From: Phormidium tenue FACHB-886
Lineage (GTDB): Bacteria > Cyanobacteriota > Cyanobacteriia > Elainellales > Elainellaceae
Assembly (NCBI RefSeq): GCF_014764505.1
Contig: NZ_JACXWX010000001.1
Location: 186,001-250,000, forward strand
Length of the DNA stretch: 64,000 bases
Reading direction: 5' to 3'
The notes beneath the pieces are model-generated. The model was not told the DNA's origin. It saw nothing but the letters and a program-made list of their open reading frames with translations, and did not search any database. A program made the position numbers and the translations under genes. Positions within the stretch are counted from its first letter, which is position 1, and each line of letters starts with the position of its first letter. Below are positions 1 to 64,000 of the stretch, in pieces.

Positions 1-66
1 CAGCGCAGCTTTAGCTCTTCCGGTAGAAGAAGCGTGAGTCGTCAGGGAGTCTTTGGAGAGAGTCAT
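1..66 (-). CDS. N-terminal fragment of probable UDP-N-acetylenolpyruvoylglucosamine reductase (MurB)
   Basis: An ATG at 66 on the minus strand opens a frame running off the left edge of the window: 22 codons starting MTLSKDSLTTHASSTGR. No domain is visible in this short, low-complexity N-terminus. The identification is only from context: it lies 120 bp downstream of murC in the same orientation, and murC-murB is a common order in cyanobacteria. MurB would reduce UDP-GlcNAc-enolpyruvate to UDP-MurNAc, the substrate for MurC. It could be another gene. Confidence 0.45.
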   Translation of the reverse strand, partial: MTLSKDSLTTHASSTGRAKAAL

Positions 67-186
67 GATCTTACAGGTTCAAAAATGCTTTAATTTATGG
101 CGTGAACTGTAGCGAATCGAAATAGGGGAAATGGAGCATTTAGAAGGGTTCGAGCTGGACTTGCCAATGCAGCCAGTAGCGCACGG

Positions 187-1623
187 CTAAGCCGGGCTGT
201 AGCAAGTTGCCTGTTGTTCTGCCTGCTGGTAAAACGCCAGTAGTTCTGGAATGATTCGGTTTAAATTGCCAGCCCCTAAGAACAGCACTAAATCACCAGG
301 ACGAAGCGCCGTTTGAAGATAGGCTTCCACTTCAGCCAAGGTAGACTGGTAAGAAACCTGTGGATGATGAGCGGCGATCGCTGCTGCTAGCTGCTCCCCG
401 GTCACCTGCCCCTGATTAGACTCTCCCGCACTATATATATCTGTTGTCACGACCAGATCTGCATCACCAAACGACTCCGCAAATTCTTTTAGAAAAGTTG
501 AGGTGCGGCTGTAGCGGTGCGGTTGAAAAACTGCCACTACCCGCTGTAAATTGGGCTGAGCGCGTAGCCGAGCCGCTGCCAACGTTGCCTGAATTTCGCT
601 GGGGTGGTGGGCGTAGTCGTCAATGAAAAGAATCTGGTTGTATTCGCCGCGCCGCTCAAACCGCCGTCGCGCGCCCTCAAAGGTGGTAAGGATAGAGGCG
701 ATCTGAGCAAATTCTAGACCGACTAACCGCCCCACCGCGATCGCTGCTAACGCGTTGCTCAAGTTATGCTCACCCAGCAGCCGCAGATGTAGTTCACCCA
801 GTAGTGTTCCCCGCTCATACACCTGGGCAATCGTTCCGTCTGCCTGATAAACAACTTGAGCGACTGTGTAATCGGCACCATCTGAGCAGACGCTATAGCT
901 TACAGTGGGCTGTACTTGCTGAACGAGCGGACTATCGAGACAGCCGATTAAAGTTTGACACTGACGAGCAAACGTTTGAAAGGTGGCGATCACTTCATCC
1001 AACGAGGCGTAATGGTCTGGGTGATCGAGTTCAATGTTGGTGATAACGCCAATGTCTGCCGCCAGTTTCACCAGAGAACCGTCTGATTCATCTGCTTCTG
1101 CAACCAGATAGGCGCTTTCTCCAGAGCGGGCGTTACCTTCCCATGCCTTTACTTCACCCCCAACTACAATTGTCGGGTCGAGCCCCGCTTGGAGCAGTAA
1201 GAAGCCGATCATGCTGCTCGTGGTCGTTTTGCCATGCGTTCCAGCAACAGCAATTCCCCTATATTCTCGCATCAGCGCTGCCAGTAGATCAGAGCGATGA
1301 AAAATCGGGCAGCCGAGATCAATTGCTGCCCGATATTCTGCATTTGCAGCGCTGATCGCCGTAGAGCAGACAACCTGGGGCAGCAAGGCTATATCTGAGA
1401 GAGGAACTTCTGAACGAAATGCTTCTAAATTGGCTGCGTCTTGGCTCCAGAAAATGTGAGCGCCCTGCTCTTGTAGCCGCTGCGTTATATGGTTAAGACT
1501 TAGATCTGATCCTGATACAGGTAGCTTGCGCTGGGTCAGAACGTAAGCGAGAGCTGACATCCCAATTCCACCGATTCCGATGAAATGAAATGGTCTCCCG
1601 CTGAAATCAACAGAGTTCAGCAT
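187..1623 (-). CDS. murC: UDP-N-acetylmuramate--L-alanine ligase MurC
   Basis: This cytoplasmic Mur ligase adds L-alanine to UDP-MurNAc at the expense of ATP, the first step of peptide stem synthesis in peptidoglycan. The 478-residue protein has the full family length. The N-terminal Rossmann glycine motif FHFIGIGGIGMSALAYVL lies at about residues 12-29, the ATP-binding P-loop GTHGKTTT at about 128-135, the central-domain motif NIELDHPDHY near 195, and the C-terminal DDYAHHPSEI motif near 335. The ATG at 1623 follows AGGAGC on the minus strand. nadD lies divergently across a 285-bp gap, and the probable murB start follows downstream. Confidence 0.97.
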   Translation of the reverse strand: MLNSVDFSGRPFHFIGIGGIGMSALAYVLTQRKLPVSGSDLSLNHITQRLQEQGAHIFWSQDAANLEAFRSEVPLSDIALLPQVVCSTAISAANAEYRAAIDLGCPIFHRSDLLAALMREYRGIAVAGTHGKTTTSSMIGFLLLQAGLDPTIVVGGEVKAWEGNARSGESAYLVAEADESDGSLVKLAADIGVITNIELDHPDHYASLDEVIATFQTFARQCQTLIGCLDSPLVQQVQPTVSYSVCSDGADYTVAQVVYQADGTIAQVYERGTLLGELHLRLLGEHNLSNALAAIAVGRLVGLEFAQIASILTTFEGARRRFERRGEYNQILFIDDYAHHPSEIQATLAAARLRAQPNLQRVVAVFQPHRYSRTSTFLKEFAESFGDADLVVTTDIYSAGESNQGQVTGEQLAAAIAAHHPQVSYQSTLAEVEAYLQTALRPGDLVLFLGAGNLNRIIPELLAFYQQAEQQATCYSPA

Positions 1624-1908
1624 TATAGCTCCTTACACACACCACACCACACCAAATATCACGCGATATCATAGCAAGAATTGCTTTTTCTGCGATATGC
1701 CTTTGCCGCAGATTTTTTATGAATGGTCTGAATTATCGCTCAACTCTCAGAATTTGACTCCATTAGTATCTCGGATTTAATTCACGTTGTTCGGCATCCT
1801 CACCTACAGAAATAGACTGAATTTGCCTTAGAGTTATACCGAAATAGCTACACAAGTGCTTTAAAAGATTCCTGAAAGCACTGAATTAATTTTTGATATT
1901 AGCTTTTT

Positions 1909-2538
1909 ATGTCCAAAAAAATAGCAGTCCTAGGAGGCACATTTAATCCAGTTCATATCGGTCATTTGATAATGGCAGAAACTGCCTTAAATCAGTGCGC
2001 CCTTGATTGCGTTCTTTGGGTTCCAACACATCGTCCAATTTATAAATCCACCGCTGGGTTAGTTGAGTTTAAACACCGATTAGAGATGTTGAAGCTGGCG
2101 ATCGCTGCTCACCCCCAGTTTGAAGCGTCTGCGATTGAACAGACTCACTCTATTTCTTATGCGATCGAAACGCTATTAGCTCTGCAGGCGCTTCATCCAG
2201 ACAACCAATGGTATTGGATTGTAGGGCTAGATGCAGCACAATCACTTCCCCACTGGCATCGGCGGCAGGAGTTAGTACCGCAGTGCATCTGGTTAATTGC
2301 CCCTCGACAGTTGCACAGCAGCGCAACAAATCAAGTTAAGCCTTGCCAGCAAGTGGCTGAAAAGCTTCTTTCAGAGGAAATAATGTTTCGGTGGGAGATG
2401 CTTGAGATGCCGCTGGTTGAAATTTCTTCTGGATTAATTCGGCATTATTGCACAGAGCAGCGTTCTATCCGCTACCTGCTCCCCGATGCAGTCAAAGCTT
2501 ACATTCAAACGCTGGGACTTTATCGATCACCAGATTAA
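1909..2538 (+). CDS. nadD: Nicotinate-nucleotide adenylyltransferase NadD
   Basis: NadD transfers AMP from ATP to nicotinate mononucleotide, making deamido-NAD in NAD biosynthesis. The 209-residue protein opens with the nucleotidyltransferase motif GGTFNPVHIGHL (about residues 9-20, HxGH type) and has the C-terminal ISSGLIRHYC, a variant of the usual SSTxIR signature. The length is normal for bacterial NadD. A clear ribosome site is not visible before the ATG. It may be transcribed alone, as gap2 begins 270 bp further on. The 3' end of nadA, from the same pathway, lies at the far right of the window but is not linked to it. Confidence 0.93.
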   Translation: MSKKIAVLGGTFNPVHIGHLIMAETALNQCALDCVLWVPTHRPIYKSTAGLVEFKHRLEMLKLAIAAHPQFEASAIEQTHSISYAIETLLALQALHPDNQWYWIVGLDAAQSLPHWHRRQELVPQCIWLIAPRQLHSSATNQVKPCQQVAEKLLSEEIMFRWEMLEMPLVEISSGLIRHYCTEQRSIRYLLPDAVKAYIQTLGLYRSPD

Positions 2539-2808
2539 AATCGGCTAATTTATCTCTTTAACAAATAACTTGAGTCCCTATCGCCTGTCTGTCCTTGCTT
2601 CTCGGGATTGCGCTTAGCCTTAAATTAAAATTGATAAGCAAAAATACTTATTAGCTAAAATTGACTGCTATCAAGGGTTTTAGCGGATCAGCCCTGCCAA
2701 ATCTACCTAAAAATGCGATCCCCAGCCCTTGAGAAGCTCACTCATAAACATGTATGATTTGAGGCATTACTTAACGATCTTCTTAATTTCTAGCGAGGGC
2801 AAGACGCA

Positions 2809-3822
2809 GTGATTAGAGTAGCGATCAATGGTTTTGGGCGCATCGGGCGCAACTTTTTGCGGTGCTGGCTAGGGCGGGAGAACAGCCAGTTTGAAGTCGT
2901 CGCCATCAACGACACCTCTGATCCTAAAACCAACGCTCACCTGTTAAGATACGATTCCATGCTGGGCAAGCTGGATGCTGATATCAGCTCGACTGACAAC
3001 ACTATCACCGCTAACGGTCATGTGATCAAATGCACATCCGATCGCAACCCACTCAACTTACCTTGGGGCGATTGGGAAGTGGACTTGATCATTGAATCAA
3101 CCGGCGTGTTCACCTCTAGGGATGGTGCATCCAAGCACCTACAGGCAGGCGCCAAAAAAGTGTTGATCACCGCACCCGGTAAGAATGATGATGGCACGTT
3201 TGTAGTGGGTGTCAACGATGGTGACTACGACCACAGCAAGCATACTATTATCAGCAACGCGAGCTGCACCACCAACTGCCTTGCCCCGATCGCCAAAGTA
3301 CTACACGAAAACTTCGGCATCGTCAAAGGCACAATGACCACCACCCACAGTTATACAGGTGACCAACGCCTGCTAGATGCTAGCCACCGCGATGTGCGGC
3401 GGGCACGGGCTGCTGCACTTAACATTGTTCCCACCACCACAGGCGCTGCCAAAGCTGTAGCGCTAGTGCTGCCAGCGCTGAAGGGCAAGCTGAACGGAAT
3501 CGCTTTGCGTGTTCCCACGCCAAACGTGTCGGTTGTAGATTTGGTGGTGCAGGTCGAACGTTCAACGATCGCCGAACAGGTTAACGAAGCCCTCAAGGCA
3601 GCCTCAGAAGGACCACTCAAAGGCATTCTGGCGTACAGCGAGCTAGAACTTGTCTCCTCTGACTATCGCGGCACAGATGAGTCATCAATTGTAGATTCTT
3701 TCTTAACAATGGTGATGGGCGGCGATATGGTTAAGGTTGTAGCTTGGTATGACAATGAATGGGGCTACAGCCAGCGTGTGGTTGATTTGGCAGAAACAGT
3801 TGCTCAAAAGTGGGCAGCTTAG
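2809..3822 (+). CDS. gap2: Glyceraldehyde-3-phosphate dehydrogenase, Gap2 type
   Basis: A GAPDH of 337 residues. The N-terminal dinucleotide-binding motif is [11 protein letters not shown] (about residues 6-16) and the catalytic motif [12 protein letters not shown] places the nucleophile at Cys153. In cyanobacteria the Gap2 isozyme works in the Calvin cycle and gluconeogenesis and accepts NADPH; the [17 protein letters not shown] stretch (35-51) fits that type better than the NAD-specific Gap1. The start is a GTG at 2809 with GAGGGC upstream. Downstream are two overlapping hairpins and then a strong bidirectional terminator shared with the convergent response regulator gene. Confidence 0.95.
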
Positions 3823-3842
3823 AGGTAAGAACAGTTTGGGTT

Positions 3843-3890
3843 CACCTTAAACGTGTTTAAGGTGGGATGCGCTCCGCGCATCCCACCTTA
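3843..3890 (+). repeat. Overlapping alternative hairpins after gap2
   Basis: Two inverted repeats share one arm. CACCTTAAAC (3843-3852) can pair with GTTTAAGGTG (3855-3864). The same TAAGGTG is also the start of a 15-bp perfect stem, TAAGGTGGGATGCGC (3858-3872) with its complement at 3876-3890 and a 3-nt loop. The two folds are mutually exclusive. Confidence 0.75.
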
Positions 3891-3919
3891 GAGTCTTTCA
3901 TTCGAGCGCAAATCGGTCT

Positions 3920-3960
3920 AAACAGCGCAGCCACGAATTGCGGCTGCGCTGTTTTATTAC
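3920..3960. terminator. Bidirectional terminator between gap2 and the response regulator
   Basis: A 13-bp perfect stem, AAACAGCGCAGCC (3920-3932) with its complement at 3942-3954, followed by TTTATT on the plus strand; the minus strand reads U-rich sequence on the other side less clearly. It lies between two convergent genes. Confidence 0.85.
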
Positions 3961-3994
3961 ACTCATTAATTTTAATTAAAACTTCTTGCCTCTA

Positions 3995-4708
3995 CTAGGT
4001 CGCTGCAACTTCCTGATCTTCTGGCGCTTCAAACTTATAACCAACACCCCGTACGGTTTGAATTAGGGCAGGCTGGGAGGTATCGATCTCGATCTTTTTG
4101 CGAATTTGCCCGATATGAACGTCTACAACTCGCTGATCGCCAACGTATTCATAATCCCAAACTTTTTGGATGAGTTCAGCCCTGCGCCAAACGCGACCAG
4201 GGTGACTTGCTAGGAAATGCAGCAGATCAAACTCCAGCGCAGTCAAAGGCACGATATCACTATTTAACGTCACTTCGCGGCGGACTGGGTCGATCACCAA
4301 CCCGTTGAAGGCAAGGCACTGTTGCTCAGCCGCCGTTACCGGACGCTGCCGCTTCAGGATTGCTCCAACGCGCCATTCTAATTCGCCCAGGCTGAAAGGC
4401 TTCGTTAAATAATCGTCTGCGCCTTGAGCAAAACCACGGATTTTATCTGCTTCATCACTACGACTGGTCAGCATCAGGACGAAAACATTAGTCCGGCTCT
4501 GCATCTCTTGGCAAAGCGTATAGCCCGTCGCATCTGGCAAATTCACGTCCAGAATTACCAGATCGGGGTTAAACTGCTCGAACAATGCCAAAGCGCTTTT
4601 GCCATCTTCAGCAGATTCTAGCTGATAGTTTTGCTTAGAGAGAAATCGGTGAATCAGAGTCCGGATAGCGGGATCGTCATCAACTACAAGAATTTTGGCT
4701 GAAGCCAT
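3995..4708 (-). CDS. OmpR/PhoB-family response regulator
   Basis: A two-component transcription factor. The receiver domain starts at KILVVDDDPAIRT, with the phospho-acceptor Asp at about residue 54 (LVILDVNLP) and the KPFS switch lysine about 50 residues later. The C-terminal winged helix ends in QTVRGVGYKFEAP, typical of OmpR/PhoB. I chose the ATG at 4708 because AAGG lies 8 nt upstream. The frame stays open to 4840, and an ATG at 4714 is also possible. No histidine kinase is adjacent. It is clearly not the canonical RpaB sequence, and I do not assign it to a named cyanobacterial regulator. Confidence 0.9.
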   Translation of the reverse strand: MASAKILVVDDDPAIRTLIHRFLSKQNYQLESAEDGKSALALFEQFNPDLVILDVNLPDATGYTLCQEMQSRTNVFVLMLTSRSDEADKIRGFAQGADDYLTKPFSLGELEWRVGAILKRQRPVTAAEQQCLAFNGLVIDPVRREVTLNSDIVPLTALEFDLLHFLASHPGRVWRRAELIQKVWDYEYVGDQRVVDVHIGQIRKKIEIDTSQPALIQTVRGVGYKFEAPEDQEVAAT

Positions 4709-5157
4709 AGCCATAACCTTAGCGGGAGTGAGTAACGGTAAGCAGAAAATCAGGCAACAAATCTTTAAAGCTTGTAAATCTTTAAAGCTAAGTGAAAAAT
4801 TAAAAGGGATCGAGCCACACTGCCATGAATTGATCCACAATCAATATATACTCTGCATATTATGCAGCTACAGAAACAATTATCTGTCTAGAGATTTGGC
4901 AATGCCAACTCTTCGAGGTTGCCGACCCAAACAGGTTGGACTAAACAAGAACTGACTTTAGACAGAGTACACAGGGTAGAGACACGACAAAGTTTAATCT
5001 TTAAGCTAGCTCTATTTGCGGAACGCTGGTAGATGATTACACTGGTGGCTAGCGGGGTTTGCTGGCAGGTGGGTGACACGGAGCTTGGTGGTCTCCCCAA
5101 TGCGTCTTACGCCAATCATAATCGAATTAGGTTGAGGGAGTCTTCCGGAGGATAGAC
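4709..5157. other. Intergenic region between two divergent genes
   Basis: About 450 bp that should hold the promoters of the response regulator (minus) and the CPP1-like gene (plus). It contains the palindrome described separately. A 70-codon minus frame at 4888-5100 has no recognisable features and is not called. Confidence 0.6.
4853..4867. promoter_or_regulatory. 15-bp palindrome, candidate operator
   Basis: CTGCATATTATGCAG is a perfect 7-1-7 inverted repeat in AT-rich DNA about 145 bp upstream of the response regulator start. TATATATT-like sequence lies next to it. Binding of a dimeric regulator, possibly autoregulation, is an inference. Confidence 0.4.
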
Positions 5158-5763
5158 ATGAGCGACAAAAGTTCCTATGAGCGACTTGGGGTTAATGAGG
5201 AGGCATCATTTGACGAGATCCAAGAGGCAAAGGCTCGCTTAGTGAAGCAGCATAGCGGCGATCGTAAACAGATAGAGGCGATCGAAGCTGCCTACGATGC
5301 CGTTCTGATGGATCGCCTCCGCCTTCGGCAGGAAGGCAAGATCAAAGTGCCGGATCGGATTCGGTTTCCAGAGCGTCTGGTTGATCCCCCTCCTGAATAT
5401 ACTCCAGCCCCAACGAAACAAACTCCGGATTGGCTGCAGCGGCTGATCGACACCCCCAGCCGCAATGATATTCTTCTGCCTGCGGGACTGTTCTTGGCTG
5501 CAAGCCTCTTGAGCGTTTCTAGCCCATCGCTGGCGTTAGCTCTGGGTGTAGGCTTTAGCCTCTATTTCCTCAACCGCAAAGAACATAAGTTTGGTCGTGC
5601 CTTTTTGCTGACGCTAATTGGGCTTGTGGTTGGGGTAGTGCTGGGGCTCCAGATCAGCACTCTAATTGCGCCCCAGTTGGCAACAGTGCCGCTAGCGCCT
5701 GAAAGCTTTGCGGCAGTTGTTACATTTGTGATCCTTTGGGTTGTCAGCAGTTTCCTTCGCTAG
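5158..5763 (+). CDS. CPP1-like J-domain membrane protein
   Basis: A 201-residue protein. The N-terminal 60 residues (SSYERLGVNEEASFDEIQEA and following) look like a degenerate J domain without the HPD motif, followed by a short linker and three or four hydrophobic segments to the C-terminus. This is the layout of the cyanobacterial and plastid CPP1 (chaperone-like protein of POR1, DUF3353) family, linked in plants to protochlorophyllide oxidoreductase stability. A role in this organism is inferred. The start is well supported by GGAGG 8 nt before the ATG. It is probably monocistronic; the next gene is convergent. Confidence 0.85.
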   Translation: MSDKSSYERLGVNEEASFDEIQEAKARLVKQHSGDRKQIEAIEAAYDAVLMDRLRLRQEGKIKVPDRIRFPERLVDPPPEYTPAPTKQTPDWLQRLIDTPSRNDILLPAGLFLAASLLSVSSPSLALALGVGFSLYFLNRKEHKFGRAFLLTLIGLVVGVVLGLQISTLIAPQLATVPLAPESFAAVVTFVILWVVSSFLR

Positions 5764-5799
5764 CCTATCAAGTCAAATTTGAGAAAGAGAGTCAGGGAG

Positions 5800-6231
5800 C
5801 TATTCGCTTTCTGACTCTTCTTCGATTTTGGGGGAAGTGGTAAACAATCCCGCTTTGATAGCAAAATCAACTTGAGCAAGCGGCATGGCAGAAGAAGTGA
5901 CCGCCCTGGAAGCTGCTGCCGTTGGCGAGGGAGACAACAACGCCGTTTGATGACAGAGAACCGTCAGAACGCAAGAGCAAAGTGCCAAAACGCAAAAATC
6001 AAGATTACTTCCAGACTGGAGCCAGTGAACCAGATAGGGAGATTGAGACGCAGATAGCGGCGCAGCCTCTCGCTTAGAGAATTGCGCTACAGGAACGCCA
6101 GGCTTACTAATTGCCAGTTTGCCCGCAGACTGAGCAAACCGAGGTGCCACAGCCAAGCGCTGCCGCTGAGGGGCATAATCGGCAAAGCGATCGCCGTGGG
6201 TGGATTGGGGGGACTCCTTGGAAGTGGTCAC
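5800..6231 (-). CDS. Hypothetical protein with one membrane segment
   Basis: I do not recognise this 143-residue frame. It is hydrophilic and rich in Ser, Arg, Gln and Pro for about 85 residues, then has a hydrophobic stretch (FCVLALCSCVLTVLC) that could cross the membrane, and a charged tail ending EEESESE. The start would be GTG at 6231 with GAGG about 12 nt upstream. It is convergent with the CPP1-like gene, and a possible hairpin (AGAGTCAG/CTGACTCT) overlaps its 3' end. Codon use looks ordinary, but the call rests mainly on length and position. Confidence 0.5.
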   Translation of the reverse strand: MTTSKESPQSTHGDRFADYAPQRQRLAVAPRFAQSAGKLAISKPGVPVAQFSKREAAPLSASQSPYLVHWLQSGSNLDFCVLALCSCVLTVLCHQTALLSPSPTAAASRAVTSSAMPLAQVDFAIKAGLFTTSPKIEEESESE

Positions 6232-6594
6232 AGTTATTCAAACCTCAATATCTAGCCATTCACTCTACAGCGATTCCACCTGAGCAGAGCAGTTGGCAAT
6301 CACTATCGACTCTATTATGTAGACTGCCCAATTAACAAAGCGAAGTTAAAGCACGCAGTTTCAGTCCGTCTATTACTCATAGCGCTAGCCATTCAAATGA
6401 ACCCAGTTTCTATTAAAGCTGTACTTCTCCAGCTTTAAAGGCTTGTCCTGAGCTTTGGGGCAACTACTAATCACTACATCCTGACGAATTGAATTTCGGG
6501 TTTTATTTAGCTCACGCTTCTTAGTTTAATAAACGTAATTTTGAATTGTAGTGTTTCTGTTGAGTGGGGAAGATTCCCGAACTTAATGGGACGG
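6232..6594. other. Intergenic region without a visible gene
   Basis: 363 bp between the start of the hypothetical gene and the end of sbcC, both on the minus strand. It is AT-richer than the flanks and should hold the upstream gene's promoter. I see no strong hairpin or conserved RNA. Confidence 0.6.
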
Positions 6595-9500
6595 TTAAGA
6601 GACTAGGCTGATCTGGGAGCCGCGATCGCCCTTGTAAACCTCGATATGAGTTTGGAAAGCTTCTTTGAAGTGGGGCATGTGCGTCACTGTGAGGATACAG
6701 GCGAAGTCAGCCGCGATTGCATTAATAGCAGCAATCAGGCGCTCGCAGCCCGCTTCATCTTGGGTGCCAAAGCCCTCATCGATAATCAGAAGCTGCAAAG
6801 CTGCACCCGAGCGTTGAGCTAGCAGCCGTGCCAACGCCAGCCGAATTGCAAAATTTACCCGAAACGCTTCCCCGCCGGAATAAGTTTCGTAAGAACGAGT
6901 GCCCCGCATATCGCTAATTAGAATATCTAGCGTATCGATCAGCTTGCTGCTGTCTCGTTGGGCAGATCCTCGTTTAGCGCGCTGCGTCACAAACTGGACA
7001 TGCAGCTGGTTCACGCTCAGCCGGCCTAGGATGTGATTGGCTTCTGCTTCGAGCTGCGGCAGAATGTTTTCGATCATTAACGCTTGAATGCCATTTTTAC
7101 CAAATGCCTGCGCTAGCTCTTGATGAACCCGGAGCTGATGGCGTACAGTTTGCAGCTGAGCCTGGATTGCCGTTTGCTGCTGACTTAGCATTGCCAAGTG
7201 CTGCTGCTGCTGTTGCAGCCGGCCTAGAGCCGCAATCTGTTCGTCTAGCTGACTACGCTGCCGAGAGAGCTGCTGCTCTAGCGTTTGGATTGCTGCAGAT
7301 GGATCAGACGGCTGCTGCATCTCTTGTTGCAGCAGCTCCACTTGAGCCGTAATTGCTTGAAGCGCCTGCGAGCGACTCATCCACAGCTCAGTCAGCTCTC
7401 CAAGACGCTGCTGCACTAGGGGGTAAGAGTGCTGGGCTTGGGTTAGTTCGCGATAGCGGAGCTGCCACACTTGAGCTTGGCGGAGAGTTTGCCGCAGGGT
7501 GGTATGGTGATCCAAGCTGTAGCCCAGTTCCTCTGTTTGCTGAACGATCTGCTGAATCTGCCGTTGCAGCGGCGAAGTTGCAATTTCAGCAAGCTGTCGG
7601 TCTAGTTCTGCAATCGTTGCTTCCACTACAGGCAAGCGTTCTGCAACCTGTGCCTGTCGCTGCTGCGCTTGCCGCAGCTCAGCAAACTTGATTTCTGCCC
7701 AGCGCCAGCGATCGACCTGACCACGCGCCAGCGCGTGGTCTTTGTCGTCATAGTTCAACTGATGCAGGCTGCGCTCCAGCAAGCGCAGTTCCTCAGACAA
7801 ATCAGCTGCATAGGCACCCGTTTGGAGCGATCGCTCCACCGCAGTTTGCTCTATGTCAATTTGCTGCAAACGGGTTTGCGTATCAGCAACCCCTTGGAGC
7901 TGTTCTTGGAGCTGCCCCCGGCGTTCCAACATCGAGCCGTATTGGGATAGCTCCTTCTCCAGCTCTCGATATTCCTGCCGCAGAATCTTAATTTCCCGGT
8001 CGGAGGTCGTCAACTGCTCTCGCAGCACCCAAAGCTGATTCAAAATATCCTGGTGCTCGGCTTGGTGGCGTTGCAGCACCAGCCGCCAGTGATGTTCATC
8101 AAGGGGGCGATCGCACAAAGGACAAGGCGGAAAAGAGGCAGGATGTAGCAAAACTGCAGCGGCGTTTTCTGGAAGCACACCTTCCGGACCTCCTTCCAGC
8201 ACCCCTTCCGGACCACCTTCCGCTCGACTGCCTATCTCTCCCGCTCCCTGTAGCAGATGAATTTTGTGGTCAAGCTCAGCCAATTCGCGTTCGCATTCGC
8301 GCTGCTGTTCCTGCAGCCGCTCCAGAAAAGTGCGGCGCTCAATACCTTTTTCACGGACTTGCTGCTGATAAAAGCGGCGTTTCTCTAGATGTTCTATTCT
8401 TTCGGCAAGCGTGAGGACAGCCTGTCGAAGAGTGGGCTGTCGCTGCTGCTGGTCTTCGAGCGATCGCCGCATCGATTGCAGCTCCTCAACCCGTGCTACG
8501 AGGCGATCGGAAAGGCGATCAAGCTGACTCTGCACCTGCTGGCGGCGTTGCAGCAGAGGAGCTGCTTTCATCTGGAGTTGATCCAGTTCGCTGAGGCGAG
8601 CGCGTGCCTGCTGCAGGTGTAATAGGGCAGTGCCAATGTCGTCGGCTTTGGTCAGCGTTTGGGCGATCTCTTGCTGCTGTTGAATTAAGGCTTCCCGTTG
8701 AGCTTGGGCTTGTTGGAGCTGCTGGGTGAGCTGGTTGCGCTGGGTTGCCTGCTGTTGCTGCAGTTGCTGCAGCTGTGTCTGAAGCTTTTGGTGCGTTTGA
8801 AACTTTGCCGACTGGGTTTCTTCCTCGGCTTGTAGATGTTGTAGGTGGGCATACTTAGCAGCAATCGCCTCTCCCTCGCGCAGCAGCCTTTCTAACTGCT
8901 GGAGCTGCTGCTGCGTTGCCGAGCGTTCTTGCTGCAGTCGCTGACAGTCCTGGCTAAGGTGCTGCTGCTGCTGCTGCTGTAAAGTGAGCTGCTGGAGCCA
9001 GGTTTGGTGCTGCTGCTGGATGGCTTGTAGCTGACGGAGGTGATGGCGATCGCGCTGCTGCTGCTGCTGTTGCTGTTCGATCTTCGCTTGCAGCTTGGTC
9101 GTCTCAATGGCAATGCCTTCAGCTTGCTGGGCTTGAGCCGCGAGCGTTTCTAGGTTGCGCTCAAGCAGGGTGAGTTCGGCTTTGAACTGGCGGGCTTTTT
9201 CCTTGGCTTGTTCGGCAAGTTCGTCGTATTGTTCGAGCTTCAGCAGGTCTGCCAGGATTTGCTTTCGATCACTAGGACGCTTCAGCATAAATTCATCTGC
9301 ACGCCCCTGCCGTAAATAGGCGGAGTTGATGAAGGTATCGTAGTCCAGCTTCAGGTGCTGTAAAATTAGCTGCTGGGTGGCACGGATGCCTTTTTCGGTA
9401 AGCGATCGAAACCCTTCCGGAGTCTGTACCTGAAACTCTAGGGAGGTAACCTGCCCGCGATGGCGCGATCGCAGCACTCGATAGATTTGCTGCCGACATT

Positions 9501-9723
9501 GAAAGGTGAAATCAACTAGCGTTTCTAGTGCACCGATGTGAATAATGTCATCTTCGTTGAGCGCTCGGCTCTCGCCCCAGAGTGACCAGGCGATCGCTTC
9601 CAGCAGCGAAGATTTTCCAGCTCCATTTGCACCAGAGATACATGCCACATGCAATCCTCGGAAGTCGAGGGTGGCTTCCTGGTAACTCAAAAAGTTTTTG
9701 AGAGTGAGTTGCAGCGGGATCAC
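6595..9723 (-). CDS. sbcC: SbcC/Rad50-type exonuclease subunit
   Basis: The ATPase subunit of the SbcCD nuclease, which processes hairpins and double-strand ends in DNA; the partner SbcD is not in this window. The 1042-residue protein has Walker A GANGAGKSSLLE near residue 33, very long Gln-rich coiled coils, the zinc-hook motif CPLC near 532-535, a second coiled coil, the ABC signature YSGGEAFRVNFA and Walker B LLIIDEGFGTQDE close to the C-terminus. The start is GTG at 9723 (MIPLQLTLKNFLSY fits the usual SbcC N-terminus). Two oddities: a tandem EGGPEGVL repeat just before the hook and a 20-bp inverted repeat inside the coding sequence. Confidence 0.95.
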   Translation of the reverse strand: MIPLQLTLKNFLSYQEATLDFRGLHVACISGANGAGKSSLLEAIAWSLWGESRALNEDDIIHIGALETLVDFTFQCRQQIYRVLRSRHRGQVTSLEFQVQTPEGFRSLTEKGIRATQQLILQHLKLDYDTFINSAYLRQGRADEFMLKRPSDRKQILADLLKLEQYDELAEQAKEKARQFKAELTLLERNLETLAAQAQQAEGIAIETTKLQAKIEQQQQQQQRDRHHLRQLQAIQQQHQTWLQQLTLQQQQQQHLSQDCQRLQQERSATQQQLQQLERLLREGEAIAAKYAHLQHLQAEEETQSAKFQTHQKLQTQLQQLQQQQATQRNQLTQQLQQAQAQREALIQQQQEIAQTLTKADDIGTALLHLQQARARLSELDQLQMKAAPLLQRRQQVQSQLDRLSDRLVARVEELQSMRRSLEDQQQRQPTLRQAVLTLAERIEHLEKRRFYQQQVREKGIERRTFLERLQEQQRECERELAELDHKIHLLQGAGEIGSRAEGGPEGVLEGGPEGVLPENAAAVLLHPASFPPCPLCDRPLDEHHWRLVLQRHQAEHQDILNQLWVLREQLTTSDREIKILRQEYRELEKELSQYGSMLERRGQLQEQLQGVADTQTRLQQIDIEQTAVERSLQTGAYAADLSEELRLLERSLHQLNYDDKDHALARGQVDRWRWAEIKFAELRQAQQRQAQVAERLPVVEATIAELDRQLAEIATSPLQRQIQQIVQQTEELGYSLDHHTTLRQTLRQAQVWQLRYRELTQAQHSYPLVQQRLGELTELWMSRSQALQAITAQVELLQQEMQQPSDPSAAIQTLEQQLSRQRSQLDEQIAALGRLQQQQQHLAMLSQQQTAIQAQLQTVRHQLRVHQELAQAFGKNGIQALMIENILPQLEAEANHILGRLSVNQLHVQFVTQRAKRGSAQRDSSKLIDTLDILISDMRGTRSYETYSGGEAFRVNFAIRLALARLLAQRSGAALQLLIIDEGFGTQDEAGCERLIAAINAIAADFACILTVTHMPHFKEAFQTHIEVYKGDRGSQISLVS
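7719..7740. repeat. Inverted repeat inside sbcC
   Basis: GACCACGCGC (7719-7728) and its exact complement (7731-7740) are separated by 2 bp. It encodes part of KDHALARGQVDR in the second coiled-coil arm. Confidence 0.7.
8177..8225. repeat. Short tandem repeat in the sbcC hook region
   Basis: Two adjacent units of about 24 bp containing CACCTTCCGGACC-like sequence encode two copies of EGGPEGVL. They sit roughly 15 to 35 residues before the CPLC zinc hook. Confidence 0.7.
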
Positions 9724-10160
9724 GATCGGCGCAGACAGAGCGGTTGATACTAACTTAGCAGTACATTAGCTCTTTAATACATCTGCACAGAATAATTCTT
9801 CGATCTATTCCAGAAAATAGATTTAACTCAATCTTCACGACTGTGAAAAGCCACTCCAGCACTTCCTTAGCGATTGAAGTCTTGCAAATTTTTGCCCTTG
9901 AAACTTTTTCAGCTAGAATTCGTCGATGGAACCTGGTTTGCTACATGTCTTAAACTTTAGTCAAACTGCTGACCGAACTACCCAAGGAAAAACTCCTCCT
10001 AACGAAATCAACCGATCGGATGAGGAATCCGAACTTGTCCTTGCCAAAATCCAGCTTATGATAGGTGGGGCACACCCCAGCTTTAAGATAATGCTCCCAC
10101 TGGCTCTGCCAAATTGCCATGAAATTGTAGTGGGAACCGCCGTCTGTAAAGGACTTAGCA
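9724..10160. other. Divergent intergenic region between sbcC and the M23 peptidase
   Basis: 437 bp that should hold both promoters. A plus frame at 9926-10207 overlaps the M23 start and looks like chance. I see no hairpin or repeat of note. Confidence 0.6.
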
Positions 10161-11462
10161 ATGACTCAGAACCCCAACCCCCATCGCATCTTTTCTCTCT
10201 TCCTTAGTCAGCGGACGCTCTTCATTGCGGGTATTGGCTGGCTAGGCGGCATTAGTTTACTAAGCACAGGGATGGCGACAGCGCAAACTGCTGCTCCAGC
10301 GGTAGACAGCGCTGCGGTTCCTAGCGCTCAAGATTTGCTAATGCCAGCAGAACCGCCAGTACAGTTACAGGCAGAGCCTCTTGTTGAAGCTGCGCCAACC
10401 GTTGAGCAACTCATTACCCCTACCGCACCAGAGTCGATCGCTCCCGTAACGCCTGTTGCTCCGGCGATCGATTCTCTTGGGAGTGAACCTAGTATTGAGC
10501 CTAGTAGCCCAGCTAGTGAAGCACTAGTCTCCCCTCAGCTTGAAGACAATGCCAAAGCAGTCTTTGAAAACGGTATGACGGGTTCCTATATTGACTCAAC
10601 ACCCTACTCCTTGGGTGCAACTAGCCCAGATGTAGTGTTGTCAGAGCGATCAACGGGTTGCCAAGCCGTTTTACAGGCGGGGCAGGCTGTACCTACCAGT
10701 ATTTGTCCCCCGGCTCCTGCTGTCGCGGCAGGCGGGTATCCTGAAGGCGGATATGCTACCGTCAGCGCTGCTAGCAGTGGTCGCTATGAGGGAGCTGTGC
10801 CGCTGCCCTCCGTGCAGGATTTTTATAACCTCACGGTTCGCCCACCAGCGCTGTTGGGCAATGGTAACCTGAAGCTGGTCTTTCCTTTGAGCATCCCGGC
10901 AGCCATTACCTCAGCATTTGGCTGGCGGATTCACCCGATCGCTGCAGAGAGCCGCTTCCACTCCGGTACAGATTTGGGTGCGCCGATGGGAACGCCTGTT
11001 GTTGCAGCGTTTGATGGCAAGGTACAAATCGCAGATTTGCTGGGTGGCTACGGGTTGGCAGTCGTTCTACGCCACAACAAAGACACCGAAGAAACTTTGT
11101 ATGGACACCTTTCAGAAATCTTTGTGAAGCCTGGAGAAACAGTCAAGCAAGGCGAGGTGATCGGACGAGTCGGCAGTACAGGCTACTCCACAGGTCCGCA
11201 CTTGCATTTTGAGTTTCACAAGCTGACTCCTCAAGGCTGGGTAACGCTCGATCCGGGACAAGCGCTAGAATTTTCGCTGACTCAGATGATCGAAGGGCTG
11301 AAGCCGGGGGCAGTTCCTAAGCCGCTGCCGTTTGCGATTCGCTGGGAGAGCCTTAAGAAAGCCCTAGAAATGGCAGAAAGACAAAAGCCGCAGCAGGCTG
11401 CCACAGCCCAACCCGTTAAGCCTCGCGCTGAGCAGCCCATCAGCACACGCGCAGGCATGTAG
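10161..11462 (+). CDS. Secreted M23-family metallopeptidase
   Basis: A LytM/peptidase M23 protein of 433 residues, probably a periplasmic peptidoglycan endopeptidase or an activator of amidases. The N-terminus has a hydrophobic signal segment ending near ATAQTAAP, followed by about 200 residues rich in Pro, Ala and Ser. The M23 domain starts at ITSAFGWRIHP (about residue 250), with the zinc ligands in HSGTDLGAPMG and HLHFEFH. The C-terminal tail is Gln- and Lys-rich. The ATG at 10161 has AAAGGA 8 nt upstream. All three zinc ligands of the family are present, so it is probably active. Confidence 0.92.
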   Translation: MTQNPNPHRIFSLFLSQRTLFIAGIGWLGGISLLSTGMATAQTAAPAVDSAAVPSAQDLLMPAEPPVQLQAEPLVEAAPTVEQLITPTAPESIAPVTPVAPAIDSLGSEPSIEPSSPASEALVSPQLEDNAKAVFENGMTGSYIDSTPYSLGATSPDVVLSERSTGCQAVLQAGQAVPTSICPPAPAVAAGGYPEGGYATVSAASSGRYEGAVPLPSVQDFYNLTVRPPALLGNGNLKLVFPLSIPAAITSAFGWRIHPIAAESRFHSGTDLGAPMGTPVVAAFDGKVQIADLLGGYGLAVVLRHNKDTEETLYGHLSEIFVKPGETVKQGEVIGRVGSTGYSTGPHLHFEFHKLTPQGWVTLDPGQALEFSLTQMIEGLKPGAVPKPLPFAIRWESLKKALEMAERQKPQQAATAQPVKPRAEQPISTRAGM

Positions 11463-11497
11463 ATCAGCCTTAAATTAGATTGATTTAGAATCTCCCC

Positions 11498-11535
11498 AAC
11501 AGGTCAGCTACCCCGACGAAGGCAGCTGACCTGTT
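11498..11535. terminator. Hairpin between convergent M23 and patD genes
   Basis: A 12-bp perfect stem, AACAGGTCAGCT (11498-11509) with its complement at 11524-11535, followed by CCGTTTTCT on the plus strand. It probably ends transcription from the left; it may also act on the minus strand. Confidence 0.7.
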
Positions 11536-11542
11536 CCGTTTT

Positions 11543-11896
11543 CTATTGCTCCAGCACTGCCTCACAGTACCGCAACAACATCTCTACTCGGTCGCTGATT
11601 TGCTGCTGCCGTTGGCTAGCAGTTGCGGAGAGGCGGGCAGCCTGAAGGAACAGCAGATCAGTCGCTAGCAGACGCATCTGCTTGTTGATTTCCACTTGGA
11701 TAGAGTGAAGCTTTGGCGAGTCATGTGACTCGATCGGGTCTGTATCCAATGGAATAATTTGCTGTTGAAAAATTTGTTGAGCCGCTCGAAAAGCAGATTG
11801 TAAAGCAGCTCGGTCTGCTGGTTCTACAGATTGCTGAAGCGACTGGAGCGATCGCCAAAATGCATTATAAGCTTGCTGGTAAGGTGCGGACGACAT
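11543..11896 (-). CDS. patD: PatD-family protein
   Basis: This 117-residue, all-helical, Gln-rich protein matches my memory of PatD, named for control of heterocyst frequency in Anabaena: an FQQQIIPL-type segment near residue 45, EINKQMRLLATDLLFLQAAR in the middle, and RVEMLLRYCEAVLEQ at the end. In Anabaena PatD is reported to be tied to FtsZ. Homologues also occur in cyanobacteria that do not make heterocysts, so its presence does not prove differentiation. It is transcribed divergently from the small-RNA locus and rel. Confidence 0.75.
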   Translation of the reverse strand: MSSAPYQQAYNAFWRSLQSLQQSVEPADRAALQSAFRAAQQIFQQQIIPLDTDPIESHDSPKLHSIQVEINKQMRLLATDLLFLQAARLSATASQRQQQISDRVEMLLRYCEAVLEQ

Positions 11897-12004
11897 AGCT
11901 TTAGCAGGAAGTTAACAGCACAGATGTATAATAGAAAACCAAATCCAAAAGGGATTTCAGAAACTATCCAAAGATAGATTGCAAGTTAAGCCATTTGCTT
12001 CTAC

Positions 12005-12018
12005 TTGTTGCGCAACAA
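12005..12018. promoter_or_regulatory. 14-bp palindrome next to a -10 box
   Basis: TTGTTGCGCAACAA is a perfect palindrome that ends 5 bp before TATAAT at 12024-12029. It covers the spacer and -35 area of that promoter, where a dimeric regulator could block or recruit RNA polymerase. Confidence 0.5.
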
Positions 12019-12035
12019 ATCTCTATAATACGGAC

Positions 12036-12116
12036 ATAAGCATTTTGAGCGTCTGGAAATTTACTGCCTCCCGATCCTCTACCTGCCTTAAGTAGCAACG
12101 ATCGGGGCGCTTTTTC
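12036..12116 (+). ncRNA. Candidate small RNA upstream of rel
   Basis: A TATAAT box at 12024-12029 predicts a start near 12036. About 80 nt later there is an intrinsic terminator: CCCGATC (12070-12076) pairs with GATCGGG (12100-12106), followed by GCGCTTTTT. The segment before the stem, with TCTGGAAATTTACTGCCTCC, would be unpaired. There is no open frame of note. The size and layout (single-stranded GGAAA-containing core, GC-rich terminator) resemble cyanobacterial Yfr2-type RNAs, but I cannot confirm homology. It could instead be an attenuator in the rel leader, since rel starts 128 bp downstream on the same strand. Confidence 0.5.
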
Positions 12117-12243
12117 ATCTAATTACATCTGCTCTTATAGGTTTGGACATTGCTTTGCGACAGTTCTCGATAAAGCGTCTACACCTCCGTAGACGCCATA
12201 CCGTAGAATCTAGCAAATATCTACCCCTAGCCCTCTTGCATCC

Positions 12244-14568
12244 ATGACAATTGGCACTATTTCTGGGCTTGACAGCATGAACGTAGCAATTCCCTCTCTT
12301 CCAACTGACATTGCTCTCCCCAACTGGCTACAGGAGTGCATTATTGATCACCGCTCGCCCTTGGCCTGCGACGAAAACACCCCAACGCCTGCGGACGCTA
12401 CATTAGTCTGTCAGGCGTTTGAGTTTGCATACTGTTTGCACAAAGGGCAGACCCGCGCTTCTGGAGAACCATACATCGCGCATCCGGTAGCTGTGGCAGG
12501 GCTCCTGCGAGACTTGGGCGGCGGGGCAGCCATGATTGCCGCAGGCTTCCTGCATGACATCATCGAAGATACAGATGTGACTGCCGATGAAATCGAGAAG
12601 CGCTTTGGCGCGGAAACACGCCACCTGGTAGAGGGTGTCACAAAGCTGTCGAAATTTAATTTTTCCAGTAAAACAGAGCGGCAGGCAGAAAACTTCCGCC
12701 GTATGTTTTTGGCGATGGCGCAGGATATTCGGGTGATTGTGGTAAAGCTTGCCGATCGCCTGCACAACATGCGAACTCTGGAGCATCTACCCGATGACAA
12801 ACGCCGCCGCATTGCCCTGGAAACCCGAGAGATCTTTGCCCCCTTGGCAAACCGTTTGGGGATTGGACGGTTCAAATGGGAGCTAGAAGATCTGGCGTTT
12901 AAATATCTAGAGCCAGAGGCGTATCGCCAAATGCAAGAACTGGTGACGGACAAGCGCACCGATCGCGAAGCAAGGCTCGATCGGGTTGCTGCTACACTAC
13001 GACATCGATTAGAGCAATTGGGTATCAAAGCACACGACATCAATGGTCGCCCCAAGCACCTGTATGGCATCTACCACAAGATGCAGCGACAGCAAAAGCA
13101 GTTCCAGGAAATCTTCGACATTGCAGCTGTTCGTGTAATTGTGGAAACTGTAGACGAGTGCTATCGTGCCCTCGCTGTTGTGCATGATGCTTTCCGCCCC
13201 ATTCCCGGTCGCTTTAAGGATTACATCGGCTTACCCAAACCCAACCGCTATCAATCGCTTCATACAGTAGTGATTGGCACAAAGGGAAGACCGATCGAGG
13301 TGCAAATCCGCACGCTTGAAATGCATCATGTTGCCGAATATGGGATTGCTGCCCACTGGAAATACAAAGAGTCCGGCAACTCCAGCAGCCAAATGACCTC
13401 TGATGACGAAAAGTTTACCTGGCTGCGGCAGCTTTTAGAGTGGCAAAGCGATCTGAAAGACGCACAAGAGTATCTTGAGAGCGTCAAAGACAATTTGTTC
13501 GATGACGATGTTTATGTGTTCACGCCCAGCGGCGATGTGGTAGCGCTGAATCACGGCGCTACACCGGTTGATTTTGCTTACCGCATTCACACTGAAGTCG
13601 GCAACCACTGTGCTGGAGCGCGTGTGAACGAGCGTATCGTCACTTTGGATACGCCGCTGAAAAACGGCGACATTGTAGAGATTATTACCCAGAAAAACGC
13701 GCATCCTAGTTTAGACTGGCTCAATTTTGCTGTTACCCCTGCTGCCCGCAACCGAATTCGGCAGTGGTATAAGCGATCGAACCGCGACGAAAACTTGCTG
13801 CGCGGGCGAGAGCTGCTGGAAAAAGAACTGGGTAAAAGCGGATTGGATGCGCTATTCAAATCTGAGCCAATGCAGATTGTGGCAGAACGATGTAACTATT
13901 CCTCTGCCGAAGATCTAATTGCAGCACTTGGCTATGGCGAAATCACACTCAATTTGGTGGTCAACCGCATCCGCGAAGCTGTGAAAGCCAAGCAGCCAAT
14001 TGCCGCTGCTCAGACCTTAGAGGAAGATGCCGAAGCGCTGCTGTTGCCGTCTCATGCGTCAACCTCTACCCCACCTGCTACACAAAATAAAAACTGCCCG
14101 ATCGCAGGGGTGGAAGGGTTGCTCTATTCACTAGCGGGCTGTTGTAACCCAGTTCCTGGTGAGTCAATTATTGGTGTTGTCACTTTGGGCAGTCGCGGCA
14201 TCTCCATACATCGGCAGGGCTGCCACAACACAGATAACATCCCAGGCGATCGGCTAATTCCCGTCAGCTGGAATCACAATGGGCAGAACCGGAGCCGTCC
14301 TCAAACCTACCCCGTGCAGATTCAGATTGAAGTTATCGATCGAGTCGGTGTCCTCAAAGATATTCTCTCGCGCCTTAGCGACTACAACATCAACGTCCGC
14401 AGCGCCCAAGTGAAAACCTTTCCAGGACAAACGGCAACAATTAGCCTGGGTATTGATATCGTGGATCACGATCAGCTAGAGCGCACCTTCACTCAAATTC
14501 GCAAGATGAGTGACATCATCAAGCTGCGACGAGTGAGCCAGGTAGAGCAAGGGGACGAGAAAAACTAA
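12244..14568 (+). CDS. rel: Bifunctional (p)ppGpp synthetase/hydrolase, RelA/SpoT family
   Basis: The long Rel enzyme makes and degrades the stringent-response alarmone (p)ppGpp. Its 774 residues contain the HD hydrolase domain (HDIIEDTD and KLADRLHNMRTLEHL motifs), the synthetase domain with GRFKDYIGLPKPNRYQSLHT, a TGS domain (VYVFTPSGDVVALNHGATPVDFAY region) and a C-terminal ACT domain. The RFKD motif is the basic RxKD type typical of bifunctional enzymes rather than the acidic EFDD of RelA-only synthetases, and HD residues appear intact. The ATG at 12244 is used here; one at 12277 is possible. Confidence 0.96.
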   Translation: MTIGTISGLDSMNVAIPSLPTDIALPNWLQECIIDHRSPLACDENTPTPADATLVCQAFEFAYCLHKGQTRASGEPYIAHPVAVAGLLRDLGGGAAMIAAGFLHDIIEDTDVTADEIEKRFGAETRHLVEGVTKLSKFNFSSKTERQAENFRRMFLAMAQDIRVIVVKLADRLHNMRTLEHLPDDKRRRIALETREIFAPLANRLGIGRFKWELEDLAFKYLEPEAYRQMQELVTDKRTDREARLDRVAATLRHRLEQLGIKAHDINGRPKHLYGIYHKMQRQQKQFQEIFDIAAVRVIVETVDECYRALAVVHDAFRPIPGRFKDYIGLPKPNRYQSLHTVVIGTKGRPIEVQIRTLEMHHVAEYGIAAHWKYKESGNSSSQMTSDDEKFTWLRQLLEWQSDLKDAQEYLESVKDNLFDDDVYVFTPSGDVVALNHGATPVDFAYRIHTEVGNHCAGARVNERIVTLDTPLKNGDIVEIITQKNAHPSLDWLNFAVTPAARNRIRQWYKRSNRDENLLRGRELLEKELGKSGLDALFKSEPMQIVAERCNYSSAEDLIAALGYGEITLNLVVNRIREAVKAKQPIAAAQTLEEDAEALLLPSHASTSTPPATQNKNCPIAGVEGLLYSLAGCCNPVPGESIIGVVTLGSRGISIHRQGCHNTDNIPGDRLIPVSWNHNGQNRSRPQTYPVQIQIEVIDRVGVLKDILSRLSDYNINVRSAQVKTFPGQTATISLGIDIVDHDQLERTFTQIRKMSDIIKLRRVSQVEQGDEKN

Positions 14569-14588
14569 GTGTTTCTAAACCAAATCTC

Positions 14589-15416
14589 CTAAACTTTAGT
14601 GCCTCCTGACTTCCGCCGCTTTTTGGAACGTGTAGCTTTAGGATGGCTCCCACCGGAGCGCACCACGCTTAGCCCTGTGCCGCCAATCACAAAATAGCCG
14701 ATCGCCAGTAGTGCGCTGCTGGCAGCGGCTAGATTACGAGAGTTTCGCATCTGCGTCTGGGCTTGCTCTAGCTGCTGCTGCTGCTGTTGCTTAATTTTCT
14801 CTAAGCCCTGCGTTCGCGCCTTCTCCACTTCCTGATCCAGCAGTTTAGGGTCTGCCTGCACTTTTTCCAAAGTCTCACGAACTTGCTGAACCTGTGCCTG
14901 CTGATCAGGCGGCAGTTGAGCGTTGTCTAGCTCCTGCTCAAGCTGAGCAACCTGCTGATCGTTGGATAGCAGCGCAGTCACTCTTGCCCGCTGCTGTGCC
15001 AACAGTGCATCTAGCTGCTGTTTCTGAACATCAGCCTGTTGATTGATCTGGCGAGTCTGCTCTGCGCTCGCCAAGCGACTGCTGTTGAATTGAAGCGGCA
15101 CAAATAGCAGAAATAAGATGCCCAACAGCAATGAAAAAATCAGCGTTGCCAGCAGCAGCCCGCTGCGGGAATTGTTCTCGGTAGTAGTGCGATCGATCCA
15201 AACACCGAACACCACAAACGCCACGCCGAGCAGGGAAAGCGTTCCTCGACCAACCCATTCATTGATTACAGTCACCACCCAGCCGCTGTTAAGCAGATTC
15301 AGCGGGAGCGCCAGCACAAGATAATCTACCAGAACACCCAAAAGTAGGACGATGCCTGTCACTTTCAAAGACAGAGCAGTTTGACGGCTAGCGAGGAATT
15401 GGCTTTCTACTTTCAT
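14589..15416 (-). CDS. HpsJ-like membrane protein
   Basis: A 275-residue protein with three hydrophobic segments in the first 110 residues (LKVTGIVLLLGVLVDYLVLA, then GRGTLSLLGVAFVVFGVWI, then LLATLIFSLLLGILFLLFV). A Gln-rich coiled coil of about 110 residues follows, then another membrane segment and a basic tail. This layout and the N-terminal sequence fit the HpsJ family of the hormogonium polysaccharide locus in filamentous cyanobacteria. The exact role of HpsJ is unclear, and the other hps genes are absent here, although a phosphoglycosyl transferase lies 2 kb away. It is convergent with rel, only 20 bp from its stop. Confidence 0.7.
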   Translation of the reverse strand: MKVESQFLASRQTALSLKVTGIVLLLGVLVDYLVLALPLNLLNSGWVVTVINEWVGRGTLSLLGVAFVVFGVWIDRTTTENNSRSGLLLATLIFSLLLGILFLLFVPLQFNSSRLASAEQTRQINQQADVQKQQLDALLAQQRARVTALLSNDQQVAQLEQELDNAQLPPDQQAQVQQVRETLEKVQADPKLLDQEVEKARTQGLEKIKQQQQQQLEQAQTQMRNSRNLAAASSALLAIGYFVIGGTGLSVVRSGGSHPKATRSKKRRKSGGTKV

Positions 15417-15581
15417 GGCGAGACGGAGTAGGGGATATGCAAACCTGATTCAATTAGCAAGATCGGGCTTCCGCAATTAGACTTCCCAAACTTCTGGCAA
15501 CAAACTACCTACGTGAATTGCCTATGGGACGGTGGAAGTAGGGATGGCGATCCAGAACAGAACGATCTAGAACAACACTCA

Positions 15582-17087
15582 CTACTGTAGCCGACAGAAT
15601 TTACGATCGCGATCGTATTGCGGATCTTGCCAGGAAAAAGCAAAGTGGCTGATTGCAGTAATTTGCGGCGCGGACTGGTGAAGCGCCTGCATTTGCGCTT
15701 CTAGAGCAGGGCGATTGTTTAGCACCTGTCCCCAAGTTCCAGCGAATACTGGCTCAATTTGAGTCCCAGCAGGAGCAAGGCTGATAACGCGCTGCACCTG
15801 CGACACAATACAATCTGGAGTGCCGCAGGTTCCATAAGCCATAGGATGCCACTCAATTGTGCTGGGAAATCGATCCCACGGCTGCAGGCGTGAATCATAG
15901 CCCTGTTCCCCTACAGGTTGATTAGCATCTGGGAAAAACACCGCTCCTGCTGGAATGCCGCGCTGCTGAGCAGGCTGAACTGCTAGCGCTAGGAAATCTA
16001 AAACGCCCTGCACGGCATGAGCCACCGTAAGCTGCCAAAGCTCGGTTTGCAGAAAGCTTGCTGATACCGACGAAGCAGAGGGAGCACGCCCCTGCCACAG
16101 CGGAGCCGTCTCCTGTGGATAGAGGCTGTTCACATCCGATAGATCGTTTGCCGTAATCTGACCTTTACTGACATAGCGACGAATTAGTTCTAGCCCTTTT
16201 TGATTTTGGGCACGTCCATACAGGGCTTGCTGTGCTGCACTGCCGTAGATCCATAAATCTCGCACCTGGCTAGCCACTGAAGCCGCTCCTGTGCCTCTGG
16301 GATAGCGCACATAATCAAACAAAATACCGTCAGGCTGCCGCTGCAAAATCGCTTGTTCCAGAGCGAAATAGTCTTGCTGAGCACGGACGTTGTAAGGATC
16401 GACAAAGGCTTCGGTAGAGTCAGCTTCGGGCGAGCCAGTGGCAGAGCGAAAGTTGAGGCTGTTATAGCCGTAACCATTGACTGCAAGGGCTTGCTGTGAA
16501 TCAGGACGCTGACCGTAGGTATAGCCAAAGTTGAGCGTAAACATCCACGCATAAACTTTCAGTCCCCGTTCATGTCCTTTGGCGATCGCCTCTGCAAGCA
16601 AGTCTCGGTTTTCGTAGCCAGGTACACGCAATACAGATCCCCAAGCGGTGCGGTTTGTCGCCTGGGGCAGCAAAACCTGCCCGTCTGAAAATACCTCTAG
16701 GTAAACCTGGTTATACCCCCGACTGACAATGCGATCGAGAATTTCCTCAATAGCGCCCGGTCTAGCATCGCAGGGATAGAGCCGCAGCCAAATTGCCTGT
16801 TCCTTCAGCCAGCTCTGGCTGCGGCAGCGCTGCAGTTGCTCCGCGGTCTGCGAGAGCTGAGTTTTATAGCTGGTTTGGGCACTGCTGTCACCATTCAGCG
16901 TGGCTTGTCGTAGCTCTGTGGTTTGGGCGATCGACTCAGCAGACTGCTGGCAGTAGGGAGCCGTTTGTGCCTGCGCTGGGGCAAGTAGACCGATTGAACT
17001 GATCAAACTGATGAGAAAAAGGCTGGCTAGCAGCCGAGATCTAGTCCTCTTAACGTTCTGAGTCACTAAGAAATGAGCAAGCCTCAT
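15582..17087 (-). CDS. Secreted glycoside-hydrolase-like protein (GHL10 type)
   Basis: About 500 residues with a signal peptide (hydrophobic core LLASLFLISLISSIGLLAP, cleavage near AQAQTA). The body resembles the family 10 glycosyl-hydrolase-like TIM barrels of cyanobacteria: RIVSRGYNQVYLEVFSDGQ (strand and helix), GLKVYAWMFTLNFGY, and PDGILFDYVRYPRGTG, which carries probable active-site acids (FDYVRYP). The substrate is unknown; a cell-wall or exopolysaccharide glycan is a guess. The start at ATG 17087 is preferred over GTG 17096, but neither has a clear ribosome site. It follows the HpsJ-like gene on the same strand but with a gap of 165 bp. Confidence 0.82.
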   Translation of the reverse strand: MRLAHFLVTQNVKRTRSRLLASLFLISLISSIGLLAPAQAQTAPYCQQSAESIAQTTELRQATLNGDSSAQTSYKTQLSQTAEQLQRCRSQSWLKEQAIWLRLYPCDARPGAIEEILDRIVSRGYNQVYLEVFSDGQVLLPQATNRTAWGSVLRVPGYENRDLLAEAIAKGHERGLKVYAWMFTLNFGYTYGQRPDSQQALAVNGYGYNSLNFRSATGSPEADSTEAFVDPYNVRAQQDYFALEQAILQRQPDGILFDYVRYPRGTGAASVASQVRDLWIYGSAAQQALYGRAQNQKGLELIRRYVSKGQITANDLSDVNSLYPQETAPLWQGRAPSASSVSASFLQTELWQLTVAHAVQGVLDFLALAVQPAQQRGIPAGAVFFPDANQPVGEQGYDSRLQPWDRFPSTIEWHPMAYGTCGTPDCIVSQVQRVISLAPAGTQIEPVFAGTWGQVLNNRPALEAQMQALHQSAPQITAISHFAFSWQDPQYDRDRKFCRLQ

Positions 17088-17587
17088 GAGGGACACTGGA
17101 TGACAATTTCTACACGGATGTTTATCTTACTCAGGTTTGCGATTTTGGGCACGATCGCCAAAAAAGGTTCATAGCTTTACAAAATTCTCCTGATTCAGTT
17201 GCAGCAGCACTGGAAATCTATCCATACGCATGGGTTGCTCTACCGCCACAATACAGCCGCTTACGCTTTGGCACAGTAGTTTGAAATATTTTGTGCACCA
17301 CGCTTTGCTTAAAACCGCTTTAGTTTTGACTGGCGAAATCCCTTTCACTAACTGAATAGAAAGTCCAGACGTTTCTGCCTTTAACAAGTGCCATTGCCCC
17401 TTGCAAGCTGCAGCTACCCATGCCTATTGCCCATCCTGCAAACATTGGAACTTTATAAAATGCTCTTCAACTTAAAAGATTAGGCAAAACCACGCAGATT
17501 CACTACCGTCTTGCAGAGCACAGCTTCTATAGTTTCAGTATTGATGACTAGCCCCCAATGGTTTACCTGTAAGGAGCACTGCGAACC
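17088..17587. other. Divergent intergenic region
   Basis: 500 bp between the glycoside-hydrolase-like gene and the sugar transferase. Apart from the doubtful small frame listed separately, I see no hairpin. AAGGAG at 17571-17576 is the likely ribosome site of the sugar transferase. Confidence 0.55.
17169..17387 (-). CDS. Doubtful small open frame
   Basis: 72 codons from a TTG at 17387; the frame is open upstream for about 12 more codons without ATG or GTG. The predicted protein has mixed, protein-like composition with three cysteines (KAWCTKYFKLLCQSVSGC) and no recognised domain. It could be a small gene with a poor start, the remains of one, or chance. Confidence 0.25.
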   Translation of the reverse strand: MLKAETSGLSIQLVKGISPVKTKAVLSKAWCTKYFKLLCQSVSGCIVAVEQPMRMDRFPVLLQLNQENFVKL

Positions 17588-18283
17588 GTGATTACGACTC
17601 CCAACTTCCTCATATCCCCGTCATCGGACTTTTCTATGCTGGTTCGTCCCCAAGCAACATCTACTTCTGTGCAGGTGCATCCTTCCGTCACCAGTAAGGC
17701 TAAACGGTTTCTAGACATTGTTGGTGCGCTAGTTGGCTTAGCCATCACCGCCCTTGTCGCAATTCCAGTGGCGATCGCCACCCGCTTTGATGACCCAGGT
17801 CCAATTTTCTACAGTCAAATTCGCTGCGGGCTAAATGGCAAAACGTTCCGCATCTGGAAATTCCGCTCCATGGTGAGAGATGCCGATCGACTCAAGCATT
17901 TAGTACATAACGAAGCGAAAGGCAATATCTTTAAGAACCGCAATGACCCGCGTATTACTCGCGTTGGGCGGTTCCTCCGGAAGACAAGCCTGGATGAGCT
18001 ACCGCAGTTTTGGAACGTGCTACGTGGCGAAATGAGCCTAGTAGGGACTCGCCCACCCACGGTTGATGAAGTGATGAAATACGAGCGTCATCATTTCCAG
18101 CGCTTATTAGTTAAGCCCGGAATCACGGGAGAATGGCAAGCTAACGGTCGCTCCACGGTAGAAGATTTTGAAGAGATTGTCCAGATGGACATCGCCTACC
18201 AGGAGAAGTGGTCAGTTACCTACGACCTGCTGCTCATTCTCAAGACTATCAAAGCAGTATTGGTCAAAGATGGTGCGTACTAA
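17588..18283 (+). CDS. Sugar transferase (polyisoprenyl-phosphate hexose-1-phosphate transferase type)
   Basis: A monotopic phosphoglycosyl transferase that would start an exopolysaccharide or glycan repeat by moving a sugar-1-phosphate to undecaprenyl phosphate in the cytoplasmic membrane. The 231-residue protein has one hydrophobic segment (ALVGLAITALVAIPVAIA, about 45-62) followed by the catalytic domain: DPGPIFYSQIRCGLNGK, FRIWKFRSMVRDAD, RVGRFLRKTSLDELPQFWNV, LVGTRPP and KPGITGEWQANGRS, all family hallmarks including the Asp-Glu pair. It lacks the extra N-terminal membrane domain of WcaJ. A GTG start at 17588 has AAGGAG 11 nt upstream. It has its own terminator. Confidence 0.9.
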   Translation: MITTPNFLISPSSDFSMLVRPQATSTSVQVHPSVTSKAKRFLDIVGALVGLAITALVAIPVAIATRFDDPGPIFYSQIRCGLNGKTFRIWKFRSMVRDADRLKHLVHNEAKGNIFKNRNDPRITRVGRFLRKTSLDELPQFWNVLRGEMSLVGTRPPTVDEVMKYERHHFQRLLVKPGITGEWQANGRSTVEDFEEIVQMDIAYQEKWSVTYDLLLILKTIKAVLVKDGAY

Positions 18284-18366
18284 GCATAAAGATTCTAAAG
18301 ACTGTATTCACAGCACACATTTTTAGTATGCAAAGGCGTGGCTAGGTTGAGTCGTCGATAAACTCT

Positions 18367-18400
18367 AAGTCCCCGGTTTAAACAAACCGGGGACTTTTTT
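18367..18400 (+). terminator. Intrinsic terminator of the sugar transferase gene
   Basis: AAGTCCCCGGTTT (18367-18379), a 4-nt loop, and its exact complement (18384-18396), ending in a run of six T. Confidence 0.92.
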
Positions 18401-18469
18401 AACTGCGCTTTTTTAACTGCCCTATGGTACGCAAACGCGATTAGGCTGCCACCGAGGTCTTGATAATCG

Positions 18470-18997
18470 CTATGCTGCTTCCCAAAGTTCACGGATTCGG
18501 TCAGGCAACCAGCCTGCCACCTCTTGAATTCGCTCTTGCGAAAGCTCGTCTTTCGTAGCAGAAAAAACAGCTTTGACTACCTGCTCAGGCTCAACGAAGC
18601 GCGGTATGGTCGATTCAGTTTGAAGCCGGGTTAGGAAAAGGGTGGAATCAATGCCTGCAGGGGCAGGAGCTTTCAGAGGTTTGCGGATCCGGCTTAAGAA
18701 GCCGACGAGCGGATTAGTATCTCTCCAGAGATCAACGACTTCTTCCTGAAGTGTTTTGTCTTTCGTGTGCAGCATTTCTTCGCCTTTCAGCTCGTCTGCA
18801 ACGCGATCGGCTGCCTCAGTAGTCATCACGTCGCGCATGATGCGGAACACAACTTCGGTAACATCCCTAGCATCATACGGGTCAGTGATACCGCCCTTTT
18901 CCATGACTTTTGTCAAGAATGACATGTCTTGCTCACGAATTGTAGCGCGGCTAGTTTCCCCCACAATCGGCGCATCTGGGTTCGTGCTTTCTGCCAT
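18470..18997 (-). CDS. DUF2267-like protein
   Basis: A soluble, acidic protein of 175 residues built of two helical halves: SFLTKVMEKGGITDPYDARD followed by VVFRIMRDVMTTEAADRVADEL, then after a linker the related LFLTRLQTESTIPRF, VVKAVFSATKDELSQERIQEV and LPDRIRELWEAA. This matches DUF2267 proteins, whose function is unknown. The ATG at 18997 has an excellent AAGGAGGAG 5 nt upstream, so I reject the TTG at 19000. It stands alone between the sugar transferase terminator and psbQ. Confidence 0.85.
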   Translation of the reverse strand: MAESTNPDAPIVGETSRATIREQDMSFLTKVMEKGGITDPYDARDVTEVVFRIMRDVMTTEAADRVADELKGEEMLHTKDKTLQEEVVDLWRDTNPLVGFLSRIRKPLKAPAPAGIDSTLFLTRLQTESTIPRFVEPEQVVKAVFSATKDELSQERIQEVAGWLPDRIRELWEAA

Positions 18998-19235
18998 CAA
19001 ATCTCCTCCTTAAGCTAGGGGTGTCTTCGTATACAGATTCCCATGTCTGTAGGATTGGAGCGTCGATCCCCAGAGAGAGATCAAAACGATCGTAAATCTA
19101 ACCTCAAGGAGACACGCACAAAATCATTGGCTGACGTGTATAACACTATAGTCTCTATTCAAACGCTCTATTCTTAGATAAGCCAAAGGGCTAAGATCTT
19201 CTAGGTGTTAATGTGTCTGAGAGTAAGCTCTGGGT

Positions 19236-19679
19236 ATGAAACGTTTGCGCTCTGTTTTAGTTTTATGTTTAGTGCTAATGACGACGCTGCTCGTTAGCTG
19301 CGGTAGCCCAACTGCCGTAAAGCCAACCTATACAGCAACTCAGCTAGAGCAAATTCAAAAAAATGCTGAAGGGGTGCAGGAGTTGCGTGACCGTCTGTTG
19401 GAACTACCCCCCTTGATCCAAAAGCAAGAATGGATCGATGTCGCTAATTTTATCCACGGTCCACTGGGTGAGCTGCGGGTGCGTATGAGCCGCCTCTCGC
19501 GATCGCTGTTGCCCGATGCCCAGCAGCCTGCGTTGAAAAGTGCCAAGGCTGTGTTTGGGCATATCGACGCGATTGATGAAGCTGCCCAAGCGCGTGATAC
19601 GAATAAGGCATTGAGAAACTACAACGAAGCACTGAAGGATTTTGATGCCTTCTTTAGCTTGCTGCCGCAAGGCTCGTAG
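19236..19679 (+). CDS. psbQ: CyanoQ, photosystem II lipoprotein PsbQ
   Basis: A lumenal extrinsic subunit of photosystem II that helps stabilise the oxygen-evolving side. The 147-residue precursor has a lipoprotein signal: positive start MKRLR, hydrophobic core, and lipobox LLVSC with Cys22 as the lipid site, as known for CyanoQ. The mature part is a four-helix bundle with conserved-looking stretches such as ELPPLIQKQEWIDVANFIHG and LRVRMSRLSRSLLP. It is transcribed alone and ends in a hairpin terminator. Confidence 0.93.
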   Translation: MKRLRSVLVLCLVLMTTLLVSCGSPTAVKPTYTATQLEQIQKNAEGVQELRDRLLELPPLIQKQEWIDVANFIHGPLGELRVRMSRLSRSLLPDAQQPALKSAKAVFGHIDAIDEAAQARDTNKALRNYNEALKDFDAFFSLLPQGS

Positions 19680-19731
19680 CCAAACTGCAGTCCTAGTCAA
19701 AAGTCCTATCAACCTAAGTCAAACTAGAGGA

Positions 19732-19770
19732 AAGCTTTTGCCGCTGTCTTGATAGCGGCAAGCTTCTTTT
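19732..19770 (+). terminator. Terminator of psbQ
   Basis: AAGCTT and GCCGCT on the left pair with AGCGGC and AAGCTT on the right, with a TT bulge, followed by CTTTT. Confidence 0.75.
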
Positions 19771-19817
19771 AGCGCTTTATTCTCTTCAGGCTTTGCAGCT
19801 CGCCTGCTTGTATTTGT

Positions 19818-20936
19818 ATGCAAAAAGTTGCCATTGTTGGCTGTGGCATAGTGGGCGCAATGATCGCCTATGAACTTAGCCAAATTCCGGATCTTTCCAT
19901 TACCGTATTCGATCGTCAGCCGCCTGCTCAAGCCGCTACTGGAGCCGCGCTGGGTGTTTTGATGGGCATTATTAGCCAAAAGACCAAGGGCAGAGCTTGG
20001 GCGATGCGGCAAGCCAGCATTCAGCGCTATGTGACACTGATCCCCGAACTAGAAGCAGCGATCGGACAGTCCATTCCCTACAATTCACAGGGAATCGTGA
20101 TGCTGCGCTTTCAGGAAGCCCGCCCGCAAACAGCTAAACCTCCCGATTGGCAAACCCTAGCCGAGATTCGCCGCGCTCAGGGTTGGACGCTAGAACTTTG
20201 GGAGCGCGATCGCCTCCAGTCCCACTGTCCTCACATTGTTAACCCGCGAATCACAGGAGCCGTTTATTCTCCTCAAGATGCTCAGGTTGATCCAACAGCG
20301 CTGACACTGGCGCTAGTTGCTGCCGCTCAACAAAAGGGTGTCACCTTTCGATTAGATGCTGCTGTGAAGGGCTTTGAAACCGCCTGTTCTGGGCTTTTCC
20401 CGCGCCTGCAGTTCGAAACAGAAGAGATCGCTGTCGATTGGCTCATCATTGCTGCAGGGCTGGGCTCAACCCTGTTATCACAGCTTTCACCCCAGCCGAT
20501 TGCGATTCAGCCCGTTTTGGGTCAAGCTCTGCGCGTTCAACTCGCACAGCCGTTAGGCGATCTAGCATTTCAGCCCGTGATCAGTGGCGAAGATATTCAC
20601 ATCGTGCCGCTGGGTAACAATGAGTATTGGATTGGCGCAACGGTTGAGTTTCCGCCTCATTCAATCCCCCCTTCCACAGAAGCAATCATTCCTGATCCCG
20701 CTTATCTTGAAACGGTATGGCAAGGGGCGATCGCACTCTGTCCGGCTCTGGCAGATGCCACGATTCTAGAAACCTGGTCAGGCTTGCGTCCCCGTCCTCA
20801 GAATCGTCCGGCTCCGATCGTCGAACCCCTAGCGGGCTATCAGCAGGTGCTGCTGGCAACCGGACACTACCGCAACGGCGTTTTGCTAGCTCCGGCGACC
20901 GCCCAACAAATCCGAGCGATGATCACAGCAGTTTAA
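19818..20936 (+). CDS. FAD-dependent oxidoreductase (DAO/ThiO-like)
   Basis: A 372-residue protein of the D-amino-acid oxidase superfamily. The N-terminal FAD-binding motif KVAIVGCGIVGAMIAYELS (GxGxxG) begins at residue 3; a glycine-rich ATGAALGVLMG stretch follows; WLIIAAGLGS is the second dinucleotide-associated motif; and the C-terminal LRPRPQNRPAPIV and LLATGHYRNGVLLAP closely resemble the ThiO/DadA family. Substrate is unknown; glycine oxidase (thiamine pathway) is the best guess. The next gene starts 25 bp after the stop, so they probably share a transcript. Confidence 0.85.
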   Translation: MQKVAIVGCGIVGAMIAYELSQIPDLSITVFDRQPPAQAATGAALGVLMGIISQKTKGRAWAMRQASIQRYVTLIPELEAAIGQSIPYNSQGIVMLRFQEARPQTAKPPDWQTLAEIRRAQGWTLELWERDRLQSHCPHIVNPRITGAVYSPQDAQVDPTALTLALVAAAQQKGVTFRLDAAVKGFETACSGLFPRLQFETEEIAVDWLIIAAGLGSTLLSQLSPQPIAIQPVLGQALRVQLAQPLGDLAFQPVISGEDIHIVPLGNNEYWIGATVEFPPHSIPPSTEAIIPDPAYLETVWQGAIALCPALADATILETWSGLRPRPQNRPAPIVEPLAGYQQVLLATGHYRNGVLLAPATAQQIRAMITAV

Positions 20937-20961
20937 AACCACAGCTTAGAACACAAAAGTC

Positions 20962-21471
20962 ATGAAATTACTCACCGATTGGGGCTTTAGCAGCACCAGC
21001 TGGAAAGGGCAACGCGGCGAATATTGGGTGCTGCTGCAGGGGGTGTTGATACTCGGGTTTGTAGTGCTGCCGCTGTACCAGCCGAGCTGGCTAGAGGTAC
21101 AGCCACCATTGCAATATTGCATTTGGGCGATCGCTACACTCCTCGGCGCGGTTGGTGCAGTGTTCGTGCTCAAAGGGCTGCTCGATCTAGGCAGCAATTT
21201 AACGCCCCTTCCTTACCCCAAGCTAGATAGTCAGCTTGTGCAAAGCGGCATTTATGGCATTGTTCGTCATCCCCTCTACAGCGGTCTCATCCTGGCTGCT
21301 ACAGCCTACGCGCTTCGGCAGCTTAGTTTGTCGCATTTGGTGGGAGCGCTGGTTTGGTTAATTTTCTTTGATTTGAAAGCTCGCCGTGAAGAAGCTTGGC
21401 TCACCGAGAAATTTGCCGACTATCCTACCTATCGACAGCATGTCAAAAAGTTGCTTCCCTGGCTGTACTAA
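20962..21471 (+). CDS. Membrane methyltransferase of the isoprenylcysteine/phospholipid methyltransferase family
   Basis: A 169-residue integral membrane protein with about four hydrophobic segments. The C-terminal half carries the SAM-binding motif GIYGIVRHPLYSG and REEAWLTEKFADYPTY with YRQHVKKLLPWLY, the signature of ICMT/PEMT-like enzymes. The substrate cannot be read from the sequence. It follows the FAD oxidoreductase by 25 bp and precedes fumC by 53 bp, so these three may form an operon, although they have no obvious shared pathway. Confidence 0.85.
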   Translation: MKLLTDWGFSSTSWKGQRGEYWVLLQGVLILGFVVLPLYQPSWLEVQPPLQYCIWAIATLLGAVGAVFVLKGLLDLGSNLTPLPYPKLDSQLVQSGIYGIVRHPLYSGLILAATAYALRQLSLSHLVGALVWLIFFDLKARREEAWLTEKFADYPTYRQHVKKLLPWLY

Positions 21472-21524
21472 CCCCAGAAACCGCTACGCTAGAAACTCAA
21501 GGTCTTGCCTCTAGGAGCTAACCC

Positions 21525-22931
21525 ATGTCAGCCCAGCCCACTGAACCACATACCCGCACCGAAACCGACAGCATGGGTGCAATCGCTGTGCCTGCCGAGC
21601 GCTACTGGGGGGCACAGACGCAGCGATCGCTCAAATATTTTGCGATTGGGGAGGATGTTATGCCGCGATCAATGATTCGGGCAGTTGGCATCCTCAAGCG
21701 AGCAGCGGCAACGGTAAATCAGCAGTTGGGCAAGCTGCCTGCCGAAAAAGCCAGGTTGATGGTGCAGGCGGCAGACGAGGTGATATCCGGTGAGCTAGAT
21801 GTCCATTTTCCGCTGCGGATCTGGCAAACGGGCAGCGGAACGCAAACCAATATGAACGCGAACGAAGTCATTGCCAACCGGGCGATCGCTTTAGCAGGCG
21901 GGGAACTGGGCAGCAAAACGCCGATTCATCCCAACGATCATGTCAATTTATCCCAGTCCTCCAACGACACGTTCCCAACAGCAATGCATATTGCTGCCGT
22001 TGAAACAATCACCCAGGATCTGCTGCCTAATCTCATCATGCTGCGGGATGCCCTAGCTGACAAAGCAGAGGCTTTCCAAGCCATCATCAAAATTGGGCGG
22101 ACACACCTGATGGATGCCGTACCGCTGACACTAGGGCAGGAATTTTCGGGCTATGTCTCACAGCTCGACAAAAATATAGCCCGTCTCAAAGACAGTCTGC
22201 CCGATTTGTACGAGCTGGCGATCGGCGGGACAGCCGTAGGCACAGGGCTCAATACCCATCCCGAATTTGCCGATCGCGTTGCCGCAGAGATCGCTCAGCT
22301 CACTCATCTGCCCTTCGTCAGCGCTGCCAACAAATTCGCAGCACTGGCAGCCCATGACGCGATCGTGGCAGCAAGCAGCTGCCTGCGAACCCTAGCAGCT
22401 TCTCTGATGAAAATTGCCAATGACATTCGCTGGATGGGATCAGGTCCCCGGTGCGGCTTGGGCGAACTGCTGCTGCCAGAAAATGAGCCTGGCTCCTCGA
22501 TTATGCCGGGTAAGGTCAACCCAACTCAGTGCGAAGCGATGACCATGGTGTGCGTTCAGGTGATGGGCAATGATACAGCGATCGCTATTGCCGGCAGCCA
22601 AGGCAACTTTGAGCTAAACGTCTTCAAGCCTGTGATGATCTTCAACCTGCTCAACTCGATACGCCTGCTTGCCGACGCCTGCAATGCCTTCACGCATTAT
22701 TTAGTCGTAGACCTCCAGCCCAACCCTAGCCAAATTCAGCACTTCCTCAGCAACTCCCTGATGCTGGTTACTGCCCTCAATCCTCACATCGGCTACGATA
22801 ATGCTGCCAAAGTTGCCAAGAAAGCGCATGCAGAAGGCACAACCCTAAAAGCCGCTTGCATAGAATTGGGCTTCTTGACAGCCGAACAATTTGATCAGCT
22901 TGTTCGTCCAGAAGAAATGATAGGCAACTGA
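21525..22931 (+). CDS. fumC: Class II fumarate hydratase
   Basis: Fumarase interconverts fumarate and L-malate. The 468-residue protein has full length with family motifs: [13 protein letters not shown] near 107, [15 protein letters not shown] near 142, [11 protein letters not shown] near 235, and the superfamily signature [15 protein letters not shown] near 322, which includes the mobile loop serine. It has no sign of the aspartase-specific pattern. The ATG at 21525 follows TAGGAGCTAACCC, a good ribosome site. The next gene is convergent, 30 bp away. Confidence 0.95.
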
Positions 22932-22961
22932 GGGGATGGGCGTTTGGTTGAATCAGGGCTG

Positions 22962-23429
22962 CTACCAAAGTGCCTGAATGGGGCGGGGCGAGGGAGCAGG
23001 CGGCGGAGCAGGCGGAATTGGGCTGGCAGCAGGCGGCGAAGCAGGAGCTTGCTGGTCAATTGCATTAGGATCAACTGGTCTAGGATTTGTGCCTGGATTC
23101 AAACTTCCTGGACTTGGGTTCACCGGTGGCTGCTGAGCGTAAAGAGAAGAAAAAGCCGGATTCAGATTGCTCGTTGCGCTCTGCCAACCTAGCGCGACTG
23201 CCGGAACGCCTGCTAAATCGCTGGAGTTCGTCGTAAACGTTTCGGAAGTTTCGGAAGGACTAGGTGACTGTGCAACCGAATTGGTTGCCTCTACTACCCG
23301 GCTCGACCCAAACAGCAGCAGCGCACCTGCGAGTAACGCCCAGCTAACAGGGCGAATAATCCCTTTCAGCGCTGTTCCTACGATCGCTGCTACAGCACTA
23401 CTTGCCAAAAGCCCCAAAAACGGATCCAT
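22962..23429 (-). CDS. Hypothetical membrane protein with Pro-rich tail
   Basis: I do not recognise this 155-residue protein. The N-terminus has two hydrophobic segments (LGLLASSAVAAIVGTALKGII and SWALLAGALLLFGSSRVVEA). The rest is low-complexity: Ser/Thr-rich, then strongly Pro/Ala-rich (AIDQQAPASPPAASPIPPAP). This layout suggests a small membrane or cell-surface protein with a flexible periplasmic tail. It is convergent with fumC with 30 bp between. Confidence 0.55.
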   Translation of the reverse strand: MDPFLGLLASSAVAAIVGTALKGIIRPVSWALLAGALLLFGSSRVVEATNSVAQSPSPSETSETFTTNSSDLAGVPAVALGWQSATSNLNPAFSSLYAQQPPVNPSPGSLNPGTNPRPVDPNAIDQQAPASPPAASPIPPAPPPAPSPRPIQALW

Positions 23430-23559
23430 CGCTTATTACTCTCGCAAGATCAATCTCTTCACTTCTATTAATACCAATCTTCTACAACGCTGCCCAGGTC
23501 CAAAGGTGTATACCTTGTGAATTTGGGCAGCCTTCAATTCTTGTTTTTAACCCTACATG

Positions 23560-23641
23560 GCGATCCTATTTGAGTTGTGGAATGGTTTGTGAAAGGGGCG
23601 GGGTTCGCCCGTCCCTCCTTTCACAAACCATTTAGGATTGC
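23560..23641. repeat. MITE-like foldable repeat
   Basis: Outer arms GCGATCCTA (23560-23568) and TAGGATTGC (23633-23641) match at 8 of 9 positions, and inner arms AATGGTTTGTGAAAGG (23581-23596) and its exact complement (23617-23632) form 16 bp. The left part, TTTGAGTTGTGGAATGGTTT, recurs almost unchanged near 55812. No gene lies inside. Confidence 0.6.
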
Positions 23642-23754
23642 TATAGAGCGACTTAAGATTGTGAAGTCGCTTCAGAAGTTCATTAAATCAATAAAAAAAC
23701 TATAGGGGTGCTATCGCCGCCCTTGTCTTGCTTCTATTTTGGAGAAATAGTGAG

Positions 23755-24339
23755 ATGGCAGCCCAGTCAGAGGTGATAGAGTTCTGGTTTGGCAATCCTG
23801 GATCAGACGATGCTTCTTATAAAAACCGTCGGAAGCTCTGGTTTAGCAAGAATTCAGCGATCGATCAAACAATTCGCGAGCGGTTTCTGTCACTTTATCA
23901 ACAGGCAGCGGCAAACGAGCTAGACGACTGGCAGCAGAGTCCGCAGGGCTGTCTAGCGCTTTTGGTACTGCTAGACCAGTTCTCTCGTCACCTATTCCGA
24001 AACAGCGCTCAAGCTTTTGCGGCAGACCCTAAGGCGCTAGCTATTGCCAAGGGTGCGATTGACTCGGCGTTTGATCAACAGCTAGAACCGATTCAACGAA
24101 TCTTCTTCTATCTACCGCTGGAACATAGCGAAAACCCAGACGACCAACGCCAATCTGTAGCTTTGTTCAAAGCACTTCGCCAGATCGAGCCACAGCTTAC
24201 TGATGTGTATGACTATGCCCTACGACATCAGGCAGTGATCGATCGGTTTGGACGATTTCCGCATCGCAACCAGAGTTTAGGACGAGCTAGCACTCCTGAA
24301 GAGCTGAAGTTTTTGCAGCAGCCTAGATCGTCGTTTTGA
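23755..24339 (+). CDS. DUF924-family protein
   Basis: A 194-residue soluble helical protein of the DUF924 family (TPR-like fold, function unknown). Family motifs are visible: EVIEFWFGNPG at the start, RRKLWFSKNSAIDQTIRERF, LALLVLLDQFSRHLFRNSAQ, FFYLPLEHSENPDDQ and VIDRFGRFPHRNQSLGR. The ATG at 23755 is chosen because GGAG lies 11 nt upstream; the frame also has a TTG at 23728 with no support. The gene stands alone; no hint of its role comes from its neighbours. Confidence 0.88.
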   Translation: MAAQSEVIEFWFGNPGSDDASYKNRRKLWFSKNSAIDQTIRERFLSLYQQAAANELDDWQQSPQGCLALLVLLDQFSRHLFRNSAQAFAADPKALAIAKGAIDSAFDQQLEPIQRIFFYLPLEHSENPDDQRQSVALFKALRQIEPQLTDVYDYALRHQAVIDRFGRFPHRNQSLGRASTPEELKFLQQPRSSF

Positions 24340-24435
24340 AGCGGCATTTCACGACGCTTCAACAGGGCAAATCGGAATTCGCGTTACACTGAAAATCCAA
24401 TAGTTCCCCCAGCAGCAATTTAGCTGCATTTTTTT

Positions 24436-24882
24436 ATGGCAACCCTTCGCCAACCTGCAAGCCTACGATCGCGCTCATGGTCCATTGCCCAACTGCCCGG
24501 ACTTAACGCCGAAGACCAGTCCCAGCTTGCAACTCATGGCATCCAAACCACGCAACAGCTATTGCAGCAAACTAAAACACTCCTGCAGCGGCAAACGCTC
24601 GCTGCTAAGCTGCAAATTCACGTTCAGCATGTCAATAAATGGATGGCGCTAGCCGATCTTGCCCGTGTGCCTGCGGTTGGCTGTCAGTATTGTGGGTTAC
24701 TGCTTCATGCTGGAATTAGCAGCCCTGCCCAGCTTGCCCAAACGCCTTTGCCTCGCCTGCACAAACAAATTCTTAAACTGCACATCGCTATAATGCAACG
24801 GCAAGATTTATGCCCAACGCTGGGGGAAGTTTCGCATTGGATTGAGCAAGCGAAGCAGATAGCTCACGGCAGAGTAACTTAA
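24436..24882 (+). CDS. DUF4332-like helix-hairpin-helix protein
   Basis: A 148-residue protein with two helix-hairpin-helix-like segments: LPGLNAEDQSQLATHGIQ in the first and VGCQYCGLLLHAGISSPAQL in the second. This is the pattern of DUF4332, a helix-hairpin-helix relative thought to bind nucleic acid or act as an adaptor. Function is not known. It is convergent with the DUF4870 gene, with a shared hairpin between. Confidence 0.75.
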   Translation: MATLRQPASLRSRSWSIAQLPGLNAEDQSQLATHGIQTTQQLLQQTKTLLQRQTLAAKLQIHVQHVNKWMALADLARVPAVGCQYCGLLLHAGISSPAQLAQTPLPRLHKQILKLHIAIMQRQDLCPTLGEVSHWIEQAKQIAHGRVT

Positions 24883-24888
24883 TCTAGC

Positions 24889-24912
24889 AGTTCAAGCGGA
24901 CTAGCTTGAACT
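24889..24912. terminator. Hairpin between convergent DUF4332 and DUF4870 genes
   Basis: AGTTCAAGC (24889-24897), a 6-nt loop, and the exact complement (24904-24912). There is no strong U-tract on either side. Confidence 0.55.
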
Positions 24913-24930
24913 ACCATACTGCCGCTTTGT

Positions 24931-25272
24931 CTAGAACGGACGGAAGATAAACGGATAATGAACTGGTTCATCCGGTGTACCCAAACAGTGAACGATCGCC
25001 CACCCTGTGAGTCCCCAATGAACTAACCACCAAATACCACCCGCCAACCCAAAAGTGATGAACGAAAGCGGGACTAGAATAATGCCATACAGCCAAACGT
25101 TAAAGTGAAAGTTAATCGCTTCTTTAGCGTTTGCTTTCACGACTGGATCGTCAGACAGAACATAGATGGCGATCGGTACAGCGATCGAGACAAGCAATCC
25201 ACTTAGAAAAATAGAGGCATGCGATAAGCTAGACAACAGCTTGCGCTTGCCAGAATCGTAGGTGCTTTGCAT
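24931..25272 (-). CDS. DUF4870-like membrane protein
   Basis: A 113-residue membrane protein with two or three hydrophobic segments (ASIFLSGLLVSIAVPIAIYVL, VWLYGIILVPLSFITFGLAG and GGIWWLVHWGLTGWAIVHC). The central KANAKEAINFHFNVWLYG matches the diagnostic DUF4870 motif (N/K-x-Q/K-A-I-N-F-Q/H). Function unknown. The ATG at 25272 has AGAGGAAAAG just upstream. Confidence 0.85.
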   Translation of the reverse strand: MQSTYDSGKRKLLSSLSHASIFLSGLLVSIAVPIAIYVLSDDPVVKANAKEAINFHFNVWLYGIILVPLSFITFGLAGGIWWLVHWGLTGWAIVHCLGTPDEPVHYPFIFRPF

Positions 25273-25421
25273 TACTTTTCCTCTTAAATGAGAAGGAGTT
25301 CTTGCTCCTTATCTTTAGCTTCATCATACTAGGAAGCCATTGACCTACGGCAGTGAAGTTTACCGAACGATGCTGGAGAACTAACCGATAGCTAGTTTTC
25401 TGCCTAAAGGCAGAGATGCTT

Positions 25422-26474
25422 TTAGGATATTGGCTTAGCGACCATTGCCTCCTTTATATCCTGTACCAGTTGATCGATCCTTTCTTGTGTTGAATTCCAG
25501 GAACACATAAAGCGCACCCCGTCTACACCAATGAAGGTATAAAACATCCAGTTTTTCTGTTGCAAATGTCGAACAACGTGCTCAGGCAAAGTAACAAAAA
25601 CGGCGTTTGCCTCGCGCGGAACCATCAGATCTACGCCATCAATTTCTAACAGTTTCTTTTCCAAATATTCAGCGCAGCGATTAGCATGACGAGCGTTGCG
25701 CAGCCAAGCTCCAGTCTCCAGCAAGCCTAACCAGGGAGCTGCCACAAATCGCATCTTCGAGGCAAGCTGACCAGCCTGCTTACAGCGGTAAGAAAAGTCT
25801 TCAGCAAGCTGTTTGTTGAAGAACAAAATTGCTTCACCTAGCGCCATGCCATTCTTCGTTCCGCAAAAGCATAGAACATCCACGCCGCTTTTCCAGGTGA
25901 TCTCAGCGGGTGTTTTGTTCATAGCGGCAACAGCATTGGCAAAGCGAGCACCATCCATATGGACTCTCAGGTTATATTGCTTTGCCAACTGCTGAATCGC
26001 GGTTAGCTCATCGGTGGTGTACAGCGTTCCCAGCTCAGTCGATTGAGTCAGGCTGATAACTTTGGGCTTGGGATAGTGGATATCGCTGCGGCGATTGACG
26101 ATCGCCGCGATCGACTCTGGCGTCAGTTTGCCGTTTTCTCCTTTGCCCAACAGCAGCTTTGAGCCGTTGGATGCAAACTCAGGCGCACCACATTCGTCTG
26201 TTTCCACGTGCGCGGTTTCATGACAGATGACGCTGTGATAGGACTGACACAACGCTGCTAATGCCAATGAATTCGCAGCGGTGCCATTGAATACAAAAAA
26301 GACTTCGCAATCAGTTTCAAATAAATCTCTAAAGTAATCGGAAGCACGCTGCGTCCACTCATCGTTTCCATAGGCAGGTGCATCCCCTTCGTTTGCCTGG
26401 AGCATATACTCCAGGGCTTCCGGGCAGATTCCAGAATAATTGTCGCTGGCAAACTGTTCTAAAGTATTCGGCAT
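25422..26474 (-). CDS. Low-specificity L-threonine aldolase (beta-eliminating lyase family)
   Basis: A fold-type I PLP enzyme of 350 residues that would cleave threonine to glycine and acetaldehyde. It shows FASDNYSGICPEALEYML at the start, NGTAANSLALAALCQSYHSV, ETAHVETDECGAPEFASNG, VHMDGARFANAV (PLP-contacting Asp-Gly-Ala-Arg) and LCFCGTKNGMALGEA, with the Schiff-base lysine in TKNG. The start at ATG 26474 is chosen because this aligns with other family members; the frame stays open to 26564 but that part overlaps the preceding gene. It lies downstream of an L,D-transpeptidase, probably cotranscribed. Confidence 0.88.
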   Translation of the reverse strand: MPNTLEQFASDNYSGICPEALEYMLQANEGDAPAYGNDEWTQRASDYFRDLFETDCEVFFVFNGTAANSLALAALCQSYHSVICHETAHVETDECGAPEFASNGSKLLLGKGENGKLTPESIAAIVNRRSDIHYPKPKVISLTQSTELGTLYTTDELTAIQQLAKQYNLRVHMDGARFANAVAAMNKTPAEITWKSGVDVLCFCGTKNGMALGEAILFFNKQLAEDFSYRCKQAGQLASKMRFVAAPWLGLLETGAWLRNARHANRCAEYLEKKLLEIDGVDLMVPREANAVFVTLPEHVVRHLQQKNWMFYTFIGVDGVRFMCSWNSTQERIDQLVQDIKEAMVAKPIS

Positions 26475-26553
26475 TGTGCAAGATTCAGAAGATTCCCCTG
26501 AAATTATGGCAAAAAGGGCAGAGGACCAGTATCCAGCATCACCGATCGCTCCG

Positions 26554-27150
26554 CTAGCGCACAACTTCTACGGGAGTGCCGAGCCGCACCATCTCAAACA
26601 ATTTGGTCACATCACGGTCATACATGCGAATGCAACCATGAGAGGCAGGTGTCCCAACGGATTCTTCGTTGGGCGTGCCGTGAAAGCCAATAAAATTTCT
26701 GCCATCTGTCCAGAAGCCAATCCAGCGAGTGCCGAGCGGGTTGTCTGCACCGGGAGGAACAACTTCTCCGGTGAACGGATGCTCCCAAGCAGGATTCTTA
26801 ATTTTTTGCAGGACATGATAGCTGCCGGTGGGGGTTTCCCAGCCTGCCCGCCCGATCGCCACTGGAAAACTAGTCTGCACCTGATCCCGATGATAGACAT
26901 AGACCCGCCGTTCGCTCAGTCGGATCTGCAGACGGGTGAATGCTAGCGGATCGGGCTTGGGCAGATAGACATCGGCATTGCCGAGGGGCGGCAAGGGGGG
27001 AGTGGGAGTTTGTTCTAGCTGCGCGTTGGGCGTTGGGCTAGCTGCGGGCAATGCTTGCGCTGACTGCCCTAGCAGCGGTAACAGGCTGAGCGGCAGCACC
27101 ACACCATAAATCCAACTTTCCCTAACCCAACGCATCTTTAAAGTTCCCAT
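26554..27150 (-). CDS. L,D-transpeptidase (YkuD domain)
   Basis: A periplasmic enzyme making or modifying 3-3 peptidoglycan cross-links. From the ATG at 27150 it has 198 residues: a signal segment (WIYGVVLPLSLLPLLGQSAQA), a Pro-rich linker, and the YkuD domain ending in GTPASHGCIRMYDRDV with the catalytic His and Cys. An ATG at 27135 would give a tighter signal peptide and is equally possible. The start lies 38 bp after the stop of the FAD protein and the gene ends 80 bp before the threonine aldolase ATG, so these three may be transcribed together. Confidence 0.92.
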   Translation of the reverse strand: MGTLKMRWVRESWIYGVVLPLSLLPLLGQSAQALPAASPTPNAQLEQTPTPPLPPLGNADVYLPKPDPLAFTRLQIRLSERRVYVYHRDQVQTSFPVAIGRAGWETPTGSYHVLQKIKNPAWEHPFTGEVVPPGADNPLGTRWIGFWTDGRNFIGFHGTPNEESVGTPASHGCIRMYDRDVTKLFEMVRLGTPVEVVR

Positions 27151-27187
27151 GCTCCAATAAACAGTTTCGATTATAGGCGCTGCTACT

Positions 27188-29257
27188 CTACCATGCCCGC
27201 CAATCCTCCCAGTCCAGATTGAAGATCGAGGTGTCTGGAAATTCAATTGGGTTATTGTGGGCAACCAGCTGGGCTTGCAGCTTTTCTAACAGCGGTTCGG
27301 GGCTGGGCAAGTTGTCTACAAGCTGATAGGGGAAAACTCCTTCAGCCAAGGCAAAGGCAGCAGTCGTGCCAGCAGCAGCCCCAGCAGACCACTCAAAGGA
27401 ATGAACGCGGTACGCAGCTGCCGCCACCGAGCTAGTGGCAATGCTCTTACCTGCAACCAGCAGATTATCTATTTTTTGAGGAATCATTGCCCGCAGAGGA
27501 ATTTGGGCAGGGTAGGCAGGACCATGCGCCTGACGAACGCCCGCTCGTTCGGTGTTGCCGGGCGTTTCGGGTGGTGAAAGAGTCATGCAGGGGTGAAAGT
27601 CGATCGCATACTGTGCAATGCCGACCGAGTCCGGGTAAATCGTCGATCGCGTCCGGCGGGCGATCTGGTCGGGTGGGGTGTCTTGTCGGATGGCAGAGGC
27701 AGTTTCCAGTCCTGCCAAGGCGATCCACATTTGCCGATACATTTCAGGGGATAGTGTTTGCTGATAGAACGGATCGAGATAGTTGACGCGGGAGATATCT
27801 AGCTCTGAGATGCTGAAGCCGTCTTTATAGGCATAAGACGGGCGACCAATAATCCGCCGTCCTTCGCGGATGTAAGGGTATTTCGAGAGCCCGTGCGCCG
27901 TCCCCATGGGAGCATCCATCCCTGACAAAAAGCGGTGGTTGGGGTTGGGCTGCTTCACCCCTGCGCCAAGCTGCGAATCTGTATCGCCCTCAACTAGCCA
28001 GTAATAGTAGCCCAGCGCATTCTCTTCGCCTTTTCGCAGCGTTTCCGTCCGTAAACCACCCATCCAGCTACCGGGAGCTAGTTCACCGCGCTGCTCTAGC
28101 TGGTCGCGGCTGTAGATTAAGTTATCAGCCACGGTGCCGGGGCGATAGTCATTACCCCATGTCCAGTTCTGCATCGAGATATCACCGGGTTTAGACAGCG
28201 AAACCCCAAAGGCTTTTTCCTTCGATCGAGGCTTTGGGCTCCAGATGCGGCGGTAGGTAAACACGTAGTCAAAATAGTCTTTGTTGGGTCGCTCGCGCTC
28301 ATAGCTGTAGTAGGGCGCATACTCCGGATAGAACGATGGCATCTCCTGCGGCTGCGGGTCTTCAGTCCGCTCCATCGCAAAGGTGTAGGTGAAGCCTTGG
28401 GTACAGTAGGGATCGTTCGTTTCGGTAGGCAGGGATGGGTTCAGGTAAGAGCGCGGATCGAGCCCCAAGCGATAGGGCACATCGGCGATCGCCACCAGTT
28501 CTCCTGTTTCGGTCGCATCAATCACAATCCAATCCGGACGTCCTGGCTGTGCGCCTGCTTCTGGCGCTAAAGGCTTGGATACAAAGCGAATCGCCGTTTT
28601 GGTGAAGCGATCGGAGTCTTCGTAGCGATAAGCATCTTCGATCGTCTGAGACAGCGGTTCTGCATTCAGCGGGGGCGCATCGGGAGCAGGCTGATGCTGG
28701 ATGGCGATCGCTTCTTCAATTTGCTGACCATTTCGGCTCAGCCGCAGCTCCTTGATCACGGTAGAAGGAAACCATTTCAAAGTGCCTTTGCCTTCATCTG
28801 CGGCATCTTCTAGCTCTTTTTGCAGAATTTCGTTCGCATCACTGGGCAAAAAGCAAGACGCGCTAACCCAGCAGTCACCTGGATTGAGGGCTTTGTAGTG
28901 TTTCTCAATGCGCGCTCTCAGAGTTTTGTAGCCACGCGAGTAGAACAACTCTTCGCGCTGTCGTTTTGATTCGTCTAACGCTGAGGTTCCTTGGGCTGAA
29001 ATCTGTCCGCCGAGCCAGTCGGTAATCTCAGTGAGGCAAACGGTGCGTCCTTCCAGCAGCGCTTCGTAGGCAGCGGCAGTTCCGGCTAATCCTCCCCCGG
29101 CAACTAGCAGCTCGCACTCTACTGTTTGATCGGGTGTAACCGGCGATCGAGGGGAAGATTGAGCGAGGCTAGCGGATGACAATAGCGGTAGGGAACCAAC
29201 GGCGAACGCCGCGCTGAGACACCAGAGAATGAAGCGGCTGTATCGATTACGAAGCAT
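27188..29257 (-). CDS. Secreted FAD-dependent oxidoreductase
   Basis: A 689-residue protein with a signal peptide (FILWCLSAAFAVGSLPLLSS, cleavage near SLAQSS) followed by an FAD-binding domain: CELLVAGGGLAGTAAAYEAL at about 48-67, then LTEITDWLGGQISAQGTSA, and VIDATETGELVAIADVPYRLG further in. The C-terminal half has NLLVAGKSIATSSVAAAAYR and the AAGTTAAFALAEG stretch typical of the FAD_oxidored (PF12831-like) family. Substrate unknown. A periplasmic flavoprotein of this size is common in cyanobacteria but without a characterised role. Confidence 0.85.
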   Translation of the reverse strand: MLRNRYSRFILWCLSAAFAVGSLPLLSSASLAQSSPRSPVTPDQTVECELLVAGGGLAGTAAAYEALLEGRTVCLTEITDWLGGQISAQGTSALDESKRQREELFYSRGYKTLRARIEKHYKALNPGDCWVSASCFLPSDANEILQKELEDAADEGKGTLKWFPSTVIKELRLSRNGQQIEEAIAIQHQPAPDAPPLNAEPLSQTIEDAYRYEDSDRFTKTAIRFVSKPLAPEAGAQPGRPDWIVIDATETGELVAIADVPYRLGLDPRSYLNPSLPTETNDPYCTQGFTYTFAMERTEDPQPQEMPSFYPEYAPYYSYERERPNKDYFDYVFTYRRIWSPKPRSKEKAFGVSLSKPGDISMQNWTWGNDYRPGTVADNLIYSRDQLEQRGELAPGSWMGGLRTETLRKGEENALGYYYWLVEGDTDSQLGAGVKQPNPNHRFLSGMDAPMGTAHGLSKYPYIREGRRIIGRPSYAYKDGFSISELDISRVNYLDPFYQQTLSPEMYRQMWIALAGLETASAIRQDTPPDQIARRTRSTIYPDSVGIAQYAIDFHPCMTLSPPETPGNTERAGVRQAHGPAYPAQIPLRAMIPQKIDNLLVAGKSIATSSVAAAAYRVHSFEWSAGAAAGTTAAFALAEGVFPYQLVDNLPSPEPLLEKLQAQLVAHNNPIEFPDTSIFNLDWEDWRAW

Positions 29258-29655
29258 GGTTTAAGCTGTTTGGGAGAAGGAGGGTGCGATCGCCCTATCG
29301 GGTTTTCTATAGTAGCCGAAGTCAGTAGATGAAATCTTTGGGCTTCAAGTTCCCTGCGAGCTGTAGGTTTTATGCAGCTTTATGCAGCAAGCTTCCTGTG
29401 TATTAGTTCAGCTGCAGCTATGTTTTAGCCGGAGCATTTTGGCTGAAGCAGGTTGAGAAGCATCGCCCAAAGCCAGGATTACCGCTATTATTGGTTGGAT
29501 CAGTGCTCGCTTTAAAGGGTAGGGCTTATACTGATAGGCTTGACGAATAAAGTTGAATGAATATTGAAGTCTAAGGCGATTTTGAAGCCTAAAGCGATCG
29601 TCGTCAATGTGAGTTTAATTGGGCATTAGCGCCTTTTCATGTGGTGGAATGAGGT
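29258..29655. other. Divergent intergenic region
   Basis: 398 bp between the secreted FAD gene and the repeat protein. It has a short direct repeat (TTATGCAGC twice near 29370) and two related 17-nt stretches, GAAGTCTAAGGCGATTT and GAAGCCTAAAGCGATCG. I see no gene or RNA. Confidence 0.55.
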
Positions 29656-31875
29656 ATGACCGGAAAATATGGAACACCTGACCGCCATCCAGAACGCGAT
29701 GAAGCGGAGCAGAGTTCGAAAAAGCCGATGAGTCCAGGCATTCCGCCGCTTCGCCCTCGTGCGCCTGAGGATGCCTCCAGAGCAGAGAAGCGACAGCCCT
29801 TTGTGATATCTCCGCCGATTGGCACAGCTCCAGTCGAGCAGCATGCTGCCACACGGCAATCTAGTCAAAGACAATCTAGCGTCGCCGCACCTGTACGACC
29901 GTCCACCGTTCCCCGATCGTCGCGCCGTTTTCCTCAGCTGGAGCGGCTGCCACGCTGGGTTCCTAGAAGCTGGCAATTTTGGAGCATTACTCTGTTAGCA
30001 GGCTTCATTGGGCTGGGTACTTATTCAGCGGCAACGCTGTTCTTTCTGCCCGACGTGCCCAACTGTCCCGCCATCTTCTTGCCTACAGCGTCTGCTTCCA
30101 TGCGGCTGTACTGCGCCCAGATGCTAGCAGACAAGCGTACCGTCGAAGATTTGCTCAAGGCAATTACTCTGGTTGATGGGCTACCGGCTGATCATCCGCT
30201 GCGCCCAGAAATCGATCGGAACATTAACAATTGGTCACAAGAAATTTTGAAGCTGGCAGAGGAGCTGTTTCAAAATGGTGAGCTAGATAAAGCGATTGGC
30301 ACTGCTAAGCGCATCCCGGCAGCCACAACGGCACATCAGCGAGTGGAGCAGCAAATCAAAACATGGCAAGAGATTTGGGGGAAAGCCGAAAAAATTTATC
30401 AGGATGCCGAGGCAGACATGCAGCGCAACGATCTACGTCAAGCTTTTTTGACGGCAACTCGGCTGCTGGCAGTCGGCAACACCTACTGGGAGACTACCAA
30501 ATACCAGGAGCTAACCAAGCTCATTACTGACACCCGTGTAGACGGCGGCAAGCTTGATAAAGCCAGAGGAATAGCAGATGAGGGTGGTGTGGAGAACGTG
30601 CTGGCTGCCCTGAAGCTAATGGAAGAGGTGAAGCCCGAAAGCCACCTGTACAAGGAAGCCACTACTCGAATTGGCGAGCTGGGGCGGCAGCTCCTCGATT
30701 TGGCAGATGCTGCTCTCGATCGACAGAACTATACAGAAGCCACCCGCATTGTGGCGGAAATTCCCGATCGCGCCAATCTTAAAAACGAAATTCAAGACTT
30801 TAAGACGATCGCCCAAGCTAAAGCCCAATCCTGGGGTGGCACCGTGGATGATCTACAGGCAGCCATTGTGCAAGCCCAGAAGCTGAAGCGCGATCGCCCC
30901 CTCTTTGGGGAAGCACAGCAGTTGATCAGCCGCTGGCAGCTAGAAATACAGGATGTGGCTCGCCTAGAGCGTGCTCGCCAGATTGCTGAAGGCGGAACGG
31001 TTGGCGATCTTTCGGCTGCCGTTGCTGAGGCGCAGCAGATTCCTGCGGGCAATCCACGGGGGCAAGAGGCACAGGAGGCGATCGACAAATGGACAGACAC
31101 AATCCAGACAGTTGAAGACCGTCCGTATCTCGATCGAGCCGATCAATATGCTAGCGGCGGTGATATTCCTGCTCTCCAGCGTGCCATTAACGAAGCTAGC
31201 CGCATTGGAGCCGGACGCGCCCTCTATGCCGATGCCGACCAGCGCATCCGCAACTGGACAGACCGCATTCAACGCATCCAGGATCAGCCCATTCTAGATC
31301 AGGCTCGTGCACTAGCAGCGCAAGGTGATTTGCGATCGGCAATTAACGTAGCAAGACGGATTGGCGAAGGGAGATCACTCTCTGCAGACGCGGCTTCTGA
31401 TATTAAAGGCTGGACAAACCGCAGCGAACAGCTAGAAGACGGACCTTATCTAGAACGTGCCCGCCTGCTAGCAAACCAGGGAGACTTACCAGCCGCGATC
31501 GCTACAGCGGAACAGATCCAGTCAGGGCGTGCCCTCTACGACGAAGCCCAAGCTGATATCCAAACCTGGCGCAGCCAGTCCGATGGGCAAGACCGCCTTC
31601 AACAGGCGTATAATGCCGCCAGAATTGGCACCTCTCCAATGCTGGTTTCGGCAATTCAAATCGCTGACGAGATCTCATCGGATAGCCCCCAGCGGGAACA
31701 GGCAGATCGGCTGATTGAGCAGTGGAGTTACCAGATTCTACAAATTGCCGAATCGCAGGCGCAGAACAACCCTAGTGAGGCGATCGCCATTGCCGAAGGC
31801 ATTCCGGAGGGCACAGCAGCATACTCCACAGCTCAACAAGAAATTCAGAGCTGGCGACAGCAACTGCGACGATAG
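29656..31875 (+). CDS. Membrane-anchored protein with many tandem helical repeats
   Basis: A 739-residue protein with no recognised domain. The first 100 residues are polar, Arg/Pro-rich and probably cytoplasmic. One membrane helix follows (SITLLAGFIGLGTYSAATLF, about 112-131). The rest is helical and periplasmic or cytoplasmic. From about residue 430 it shows repeats of 55-65 residues of the type LERARxLAxQGDLxAAIxxA, then GRxLYxxAQxDIxxWxxxIQ; at least six are clear. They resemble TPR-like helical pairs. Similar cyanobacterial proteins are often annotated as chromosome-segregation-ATPase-like, but no ATPase motif is present. A scaffold role is a guess. Confidence 0.85.
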   Translation: MTGKYGTPDRHPERDEAEQSSKKPMSPGIPPLRPRAPEDASRAEKRQPFVISPPIGTAPVEQHAATRQSSQRQSSVAAPVRPSTVPRSSRRFPQLERLPRWVPRSWQFWSITLLAGFIGLGTYSAATLFFLPDVPNCPAIFLPTASASMRLYCAQMLADKRTVEDLLKAITLVDGLPADHPLRPEIDRNINNWSQEILKLAEELFQNGELDKAIGTAKRIPAATTAHQRVEQQIKTWQEIWGKAEKIYQDAEADMQRNDLRQAFLTATRLLAVGNTYWETTKYQELTKLITDTRVDGGKLDKARGIADEGGVENVLAALKLMEEVKPESHLYKEATTRIGELGRQLLDLADAALDRQNYTEATRIVAEIPDRANLKNEIQDFKTIAQAKAQSWGGTVDDLQAAIVQAQKLKRDRPLFGEAQQLISRWQLEIQDVARLERARQIAEGGTVGDLSAAVAEAQQIPAGNPRGQEAQEAIDKWTDTIQTVEDRPYLDRADQYASGGDIPALQRAINEASRIGAGRALYADADQRIRNWTDRIQRIQDQPILDQARALAAQGDLRSAINVARRIGEGRSLSADAASDIKGWTNRSEQLEDGPYLERARLLANQGDLPAAIATAEQIQSGRALYDEAQADIQTWRSQSDGQDRLQQAYNAARIGTSPMLVSAIQIADEISSDSPQREQADRLIEQWSYQILQIAESQAQNNPSEAIAIAEGIPEGTAAYSTAQQEIQSWRQQLRR

Positions 31876-32186
31876 GATATCCTGGAGTTTTCATAGCTTC
31901 TAATTTATATAGCTCTATAAACGAAAAAACTTGAAGAAGAGGTGTGGCAGCTCAGCAAACCGCCACACCTCTTCTTCAACATAAGTTTCTTCAACATAAG
32001 TTACGTACTTTGTAGAGAATTAATGGGCTTCATTCACTATCTATCTAGGGAATGCGTAAGTCCTATCTTCTTTAAGTTAAGGTTTCTCTTATTTAAGTTT
32101 CTCTTCATTTATCTAATATTTGCCTCTTTTGTCGGTACTTATTATCAATCAGGCAATACTTTGAAAGAAGCAAAGCAGATGTATGA
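31876..32186. other. Intergenic region with long hairpin
   Basis: 311 bp between the repeat protein and the diguanylate cyclase. It has the 18-bp hairpin described separately, a 15-nt direct repeat (TTTCTTCAACATAAG at about 31985), and then AT-rich DNA before the cyclase. A frame at 31942-32193 overlaps the hairpin and is rejected. Confidence 0.6.
31931..31979. repeat. Long perfect hairpin after the repeat protein
   Basis: TTGAAGAAGAGGTGTGGC (31931-31948) and its exact complement (31962-31979) form 18 bp with a 13-nt loop. There is no T-run after the right arm, so it is not a standard intrinsic terminator. Confidence 0.75.
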
Positions 32187-34226
32187 ATGCTGAGTCATAA
32201 CAATCGCAGTTGGCAAATGGGGGCAATGACGCAGCTGCGTCTTGCAAAAAATTGGTGGATTCAGCGGCTGCAACAAGCGCCTTTGCGTTTAGCTTTAGTT
32301 GTACCTTTTGCTCTGCAAATCTGTCTGGCGGTGTCTCTAGCAGGATACTTTTCCTTCTTGAATGGACAGCAGGCAGTAGGTGAATTAGCCAATCAACTGC
32401 TCGAAGAAGTAGGCGATCGCGTTGTGCTCAGGTTGGATTCCTATTTGCAAACGCCCCATCTGCTTAATCAGCTTAATGCAGATGGCGTACAGAGCGGTGA
32501 GCTGGACTTAAACGATCTGAATACCTTACAGCGCCGCCTGTTCTTGCAACATCAGCAGTTTAAATCAATTACCTCTCTTGCTATTGCCAATCCACAAGGG
32601 GAATTTCGCACTATCCTTCGGGTCGATCCACAAGCGGATCCAGCGCGCTACCGCCTTGGCCCTGTGCAAATTAGTGTTGCTGATGTCACAGATCGCAATC
32701 AGGTTCGAGTCTATAAGCCCGATTCACAGGGCAATTCAGTGCAGTTTCTCAAGATACTGCCGAACTTTGATGTTCGCAACCGCCCTTGGTATCGGGATGC
32801 AATCAGAACAGGCGAAGCGGGCTGGACTGAGGTCGATCAAATTGGTAGAACTCATTTGCTGGGAATTAGCGCCTACCAGCCCGTCTATAAACCAGATAGC
32901 GACGACCTTTTGGGAGTTTTCTCAGCAAATGTTAGCCTCAGCGAGATTGGCAAATTCCTGGCGACGTTAAAGGTAGGAAAATCAGGCGAGGTGTTCATTC
33001 TAGAGCGGAACGGTTTACAGCTTGCCAATTCCATTCAGGAGCTTCCCTACAAAGCTTCTACACAGGATCAAAACACGGTGGCATTTCAACGGTTGCCAGT
33101 TGAAGAAAGCGATAGCCCGTTGGTCAAAAATGCCAGTCGCTATCTCAAAAAACAGTTTGGCAGCTTTGCTGCTATGCAATCTCAGCAGCGATTGCGCTTT
33201 ACGATCGACGGCGAAGCCCAGTTTCTCCTTGTCCTCCCCTACAGGGACGAGATGGGCATAGACTGGTTGATTGTCGTTGTGGCGCCAGAGGCAGATTTTC
33301 TAGGTCAAATTCAGGAAAACACTCGGACAACAGTTCTCGTTTGCTTGGGAGCAGCGATCGGGGCAATTGCACTAGGAGTTTTCACCAGCCAATGGATAAC
33401 TCGCCCCATTCTCCGTCTAAGTCTCGCCAGCCAGCGCGTTGCCAATGGAGAACTGAATGCGATCGTTCCTGCTAAAGGCATGCGAGAACTGAACGTCATG
33501 GCAAAATCCTTCAACCAAATGCTGAGAGAAATCCGGTACTCCCGCCAACAGCTACAGGACTACTCAAAATTGCTAGAGCAAAGGGTTAGTCAGCGAACGC
33601 AGGAGCTGCAGCAGGAAATTGCCGAACGGATATCAACGCAACAAGCGCTGCAGCGAGCTAATCAGGAGCTAGAAAAGCTGGCTTATGTAGATGGACTGAC
33701 TCAGGTTTCTAACCGCCGCCACTTCGACCAAGTGCTAGAACGGGAGTGGGGTCGGTTGACGCGAGAGCAAGCCTCTCTTTCGCTGATTCTATGCGATGCC
33801 GATTTCTTTAAACGCTACAACGATCGCTACGGGCACCAAGCTGGAGACTACTGCCTGCAGCAAATTGCTAAAGCAATTGATAGATCGGTTAAACGTCCAG
33901 GAGATATGGTTGCTCGCTATGGCGGAGAGGAATTTGTCGCAATTTTGCCGCTCACCTCAGCTGAAGGAGCAATGAGGGTAGCACAAGAAATTCAGGCGGC
34001 GGTGCATCAGCTTCAGCTTTTGCATGAAGACTCAGCAGTCAGCCAGTTTGTCACGGTGAGCCTAGGCGTTGCAACAGTAGTTCCAACGTTGAAACAGTCT
34101 CCAGCTGATCTAATCGCTGCTGCCGATCAAGCGCTCTACGAGGCTAAAGCTGCCGGACGCGATCGCATCATCTCAACAAAGCTAGATCCAAGAATGATTG
34201 CTGATGATCTAATTGAATCCGCGTAA
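32187..34226 (+). CDS. Membrane diguanylate cyclase (dCache-HAMP-GGDEF)
   Basis: A 679-residue sensor that makes cyclic di-GMP. It has a first membrane helix (LALVVPFALQICLAVSLAGY, about 32-51), a periplasmic dCache-like sensing domain including RNRPWYRDAIRTGEAGWTEV, a second helix (TTVLVCLGAAIGAIALGVFT, about 380), a HAMP linker, a coiled coil and the catalytic domain. The active motif is GGEEF near residue 579 with YGHQAGD upstream, and an RPGD I-site lies five residues before it, so product inhibition is likely. Alternative starts are 32217 and 32226. No receiver or EAL domain is fused. Confidence 0.93.
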   Translation: MLSHNNRSWQMGAMTQLRLAKNWWIQRLQQAPLRLALVVPFALQICLAVSLAGYFSFLNGQQAVGELANQLLEEVGDRVVLRLDSYLQTPHLLNQLNADGVQSGELDLNDLNTLQRRLFLQHQQFKSITSLAIANPQGEFRTILRVDPQADPARYRLGPVQISVADVTDRNQVRVYKPDSQGNSVQFLKILPNFDVRNRPWYRDAIRTGEAGWTEVDQIGRTHLLGISAYQPVYKPDSDDLLGVFSANVSLSEIGKFLATLKVGKSGEVFILERNGLQLANSIQELPYKASTQDQNTVAFQRLPVEESDSPLVKNASRYLKKQFGSFAAMQSQQRLRFTIDGEAQFLLVLPYRDEMGIDWLIVVVAPEADFLGQIQENTRTTVLVCLGAAIGAIALGVFTSQWITRPILRLSLASQRVANGELNAIVPAKGMRELNVMAKSFNQMLREIRYSRQQLQDYSKLLEQRVSQRTQELQQEIAERISTQQALQRANQELEKLAYVDGLTQVSNRRHFDQVLEREWGRLTREQASLSLILCDADFFKRYNDRYGHQAGDYCLQQIAKAIDRSVKRPGDMVARYGGEEFVAILPLTSAEGAMRVAQEIQAAVHQLQLLHEDSAVSQFVTVSLGVATVVPTLKQSPADLIAAADQALYEAKAAGRDRIISTKLDPRMIADDLIESA

Positions 34227-34339
34227 CATTAGCTCAATCTAAGGGATATTTCACGAGGCAACCTATCTGTAACAAGCCCCTGCTTCGTGTTAAGATGTGT
34301 GGCAATTATGAAACTCGTGTTGGAGAGGTCTACTGACTC

Positions 34340-34477
34340 ATGGATGCGGTAATGCTGCTTGCAAAACTCCCCGAAGCCTATGCGGTTTTTGATCCCCTAG
34401 TGGATGTGCTGCCGGTCATTCCGGTATTTTTCCTGCTGCTAGCGTTTGTCTGGCAAGCCTCAGTTGGTTTTAGATAA
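34340..34477 (+). CDS. psbK: Photosystem II protein PsbK
   Basis: A 45-residue precursor too short for normal gene finders. It reads [19 protein letters not shown] and continues with a hydrophobic helix ending in the PsbK hallmark [10 protein letters not shown]. PsbK is a single-helix subunit near CP43 in the photosystem II core. The leader MDAVMLLA is removed in mature PsbK, which starts at the Lys of KLPEAY. The ATG at 34340 has GAGAGG about 11 nt upstream. It is monocistronic with a strong terminator. Confidence 0.95.
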
Positions 34478-34553
34478 ATAGCTTAAACAATTGAAGTTTT
34501 AGTCGCTCGTAGCAACAGCGCTGCCAGCGTTAGATAAATTTTCGGAACACTTA

Positions 34554-34583
34554 AAAAAGGCGATCGAATCGATCGCCTTTTTG
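34554..34583 (+). terminator. Terminator of psbK
   Basis: AAAAAGGCGATC (34554-34565), a 5-nt loop and the exact complement (34571-34582) running into T-rich DNA. The A-tract on the left would also make it work from the opposite side. Confidence 0.9.
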
Positions 34584-34724
34584 TCTTTTAAATTTCGTTA
34601 GAACTTACGCGTTCACAAGCATGCCATAGGTGGAGCCTTATACCCTACAGGATCAACTCAGCTATTGAATTGCTTGCAATGTTTTAGCTACGCAACATCC
34701 ATACGATCTGCTGTGCAAATTAGT

Positions 34725-34982
34725 TTAACGGGCACACATCGGCTGTGCTGGAGATCCGGCAGGCAATTTCAAGGGACAAGCCTTTGCGGTTGAACGCGAC
34801 ACAACCCGGAGTTCGTGCGGATAGCGCGGGCGGGGATCGTCATCCAGTGAGATCGGTGGAACCAGCATCGGGTCATAGCTAGAAATTCTGTGCAAAACGC
34901 CGGGTTGAGCATTCAGCTCCACTGTGAATCCGGGCTGATACTCCCAAGCTTCATCCCAGTCGAAATCGCCGTAGGAACTCAT
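34725..34982 (-). CDS. Hypothetical small acidic-start protein
   Basis: 85 codons, MSSYGDFDWDEAWEYQPG at the start, then a moderately conserved-looking FTVELNAQPGVLHRISSYD and PRYPHELRVVSRSTAK. I do not recognise the family. It lacks a clear ribosome site, but composition and codon use look like a real soluble protein rather than a shadow, and no other gene overlaps it. Confidence 0.5.
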   Translation of the reverse strand: MSSYGDFDWDEAWEYQPGFTVELNAQPGVLHRISSYDPMLVPPISLDDDPRPRYPHELRVVSRSTAKACPLKLPAGSPAQPMCAR

Positions 34983-35213
34983 GATAAATAAGATAAAAAC
35001 AGTATATATTGCTACTATTTTAAGCTAAACCCATTAGAAAATTAAAACTTCTGTATTAAGAAATACTATTGCTAACTTTATTGTAGAAACTTCCCAACAA
35101 TATCTATCGCTGGTTAGTCGTTAATTTGTCTGATTAACCATAGAGCACTTTGCCACCCCCAAAACTGATAAAACCGCTTATGCTGAGAAACGGTATTGCT
35201 TGCTCCACACCTC

Positions 35214-36737
35214 ATGCGCCATCGTTTCGCTTCAATTCTCTTTGCTGGTTTATTAGCTCTCATCACCTGGATGCCTGCAGCGAGCGCTATTGCTCGCACT
35301 GCAACGCCTGCGTCCAGTATCCAGCCCTATCTCGATCGGGTTGCTAACCGCATCACTGAGTTCACGCTAAACAACGGTATTAAATTTATCGTTCTAGAGC
35401 GACATCAAGCGCCGATCGTTTCCTTCATGACGTATGTCAATATCGGCTCAGCCTATGAGGAGACCGGCAAAACCGGAGCGGCGCATTTCTTGGAGCACTT
35501 GGCATTCAAAGGAACTACAAGAATCGGCACGACAAGCTATCAAGCAGAAAAGCCGCTGCTCGATCGGCTAGATGTGCTATCTGAACAAATTCAGGCAGCA
35601 CAGGCAGCAGGTCGAGACGCCAACGCGCTCCAGCAGGAATTTGAGCAAACTAAAGCCCAAGCTGCCAGCTATGTGAACCAAAACGAATTTGGGAAAATTG
35701 TGCAGCAGGCAGGCGGGGTTGGGCTTAATGCCACCACTTCGGCAGATGCAACGCGTTACTTTTATAGCTTTCCGTCAAACAAGCTAGAGCTGTGGATGTC
35801 CCTGGAGTCTGAGCGATTTTTAGATCCGGTATTCCGCGAGTTTTACGAAGAAAAAGAGGTGATTCTGGAAGAACGGCGAATGCGGACTGACAATTCACCG
35901 ATCGGCAAGATGATCGAAGAATTTCTAGGGGTGGCGCTGCCCAGTCACCCCTACGGCCGTCCAGTGATTGGCTCTGAGCAAGACATCCAAGCGCTGACCC
36001 GTCAGGACATCCAAAAATTCTTCCAGAGATACTACACGCCTAACCACATTGTTATGTCGATCGTCGGCGATGTCGATCCGGCACAGGTGAAAGAGCTGGC
36101 GCAGGCCTACTTCGGGCGCTATCAGGCTCGATCGCAAGCCCCCGTCATTACTGCCCCTGCTTCCACCCAAACCGAACCGAAAGAAATTACTCTGACGCTG
36201 CCCTCGCAGCCCTGGTATCTAGAAGGCTATCAGCGCCCAGATCTTAATAATCCAGATAATGCCATCTATCAAGTACTGAGCGGCGTTCTTACTGGCGGAC
36301 GCACGGCACGGCTCTACAGGTCGCTGGTAGAACAACAGCAGCTTGCCCTCAGTGTTAGCGTGGCAGATTCGTTTCCGGGTAACCGCTACTCCAATCTCAT
36401 GTTGCTGTATGCCTTGACCGCCCCAGGTCACACTCTGGACGAAGTGGCAGCCGCCTTGGATACCGAACTTACTCGCCTCAAAACAGAACCAATTTCCGCC
36501 GAAGAGCTCGATCGCCTCAAAACGCAAGCTAAAGCTAGCCTCATCCAAACCCTCTCCTCCAACTCCGGCATGGCAAGTCTCTTGTCGGAATACGAAGCCA
36601 AAACTGGCAGTTGGCGCAACGTGTTTGCAGAGCTACAGGCGATCGAAGCGGTGACAGCAGCCGATGTCCAACGAGTCGCGCAAGCTCTCTTCCAACCCCA
36701 AAATTTGACGATCGGCAAGCTCTTGTCTAGCCAGTAG
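35214..36737 (+). CDS. M16-family zinc metallopeptidase, catalytic subunit
   Basis: A secreted pitrilysin-type peptidase of about 507 residues with a signal peptide (FASILFAGLLALITWMPAASA). The zinc motif is HFLEH (HxxEH) at about 92-96 and the distal Glu lies in EEKEVILEERRMRTD. A helical insertion of about 60 residues (LLDRLDVLSEQIQAAQAAGR...) sits between HFLEH and the distal region, as in other cyanobacterial M16B enzymes. The ATG at 35214 is preferred to a TTG at 35196. The next gene, 62 bp downstream, encodes a non-catalytic M16 protein; together they probably make an active heterodimer that degrades peptides in the periplasm. Confidence 0.92.
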   Translation: MRHRFASILFAGLLALITWMPAASAIARTATPASSIQPYLDRVANRITEFTLNNGIKFIVLERHQAPIVSFMTYVNIGSAYEETGKTGAAHFLEHLAFKGTTRIGTTSYQAEKPLLDRLDVLSEQIQAAQAAGRDANALQQEFEQTKAQAASYVNQNEFGKIVQQAGGVGLNATTSADATRYFYSFPSNKLELWMSLESERFLDPVFREFYEEKEVILEERRMRTDNSPIGKMIEEFLGVALPSHPYGRPVIGSEQDIQALTRQDIQKFFQRYYTPNHIVMSIVGDVDPAQVKELAQAYFGRYQARSQAPVITAPASTQTEPKEITLTLPSQPWYLEGYQRPDLNNPDNAIYQVLSGVLTGGRTARLYRSLVEQQQLALSVSVADSFPGNRYSNLMLLYALTAPGHTLDEVAAALDTELTRLKTEPISAEELDRLKTQAKASLIQTLSSNSGMASLLSEYEAKTGSWRNVFAELQAIEAVTAADVQRVAQALFQPQNLTIGKLLSSQ

Positions 36738-36799
36738 AAGCGCGCTGCCTCACTTCTCTCAAATACACACAGTCCTTTCTGGTTTTTCCAGCTTCGTCT

Positions 36800-38263
36800 A
36801 TGAGTCGTTATCAAAAGCGGATTAGCTATTTTCTGATCACAGTCACGATCGTCTTCCTGGTTCTGCTCGGCGGACGATCGCCTGCCCTTGCTGTAACACC
36901 ACACCATTACACCGAGCTACAGCTACCGCCCGCACCTGAAATTGAGCTGCCTGACTACAGCCGCTTTCAGATAGAGAATGGGCTAACAGTCTTTTTGCTG
37001 GAAGACCATGAGCTGCCGCTAGTGGGTGGAACTGCAATAATTCGCACAGGCGATCGGCTAGAACCCGCTGCTAAAACTGGCTTAGCAAGTATTTTTGGAA
37101 CGGTGATGCGGAGCGGTGGCACTCAAACTCATCCGGCAGATATGCTAAACCAACGGTTAGAGCAACGAGCCGCATCCGTAGAAACGGGGGTTGACACAAC
37201 TATGGGCACAGCTACGTTTAGTGCCCTCAGCGAGGATTTGGAAGAAGTGTTTGGGCTATTTACCGAAGTATTGCGCCAGCCTGCCTTTCCACAAGACAAG
37301 CTCGATTTAGCAAAAAACCAGTGGCGCGGTGCCATTGCTCGTCGCAACGATGACCCCAACAGCATTGCGGGGCGAGAGTTTGGCAAGCTGCTGTATGGCA
37401 CTACCAGCCCCTATGCTCGTACGGTGGAATATAGCACTCTCAACCAGATCGATCGCCCTGCGCTGCTGAGCTTCTATCAGCAATATGTGCAGCCAAGTAA
37501 CATGCTGCTAGGAATTGTCGGCGATTTTGACAGCGCCAAAATGCGAGCGCTAATTGAAGCAAAGCTAGGCGACTGGCAATCGACTGACGCTACCAGCCCT
37601 GCTCTGCCGCCCGTTGAGCAAGCTACCACGGGCGGCGTGTTTCTGGTCGATCAGCCGCAGCTTACTCAAAGCAGCATTCAGATCGGTCACTTAGGCGGCA
37701 AATTGGATAACCCAGATAACGCACCGCTATCCGTTCTGAACGAGGTGATGAACGGCTTGGGGGGGCGTCTGGTAAACACGGTACGATCGCGCCAAGGCTT
37801 AGCCTACAACGTCTATGCCTACTGGTCACCCCAGTTTGACTATCCAGGAGCTTTTGTCGCAGGCGGGCAGACCCGATCGGAGGCAACAGTGCCGTTTATT
37901 CAATCAACGCTGGCAGAGCTCGAAAAAGTTCGGACTAGCCCAATCACAGAAGCAGAGCTGCAAAACGCCAAAGATTCTGTGCTAAATGCCTTTATCTTTC
38001 GCTTTGCTACGCCCAGCCAGACGCTAGGACGATTCATGCGCTATGAATACTACGGATATCCCACGGATTTCATCTTTCAGTATCAAAAGCAGGTTGAGGA
38101 AACAACGATCGCCCAAGTGCAGCAAGCCGCCCAAACTCATTTGCAACCAGAAAAATTGGTGACGCTGGTAGTAGGGAACAAGGCGGCGATCAATCCACCC
38201 TTGACGGCACTCGCAGCAGGCGATGTCACCGAGCTAGATGTGACGATTCCACCACAGGAATAA
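36800..38263 (+). CDS. M16-family protein, non-catalytic partner
   Basis: A 487-residue M16 homologue with a signal peptide (ISYFLITVTIVFLVLLGG, cleavage near PALAVTP). Where the zinc motif should be it has FGTVMRSGGTQT and no HxxEH, so it cannot bind zinc in the usual way. The C-terminal domain keeps the substrate-binding RSRQGLAYNVYAYW motif (Arg and Tyr pair). In bacterial M16B pairs one chain supplies zinc and the other the R/Y site; this gene and the preceding one fit that division. Confidence 0.92.
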   Translation: MSRYQKRISYFLITVTIVFLVLLGGRSPALAVTPHHYTELQLPPAPEIELPDYSRFQIENGLTVFLLEDHELPLVGGTAIIRTGDRLEPAAKTGLASIFGTVMRSGGTQTHPADMLNQRLEQRAASVETGVDTTMGTATFSALSEDLEEVFGLFTEVLRQPAFPQDKLDLAKNQWRGAIARRNDDPNSIAGREFGKLLYGTTSPYARTVEYSTLNQIDRPALLSFYQQYVQPSNMLLGIVGDFDSAKMRALIEAKLGDWQSTDATSPALPPVEQATTGGVFLVDQPQLTQSSIQIGHLGGKLDNPDNAPLSVLNEVMNGLGGRLVNTVRSRQGLAYNVYAYWSPQFDYPGAFVAGGQTRSEATVPFIQSTLAELEKVRTSPITEAELQNAKDSVLNAFIFRFATPSQTLGRFMRYEYYGYPTDFIFQYQKQVEETTIAQVQQAAQTHLQPEKLVTLVVGNKAAINPPLTALAAGDVTELDVTIPPQE

Positions 38264-38436
38264 TACAGACAGAACTCGGAAAACTTTATAAAAATTCGTC
38301 CTAGCCCGATCGCGCTTAGGCAACTTTGCGGAGCCGTTTGGCAAACTCTGCAAGATCTGCCGCAAAATCAGGGCATTCTAAAGCAGCACATGACTAGAAC
38401 TGATACAGATCTGTCTTCGTCTTGCACTACCCAGAG

Positions 38437-39780
38437 ATGAGCCGCATGACTTCCCCCACGTCTGAAGAACTCGAAAGGCTGCGCGAACATTTCAACTACG
38501 GTCCTTACCCCAGAATTCCGATTGAAGAATCGCCCAAAGAAGCCTATGAAAGGCTCTATTGCCACAATTTTGTAACACCTTACTACCTGCACCATCGCCG
38601 TGTGCCCAATCTGCAGGGGAAAATCATTCTAGATGCAGGCTGTGGCAGCGGCTACAAGTCACTAATCCTGGCAGAAGCCAACCCCGGAGCCAAGATCGTC
38701 GGCATCGACCTATCAGAAAAATCTGTAGAGCTAGCACAGCAACGGCTCAAATTTCATGGATTCGCCAACACAGAGTTCCATGCGATCGCCATTGAAGAGT
38801 TGCCCAAGCTGGGGCTAATGTTCGATTACATCAACTGCGATGAAGTGCTGTATCTACTGCCAGACCCTCTAGCAGGGCTGCAAGCCCTCGCTGCTGTTCT
38901 CAAACCTGATGGCTTGCTCCGCACCAACTTGCACAACTTCCATCAGCGCGCCAATTTCTACCGGGCGCAGTCCCTATTTCAGCTTATGGGCGTAGCAGAG
39001 GTTGGGCTAGGTGAGTTTGCAGAGCAGGCAGTGGTTGAGACAATGGATTCGCTCCATGAGTTTGTGGCATTGAAAGAGCAAACCTGGCAGGGGCGTTTCC
39101 GTGACAGCAACCGACCAGAGCTAATCAGCGAGTTGATCGGCGCAAACCATCTGCTAGTGGGCGACAAAGGCTTCACCATTCCCGATCTATTTGCCTTGTT
39201 AGAAGGGGCAAATCTAGAGTTTGTCAGCATGGTGAACTGGCGACATTGGGATCTGACTGATCTATTTAAAGATGCTGAAAATTTGCCTGCGCTCTGGGAA
39301 ATGGGGTTGGCGACCGCTTCTGTGCAGGATCGATTGTATCTCTACCAGCTGTTGCATCCGGTACATCGTCTGCTCGATTTTTGGTGTGCCCATCCAGGTG
39401 AGTCGGGTGCTGCGGTTGAAGAATGGAGCGAAGCCGATTGGCAAACCGCCACAGTGCATCTGCATCCCCAACTAAAAGTCGATCGCCTGAAACAAGACCT
39501 GATTGACTGCTTCCGGTCTGGACAGCCGTTTGAGATTAGTAAACTCGTTCCGTTGCCCGCTTTGACTCCGGTCTTTTTGAACGCGAGTACGGCGGCTTGT
39601 CTGTTGCCGCTCTGGGAAAGCGCTCAGCCGATCGCTGCCATTGTCGCTCGTTATCAACAAATTCACCCTGTTGATCCGGCAACACTGGAGCCGATCGATG
39701 AAGCGCAAGCGTTTGAACAGGTAAAAGATTTGCTGAATCGGCTGGATGCGTTTTTGTATGTGTTGCTGGAGCGAGCATAG
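38437..39780 (+). CDS. Class I SAM-dependent methyltransferase
   Basis: A 447-residue protein. The N-terminal half holds a Rossmann methyltransferase domain: VPNLQGKIILDAGCGSGYKS (motif I) at about 67-86, IVGIDLSEKSVELAQQRL (motif II), FDYINCDEVLYLLPDP (motif IV). The C-terminal 200 residues are not recognised and may choose the substrate. The substrate is unknown; some cyanobacterial homologues of this type are linked to protein or small-molecule methylation, but nothing here tells. I use the ATG at 38437; 38446 is possible, and the TTG at 38422 is not supported. Confidence 0.85.
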   Translation: MSRMTSPTSEELERLREHFNYGPYPRIPIEESPKEAYERLYCHNFVTPYYLHHRRVPNLQGKIILDAGCGSGYKSLILAEANPGAKIVGIDLSEKSVELAQQRLKFHGFANTEFHAIAIEELPKLGLMFDYINCDEVLYLLPDPLAGLQALAAVLKPDGLLRTNLHNFHQRANFYRAQSLFQLMGVAEVGLGEFAEQAVVETMDSLHEFVALKEQTWQGRFRDSNRPELISELIGANHLLVGDKGFTIPDLFALLEGANLEFVSMVNWRHWDLTDLFKDAENLPALWEMGLATASVQDRLYLYQLLHPVHRLLDFWCAHPGESGAAVEEWSEADWQTATVHLHPQLKVDRLKQDLIDCFRSGQPFEISKLVPLPALTPVFLNASTAACLLPLWESAQPIAAIVARYQQIHPVDPATLEPIDEAQAFEQVKDLLNRLDAFLYVLLERA

Positions 39781-39922
39781 GCGATCGGCTGAGCGCAAGA
39801 TGCTAATTCAGCAATACTCAAAAAATCTGATCGAGCAGTGATATGAACTTTCTTTGGAGTGGGCAAGTTAGGTTTACACAGTCAGAGACCAACTCAGCCG
39901 CAACTCAAGGAGACTCGAATCC

Positions 39923-40441
39923 ATGAAAACCGAATTCAAAGCCAAGTTTCTACAGCACATGCTTCAGCGCAAACAGTCTGAGAAGGGCTTCACGCTGATC
40001 GAACTTTTGGTCGTTATTATCATCATCGGCATTCTAGCTGCGATTGCGCTGCCTTCCTTCCTCAACCAGGCTGCTAAAGCGAAGCAATCAGAAGCTAAGA
40101 GCTACGTTGGTTCGGTCAACCGTGCTCAGCAAGCTTACCGCATTGAGAAGTCCACCTTTGCAACTGATGTTGAAAAGCTGGAAATTGGCATCCCCACAGA
40201 AACGACAGATTACAAATACGAAATCAAAGATCCCTCGGCAGCAAACGTCAAGTTTAATGCTATTCCCAAAGTAGACAGCTCTACTCTACGCGCTTATTCT
40301 GGCGGCGTGATGGTGGTTTCTTCAACGGGTCAGTCTTCTGCAGTAGCTTGCCAAACAACAGAGCCCAGCGGCGCTGCTCCTACGCTAGCCTTCCCTGCAA
40401 CTGGTCCTGCCGGTTGTGGAAACGGTGAAGTGATGCGCTAA
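39923..40441 (+). CDS. pilA: Type IV major pilin, first tandem copy
   Basis: A 172-residue prepilin. The 22-residue leader ends in Gly (RKQSEKG) before FTLIELLVVIIIIGILAAIA; Phe at +1 is N-methylated and Glu5 is conserved. The C-terminal globular part has two cysteines (AC...GCG) that would make the usual D-loop disulfide. It is probably the main subunit of the pilus used for twitching, adhesion or DNA uptake. The second copy differs at only 14 residues. AAGGAG lies 10 nt before the ATG. Its own terminator is at 40512-40540. Confidence 0.95.
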   Translation: MKTEFKAKFLQHMLQRKQSEKGFTLIELLVVIIIIGILAAIALPSFLNQAAKAKQSEAKSYVGSVNRAQQAYRIEKSTFATDVEKLEIGIPTETTDYKYEIKDPSAANVKFNAIPKVDSSTLRAYSGGVMVVSSTGQSSAVACQTTEPSGAAPTLAFPATGPAGCGNGEVMR

Positions 40442-40494
40442 GATTCGGCTTAGCGATCGCATCCATTTTCATAAACTTCTTTTTCTGTTGACAC

Positions 40495-40607
40495 TAATCA
40501 GTTACTTAATCAAAGCTATCGGATATCCGGTAGCTTTTTTAGTGCAATTGTTAATCAGTTTCTTATTCAAAGCAATGAGATATCCAATGTTCTTTTAGAA
40601 CAATCGT
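40495..40607. repeat. Imperfect tandem duplication of the pilA terminator
   Basis: TAATCAGTTACTTAATCAAAGC (40495) and TAATCAGTTTCTTATTCAAAGC (40552) begin two related units of 57 and 56 bp. The second has lost the pairing of its stem (GCAATGAGATATCCAATGTTC), so only the first works as a terminator. Confidence 0.7.
40512..40540 (+). terminator. Terminator of first pilA
   Basis: AAAGCTATCGG pairs with CCGGTAGCTTT around an ATAT loop, one G-U pair, followed by T6. Confidence 0.85.
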
Positions 40608-40739
40608 TATGAGGTTCATTGTTATCTCCTCAATTCATCAGAAGTTCATATCCAAGAATGATATAAATGCTTCTCCAGTGGGCAAATTAGAACTAGGAGT
40701 TAGTAACTCAAATCCCGCAACTCAAGGAGACTCGAATCC

Positions 40740-41258
40740 ATGAAAACCGAATTCAAAGCCAAGTTTCTACAGCACATGCTTCAGCGCAAACAGTCTGAGA
40801 AGGGCTTCACGCTGATCGAACTTTTGGTCGTTATTATCATCATCGGCATTCTAGCTGCGATTGCGCTGCCTTCCTTCCTCAACCAGGCTGCTAAAGCGAA
40901 GCAATCAGAAGCTAAGAGCTACGTTGGTTCGGTCAACCGTGCTCAGCAAGCTTACCGCATTGAGAAATCTACTTTTGCGACCGATATTGTGAAGCTGGAG
41001 ATTGGTATTCCCACCCAAACAACAGATTACACATATGAAATCAAAGATCCCTCGGCAGCAAACGTCAAGTTCACTGCTGTTCCCAAAGTAGACAGCTCTA
41101 CTCTGCGCGCTTATTCTGGCGGCGTGATGGTGGTTTCTTCAACGGGTCAGTCTTCTGCAGTAGCTTGCCAAACAACAGAGCCCAACGGCACTGCTCCTAC
41201 GCTAACCTTCACTGCGGCAGGTCCTGCCACTTGTGGAAGCGGTGAAATTATGCGCTAA
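40740..41258 (+). CDS. pilA: Type IV major pilin, second tandem copy
   Basis: Same length (172) and same leader as the first copy; 158 of 172 residues are identical. A block of 252 bp, from 25 bp before the ATG through codon 76, is identical at every base in the two copies; differences begin only afterwards and cluster in the exposed part (for example EKLEIGIPTE versus VKLEIGIPTQ). It has its own upstream region related to that of copy 1 and a separate terminator, so each copy is probably a full transcription unit. Confidence 0.95.
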   Translation: MKTEFKAKFLQHMLQRKQSEKGFTLIELLVVIIIIGILAAIALPSFLNQAAKAKQSEAKSYVGSVNRAQQAYRIEKSTFATDIVKLEIGIPTQTTDYTYEIKDPSAANVKFTAVPKVDSSTLRAYSGGVMVVSSTGQSSAVACQTTEPNGTAPTLTFTAAGPATCGSGEIMR

Positions 41259-41298
41259 GATTCGGCTTAGCAAATTATTTCGCTAGCATTAATCACTT

Positions 41299-41330
41299 AA
41301 AGCTGCCGGGTAACATTCCGGTGGCTTTTT
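41299..41330 (+). terminator. Terminator of second pilA
   Basis: AAAGCTGCCGG pairs with CCGGTGGCTTT with two G-U pairs and an 8-nt loop, followed by TTCGTGC. It is related to the first terminator but not identical. Confidence 0.8.
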
Positions 41331-41446
41331 CGTGCTTTTAGCAGCGTTTCATTAAATGTAGGATTACCAAGTAGTGTGCTTTCGTTTCACTAGCTGCTCT
41401 GGGAATGCTGACCTAAGACTACTGTTTCCTGCTGTTCCCAGGCGTC

Positions 41447-43240
41447 ATGTCTTCCAAATTGTTGCTTGCATCTATGTCCCAATCATCGGATCAACAAGTT
41501 CTCCTGCAACTTGCCCAAGCCCAACTCGATCGCGTCCCTGATGATCCTACGTCGTTAGCGTTTCTCGATAGCTGTATGCCGCACCTCCAAGCTACGCCAC
41601 AGGCAGCAGCTTTGGTAGAGGGTTTGCTAGCAAAAGCAGAAGCACTATCAGAGCAATCACCCCGTAAGGTGACGAAGCAACTGCGCGAGCTGGCGGTCCG
41701 GTTTGCTTCAGACGATTTACAAGTGATGTTTCGGATTCTGTATCGGCTGCAGCACGGCAGCAGTGACGAACGCGCAGAAAGCATTGAATGGGCAGAGCGC
41801 TGTTTAGCAGAAGCTACAACGCTAACCGACCAAATTGCTGCGACTAATGCCCTGCTATCTAGCTGGATCTCTAGTGGTGGCAGTTGGCAACGAGCAATGG
41901 CAATCTACCAAGACTACAAAGCCTTGCTGCAACAATTAGTTGAATCCAAGGATGAAAAGACTCAGACAGAGGCACAAGCCTTAGCCAGCCTAGCGCCGAT
42001 CGGAATGCTGTTCTTCTATTTTGAAGATGACCCTCGCCTCAATCGTCCTTTGCGAAATCAAATTGCTGCGATCGCTCAAACTCATCTACAAGCTACCCTG
42101 CCCGATCGAGTTCAGCGCTACCAATTCCCGCTCCTACGAACCAGAACAGCGCGATCGCCCCGGGTCGGCTATTTTGCGGGAAGTTTGCGACAGCATTCGG
42201 TGGGGTGGCTGTGCCGTTGGCTGCTGAAATATCACGACCGCAGTCGCTTTGATATTCATCTCTATTCTTCTCGCCCGTCGGATGATTGGGTGCAGAACGA
42301 GCTACGGCGCGAGTATGGCGATCGGTTTCATGATGTCTCTTCTTCGATCCCTGAAATTGCCGATCGAATTTACGATGACGAAATTGATATTTTGGTGGAA
42401 CTAGACAGCCTCACTAGCTTCGGCGGCTGTGGTGTGGTAGCGCTGAAGCCTGCCCCCATCCAAGTTCACTGGCTCGGCTACGATGCCTCTGGAATACCCG
42501 CTGTTGATTACTTCATCGCCGATCCTTATGTACTCCCTGATGATGCACAGGATTACTACCACGAAAAGATCTGGCGCTTGCCGCAGACCTACATTGCCGT
42601 TGATGGCTTTGAAGTTCACACACCTTCACTACGGCGCGATCAACTCAACATCCCCAGTGACGCCGTCGTCTTCCTTAGCTCCCAAACCGGCATGAAGCGC
42701 AACATCGATAACGCCCGTTTGCAGCTGCAAGTTGTGAAGGCCGTACCCAATAGCTATTTTCTGATCAAGAGCTTTCGGGCAAACCCAGAGCTGACGGAAG
42801 CGTTTTTCCGAGATTTAGCAGAGTCAGAAGGCGTGAGCAGCGATCGTCTCCGATTTTTACCTGACGTAGCTTCTGAATTTTTGCATCGCGCCAACCTTGC
42901 CCTTGCCGATGTGGTGCTTGACACTTATCCCTATAACGGAGCAACCACTACCCTAGAAGCGCTATGGATGGGGTTACCAATTATCACACGAGTTGGAGAA
43001 CAGTTTGCTGCCCGCAACAGCTACACCATGATGATGAATACAGGGATTACGGAAGGATTAGCCTGGAGCGATGCAGAATACCTAGAGTGGGGGATTAGAT
43101 TAGGAACAGACTTAAAGCTAAGACAAGACATCTTTGGACGGTTGAGACGATCGCGCCATACCTCTGCACTATGGAACAGTAGACAGTTTGCTCGAAGCAT
43201 GGAAGCAGCGTATGACCAAATGTGGAAATTAAAGGCTTAA
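41447..43240 (+). CDS. Family 41 glycosyltransferase (SPINDLY/OGT-like)
   Basis: A 597-residue protein. The first 200 residues are helical and may form TPR-like repeats. The catalytic part has the GT41 pattern: RVGYFAGSLRQHSVGWL, QVHWLGYDASGIPAVDYFIAD, LSSQTGMKRNID, and VVLDTYPYNGATTTLEALWM. Such enzymes move a sugar (GlcNAc, Fuc or similar) from a nucleotide sugar to Ser/Thr. It starts 188 bp after the second pilin, on the same strand but after a terminator; pilin O-glycosylation is a reasonable guess. It is convergent with the SH3 lipoprotein. Confidence 0.88.
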   Translation: MSSKLLLASMSQSSDQQVLLQLAQAQLDRVPDDPTSLAFLDSCMPHLQATPQAAALVEGLLAKAEALSEQSPRKVTKQLRELAVRFASDDLQVMFRILYRLQHGSSDERAESIEWAERCLAEATTLTDQIAATNALLSSWISSGGSWQRAMAIYQDYKALLQQLVESKDEKTQTEAQALASLAPIGMLFFYFEDDPRLNRPLRNQIAAIAQTHLQATLPDRVQRYQFPLLRTRTARSPRVGYFAGSLRQHSVGWLCRWLLKYHDRSRFDIHLYSSRPSDDWVQNELRREYGDRFHDVSSSIPEIADRIYDDEIDILVELDSLTSFGGCGVVALKPAPIQVHWLGYDASGIPAVDYFIADPYVLPDDAQDYYHEKIWRLPQTYIAVDGFEVHTPSLRRDQLNIPSDAVVFLSSQTGMKRNIDNARLQLQVVKAVPNSYFLIKSFRANPELTEAFFRDLAESEGVSSDRLRFLPDVASEFLHRANLALADVVLDTYPYNGATTTLEALWMGLPIITRVGEQFAARNSYTMMMNTGITEGLAWSDAEYLEWGIRLGTDLKLRQDIFGRLRRSRHTSALWNSRQFARSMEAAYDQMWKLKA

Positions 43241-43270
43241 CCCAATATTGCGTTAAACCAAATTTCTCAG

Positions 43271-44368
43271 CTACCGATTGATAAAATCGCTCCGCACCCA
43301 GCCCGTTTCACCAGACTCAAACCGGACGCTGTACCACGTGTAGCCATCCTCACCTTCCACTTTGTCGCCAATTTGAACCCGATCGCCAGCGTAGCCCACC
43401 GAGCGCACATCCCCAGTGGTGCTAGCCCGAGCGCGGACGTTAATCGGCGACCCAGGTTCGCTGGCAGACAAGGTGGCGTCTTGTCCAGCAGTAGCTTGTC
43501 CAGCAGCAGCTTGCCCAGATGACGCAGAACCTGTTGAGGGAGTCACCGCAGGGCTGGATGTCACTGCAGGAGTATTACCTGCCGCCGCTGATGCAGCTTC
43601 TTCACTGACAAAATCGCCGCGCACCCAACCTGTTTCGCCGGATTCCAGGCGAACGCTATACCAGGTGTAGCCATCCTCACCTTGAGTCTTATCCACAATT
43701 TGTAGACGATCGCCGCCATAACCCACCGAAGCAATTTGCGAAGAAGTGCTGGCGCTATCGCGAATGTTAATAGGCGATGAGGACTCGCTGGCAGCTAGCA
43801 CTGCTGTTTTGGTTTCACCTGTTGAAGGGCTGGCGCTAGGCTGCGGACTCGCTTGGCTACTGGCAGTGGGTGAAGGAGAAGCACTACGATCGGCAGATGG
43901 TGTCGGAGTAGACTGAGCCGTGGGCACAGATTCCACCTCACCACCCACCGCAGTAGCAAATTGCTGGGCTTTGCCGTAGCTGGTGAAGCTAGCTACCTGA
44001 ACGCTAGGCGCACCCGTTTTGTCCCGAATGGTACTGACGGCATCCCCGCAATATTTACTGCGGATGCTTTCCAAACTGCCGTTGTCGATGTAGACCGAGT
44101 ACCAATTTTCGCTGGGTGTAGTCGCTTGATCCCCACAGGTCGGCTGCGGAAAGCTAAACTCGCTTGCGGTCGTTGACGGAAGGTCGTCGGTGCTTGAACT
44201 CACGGCTGAGGGGGAAGCGCTAGAGCTAGCGGCATCGGTTCCCGTAGGCAGATCCGTCAGACTGCACCCTGACAGCGCACTCAGCGCAAGTAACGCTGTG
44301 ACAATCGTTCCTTTGCTGCGACGATCGCCGATAAATCTAAGTTGGGAGGTCATGACTCTTATTTTCAT
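43271..44368 (-). CDS. SH3-domain lipoprotein with two SH3b repeats
   Basis: A 365-residue lipoprotein. The start at ATG 44368 has AAGG 7 nt upstream. The signal ends in the lipobox ALSGC with Cys35 as anchor. A Ser/Ala-rich region, a first cysteine-containing globular part and low-complexity linkers follow. The C-terminal half holds two bacterial SH3 domains about 60 residues long that are very alike: INIRDSASTSSQIASVGYGG and INVRARASTTGDVRSVGYAG, each ending in GEDGYTWYSVR.ESGETGWVR. They probably bind cell-wall peptides. The protein would sit on the outer or plasma membrane. Confidence 0.9.
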   Translation of the reverse strand: MKIRVMTSQLRFIGDRRSKGTIVTALLALSALSGCSLTDLPTGTDAASSSASPSAVSSSTDDLPSTTASEFSFPQPTCGDQATTPSENWYSVYIDNGSLESIRSKYCGDAVSTIRDKTGAPSVQVASFTSYGKAQQFATAVGGEVESVPTAQSTPTPSADRSASPSPTASSQASPQPSASPSTGETKTAVLAASESSSPINIRDSASTSSQIASVGYGGDRLQIVDKTQGEDGYTWYSVRLESGETGWVRGDFVSEEAASAAAGNTPAVTSSPAVTPSTGSASSGQAAAGQATAGQDATLSASEPGSPINVRARASTTGDVRSVGYAGDRVQIGDKVEGEDGYTWYSVRFESGETGWVRSDFINR

Positions 44369-44591
44369 TGCAAAACCTTCACCGACAGAACCAAACAAAA
44401 AGCATTCCTCAAAAGACGCTATTCATAGGATGAAACAGGACTAAACTTCCAGTCATCCTCTGCATATAGCGCCATATGCCCTGAACTAATTTCAGGACTC
44501 AAGGATAACGCAGTTTTAGAAAATGGATCATCGTCCTGAAGATTTTTTGGCCCGAAATAGCGATAGCCTTCCCATTGTCAAAAGTAGGCAC

Positions 44592-44638
44592 AAAGATGAG
44601 AAGGGCGCATCCCATAAGGATGCGCCCTTCTCATCTTT
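44592..44638. repeat. 21-bp perfect hairpin after the sigma factor gene
   Basis: AAAGATGAGAAGGGCGCATCC (44592-44612) pairs over its full length with 44618-44638 around a 5-nt loop. It lies 24 bp after the sigma factor stop on the minus strand and probably ends that transcript. Confidence 0.8.
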
Positions 44639-44661
44639 TAGATTTCATCACACCAAGCTAC

Positions 44662-45660
44662 TTAGCTAGCCAAGTAGCCTTTGATATTAGCTCTACGGCG
44701 ACGCAGATGGTCTAATGCTTGCCGCTCCAGCTGACGCACCCGCTCACGGCTGATGTTCATCCGCTGACCGACTTTGGCGAGGGAAAGCTCGTTGCCATCG
44801 GTTAGCCCAAAGCGAAGCACCAATACCTCACGCTGCTGAGGCGTTAGCTCCGCCAGCATTGACTCTAAGTCTTGCCGGAGTGATTCCTGAGTTGCAAACG
44901 TTTCAGGAGAAGCATTCTCATCTTCCAGCAGGTCTTGCAGCTCGGTGTCTTGGTTGTCACCAATACGTAGCTCCAAGGAGACAGGTTGACGAGACATCAT
45001 CAGAAACTCACGAATCTGAGCTGGCTCCAGCTCTAGAACTTCGCCGATCTCTGCAGGGTTAGGGCTGCGACCCAACTGCTGGGTTAGCTCGCGCTGCACT
45101 TTCTTGATCTTGTTGAGCTTCTCGGTAATGTGAATTGGTAGACGGATCGTGCGGGCTTGCTGAGCGATCGCCCGCGTAATGGCTTGACGAATCCACCAGT
45201 ATGCATAGGTTGAGAACTTATAGCCGCGCACGGGATCAAACTTCTCAACGCCGCGCTCCAAACCCAACGTTCCTTCCTGAATTAGATCCAGGAATTCCAG
45301 GTTACGCTTCTGGTATTTTTTGGCGATCGCCACAACCAAACGCAGGTTAGCAGCAATCATTTTTTGCTTTGCTCTTTGACCCAGGCGCATTGCTTGATCT
45401 ATCTCAGCCTCGCTTAGCTTGGCTGCTTCTGCCCATTCGGCTTTAGTAGGGTCACGATCGAGCTTTTCGGACAATGCCTGCTTTGTCTCCAGAAGCGACA
45501 TCATCTGCTGCACCTGTTTGCCAAAAACAATCTCTTGTTCATGGGTCAACAGCGGCACTCGCCCAATCTCATGTAGATAGGTTCTCACCATATCTGCAGT
45601 GAAGGTCGGCTTAGCAGCTTTGCCCTTGGTGGTCTTGACATCGATATTTGCGGTTGGCAT
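44662..45660 (-). CDS. Group 2 sigma-70 factor (RpoD/SigA family)
   Basis: A 332-residue sigma factor, shorter than the housekeeping SigA and without its N-terminal extension. Region 1.2 (VRTYLHEIGRVPLLTHEQEI), region 2 (NLEFLDLIQEGTLGLERGV and RGYKFSTYAYWWIRQAITRA), region 3 and region 4 (LTPQQREVLVLRFGLTDG and ISRERVRQLERQALDHLRRR) are complete, so it is a promoter-recognising factor. Group 2 sigmas in cyanobacteria serve stress, light and nitrogen responses; I do not name which one. It has a long upstream region of about 790 bp. Confidence 0.95.
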   Translation of the reverse strand: MPTANIDVKTTKGKAAKPTFTADMVRTYLHEIGRVPLLTHEQEIVFGKQVQQMMSLLETKQALSEKLDRDPTKAEWAEAAKLSEAEIDQAMRLGQRAKQKMIAANLRLVVAIAKKYQKRNLEFLDLIQEGTLGLERGVEKFDPVRGYKFSTYAYWWIRQAITRAIAQQARTIRLPIHITEKLNKIKKVQRELTQQLGRSPNPAEIGEVLELEPAQIREFLMMSRQPVSLELRIGDNQDTELQDLLEDENASPETFATQESLRQDLESMLAELTPQQREVLVLRFGLTDGNELSLAKVGQRMNISRERVRQLERQALDHLRRRRANIKGYLAS

Positions 45661-46447
45661 AGGGCGACAGTGAACTCCTTTAAGAAGGACTGATAAAAAT
45701 ACGCGAGCTGGGAAACTGCAGTTTCCAAAGGGATAGCTGAGAGTGCGAGCGGTTCGCCGAATGATCTGCTGATGAGATCGGGATCAGTTAGCGATTGAAT
45801 TGCACAAAAGACTAATTAAGATACTCAACAGAGTAGGCAGGTAATCGGCACAGGTGAATACTTGAAGCCGTCTTTCAATCTTTTGCAGCGTCAGCTAGAC
45901 AACCTCTTCAAACAATCACCCAAACAGGGTTGACTAGCGTAAAGTTGTGAACCTATAACAGCGTTGGCAAGAACCTAAGTCAGGATTAAACAACCAACCG
46001 CCAAGACCTCATGCATCTTACATTCAGCAAATACCGCAACTCTGAAAAAGCAACTAGCCGTCACATATGCGCTACACTGGCTCGCAATGCAGTACTTTGG
46101 ACGGAGCAGAATTTGCCAGAACGGGGCTTTAATGCAAGTCGTAATCGTTATGAGTTTATTTCTATTAACATAGTAGTACAAGTTTAGGCGCTAGTAAAGA
46201 GGACGGACTCGTCCGATCGGGTGAAACTTAGGCAATCTGTTGCAGCCATTGGAGCAGCTTTGACGGATTACTGTGCCCCCTTGTTCCCGCTCGTCCTCAC
46301 TTTGAGCCGCTAACTTGCGTGGAACTAGACCTGTTCACAAACCAGACCTTCTGAACCTTCTTTATCATCCTGGATTTTCAGCAAACCACGGTAGGGAAAG
46401 TTGGGTGAAATAACCGTACCGTTCGGTCGGGTTTAGGACAGACTTTT
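45661..46447. other. Long intergenic region upstream of the sigma factor
   Basis: 787 bp with no gene that I can support. A minus frame at 45975-46181 (68 codons) has no features. The DNA near the sigma start should hold its promoter. A small hairpin (GGACGGACTCGTCC, 46201-46214) and CCGTACCGTTCGGTCGGG near 46415 are the only structures I see. Confidence 0.5.
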
Positions 46448-48166
46448 TTAGAAGCCTAAATCTGCCTTGGCAGCTTCAGCAGCTCTAAACAGCGTCTCAG
46501 TGGGCAATTCTTCCCAGGCAGTGTCGCCAATTTCAGCATAGAAAGTCTCATCGTAGGGGCGAGTCCGCACCACAACCGGCATGGGGACTGCATGTCCCAA
46601 AATCAACGCCTGCTGCTTTGAATCTAGCTTGGCAAGCACAGAGCGCAAAGCCTGCCCGCCCGAAACACCCGTGAAGATCGCTTCAATATCTTTCTCGTCG
46701 TTTAGCAGCGCCGTGATCCGAGTGCCGATCTGCGACATCACCTCGTTGTCGATCCCCGACGGGCGTTGGTCTACCACCAGCAGCGTGACGAAATACTTCC
46801 GCATCTCCCGAGCGATTGTCCCAAAAATTGTTTGACGAACTGTACCGGGATCGAGAAAGCGGTGGGCTTCTTCAATCGTGATGACGAGCTGCTGGGGGCG
46901 ATCGCTGGGGTTTTTGGTTTGCAGAAACCTCTCTGCTTTGTGGACGTAGTTGCCATGAATACGGCGGGCGATCACATTAGTTGCCAGCATATAGGAGAGC
47001 ATATTGGACTGAGAGCCAAATTCGATCACCACATGCTTTCCGGCTTCTAGCGATTCCAAAATTTGCCCCACATAGTTTTTGGGGCAGGTTTGCCGCAGAT
47101 ACTTCAGGTCATCCAGCCGCGTTAGCTTGCGCTGCAGCGCCATAATCGACGACTTGCTGCCCATTTTCACTTCGCAAAATTCCTGGATCTCTTCGTTGCT
47201 CATCGACAGCAGCCGCGAAATCCAAGCTTTGCCAAACTCGTTGCGGAGGATAATCGCGTTCTCCAGGCTAGCTTCTGAGAGGTTGAGTTCGCCCCGCACC
47301 AGCGCCAGATCCTCTACATCGATCTGGTCGTAGCTAATGTATAGCTCTTGGGCATCGCGCACTCCACGTCGCTTCGTGGATTCTGGGTCAAGCGTGTAGA
47401 CTTGGACGCGATCGGGAAAAAGCTGCCGCAGCCCCTTCACCGTGCTGAACTGCTTGCCTTCGCGCGTAGCTTCCCAACCGTATTCCGAGTGCATGTCAAA
47501 AATCAGGTTGACTGCTGCCCGCTTACGAATGATCCCCGACAACAGCAGCCGCGTTAAGAACGATTTGCCTGTCCCTGATTTACCAAATACGCCATTGCTG
47601 CGCTCAACAAACCGATCGAGATCCAAACAGATGGGAACCTCCATATCGATCGGTTGCCCAATCGCAAAGTTGCGCCGCTGTGGGTCATCTTCCCAGCCAA
47701 ACACCGCCCGAAAATCCCGCTCAGACGAATCGTAAACCTGACTGAAGTGGCTGGGAATCGTTTTGACAGGAAGAAGCTCAACCGCATTGGTTTGTGCCTC
47801 GTAGGAAGAAAGCTTAGACGCTTTGGCTTTTGCCGTTTTTTTGCTGGCTGTCTGAGGTTTAGAGGCTTCGGTGGGCGTAAACATCAGCATTGGCGTTAGA
47901 TTGATCGTGCCATAGGTGCCGCTGCCAGCCAGCACCTCTTGCAGGAATGTGTTGCCGGGATCAGGTGGGTTAGCCAGAATGCGGGGGCTAGCCGCTCCCA
48001 GCGCCACGTCCGTCAGCATGCAGAAGAAGCGCGATCGCGTTCCCTGAACGACCAAAAACTTGCCGACCCGCATGTCTTCCACTGAGACATCTGCATGGAG
48101 CCGGACTTCCAAACCTTGGCTGAGAGAACCCTGAATAACAGAGCCGAGGGGTTGCTCTACGTTCAT
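46448..48166 (-). CDS. HerA-like ATPase (HAS-barrel and FtsK/HerA domain)
   Basis: A 572-residue P-loop ATPase. The N-terminal 120 residues look like a HAS-barrel. Walker A is GKSGTGKSFLTRLL at about 195-208, followed by NLIFDMHSEYGW; Walker B is QQLVITIEEAHRFLD at about 430; and a conserved arginine region follows. HerA proteins form hexamers that translocate DNA, usually with the nuclease NurA; no NurA is near. Cyanobacterial homologues of this type are widespread and poorly studied. Alternative: a DUF87-type helicase. The start ATG at 48166 has no strong ribosome site. Confidence 0.85.
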   Translation of the reverse strand: MNVEQPLGSVIQGSLSQGLEVRLHADVSVEDMRVGKFLVVQGTRSRFFCMLTDVALGAASPRILANPPDPGNTFLQEVLAGSGTYGTINLTPMLMFTPTEASKPQTASKKTAKAKASKLSSYEAQTNAVELLPVKTIPSHFSQVYDSSERDFRAVFGWEDDPQRRNFAIGQPIDMEVPICLDLDRFVERSNGVFGKSGTGKSFLTRLLLSGIIRKRAAVNLIFDMHSEYGWEATREGKQFSTVKGLRQLFPDRVQVYTLDPESTKRRGVRDAQELYISYDQIDVEDLALVRGELNLSEASLENAIILRNEFGKAWISRLLSMSNEEIQEFCEVKMGSKSSIMALQRKLTRLDDLKYLRQTCPKNYVGQILESLEAGKHVVIEFGSQSNMLSYMLATNVIARRIHGNYVHKAERFLQTKNPSDRPQQLVITIEEAHRFLDPGTVRQTIFGTIAREMRKYFVTLLVVDQRPSGIDNEVMSQIGTRITALLNDEKDIEAIFTGVSGGQALRSVLAKLDSKQQALILGHAVPMPVVVRTRPYDETFYAEIGDTAWEELPTETLFRAAEAAKADLGF

Positions 48167-48488
48167 GCCACCAATTCAGCAGCGCAAGTCTACTGGCGAA
48201 GCGAACCTTACACGATCAATAGGTTTTTCCTGTTGCTTGAGAATAGCTTTGCTTGAAATGCAAGAGATCTCTATGAGCAAACCGCTGATTCCAAACGAAT
48301 TAAACGGCAGGCAAAACAAGGATAAACAGATGCGATCGCACTTAATACATCCGTTCTATTATTAATTAATCTTTGGATTCATGCAATTAATACGTTTGTT
48401 CTTTATCAAAAAAGTGTGAGTCGTAGCGGTGCAATGCACCACTACGACTCACATAAGAGCTTTCGCTTTTCAGCTTAGCTTTGTCGTA
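48167..48488. other. Intergenic region upstream of the HerA-like gene
   Basis: 322 bp. The right half holds the terminator of the upstream acidic-protein gene; the left half should hold the HerA-like promoter. No other gene is seen. Confidence 0.55.
48414..48454 (-). terminator. Terminator of the acidic-protein gene
   Basis: GTGAGTCGTAG at 48416-48426 pairs with CTACGACTCAC at 48442-48452, continued by GGTGCA/TGCACC after one mismatch. On the minus strand it is followed by a run of T (48408-48413 in complement). Confidence 0.85.
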
Positions 48489-48974
48489 TTACTCTTCTTC
48501 GGACTGTAGCGATCGAGATACCCGCTTGAATGCTCGCCCCAGGTCATGCATCTTGGTTTTGTAGCCGCGTTCTGCATTGTTGCCATATTCATCGATCTGT
48601 TCACCCAGCTGAGAGAACAGTTCTGCCAGGTCTTCTGCTTTAGCTTTGCCGCTAGAGAGCGACTTCTTGAGCTGTTTAAGGCTATTGCCGATCGCCTTTT
48701 GTTCAGCGTCTTTAGACTTGCTCAAGATCTCTTGCCATTCTTCGATAATCTCGGTTGCTTCGTCTAGGTCGATCGCCGTGAGATCGCCGTCCTCGAATGC
48801 TTCCAACAGTTCATCGAGCTCTTCAACCTGATCTTCGTCTATTTCAGCAGCACTATGAGTCTCGCTGCTTTTGGTCTTTGGCTCAGCTTCATGGCTGGCT
48901 TTGCTATTTTTCTTATCGTCTTCGCCCTTTGCTGCAGAGCTCTGCTTGTTTTTAGGGTCTTGTTTCGTTGCCAT
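48489..48974 (-). CDS. Hypothetical highly charged protein
   Basis: A 161-residue, strongly acidic protein with a Lys/Ser/Glu-rich first third (KNKQSSAAKGEDDKKNSKAS) and a helical rest (VEELDELLEAFEDGDLTAID, LKQLKKSLSSGKAKAEDLAE, and the ending RAFKRVSRSLQSEEE). I recognise no family. It may be a histone-like or stress-related disordered protein, but that is only from composition. It sits alone between the HerA-like and cimA genes, with its own terminator. Confidence 0.7.
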   Translation of the reverse strand: MATKQDPKNKQSSAAKGEDDKKNSKASHEAEPKTKSSETHSAAEIDEDQVEELDELLEAFEDGDLTAIDLDEATEIIEEWQEILSKSKDAEQKAIGNSLKQLKKSLSSGKAKAEDLAELFSQLGEQIDEYGNNAERGYKTKMHDLGRAFKRVSRSLQSEEE

Positions 48975-49117
48975 GGTGCTAATCCTGAGAAATCAGAACG
49001 AATGTACAAGCAACAGCGTACAAACAGTCTGAGTCTGATCCCTCTTTCAAAGGGGTCAAGCAGCGATCGCTCTTAGGGCGCTCTAATTTGAAGCAGATTT
49101 CTGGCTTTCGATCGATT

Positions 49118-50824
49118 TTACTTAGGTGAGGTCAAAGCTGCCTTTGCTTGATTTTGCAGCACCAGCCCGTACTCTAACCCTTCGACACTGGCTTGGTAAG
49201 AGGCGTCGATGATGTTACTTGATACCCCTACCGTTGTCCAGCGCTGATGCCCATTGCTACTTTCGACCAAAACCCGTGTTTTGGCAGAAGCACCTGCACC
49301 ACCATCCAGAATTCGGACTTTGTAGTCCGTTAGATGGAAAGTAGAAATTTCGGGATAGAAATTGGTCAAAGCTTTGCGTAACGCTGCATCCAAAGCAGCA
49401 ACCGGACCATTTCCCTCTGCTGCTTCCAAAATATCCTGTCCATTCACAGCAACTTTCACCGTTGCTCGCGACTGGTTGTGCCCTGAGTCTACACCGCGCA
49501 GCATGTCGCAGTGAACCTGGAAATCTTTAATCGTGAAAAACTGCTGCCGCTGTCCCAAAGCTTCTCGCATCAGCAGCTCAAAGCTGGCTTCGGCAGCTTC
49601 AAACTGGTAGCCCTGATTTTCTAGTGTTTTGAGGTGCTGCAAAATTTGCCGACAGGCGGGGTCTTGCCTGTCAAGATCGATGCCAAAGCTGCGCGCCTTT
49701 GCCAGGATATTGCTCAAGCCTGCTTGGTCAGAGACAACAATTCGCCGCCGGTTGCCAACCAGCTCTGGCGCAATATGTTCGTAGGTCAGCGGATTGCGCT
49801 CGACAGCACTGACATGGATCCCGCCCTTATGAGCGAAAGCAGACAGCCCCACAAAGGGGGCATGGTCATCCGGAGCCAAATTCACGACTTCGCTGATCAG
49901 GCGGCTCGATTCGCTGAGCTGCGCCAGTTGGTCAGAATGGACACACTGATAGCCCAGCTTTAGCTGCAAATTGGGCAATAGTGTACAAAGATTGGCATTG
50001 CCACAGCGCTCACCGTAGCCATTGATCGTCCCTTGCACCATTCTGGCGCCTTCCATCACCGCAGCGATCGCATTTGCCACTGCCGTTCCAGAGTCGTTAT
50101 GCGTATGGATGCCGAGCTGAGGTGCAGTTGCAGCAGTCACCGGAGCCAGCCTCTCGCCCTCCGAACCCGCCGCAATGGCAGAGCTATCTGACTGAGCCGT
50201 TACCCCTACAAAATCTGCTACATCTCGCACGATTGTCGCAATCTCATGCGGCAGCGTGCCACCGTTGGTATCACAGAGAACTAGCCATTCTGCTCCCCCT
50301 GCGATCGCCGCTTCCAATGTTTTGAGGGCATAGTCGCGATTTTGCTTGTAGCCGTCAAACCAGTGTTCTGCGTCGTAGATCACCCGCCGATCTTGACTGC
50401 GGAAAAATTCGATCGTGTCTTGGATCATCGCCAAGTTTTCTTCCAGGGTGGTTTGCAGCCCTGCGGTCACATGCAGATCCCACGATTTGCCGAATAGCGT
50501 TACCCAGCGCGTACCCGCCGCCAAGATCGGCTGCAGCATTGGGTCTTCGGCGGCTTTTTTACCGGGACGACGAGTTGAGCAAAAAGCGACGATTTCTGCC
50601 TGCGTCAATGGCTCTTCTTTGAGCTGCCAAAAGAACTGCACATCTTTAGGATTTGCACCCGGCCAGCCGCCTTCAATGAACGGAACCCCTAGACGATCGA
50701 GCTGGCGAGCAATCCGCAGTTTGTCATCGATCGACAGCGACAAGCCCTCGCGCTGAGCGCCATCTCGCAGCGTCGTATCGTAAATCCATATCAATTTGGC
50801 AGCGGTAGAAGAATCTGAGGTCAT
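49118..50824 (-). CDS. cimA: (R)-citramalate synthase
   Basis: Condenses pyruvate with acetyl-CoA to (R)-citramalate, the threonine-independent entry to isoleucine in many cyanobacteria. The 568-residue protein starts with the DRE-TIM signature IYDTTLRDGAQREGLSLSID, has HTHNDSGTAVANAIAAVMEG and the metal-binding HxH in GIHTHNDSG, and ends with a LeuA-type regulatory domain (TKTRVLVESSNGHQRW). These motifs favour citramalate synthase over isopropylmalate synthase, which shares the fold but has different N-terminal residues. The ATG at 50824 is preceded by a weak ribosome site. Confidence 0.92.
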   Translation of the reverse strand: MTSDSSTAAKLIWIYDTTLRDGAQREGLSLSIDDKLRIARQLDRLGVPFIEGGWPGANPKDVQFFWQLKEEPLTQAEIVAFCSTRRPGKKAAEDPMLQPILAAGTRWVTLFGKSWDLHVTAGLQTTLEENLAMIQDTIEFFRSQDRRVIYDAEHWFDGYKQNRDYALKTLEAAIAGGAEWLVLCDTNGGTLPHEIATIVRDVADFVGVTAQSDSSAIAAGSEGERLAPVTAATAPQLGIHTHNDSGTAVANAIAAVMEGARMVQGTINGYGERCGNANLCTLLPNLQLKLGYQCVHSDQLAQLSESSRLISEVVNLAPDDHAPFVGLSAFAHKGGIHVSAVERNPLTYEHIAPELVGNRRRIVVSDQAGLSNILAKARSFGIDLDRQDPACRQILQHLKTLENQGYQFEAAEASFELLMREALGQRQQFFTIKDFQVHCDMLRGVDSGHNQSRATVKVAVNGQDILEAAEGNGPVAALDAALRKALTNFYPEISTFHLTDYKVRILDGGAGASAKTRVLVESSNGHQRWTTVGVSSNIIDASYQASVEGLEYGLVLQNQAKAALTSPK

Positions 50825-50944
50825 AGGAAGACTCGGTTAAACGCAAGGGAGCGGAGCCAGCACAATGCAGTATGGCGATCGCAGTTTTCCTATTCTCTCA
50901 CGCAAAACCACCGACTGGTTTGGCTAACCTTAGAACCCACTATA

Positions 50945-50979
50945 TTTTGAAAGCCGCGCTCTGGGCACGGCTTTCAAAA
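50945..50979 (-). terminator. Terminator of the small secreted-protein gene
   Basis: TTTTGAAAGCCG (50945-50956) pairs perfectly with CGGCTTTCAAAA (50968-50979). The complement strand ends in a T-rich stretch. Confidence 0.75.
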
Positions 50980-51006
50980 TCAGCACTATTCAATCTATTC
51001 AATACC

Positions 51007-51426
51007 CTACGGATTGTTAATTTGGACAGGAGCCGCTGCGGGCGCTGCAGGGACGATCGCTCCACTGGGCGCACCCGGTTGCTGCCGCTGCTGCAACAGC
51101 TCTAGCTGCCGCTGACGGAAATCTGAGGCAGCAGTGTTGAGGCTTTCTCGCTGAGAGCGGTTGAACTCGTAGGGGTCGCGAACCCCGCCCCGCTGCAGCT
51201 GGTGAAACAGATTGAACATGCTATCGAATGAGCCTAAGTCGCCGTTGCGCTGCGAATTGAGATCGCTAGCTCCCACTGGCGTTTGCAAATCTGCACTCAC
51301 TCCAGTTTGCGCCTGTGCTGACGGAGCTACCGCCAGCAAGATGCCAGCCAATAGGCTGAGCGACAACCCAGCTAGCGGAGCGGCTAATTTAGAAGGATGG
51401 CTCTCTTTCAGGAGACGTTCACTCAT
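51007..51426 (-). CDS. Hypothetical small secreted protein
   Basis: A 139-residue protein with a signal peptide (PLAGLSLSLLAGILLAVAPSA, cleavage near AQAQTG) and a polar mature part ending in Pro/Ala. A Gln/Arg-rich central helix (RQRQLELLQQRQQPG) is the only notable segment. I recognise no family. Start at ATG 51426 has GAGAAG 5 nt upstream; an ATG at 51441 in frame is also possible. Confidence 0.6.
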   Translation of the reverse strand: MSERLLKESHPSKLAAPLAGLSLSLLAGILLAVAPSAQAQTGVSADLQTPVGASDLNSQRNGDLGSFDSMFNLFHQLQRGGVRDPYEFNRSQRESLNTAASDFRQRQLELLQQRQQPGAPSGAIVPAAPAAAPVQINNP

Positions 51427-51601
51427 AGGGCTTCTCGTCATAGGTGTGCAATTTCTACCGATCGTTTTCTTATCGTACTGAAGACGGCAAGATTATCAAG
51501 TTTGCTCCCGGCTGAACAGCCATTCAAACAGAGCATTGAAAACCAGAACCTAGAGAAAAGCAGCTCGCCTTTGCTTTGCAGTATTCCTTAAACTCACGAC
51601 C

Positions 51602-52492
51602 CTAAGCAAACGATCGCTTCAACAAAGGACGAATTGCCAGCAGTGCCACACCGCTAAACCCAGTCAGCAGCAGCAGCGCCATGCCGATGGTAATTGTACC
51701 AAAGGGAGTTTCCATCACCACATTGCCTAGCGTCCAATAGGGGTGGAGATAGACATAGCGGATAGGTTCAATCGCGTAGCTCAAGGGATTCAGACTAGCG
51801 ACGATTTTTAACCAGCCCGGCATAAACGACAGCGGCGCTAGCGCAGTGCTTGCAAACAGGAGCGGCAAGCTCGTCACAAAAATGACCCCAATCAGCTCAA
51901 TATGCCCCGGCAGCGCAAAAGCTAGCCCCAGACTCAGCGCCGTCACGCCCAGTACCAGCACCAGCACGATCAGCGTCACCAGCCCTAAGCCCAGTGGGGC
52001 AGGCAATCCGGCTCCAAGCACCGCACTCATGCCGATGATAACTGCCGTTTGAACCAGACTCAGGGTGGCAATGAAGATGGCAGAGGCAAGCACGATCGAA
52101 AAGCGCGATGCCAGTGGCGCGACTAGCAAACGATTTAGAAAGCCAAATTCGCGGTCGAACATCACCGGCAGCCCAGCATTGAGCGCCCCACTAAAGGCAG
52201 TGAAGACAATTACACCTGCTGCCAAAAACTGTCCGTAGGTTTGGCTAGTGCCAAACAACCCAGACGGCACGTTCTGAAACAGTGCCCCAAACAGGACCAG
52301 CCACATCACCGGCTGAATAATTCCGGCGATCAGCGTGGTGGGGCGGCGCTGCAGCTGAATAAATAAGCGGCGTGTCAGCGCTTGGGTTTCTTGAAGAAAG
52401 TCGCCTGCGCCTGTGGAAGGGGCGATCGCTGAATTGGCAGATCCTTTAGAGCCATTTAGCTCGGCGGGAGGGGGAGAAACAGTTTGACTCAT
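51602..52492 (-). CDS. ABC-2 type permease (DrrB-like)
   Basis: A 296-residue membrane protein of the ABC-2 family. After a polar N-terminus it has six hydrophobic segments, among them LIAGIIQPVMWLVLFGALF, FIATLSLVQTAVIIGMSAVL, GLGLVTLIVLVLVLGVTALSL, VIFVTSLPLLFASTAL and MALLLLTGFSGVALLAI, and the family stretch FGFLNRLLVAPLASRFSIVLA. These work with a separate ATPase to export drugs, lipids or polymers. The most likely partner is the DrrA-like ATPase at 54626, 2.1 kb away on the same strand. Start at ATG 52492 with GGGAAAG upstream. Confidence 0.9.
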   Translation of the reverse strand: MSQTVSPPPAELNGSKGSANSAIAPSTGAGDFLQETQALTRRLFIQLQRRPTTLIAGIIQPVMWLVLFGALFQNVPSGLFGTSQTYGQFLAAGVIVFTAFSGALNAGLPVMFDREFGFLNRLLVAPLASRFSIVLASAIFIATLSLVQTAVIIGMSAVLGAGLPAPLGLGLVTLIVLVLVLGVTALSLGLAFALPGHIELIGVIFVTSLPLLFASTALAPLSFMPGWLKIVASLNPLSYAIEPIRYVYLHPYWTLGNVVMETPFGTITIGMALLLLTGFSGVALLAIRPLLKRSFA

Positions 52493-52579
52493 GGCAATCT
52501 TTCCCTGAACGCTAGATGGAATATCCACCCAATGTTTATGATAAAGGGCTTTTCCTTTAGCCTAACGTAAGTCAATCCA

Positions 52580-52620
52580 CAGGGGAATTTTGCGGTTGCT
52601 GTGACCGCAAAATTCCCCTG
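52580..52620. repeat. 17-bp hairpin
   Basis: CAGGGGAATTTTGCGGT (52580-52596) with its exact complement at 52604-52620 and a 7-nt loop. There is no T-run beside it. Confidence 0.75.
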
Positions 52621-52667
52621 CTTAAGCTATTGCACTTCCCTCAGCGAACTGTTTGTTCAGCCATTCT

Positions 52668-52703
52668 CGCCATAACAGCAACTGACCTGCTGCTGTTATG
52701 GCG
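52668..52703. repeat. 13-bp hairpin
   Basis: CGCCATAACAGCA (52668-52680) with the exact complement (52691-52703) and a 10-nt loop. Confidence 0.75.
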
Positions 52704-52727
52704 CTACACACATATGTTAGGACAAAC

Positions 52728-52772
52728 CTTTTTGTGTAGAAGCCCTATGTAGCGGGGCTTCTACATAAAAAG
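52728..52772. repeat. 18-bp hairpin with T- and A-tracts in its arms
   Basis: CTTTTTGTGTAGAAGCCC (52728-52745) pairs with 52755-52772, one G-U. On the minus strand the transcript reads through a U-run, so it probably ends SDR transcription. Confidence 0.75.
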
Positions 52773-52838
52773 AATCTCGATCTAGGCGCGTAGCGCCATA
52801 AAACTGCATCATTCAGAGATGAGATCTAGTTTGGTGCG

Positions 52839-53666
52839 TCAATAGGCTTGTCTTGTGAGCTTTAGCGATCGATCGTTTGGATGAGTTGGCAGGGGCGCTG
52901 CCCTTTGGATTACCTTTTCAATGAGCCAGGGCAGCACGCGGCTGCTCCAAACAGCCAGATGACTTTGCCATCCCACTAATATTTCCGGTGATTGTCGCTG
53001 GAGTCCTACAACAAGCGCTTGAGCAACTTGCTGCGGAGTCATAGGCAGCACCCAGCGAAACCAGCGAAACTCGCGAACCATATCGGTATCGGTTAAAGAC
53101 GGCAGCAGCGCCACCACTTGCACATTATGTCCTGCCAGCTCACCGCGCAAGGCTTGCGTAAATCCCAAAATAGCGAACTTGGTTGCAGAATAGGTTGCCA
53201 GGGTGGGAGCAGCCAGTTTTCCCATCAGGCTCGATACATTCACAATTTTTCCTTCTCCTTTGGCAGCCATCCGACGCGCCACAAAGCGGGTAATCGTGTA
53301 CATCCCCATCAGATTCACGGCAATCTCTTCCTGCACATCTGGCAATCTCGACTGCAAGAAAGGCATTTGGTGCGCCACCCCTGCACAGTTGATCAAGAGC
53401 TGAATGGGACCATGAGAACGCCAAGCCTGTGCGATCGCCACATTGACTTCCACAACTTGCGTCAGGTCTAAAACCAAGACCACGGCTTCTGCCCCCATCG
53501 CTTCCACCTCCGCCGCAACTTCCATCAAGCGTGATCGATCGCGGGCAACCAGCAGCAATCGCTTAGCACCCTGCTTGGCCAGCTCTAGAGCGATCGCCCG
53601 CCCAATTCCACGAGATGCACCCGTGACCAAAATAATCTTTCCTTGAACTTGTCTTTGAGTCTTCAT
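52839..53666 (-). CDS. Short-chain dehydrogenase/reductase (SDR family)
   Basis: A 275-residue NAD(P)-dependent oxidoreductase. The cofactor motif VTGASRGIGRAIALELAKQG is at about 15-34, the catalytic serine in NVSSLMGKLAAP, and the active-site YSATK at about 160-164. The C-terminal part has no hydrophobic membrane segment that I see. The ATG at 53666 is chosen over TTG 53672 because AGGGAG lies 8 nt upstream. It lies between permease and ATPase, but its substrate and any link to export are unknown. Confidence 0.92.
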   Translation of the reverse strand: MKTQRQVQGKIILVTGASRGIGRAIALELAKQGAKRLLLVARDRSRLMEVAAEVEAMGAEAVVLVLDLTQVVEVNVAIAQAWRSHGPIQLLINCAGVAHQMPFLQSRLPDVQEEIAVNLMGMYTITRFVARRMAAKGEGKIVNVSSLMGKLAAPTLATYSATKFAILGFTQALRGELAGHNVQVVALLPSLTDTDMVREFRWFRWVLPMTPQQVAQALVVGLQRQSPEILVGWQSHLAVWSSRVLPWLIEKVIQRAAPLPTHPNDRSLKLTRQAY

Positions 53667-54625
53667 CTTCAAAACTCCCTAAGTGCGTTTCTGTTGACAT
53701 CTGCCCAAATCGACATACAGGCGTTTACAGAAACGCGATCGAAATGCGGTTAGATGAGATCCTGATAATTTTGCAGATAGAAATTGAACAGATTCCAATA
53801 ATTTGAAACCTGATCCACAGGTGAATTACTAACTGCTTCAAAAGAGGTCTGGGAAGACTCCGTTCACCAACAAGTTGTTCGATCGCCCTAAATCTTCTTT
53901 TCAAAGGAGATAGAACTGAGTGATTCCCTCTTTTCAAAGGACATAGGCAAATCGACACTCAAGGCGTAAAAAGCAACTTCTCAGACATCTTCTGAGCTTT
54001 TACTAGCGCTTTAGTTCTTGTTGATGCGATTTATTGATTTCAACTCTTGCAATCACCACAGAGAGAGCTGAAATCTATCCAATCTACTGACTGAATCATA
54101 TCTTGAGAAATTGACCAATGTAGGATTTGTCCGTGAAGTCCTTCATCCTTCATAGAGTTTCCAGCCAGGTTCTGAGCATGTGAAATTTAACGGATGGATG
54201 TGTCATTGATCGGTCAATGTTGTGTATACGGAGTGGCAGCCGATCGACAGGGACTAATGGACTCAACAAAGTGATTCGTCTTGCACACCTTAGCAATGGG
54301 AGTAATCATTCGCAATGTTTCATAATATTTTTCAATCTTTCTTTATGAAGGGATCGCTTTGATCCCCAAGCCAAGGTGGCTCTTGAAGCCCCTTCGAGAA
54401 CTTGGCAAGCGATCGCTACTGCCATAGCCGATCGTTATCGATAAAGTCTCCAGCTTGTGAGCTGGGGCACAGTCCTCTTGAAAACAAGATTTGCAATCCC
54501 GCCTAGCAGCAAGACTGAGAGCAAAAATAAGGACATTGTGGTGGGCGTGCCCACTACAATGCCTAAGCTAATGCCAACAGCTATAACTTTGGAAAAGATC
54601 GAAAGTATCGCAACCCGAAACAGGT
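53667..54625. other. 959-bp region without a convincing gene
   Basis: The region upstream of the SDR gene and downstream of the DrrA-like gene. It holds the CATTGATCGGTCAATG inverted repeat, a repeated CTTTTCAAAGGA-type sequence (about 53898-53940) and the 68-codon hydrophobic frame at its right end. Small frames at 53725-53958 have no domain. Confidence 0.55.
54204..54219. promoter_or_regulatory. Inverted repeat, candidate operator
   Basis: CATTGA and TCAATG around a TCGG spacer, about 540 bp before the SDR start. It has the size of a TetR-like operator, but no such regulator is nearby. Confidence 0.3.
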
Positions 54626-54641
54626 CTAGCGCATATTTTGC
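54435..54641 (-). pseudogene. Hydrophobic open frame without a start, possible gene remnant
   Basis: 68 sense codons from just after a TAA at 54642-54644 to the stop at 54435. The translation has two membrane-like stretches (VIAVGISLGIVVG and LFLLSVLLLGGIANLVF) and a basic tail. No ATG or GTG lies early in the frame, and its start overlaps the 3' end of the DrrA-like gene. It may be a frameshifted or truncated membrane protein, or chance. Confidence 0.25.
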
Positions 54642-55645
54642 TTACGCTCAGCTTTAAGATCGCGCTTGGAAGCAGCTGCCATTTCGGCATCCATTAGCGT
54701 TTGCCCGGTTGCCGCTAAATAAACATCATCCAGGCTAGGGCGCGATTGAGAAATGCCAAACGTCGGTAATCCGGCTTCTTTGAGGGCTTGCTGAATGGTG
54801 ATCAAGGCTTCGCTTTGAGGTGTTACAACCAAATTGAGCGAATTGCCCTGCGCTGAGTTGATAATCACATCCTGAACAAAGGGCATCGATCGCAGCATGG
54901 ATTGAGCCATTTCGGCTTCTTCCAGCGGTGTAAATTCGCGAATCCGCAGGGTGACCCGATCGCCTCCCACCCGGTCCTTCAGCTCTGAGGGAGTTCCAGC
55001 CGCAATTACAACACCTTTATCAATAATGGCAACGCGATCAGCAAGGGCATCCACTTCTTCTAGATAGTGGCTAGTGATTAGCACTGTGGTTCCTTCCTGT
55101 TGGAGCTGCCGCAAGAAATCCCAGACGATAAAGCGGCTTTCGATATCCAGTCCAACAGTTGGCTCATCTAGCACTAAAACATCAGGCTGGTGCAGCAGCC
55201 CAGCGGCCAAATCTAGCCGCTTCTTTAGCCCGCCTGAGTAAGTCCCAGTTTTCTGGTCTGCCCAATCTTGCAACCCCAATAGAGAGAGCATTTTATCAAT
55301 GCGGGCTTGGGTCGCGGCGCGGGGGAGGTGGTAGATCGCCGCTTGCAGCTGAAGCAGCTCTCGTCCGGTCAACACCTTGTCGAGGGCAACTTCTTGGGCA
55401 ACGTAGCCCAACTTCTGCCGGGCTAGCTTGGGATTGTCCAGCACCGAAACGTCAGAGACTTCAATTCTGCCTGCATCGGGCGCTGCTAAGGTACAGAGGC
55501 AACGGAGGGTTGTAGTTTTTCCAGCTCCGTTGGGTCCTAGCAACCCAAAAATTTCTCCTGGTTCAACCTGTAGCGACACCGATTTAACGGCTTCTACGGA
55601 ACCATAACGCTTCTGAAGGTTTTCAATTAGAATCGCCGGAGACAT
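54626..55645 (-). CDS. ABC transporter ATPase (DrrA family)
   Basis: A 339-residue ATP-binding subunit. Walker A is GPNGAGKTTTLRCL at about 38-51, the signature is TYSGGLKKRLDLAAGLL, Walker B is VLVLDEPTVGLDIES, and HYLEEVDALADRVAIIDKG contains the switch His. The C-terminal 80 residues form the DUF4162-like tail common to DrrA. It powers an ABC-2 exporter, most likely the permease at 51602. The ATG at 55645 has CGGAG upstream in complement. It is not cotranscribed with that permease, since SDR and hairpins intervene. Confidence 0.93.
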   Translation of the reverse strand: MSPAILIENLQKRYGSVEAVKSVSLQVEPGEIFGLLGPNGAGKTTTLRCLCTLAAPDAGRIEVSDVSVLDNPKLARQKLGYVAQEVALDKVLTGRELLQLQAAIYHLPRAATQARIDKMLSLLGLQDWADQKTGTYSGGLKKRLDLAAGLLHQPDVLVLDEPTVGLDIESRFIVWDFLRQLQQEGTTVLITSHYLEEVDALADRVAIIDKGVVIAAGTPSELKDRVGGDRVTLRIREFTPLEEAEMAQSMLRSMPFVQDVIINSAQGNSLNLVVTPQSEALITIQQALKEAGLPTFGISQSRPSLDDVYLAATGQTLMDAEMAAASKRDLKAERKQNMR

Positions 55646-55746
55646 AAATTGATATGGAGCTAAGCAACTGCAACAATTCTCAACTGCTATTGTAAAGGGT
55701 TTGCGGGGGGAAGGGCGATCTCCTCAAAGACAAGCAAAAGACAAGC

Positions 55747-55775
55747 AAAAACCCTTGGGGCTGAGCTCAAGGGTT
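55747..55775 (-). terminator. Terminator of the LTXXQ protein gene
   Basis: AACCCTTG (55750-55757) pairs with CAAGGGTT (55768-55775). On the minus strand a T-run follows. Confidence 0.75.
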
Positions 55776-55803
55776 CTGCAGTCTATCTACAATCAGTTTT
55801 ATA

Positions 55804-55840
55804 GCGATCGTAATTTGAGTTGTGAAATGGTTTGTGAGAG
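55804..55840. repeat. Half copy of the 23560 repeat
   Basis: GCGATCGTAATTTGAGTTGT and then GAAATGGTTTGTGAGAG match the left half of the foldable element at 23560-23596, with about four changes. The right half is missing. Confidence 0.6.
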
Positions 55841-55866
55841 TTGAGCAACTTTCTACAGGGATCGAT

Positions 55867-56595
55867 CTATAAAGATCGATCGCGGAAGAACTGGCGAATC
55901 CGCTGCTCTTGTTCTGCTGTTAAGACGCTCTCGGCTTGCTGACGACTATTGCCAAGAATTTGCCAGCCTTGAGTACGTTGCGATTCTGTCAGGTTGAGCG
56001 ACTGGATTAAAGTGGGCAGGGCATCTCCTTGGGCTAAAGCCGTTTGCACCTGCGATCGCTGTTCTGGAGTGAGCAGCGCTTCGAGCTGAGTGCGCGCGTC
56101 TTGCCGGATCTGCAGAAGCTGAGTTTGCTGGTCTGCGGTCAGGTTTAGCCGTTGGGAGATCTCCTCTGGGATTTGCCCGTCTCCTGTCAGCAGTTGCTGC
56201 CATCTGGCACGGCGATTTTGGCGGAGTTCCTGCTGCTGCTCTGGTGTCAGAACAGACTGTCTTTCGGCATGGGCAGCCTGAAGAATTTCCTGTCCTTGAG
56301 CGCTCTGCGCTTCCGTTAGGTTCAGCGACTCGATCGCTTCCCACAGTGGTGTACCGTTGGCAAGCGCAGTTTGGAGCTGCTGGTTTTGTTCTGCAGTGAG
56401 TAGCGCTTCGAGCTGAGCGCGGGTATCTTGGCGCATCTGCTGCAGCTGGTCTCTCTGCTCTGTCGTTAAATTGATCTGCTGTGAGAGGCGCGCCAATTCG
56501 GGGAGAGCACTTTGAGCTTTGACGAGGATGGGAATGAGGGCGATCGCACCTAGAACAGCACCGCTGATCCAGATCGCTTTGAGGTTGAACTTCAT
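55867..56595 (-). CDS. Periplasmic LTXXQ-repeat (Spy/CpxP-like) protein, internally duplicated
   Basis: A 242-residue exported helical protein with a signal segment (AIWISGAVLGAIALIPILV, cleavage near KAQSA). The mature part is two copies of a unit of about 100 residues: INLTTEQRDQLQQMRQDTRA with SLNLTEAQSAQGQEIL, and LNLTADQQTQLLQIRQDART with SLNLTESQRTQGWQIL. Each unit has three LTxxQ-type motifs and ends in VLTPEQQQELR or VLTAEQEQRIR. Spy/CpxP-like proteins are periplasmic chaperones or stress sensors. Substrate unknown. Confidence 0.85.
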   Translation of the reverse strand: MKFNLKAIWISGAVLGAIALIPILVKAQSALPELARLSQQINLTTEQRDQLQQMRQDTRAQLEALLTAEQNQQLQTALANGTPLWEAIESLNLTEAQSAQGQEILQAAHAERQSVLTPEQQQELRQNRRARWQQLLTGDGQIPEEISQRLNLTADQQTQLLQIRQDARTQLEALLTPEQRSQVQTALAQGDALPTLIQSLNLTESQRTQGWQILGNSRQQAESVLTAEQEQRIRQFFRDRSL

Positions 56596-56718
56596 TTTAG
56601 ATATTGAAAATTCACGCGTTGAGTCAGGCTATCGCATTGCAGCCTGACTTCCTTTATAGCGTCTTAAGTGTGAGTCAAACAGAAATTACTTTTTGCAACA
56701 AGACGGGAACATAACCAA

Positions 56719-57246
56719 TCAGCGCGGGACAATTTCTAATCCTGCCGATCGAACTAACCGCCGAAAGCGCTCAAGTTCCTCAAAACTACCAAAGGCCCTT
56801 TTGGGAAAGACTTGAAAAGGACAGGAACGCGATTCATAAAGCATAAATAAGTTTCGCGTTTCAATCACACAGCTATAGTTCGACCATTCCACAGCGGAGT
56901 GAGAATTCTGCCCAGTTAGCGTATACCCAGTTGAACTAAGTTCCAGAGCTTTCTGAGTGTGGCGATTGGAACTTTTCTTCCAGGCTAGCCAAACAGAGAG
57001 CTGCCGAAAGATATTAATATCTAATGGCAACAGTAACGCAGCCAAGATAAAATTGTAGATTCCTAAAATGTACGCAGAATGATACACCGTAGAAACCAAA
57101 CCTCTGAATGTAAAATAAGTGCAGATGCCCCAACAAAAGAAATACCAAAAGCGTTGATGATGGAAAAAGGCACGGTTCGCCTCTTGAAAATCTTTGAAAG
57201 TGAGCTGGTAGAACATTTCAGTCTGTATAGATGAAGTAGGAGACAT
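56719..57246 (-). CDS. YcxB-like membrane protein
   Basis: A 175-residue protein with two hydrophobic segments (FWYFFCWGICTYFTFRGLV and ILGIYNFILAALLLPLDINIF) at about 38-85, then a soluble C-terminal part (ELSSTGYTLTGQNSHSAVEW, FQVFPKRAFGSFEELERFR) resembling the YcxB domain. Function unknown. The ATG at 57246 is used; an internal ATG at MFYQLTFKDF is also possible. Confidence 0.7.
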   Translation of the reverse strand: MSPTSSIQTEMFYQLTFKDFQEANRAFFHHQRFWYFFCWGICTYFTFRGLVSTVYHSAYILGIYNFILAALLLPLDINIFRQLSVWLAWKKSSNRHTQKALELSSTGYTLTGQNSHSAVEWSNYSCVIETRNLFMLYESRSCPFQVFPKRAFGSFEELERFRRLVRSAGLEIVPR

Positions 57247-57560
57247 TTTCGATTCGTTCTATTGCAGAAACTCAACTTAGAGCTGTATTTGTCCAATAGA
57301 AAAGGGCACGGCAAGGTGCCGCTAAAACAGGTATCACTACAGCTGGTGCAAGATTTAGCCGAGCAAAACCATACCAGGGCTGTTTCTAATGCCCCAGTTG
57401 GATTTATTTCGGCTGCTCTATTAATTATGAAATTTGGGGTCAAGTAGGGCTATTCCCCTCATGGGTTATTCCAACTGCCCTAAGATGGACTACAGACTGC
57501 CTGCCACAACGATCGACACAATTCCACATCGCCAACCGCTTAAGAACAAGGAAGGTCACC
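57247..57560. other. Divergent intergenic region
   Basis: 314 bp between the YcxB-like gene and the aspartoacylase gene. A 61-codon plus frame at 57262-57447 has no domain and is not called. No strong hairpin is visible. Confidence 0.55.
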
Positions 57561-58490
57561 ATGAATTCAACTGAACCCACTTCCCCAATTCAGCGAGTGG
57601 CGATCGTTGGCGGTACGCATGGCAACGAATTGACGGGTGCTTATCTAATTAAAAAGTTTGAACAATTTCCAGCGTTAGTGCAGCGATCGAGCTTTGAAAC
57701 CACAACGCTGCTAGCCAATCCCAAAGCTTTTGCCGCAGGGCGGCGATATATCGATCGCGACTTAAACCGCTGCTTTTTGCGTCAAGATTTGGCTAATCCT
57801 AGCCTGACTAGCTACGAAGACCAGCAGGCAAAGCAGATTTATCAGCAGCTCAGCATCAGCCCACACTCCAAGGTAGAGGTGCTGATCGATTTGCACAGCA
57901 GCACGGCAAACATGGGAATGACCATCATTCCAGCAAACTATCACCCTTTCAATTTACGATTAGCGGCTTATCTCAACAATATTCACCCCAATGTCAAAGT
58001 TTATCAGTGGGCTTGGTCTGCTGTGCAATCGCCTGTGCTCCGATCGATCTGTGAGTGGGGCTGTGCAATTGAGGTAGGGGCGATCGCGCAAGGGATACTG
58101 GATGCGGTCTTGTTTCAGCAGACAGAGATGCTAATCCAAACGACGCTGGACTACTTAGATGCCTACAGCTTGGGCAAGCCGCTGCCTGCACCAGAGACCG
58201 TGACAATCTACCAATGCACCGAACTGCTGGATTATCCACGCAATGCCGCAGGAGAACTGCTGGCAATGGTGCATCCCCAGCTCCAGTTTAGAGATTATCA
58301 GCCGCTAACACCCGGAGAACCGCTATTTTTGACGCTAGATGGACAGACGATCGCTTATACAGGCGAATCTACGGTCTACCCCGTGTTCATCAACGAAGCG
58401 GCTTACTACGAAAAAGGGATTGCGATGTGTTTGACGCAACCCCAGGAAATTAACATCGCTGAATCAGCCTCAGCTTCTCACCCGCTTTAG
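57561..58490 (+). CDS. Aspartoacylase-family zinc hydrolase
   Basis: A 309-residue enzyme of the AstE/AspA family, which removes acyl groups from amino acids such as N-acetylaspartate. The zinc and catalytic signature GGTHGNELTGAYLI (His and Glu of zinc site) begins at residue 17; RDLNRCF follows, then the second zinc-site segment LIDLHSSTANMG, and IEVGAIAQG carries the catalytic Glu. The length fits aspartoacylase rather than AstE. Natural substrate in cyanobacteria is not known. The stop overlaps the convergent lipoprotein gene by 21 bp. Confidence 0.9.
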   Translation: MNSTEPTSPIQRVAIVGGTHGNELTGAYLIKKFEQFPALVQRSSFETTTLLANPKAFAAGRRYIDRDLNRCFLRQDLANPSLTSYEDQQAKQIYQQLSISPHSKVEVLIDLHSSTANMGMTIIPANYHPFNLRLAAYLNNIHPNVKVYQWAWSAVQSPVLRSICEWGCAIEVGAIAQGILDAVLFQQTEMLIQTTLDYLDAYSLGKPLPAPETVTIYQCTELLDYPRNAAGELLAMVHPQLQFRDYQPLTPGEPLFLTLDGQTIAYTGESTVYPVFINEAAYYEKGIAMCLTQPQEINIAESASASHPL

Positions 58491-60281
58491 CTCATAGAGG
58501 TTCCAAAACGTGCCTTTTAGCACAGAGGGACGAACGCCCTGAATATCATCTCGAACGGCTGCCAATGACAAAGAATTCACCAGATTGATGAACGGTAAAT
58601 TCTCTTGAGCAACAATTTGAGACTGGGCATAAATCTCCTTGCGTTTGGCTTCATCTAGCGTTCTGGCTCCTTCTCGGTAGAGGCGATCCATTTCTTTTTC
58701 CCAATCGGCAGCTACCCAGCCTTCGATCGGCTCTTGGTCGGGCGAGGGAGTTTGGTTGAACATGTGCAATCTGCCGTCTAGCTGCCAGACGTTTGCACCC
58801 CCGTTGGGGTCAAAGTCGGAGTCGGAAAACGCCATGAAGACGCATTCCCAATCCAAAGAAGAGTCTGTTTTGTTGAGCAAAACGCCAAATTCCACGAACT
58901 GTAGATCCATTTGGATGCCAATCTGAGCCAGATCTCTTTGGATCTGTGCTTCTATAGTGCTGCTGCCTATCCCTGCCGCGATCGAGAGCAGCGTGAAGCG
59001 GACGTGGTTGCCTTCTGCATCTAGCAGCTGTTTTGCAGCATTATATTTGAAGCCCGCTTCAGTCAAGAGCTGCTTGGCTTTCTGGGGGTCATAGTCGTAG
59101 GTTTTTAGCCGCCCAGTTTTGGGCGATAAATAATAGGGGTTAGGAACCGAAATGGTAGAGTTGAGCGGTTCTCCTAAGCCACGATACACATTGTTGATAA
59201 TGGCTTGGCGATTAATTGCATACGCCACCGCCTGCCGAAACGCCAGGGTATTGAACCAGCGAGATTTAATTGGACTAACTAATGATTTGCCGTTGCGCTT
59301 CCCTTGATTGAGATTAAACGCAATGAAAGATGAGCCGGTTGAGGGACCTGAATTAATGATTTTGAATTTCCCCCGCTTTTCCTCTTTGGCAAGCAGCTGG
59401 AAGCTGGCAGCTCCAACGCCAACCGCATCCAAATCATTAGAGCGAAACTGCATCAAGCTCGTTTCACCCGACTCTACGATCGACCAAATGAAGCGATCGA
59501 TATAGGGCAATTGATTGCCTTGAGCATCCTTGCGCCAGTAATAAGGATTGCGCTCAAAGATCACCCGCTCATTTGGGGTGTAGTTCGTCATGATATACGG
59601 ACCCGTTCCCACAATCTTCCGAGGGTCGGTATCCGTTCCCCACATCGAGAGAAACTTGAGCTGTCCATCTCCGTCTTGCTGCTTTACGCTATCTCCTAGG
59701 ATATGCTTGGGTAAGATAGCAACACCGCTATCCACACCGCCTGCCAGAGTCCGCAGCAGCGGTGCAAACGGTTCGGGAGTGCTGAACTCAAAGCGGCGAT
59801 CATCAATTTGGCGAATCTTGGGCAAAACGCCTTTCTCACCAATCCGCAGCCCATCTCGCTTCGGTGTAGGCACCTGCTCATTGAGCACTAGATCGTTAAA
59901 GGTGAACATCACATCATCAACGGTGAGCGGTTCCCCATCCGACCATTTCAGTCCTTCCCGCAGAGTGAACGTGATACGCAAGTTGTCCGGCGAGACTTCC
60001 CAATCTTCTGCTAGCCCCGCAGACAGCTCACCCGTCACACCGTCTTCAGTCAATAGCCCAGAATAGATGCGGCTGAAGACGTTGGGGGTTTCTTGACTCA
60101 AATAATAGTTAAAGGTTTTGGGGTCAATGCCTGCCACAACGATCTGCGATCCCTTAGCAGAACTAACCCGCAGCTGGTCCCCGCTGCAAGCGGCTAGTCC
60201 CATTGCTAGCCCAAACGCGATCGTCATTAGCACCACGAGCCAGCGACGACGTCCCCTACGGATGATAGATACCAAAGCCAT
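58470..60281 (-). CDS. Peptide/solute-binding lipoprotein (ABC family 5)
   Basis: A 603-residue substrate-binding protein. The signal (RWLVVLMTIAFGLAMGLAAC) has a lipobox GLAAC with Cys32 as anchor. The body has the SBP_bac_5 pattern: VSPDNLRITFTLREGLKWSDGE, VMFTFNDLVLNEQ, GTGPYIMTNYTPNERVIFE and LAFRQAVAYAINRQAIINN. Such proteins carry oligopeptides or similar solutes to a permease, which is not in the window. An ATG at 60281 is preferred over TTG 60296. Confidence 0.92.
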   Translation of the reverse strand: MALVSIIRRGRRRWLVVLMTIAFGLAMGLAACSGDQLRVSSAKGSQIVVAGIDPKTFNYYLSQETPNVFSRIYSGLLTEDGVTGELSAGLAEDWEVSPDNLRITFTLREGLKWSDGEPLTVDDVMFTFNDLVLNEQVPTPKRDGLRIGEKGVLPKIRQIDDRRFEFSTPEPFAPLLRTLAGGVDSGVAILPKHILGDSVKQQDGDGQLKFLSMWGTDTDPRKIVGTGPYIMTNYTPNERVIFERNPYYWRKDAQGNQLPYIDRFIWSIVESGETSLMQFRSNDLDAVGVGAASFQLLAKEEKRGKFKIINSGPSTGSSFIAFNLNQGKRNGKSLVSPIKSRWFNTLAFRQAVAYAINRQAIINNVYRGLGEPLNSTISVPNPYYLSPKTGRLKTYDYDPQKAKQLLTEAGFKYNAAKQLLDAEGNHVRFTLLSIAAGIGSSTIEAQIQRDLAQIGIQMDLQFVEFGVLLNKTDSSLDWECVFMAFSDSDFDPNGGANVWQLDGRLHMFNQTPSPDQEPIEGWVAADWEKEMDRLYREGARTLDEAKRKEIYAQSQIVAQENLPFINLVNSLSLAAVRDDIQGVRPSVLKGTFWNLYELKRVRS

Positions 60282-60369
60282 TGTCGGAAGTCTCAACGAA
60301 ATGGAACTTCCCTAGGATCATAGTGCAGGCAGCTGGCATTGGGGCATTCAGCCTAGAGCGCCTGATCCT

Positions 60370-60747
60370 TCAATAGCGAACCACCATTCCTGACTCGACC
60401 GGATAGCCCATAGCTCTCCAAGCAGGCAGCCCACCCTGTAGCTCAGACACGTTGCAAAAGCCAACCTGCCGCAGTTGCGCGACCGCAAGCGCTGTATCTT
60501 CGTCTGCATCGCTGTAGATGTAGAGATCGCGAGTGAGTTCAAAATTAACCAACGCCCGCTCAACGAGCTGATGCAGCGGTAAATGGACTGCGCCCATAAT
60601 ATGGCAGAGGTTGAAATCCTGGCGATCGCGGATATCAATAATCGTGAGGGCAGGCTCACCCCAGTCGAGGCGAGTCTTGAGGTCATACACGCGAGATTTG
60701 GCTTTTAGCGGAGCTGGACTTGGGATGATGCCAAACAGAAGATTCAT
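60370..60747 (-). CDS. Rhodanese-like protein without the catalytic cysteine
   Basis: A 125-residue single rhodanese domain: TIIDIRDRQDFNLCHIMGAVHL is the family start and ELQGGLPAWRAMGYPV the end. In active rhodaneses the loop after the central strand starts with the nucleophile Cys; here it reads IYSDADEDTAL with Asp in that place, so persulfide chemistry is not expected. A binding or regulatory role is more likely. It lies downstream of mgtE on the same strand. Confidence 0.88.
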   Translation of the reverse strand: MNLLFGIIPSPAPLKAKSRVYDLKTRLDWGEPALTIIDIRDRQDFNLCHIMGAVHLPLHQLVERALVNFELTRDLYIYSDADEDTALAVAQLRQVGFCNVSELQGGLPAWRAMGYPVESGMVVRY

Positions 60748-60884
60748 GGCACAGGCAAGGAACGATATGCCTGCACTGTAACAACTCTTTTCAAGACATG
60801 CAAACTTTTATTGAGGAAAGCTTGACGAAAGACCCCTTATATTCAGGCAAAATTAGCTTCTATGCTGTATTAGGCTCCAAATTC

Positions 60885-60939
60885 GTTGTTGATTTTTTGA
60901 AAACGCGCACGAGGTCCGCATTTTCAAAAAATCAACAAC
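60885..60939 (-). terminator. Long hairpin after mgtE
   Basis: A 19-bp perfect stem, GTTGTTGATTTTTTGAAAA (60885-60903) with 60921-60939, extended by a further 3 bp after one mismatch. A-rich and T-rich arms supply a U-run. It starts 11 bp after the mgtE stop. Confidence 0.85.
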
Positions 60940-60949
60940 CGGTTCACTA

Positions 60950-62314
60950 TTACCCAAACACCTTTAGCGCCACTGAAACCAGGCTAAGAAATGTCATAAA
61001 GCCTACCGCATCCAGCGTCGTTGTTAGCAGCGGACCACTAATCAAGGCCGGATCCAGGTTCAGCCGCTTCAATCCCATCGGCAGTAACGTTCCCAAGCTA
61101 GCTGCCACAAACACATTAATTGCCATAACGCTACCTGCCACTAGCGCCACCCAGCGTTCGTTGGGTGTTGCCCAAATTAACGATAAAACAGCTAGCCCCA
61201 AGCCGAGTGCCAGAGCAGTTCCTATACCCGCCAACAGCTCTTTGCGGAGAATCTTCAATGTATCTGCGACCGTCACCTCACCAATGCCCAGACTGCGAAC
61301 CGTCACCGACAGTGCTTGGATCGCCACGTTGCCGCTCGTATTCGACAGGATCGGCATCACCACCGCCAGAACGGGTACAAGAGAGATTACCTGCTGGAAG
61401 GGCGCGATCGCACTGGCAGCACCTACATATAGCCCAATATTCGCTAGCAACCAGGGTAACCGCTTCCGCAGCGTTACGCCGGGCGGCGACAGGGCAGCTT
61501 CATCCCCACCGCTAACGCCTGCCAGCTTCTGGATATCTTCGGTTGCTTCTTCTTCCAAAACATCCAGCACGTCGTCGATCGTCACAATGCCTACTAGTCG
61601 ATCTTCCCGATCGACTACAGGAGCTGCAATCAAGTCATAGCGCTGCATCAACCGCGCCACTTCTTCTTGCGGCATTTCTGTGTAGGCTTTGATGACGCGA
61701 TCGCTGGCAATTTCTTTGACCTGTACCGTAGGAATCGAAAAAATCAACTGCCGTAGTGAAACGACGCTCACCAGCTTCCGAGAGTCATCAGTAACATAGG
61801 CGTAGTAGATCGTTTCTTTGTCTTGCCCGGTTCGCCGAATTTTTTCTAACGCTTCGCCCACGCTTAAGCCTTCGCGGAGCTGGACGTATTCAGTTGTCAT
61901 GATCCGCCCCGCCGTACCTTCTGGGTAGCCCAAAATTGTGGCAGTGGCTTCTCGCTCTGTGGAGCTAATTTGCTGCAAGAGGCGGCGGACAATTCGCGCA
62001 GGCAGTTCGTCAAACAGCTCAGCCCGATCGTCTGGGCGCATTGAGTCAATTAGCTGCCGAACATCTGCTGCCTGTAGTGAGCTAAGCAGCTCCTCTTGAA
62101 TATCTGTAGGCAAATACTCGAACACATCGGTTGCATGATCTTTCTGCAGCAGCCGGAAGGTGAGCGCCCGTTGCTCAGGAGACAACTCGGTAATGTAGTC
62201 GCCTACATCAATTGCTGGGAGCTGGTTTAGCTCCCACTTCATTTGATTTAAACCAGCCCGATCTAAGCCAGCAGCAAGTTCCGACAGGGAAAACTGTTTT
62301 TCCTGGGTGAGCAT
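60950..62314 (-). CDS. mgtE: Magnesium transporter MgtE
   Basis: A 454-residue Mg2+ channel. The cytoplasmic N domain (QRALTFRLLQKDHATDVFEY) is followed by two CBS domains (IMTTEYVQLREGLSVGEALE and the second at IAAPVVDREDRLVGIVTIDD), then five membrane helices with NVFVAASLGTLLPMGLKRL near the conserved pore region. In the family the N and CBS domains close the pore when cytosolic Mg2+ is high. The start ATG at 62314 has AGGAGG 5 nt upstream. A long structured leader precedes it. Confidence 0.95.
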   Translation of the reverse strand: MLTQEKQFSLSELAAGLDRAGLNQMKWELNQLPAIDVGDYITELSPEQRALTFRLLQKDHATDVFEYLPTDIQEELLSSLQAADVRQLIDSMRPDDRAELFDELPARIVRRLLQQISSTEREATATILGYPEGTAGRIMTTEYVQLREGLSVGEALEKIRRTGQDKETIYYAYVTDDSRKLVSVVSLRQLIFSIPTVQVKEIASDRVIKAYTEMPQEEVARLMQRYDLIAAPVVDREDRLVGIVTIDDVLDVLEEEATEDIQKLAGVSGGDEAALSPPGVTLRKRLPWLLANIGLYVGAASAIAPFQQVISLVPVLAVVMPILSNTSGNVAIQALSVTVRSLGIGEVTVADTLKILRKELLAGIGTALALGLGLAVLSLIWATPNERWVALVAGSVMAINVFVAASLGTLLPMGLKRLNLDPALISGPLLTTTLDAVGFMTFLSLVSVALKVFG

Positions 62315-62490
62315 GACATCCTCCTAAATCCTCCCTCGCGCTGGAAGGTTAGGCTCGCTCAGAGTCTATGCCACCAGGCTAGAGAGGAGGTGTACTGTGG
62401 GGTAATGGACTTCGGTCCACCATAAGAACGGTTAATGCAACATCAGTGCCGGTGAGACGCAGCACCGCTAGTAGACATCCTAACGCTAAC
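62315..62490 (-). promoter_or_regulatory. Structured mgtE leader with anti-Shine-Dalgarno element
   Basis: Read as RNA, GUUAGG (62484-62479) can pair with CCUAAC (62353-62348), and GUCUA (62476-62472) with UAGAC (62368-62364), closing a domain of about 140 nt. Within it lie UGGAC/GUCCA around a CGAA loop (62419-62406) and CGGUG/CACCG (62467-62450). CCUCCU (62390-62385) is the exact complement of the mgtE Shine-Dalgarno AGGAGG (62325-62320). It does not match the canonical M-box. A cation-sensing switch is an inference. Confidence 0.5.
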
Positions 62491-63082
62491 GGTGTGCAAT
62501 CGGCAGATCTAAATCGAACTTTCACACTACAGGCAGAAAAATCGTTAAAGAAAGGAATAAAAGTTGCGGATTGTTGAAATGGCTTTGCTCAGTTAAGACT
62601 AAGCTCCTCCAAAAATTCTGTGCAGCCTTTAAACCAAAGGGAACGACAGCAGTTTTCACTTGAGTAGACTACAAGTTATTTTTTGAGAATCACATCAAGG
62701 TGGCTTTCAAAAAATAATCTGGTTTTGTTTCAGCGCAAGCGCTACATAAGGGGAATGACTTCAAATGGAGTAATTTTGCTCCTGCCGATAGCCTTTGCAC
62801 CTGAACTCCGGAAATTCGAGCCAAGCAGTGGTTCCTGACTAGCAACATGGCGCTCCGCGCTCAAATGAAGCGTAGTTATTGTTGTGTGCCGCGCTCCCCA
62901 GGGCACACAACAAAAAACCAGTACCTTACGCGATTGGGAATCGCTATAGTAATGCCCCGCTACTGGCTTGCACTAACTTGCCAGGGGAGTAAAGCGGGCA
63001 CCTTGACCCTGCTTCGTCAGAGCGTTACATTCCTTTCATATCTCCTGATTTGATCTCTATTTGAGCCAGGACTTACTCGCTC
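62491..63082. other. Intergenic region upstream of mgtE leader
   Basis: About 590 bp with no convincing gene. It has a 12-bp hairpin TTGTTGTGTGCC (62879-62890) with 62902-62913, and the small inverted repeat GCGATTGGGAATCGC near 62931. The frame at 62847-63053 overlaps that hairpin and is rejected. Confidence 0.55.
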
Positions 63083-63577
63083 ATGTCTCATTCCGTCAAC
63101 CCTACACCCCTCCTTCACCCCTGGGATGTCGGACAAGCCGTTGCAGAACTGCAGGAATTGCTCTGCGCTCATGGCTTTAGCCGCGTCCGGGTAGACGGCG
63201 ACTTTGGCTCGAAGACGGAAACTGCCGTTAAGCTTTTCCAAAAGCAGCACGGCTTGAGAATCGATGGCATTGTGGGGGTTGAGACTTGGGTAGCCCTGAG
63301 GGCAACCGTGCAGCCAGGGACCCGGAATCTGCGATTTGGGCGATCGGGTGCAGATGTCATGGAACTGCAAGGGCTGCTCCAGATTAATGGATTTGATGTA
63401 AAACGAGATGGATATTTTGGATCGAAAACAAGGGCAGCAGTAATTAGCTTCCAGCAACGGCACCAGCTACAGCCAGATGGCTTGGTTAGCTCTGTGATTT
63501 GGACACTGCTACGAGGGCACAGATCCCCCTACGCTCCACCGCTGCGCCCCAAACCTACCAAGAAAAAGTTTAGTTGA
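63083..63577 (+). CDS. Protein with two peptidoglycan-binding domains
   Basis: A 164-residue protein made of two PG_binding_1 domains: VAELQELLCAHGFSRVRVDG with FGSKTETAVKLFQKQHGLRI, and VMELQGLLQINGFDVKRDGY with FGSKTRAAVISFQQRHQLQP. No signal peptide is visible at the start, so secretion by another route or a cytoplasmic role is possible. Such modules usually target cell-wall enzymes, but no catalytic domain is present. It is followed by a strong hairpin. Confidence 0.85.
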   Translation: MSHSVNPTPLLHPWDVGQAVAELQELLCAHGFSRVRVDGDFGSKTETAVKLFQKQHGLRIDGIVGVETWVALRATVQPGTRNLRFGRSGADVMELQGLLQINGFDVKRDGYFGSKTRAAVISFQQRHQLQPDGLVSSVIWTLLRGHRSPYAPPLRPKPTKKKFS

Positions 63578-63593
63578 CTGCTTTAAAGCCTAA

Positions 63594-63646
63594 AACCTTT
63601 GCGTGGGGGTGGCACAGCGCTGCTGCGTCACCCCCACGCAAAGGTT
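63594..63646. repeat. 18-bp hairpin after the PG-binding gene
   Basis: AACCTTTGCGTGGGGGTG (63594-63611) with its exact complement (63629-63646); the 17-nt loop has a smaller repeat (AGCGCTGCT). No T-run follows. Confidence 0.75.
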
Positions 63647-63699
63647 CTGGTTCTCGAACACTCTCATACGGCAGCTTGCAGTTTGAGAAGCCGCTGTGT

Positions 63700-64000
63700 T
63701 CAGCTCATAGCTAGCATCCGTTGAATGGGTTGTAAGGCGGCTTGGCGGGTGTGTTCAGGAAGAGTGATTTCTGGCGATCGCGTTTTCATTGCCTCATACA
63801 GCTTCTCTAGCGTGTTCAGCCGCATGTGGGGGCACTCATTGCAGGCGCATTGGTTGAGCGGTGGTGCAGGAATAAAGGTTTTCTGCGGCTGTTGCTTTTG
63901 CATCTGGTGAATAATACCAGGCTCGGTAGCAACAATGAACGTGGAACTATCGCTTCTGTGGCAGTAGTCCAACAGCGCAGTTGTGGAGCCGATATAGCGG
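63700..64000 (-). CDS. nadA: Quinolinate synthase NadA, C-terminal part
   Basis: The 3' third of NadA; the frame is open to the right edge, so the true start is outside. NadA joins iminoaspartate and dihydroxyacetone phosphate to quinolinate, a [4Fe-4S]-dependent step of NAD synthesis. Visible are [30 protein letters not shown] and the cluster motif [18 protein letters not shown], with two of the three usual iron-sulfur cysteines expected here. It reads toward the PG-binding gene, convergent with it. Confidence 0.9.

Follow-up and report, generated by a model that had tools for sequence, protein, structure and literature searches.

Upstream of rel in this genome lies a 29-bp element (element B) that is probably a distal rel promoter, one that on sequence grounds would have arisen in the clade uniting this genome with Drouetiella-like relatives, upstream of an older proximal promoter (element C). 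The window analysed is the 64,000-nt stretch C1:186001-250000 of an 8.9-Mb genome; a palindrome, a TATAAT box, a hairpin and a run of five T residues (T5) all lie in the intergenic stretch that separates rel from a divergently oriented 117-aa ORF (Table 1). No known small RNA sits at this spot, which consists for the most part of ordinary regulatory DNA.

Table 1. Features of the rel upstream region, in window coordinates
Feature	Position	Strand	Remark
Divergent ORF, 117 aa	11543..11896	-	borders the intergenic region; no Pfam match
Perfect 14-bp palindrome TTGTTGCGCAACAA	12005..12018	.	right half GCAACAA alone common to relatives
Element B, conserved promoter core GCAACAAATCTCTATAATACGGACATAAG	12012..12040	+	precedes rel in four genomes
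-10 box TATAAT of element B	12024..12029	+	from sequence and conservation
Hypothetical terminated transcript	12036..12115	+	predicted start; body not conserved
Terminator-like hairpin and T5	12066..12115	+	lacking in all three relatives with element B
Element C, proximal rel promoter motif ACCGTAGAATCTAGCAAATATCTAC	12200..12224	+	-10 box TAGAAT 12204-12209
rel (HD, RelA_SpoT, TGS and ACT domains)	12277..14568	+	ATG 12277 is the start common to relatives

The longest rel ORF spans 12244-14568, and the start common to relatives (ATGAACGT..) lies 33 nt inside it; in Drouetiella hepatica (L009) the codon at the upstream start position of this longest ORF is not ATG. At the opposite edge of the intergenic region, inspection by eye reveals a direct-repeat-like element (GTTAAAGTAGTGTTAAGA or TGTAAAGAATTTTGT) beside the start of the divergent ORF (window ~11905-11945), seen also in relatives L010, L014, L016, L017, L020, L025, L103, L106 and L107, and perhaps a promoter or regulator site.

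Element B has the layout GCAACA..TATAAT..ATAAG. Searching 136 nt of the region against 60 genomes (E ≤0.1; the set includes no other species of the same genus) matched eight, this genome itself among them. Three of the seven others (L002, L009 and L013) align over ~12011-12041 only; all three matches precede rel, are oriented alike and have the -10 box at the same place. Identity with the window across element B is 27, 25 and 25 of 29 positions in these relatives, against 8, 6 and 7 of 24 in the left flank of the core (which holds the left palindrome arm), 14, 14 and 14 of 40 (ungapped) in the body of the putative RNA, and 13/40, 8/40 and 5/27 in the next stretch. Four-fold sites of rel are identical at 38% (56/146), 37% (113/303) and 40% (120/299) in the same relatives, and the contrast argues that the core is held by selection while the body and left arm are not. 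Two of the three matches have E-values of 8.0e-4 and 0.0048, which are not significant alone because the region read backward matched 7 of the same 60 genomes with a best E of 7.6e-4; the case rests on the common position at rel. TATAAT by itself is not enriched (4 per strand in the window versus 5-12 on one strand in 6 shuffles), and a stock scan listed no sigma-70-type promoter in 11500-12500, nor is there a good -35 box for element B.

The sequence-only reading had proposed a palindrome-covered promoter before rel and had called for alignment with relatives. That alignment upholds the promoter through its conserved spacer and -10 box, and leaves the palindrome, the stem and the proposed RNA core outside the conserved unit. 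The palindrome exists as described, 5 bp before TATAAT, at a frequency within chance: perfect palindromes of at least 14 bp number 7 in the window and 1-10 in each of 10 shuffles. Its left arm probably extends the conserved right half by chance. A role as a regulon operator is rejected, as the palindrome has a single place in the genome at ≤1 mismatch and an unconserved left arm.

Among 36 genomes of the family, element B at ≤3 mismatches occurs in 5, where rel accounts for 4 of the 6 places (the others are G006:C64 and G000:C180); G031, fourth of the sister-genus genomes, yielded no rel match. At ≤1 mismatch it is found in 4 of 388 genomes of the class, in all four upstream of rel, with none for the backward control. 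The pattern used for the 388 genomes was built from the same four sequences, so this result shows rarity elsewhere and is not an independent discovery. In a 29-row Rel tree the four genomes with element B form one clade (98/98), with L002 spanning only half of the columns. A direct repeat, GTAACA-4 nt-GCAACA (10 bp apart), spans the promoter spacer in L009 and L013 and is weaker in L002; it sits at -34 to -19 relative to the start, and the window has no left copy. The repeat is reminiscent of the light-response RpaB site HLR1.

Closer to rel, a search with 251 nt of the region against 36 genomes identified four (G017, G026, G028 and G032) that match window 12198-12238 or more, just upstream of their own rel starts. 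A 16-base motif (motif C), which was read from these sequences before being counted in them, is present with at least 12 matching bases upstream of rel at 28 of 96 loci versus 1.2 in shuffles; the window scores 12/16 owing to one extra base. One set comprised 80 rel loci; L083, which has no rel start, was dropped before the counts of 96, and duplicates were removed, near-duplicates such as L115/L131 being kept. A rule assigned the start codons, probably misplacing those of L131 and some further loci, and L036, L053 and L086 have shorter upstream DNA. Element C lies 89 bases downstream of the T-run of the hairpin, and a broadly found promoter at that place means that the hairpin cannot gate all rel transcription.

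In D. hepatica, element B directly precedes rel, ending ~66 nt before its ATG, and the best match to motif C there (10/16) scores no higher than shuffles do and coincides in part with element B itself. Judged by these matches, element B occupies the place expected for motif C and the usual proximal promoter appears to be missing. L009 and L013, and probably L002, are draft or metagenome assemblies, and the fusion of element B to rel in L009 may reflect misassembly. Upstream of element B in L009, from ~5001 minus 230 to 5001 minus 175, there is a long, perfect-looking inverted repeat (GCATTTTTGTTGTGTGTGGTGGGC..) that resembles a small mobile element.

Downstream of element B, the arms 12066-12076 and 12100-12110 form a hairpin of 10 pairs, 7 of them G-C, with one mismatch and a loop of 23. 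The stem CCCGATC/GATCGGG that the sequence-only reading had seen before TTTTT is indeed there (12070-12076/12100-12106, T5 at 12111-12115), following the predicted start at 12036 (a rule of thumb, 7 nt after the -10 box) by 30-34 nt rather than ~40. Hairpin and T-run are better than chance: the energy of -15.8 kcal/mol has a z of -2.38 (reached by 6 of 500 shuffles), and comparable hairpins before T5 occur 8 times in the window, where 100 shuffles average 0.63, with 2 against 0.1 for the subset with loops of at least 10 and at least 7 G-C pairs. A stock terminator scan missed the hairpin because its loops were limited to 3-8. Across the 96 rel upstream regions, scanned over 450 nt each, terminator-like sites occur in 15 versus 5.9 from shuffles, those of other genomes differing in place and sequence. 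The same scan gave no such site in the 450-nt regions of L002, L009 and L013; a looser energy scan between elements B and C gave at best -10.8 (L002) and -12.2 kcal/mol (L013), against -15.8 here. Elsewhere in the window, on the minus strand, 31931-31979 and 48415-48453 hold long, strong hairpins with T-runs (23 and 18 pairs).

That the ~80-nt unit encodes no protein, as first proposed, agrees with the lack of an ATG in any forward frame of 12036-12242; as a candidate leader peptide, a TTG-started frame of 16 codons ends in the hairpin loop and is without a counterpart to test in relatives. A resemblance to Yfr2-type RNAs had also been suggested. According to PMC8400943, Yfr2 RNAs carry the Cyano-1 motif. 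Rfam covariance searches place no family at gathering score within the window, and nothing for Yfr2/Cyano-1 (RF01701) at E up to 10 in 11900-12260. The Cyano-1 model finds its matches in this genome elsewhere, at C197:36858-36932 (42.5 bits, over the cut-off) and C1:47404-47471 (37.3 bits, under it), and Yfr2/Cyano-1 identity is rejected for the spot. The one weak Rfam hit in its vicinity (E 4.2, opposite strand) is put down to chance, and eight rel loci of relatives carry no family at gathering score except one tRNA in L013. Pairing of the RNA with the rel leader is no better than in shuffles (89 of 200 as low), and action on the leader by pairing was dropped as a candidate. Our literature searches turned up no report of a small RNA or of a distal promoter before rel, which does not prove absence in print.

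What the hairpin does can be read in several ways. The hairpin being better than chance, a terminated ~80-nt RNA specific to this species is conceivable, and an independent small RNA running from element B to the hairpin in this species alone would draw on a conserved promoter, a terminator-like end and the lack of an ATG between them. Such an RNA would also fit a separate rel promoter downstream, so that element B need not serve rel here, and the conservation of element B in this genome despite the terminator after it. We consider it unlikely: neither body nor stem is common to the three relatives that keep the promoter, no comparable hairpin is found in their intervals, the small-RNA reading thus drawing no support from conservation, and with no Rfam match and leader pairing at shuffle level goes an ordinary fold of the whole 81-nt RNA (z -0.93). 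Regulated read-through at the hairpin, setting the amount of rel made from element B, was the other role first suggested, and the order of promoter B, predicted terminator-like hairpin with T-run and then rel agrees with it, as do the excess of terminator-like sites before rel and a competing fold in which the 5' arm is sequestered (-10.3 kcal/mol). That fold is no better than shuffles (z -0.68) and far weaker than the terminator fold (-18.7 kcal/mol). This and the proximal promoter, which bypasses the hairpin from downstream, weaken the attenuator claim, and with relatives lacking the hairpin and the 15 sites differing in place and sequence we regard it as very unlikely.

The hairpin may instead be a chance product with no role, derived perhaps from a short dehydrogenase-like stretch, with element B simply adding a long-leader rel mRNA; we hold this to be possible, if doubtful. 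In the 136-nt search, 12079-12122 matches short-chain dehydrogenase coding DNA of a relative (84%, E 5.6e-5), and more weakly a pair of dehydrogenase genes in this genome itself (scores 51, 41 and 41; shuffled maximum 27), and the hairpin is absent in relatives. Against this reading, the hairpin with its T-run outdoes shuffles, and the dehydrogenase resemblance may itself be chance, since the best E of the backward control in the same 60 genomes is within ~13-fold of its E-value.

Under the reading that we favour, of element B as a clade-gained distal promoter upstream of element C, we infer from its sequence, conservation, position and clade that RNA polymerase would start near 12036. In relatives, element B would then yield a rel mRNA with a longer leader, and in D. 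hepatica it would be the sole recognizable rel promoter. In this genome, the hairpin and T-run, 30-80 nt past the start, would probably end the distal transcript, partly or completely, in which case rel would be read mainly from element C; were termination complete, element B could not serve rel here. It is conceivable, though quite improbable in our estimation, that a rel promoter gained in the clade has in this species been turned by a new terminator into a stand-alone short-RNA promoter, with rel left on its old promoter: a small RNA gene at birth beside the stringent-response gene. If the promoter reading is true, the locus documents promoter turnover at the ppGpp gene rel: within a single clade, selection would have maintained a newly gained upstream promoter that has taken the older one's place in one member and, in another, has been blocked by a terminator. 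It would offer rel start sites that can be tested in filamentous cyanobacteria, and adds no new kind of RNA.

Among known systems, Yfr2/Cyano-1 RNAs are alike in their similar size, own promoter and terminator-like 3' hairpin, and unlike in that their covariance model has no match here. Transcription attenuators of 5' leaders share the succession of promoter, hairpin with T-run and gene, whereas here an antiterminator lacks support, the leader is not conserved, and a further promoter follows the hairpin. Compared with tandem bacterial promoters of one gene, the locus differs in the terminator-like hairpin that stands between the elements in this genome only, and in that its promoters are predicted from sequence; it is like them in having two promoter-like elements before rel, the distal one limited to a single clade.
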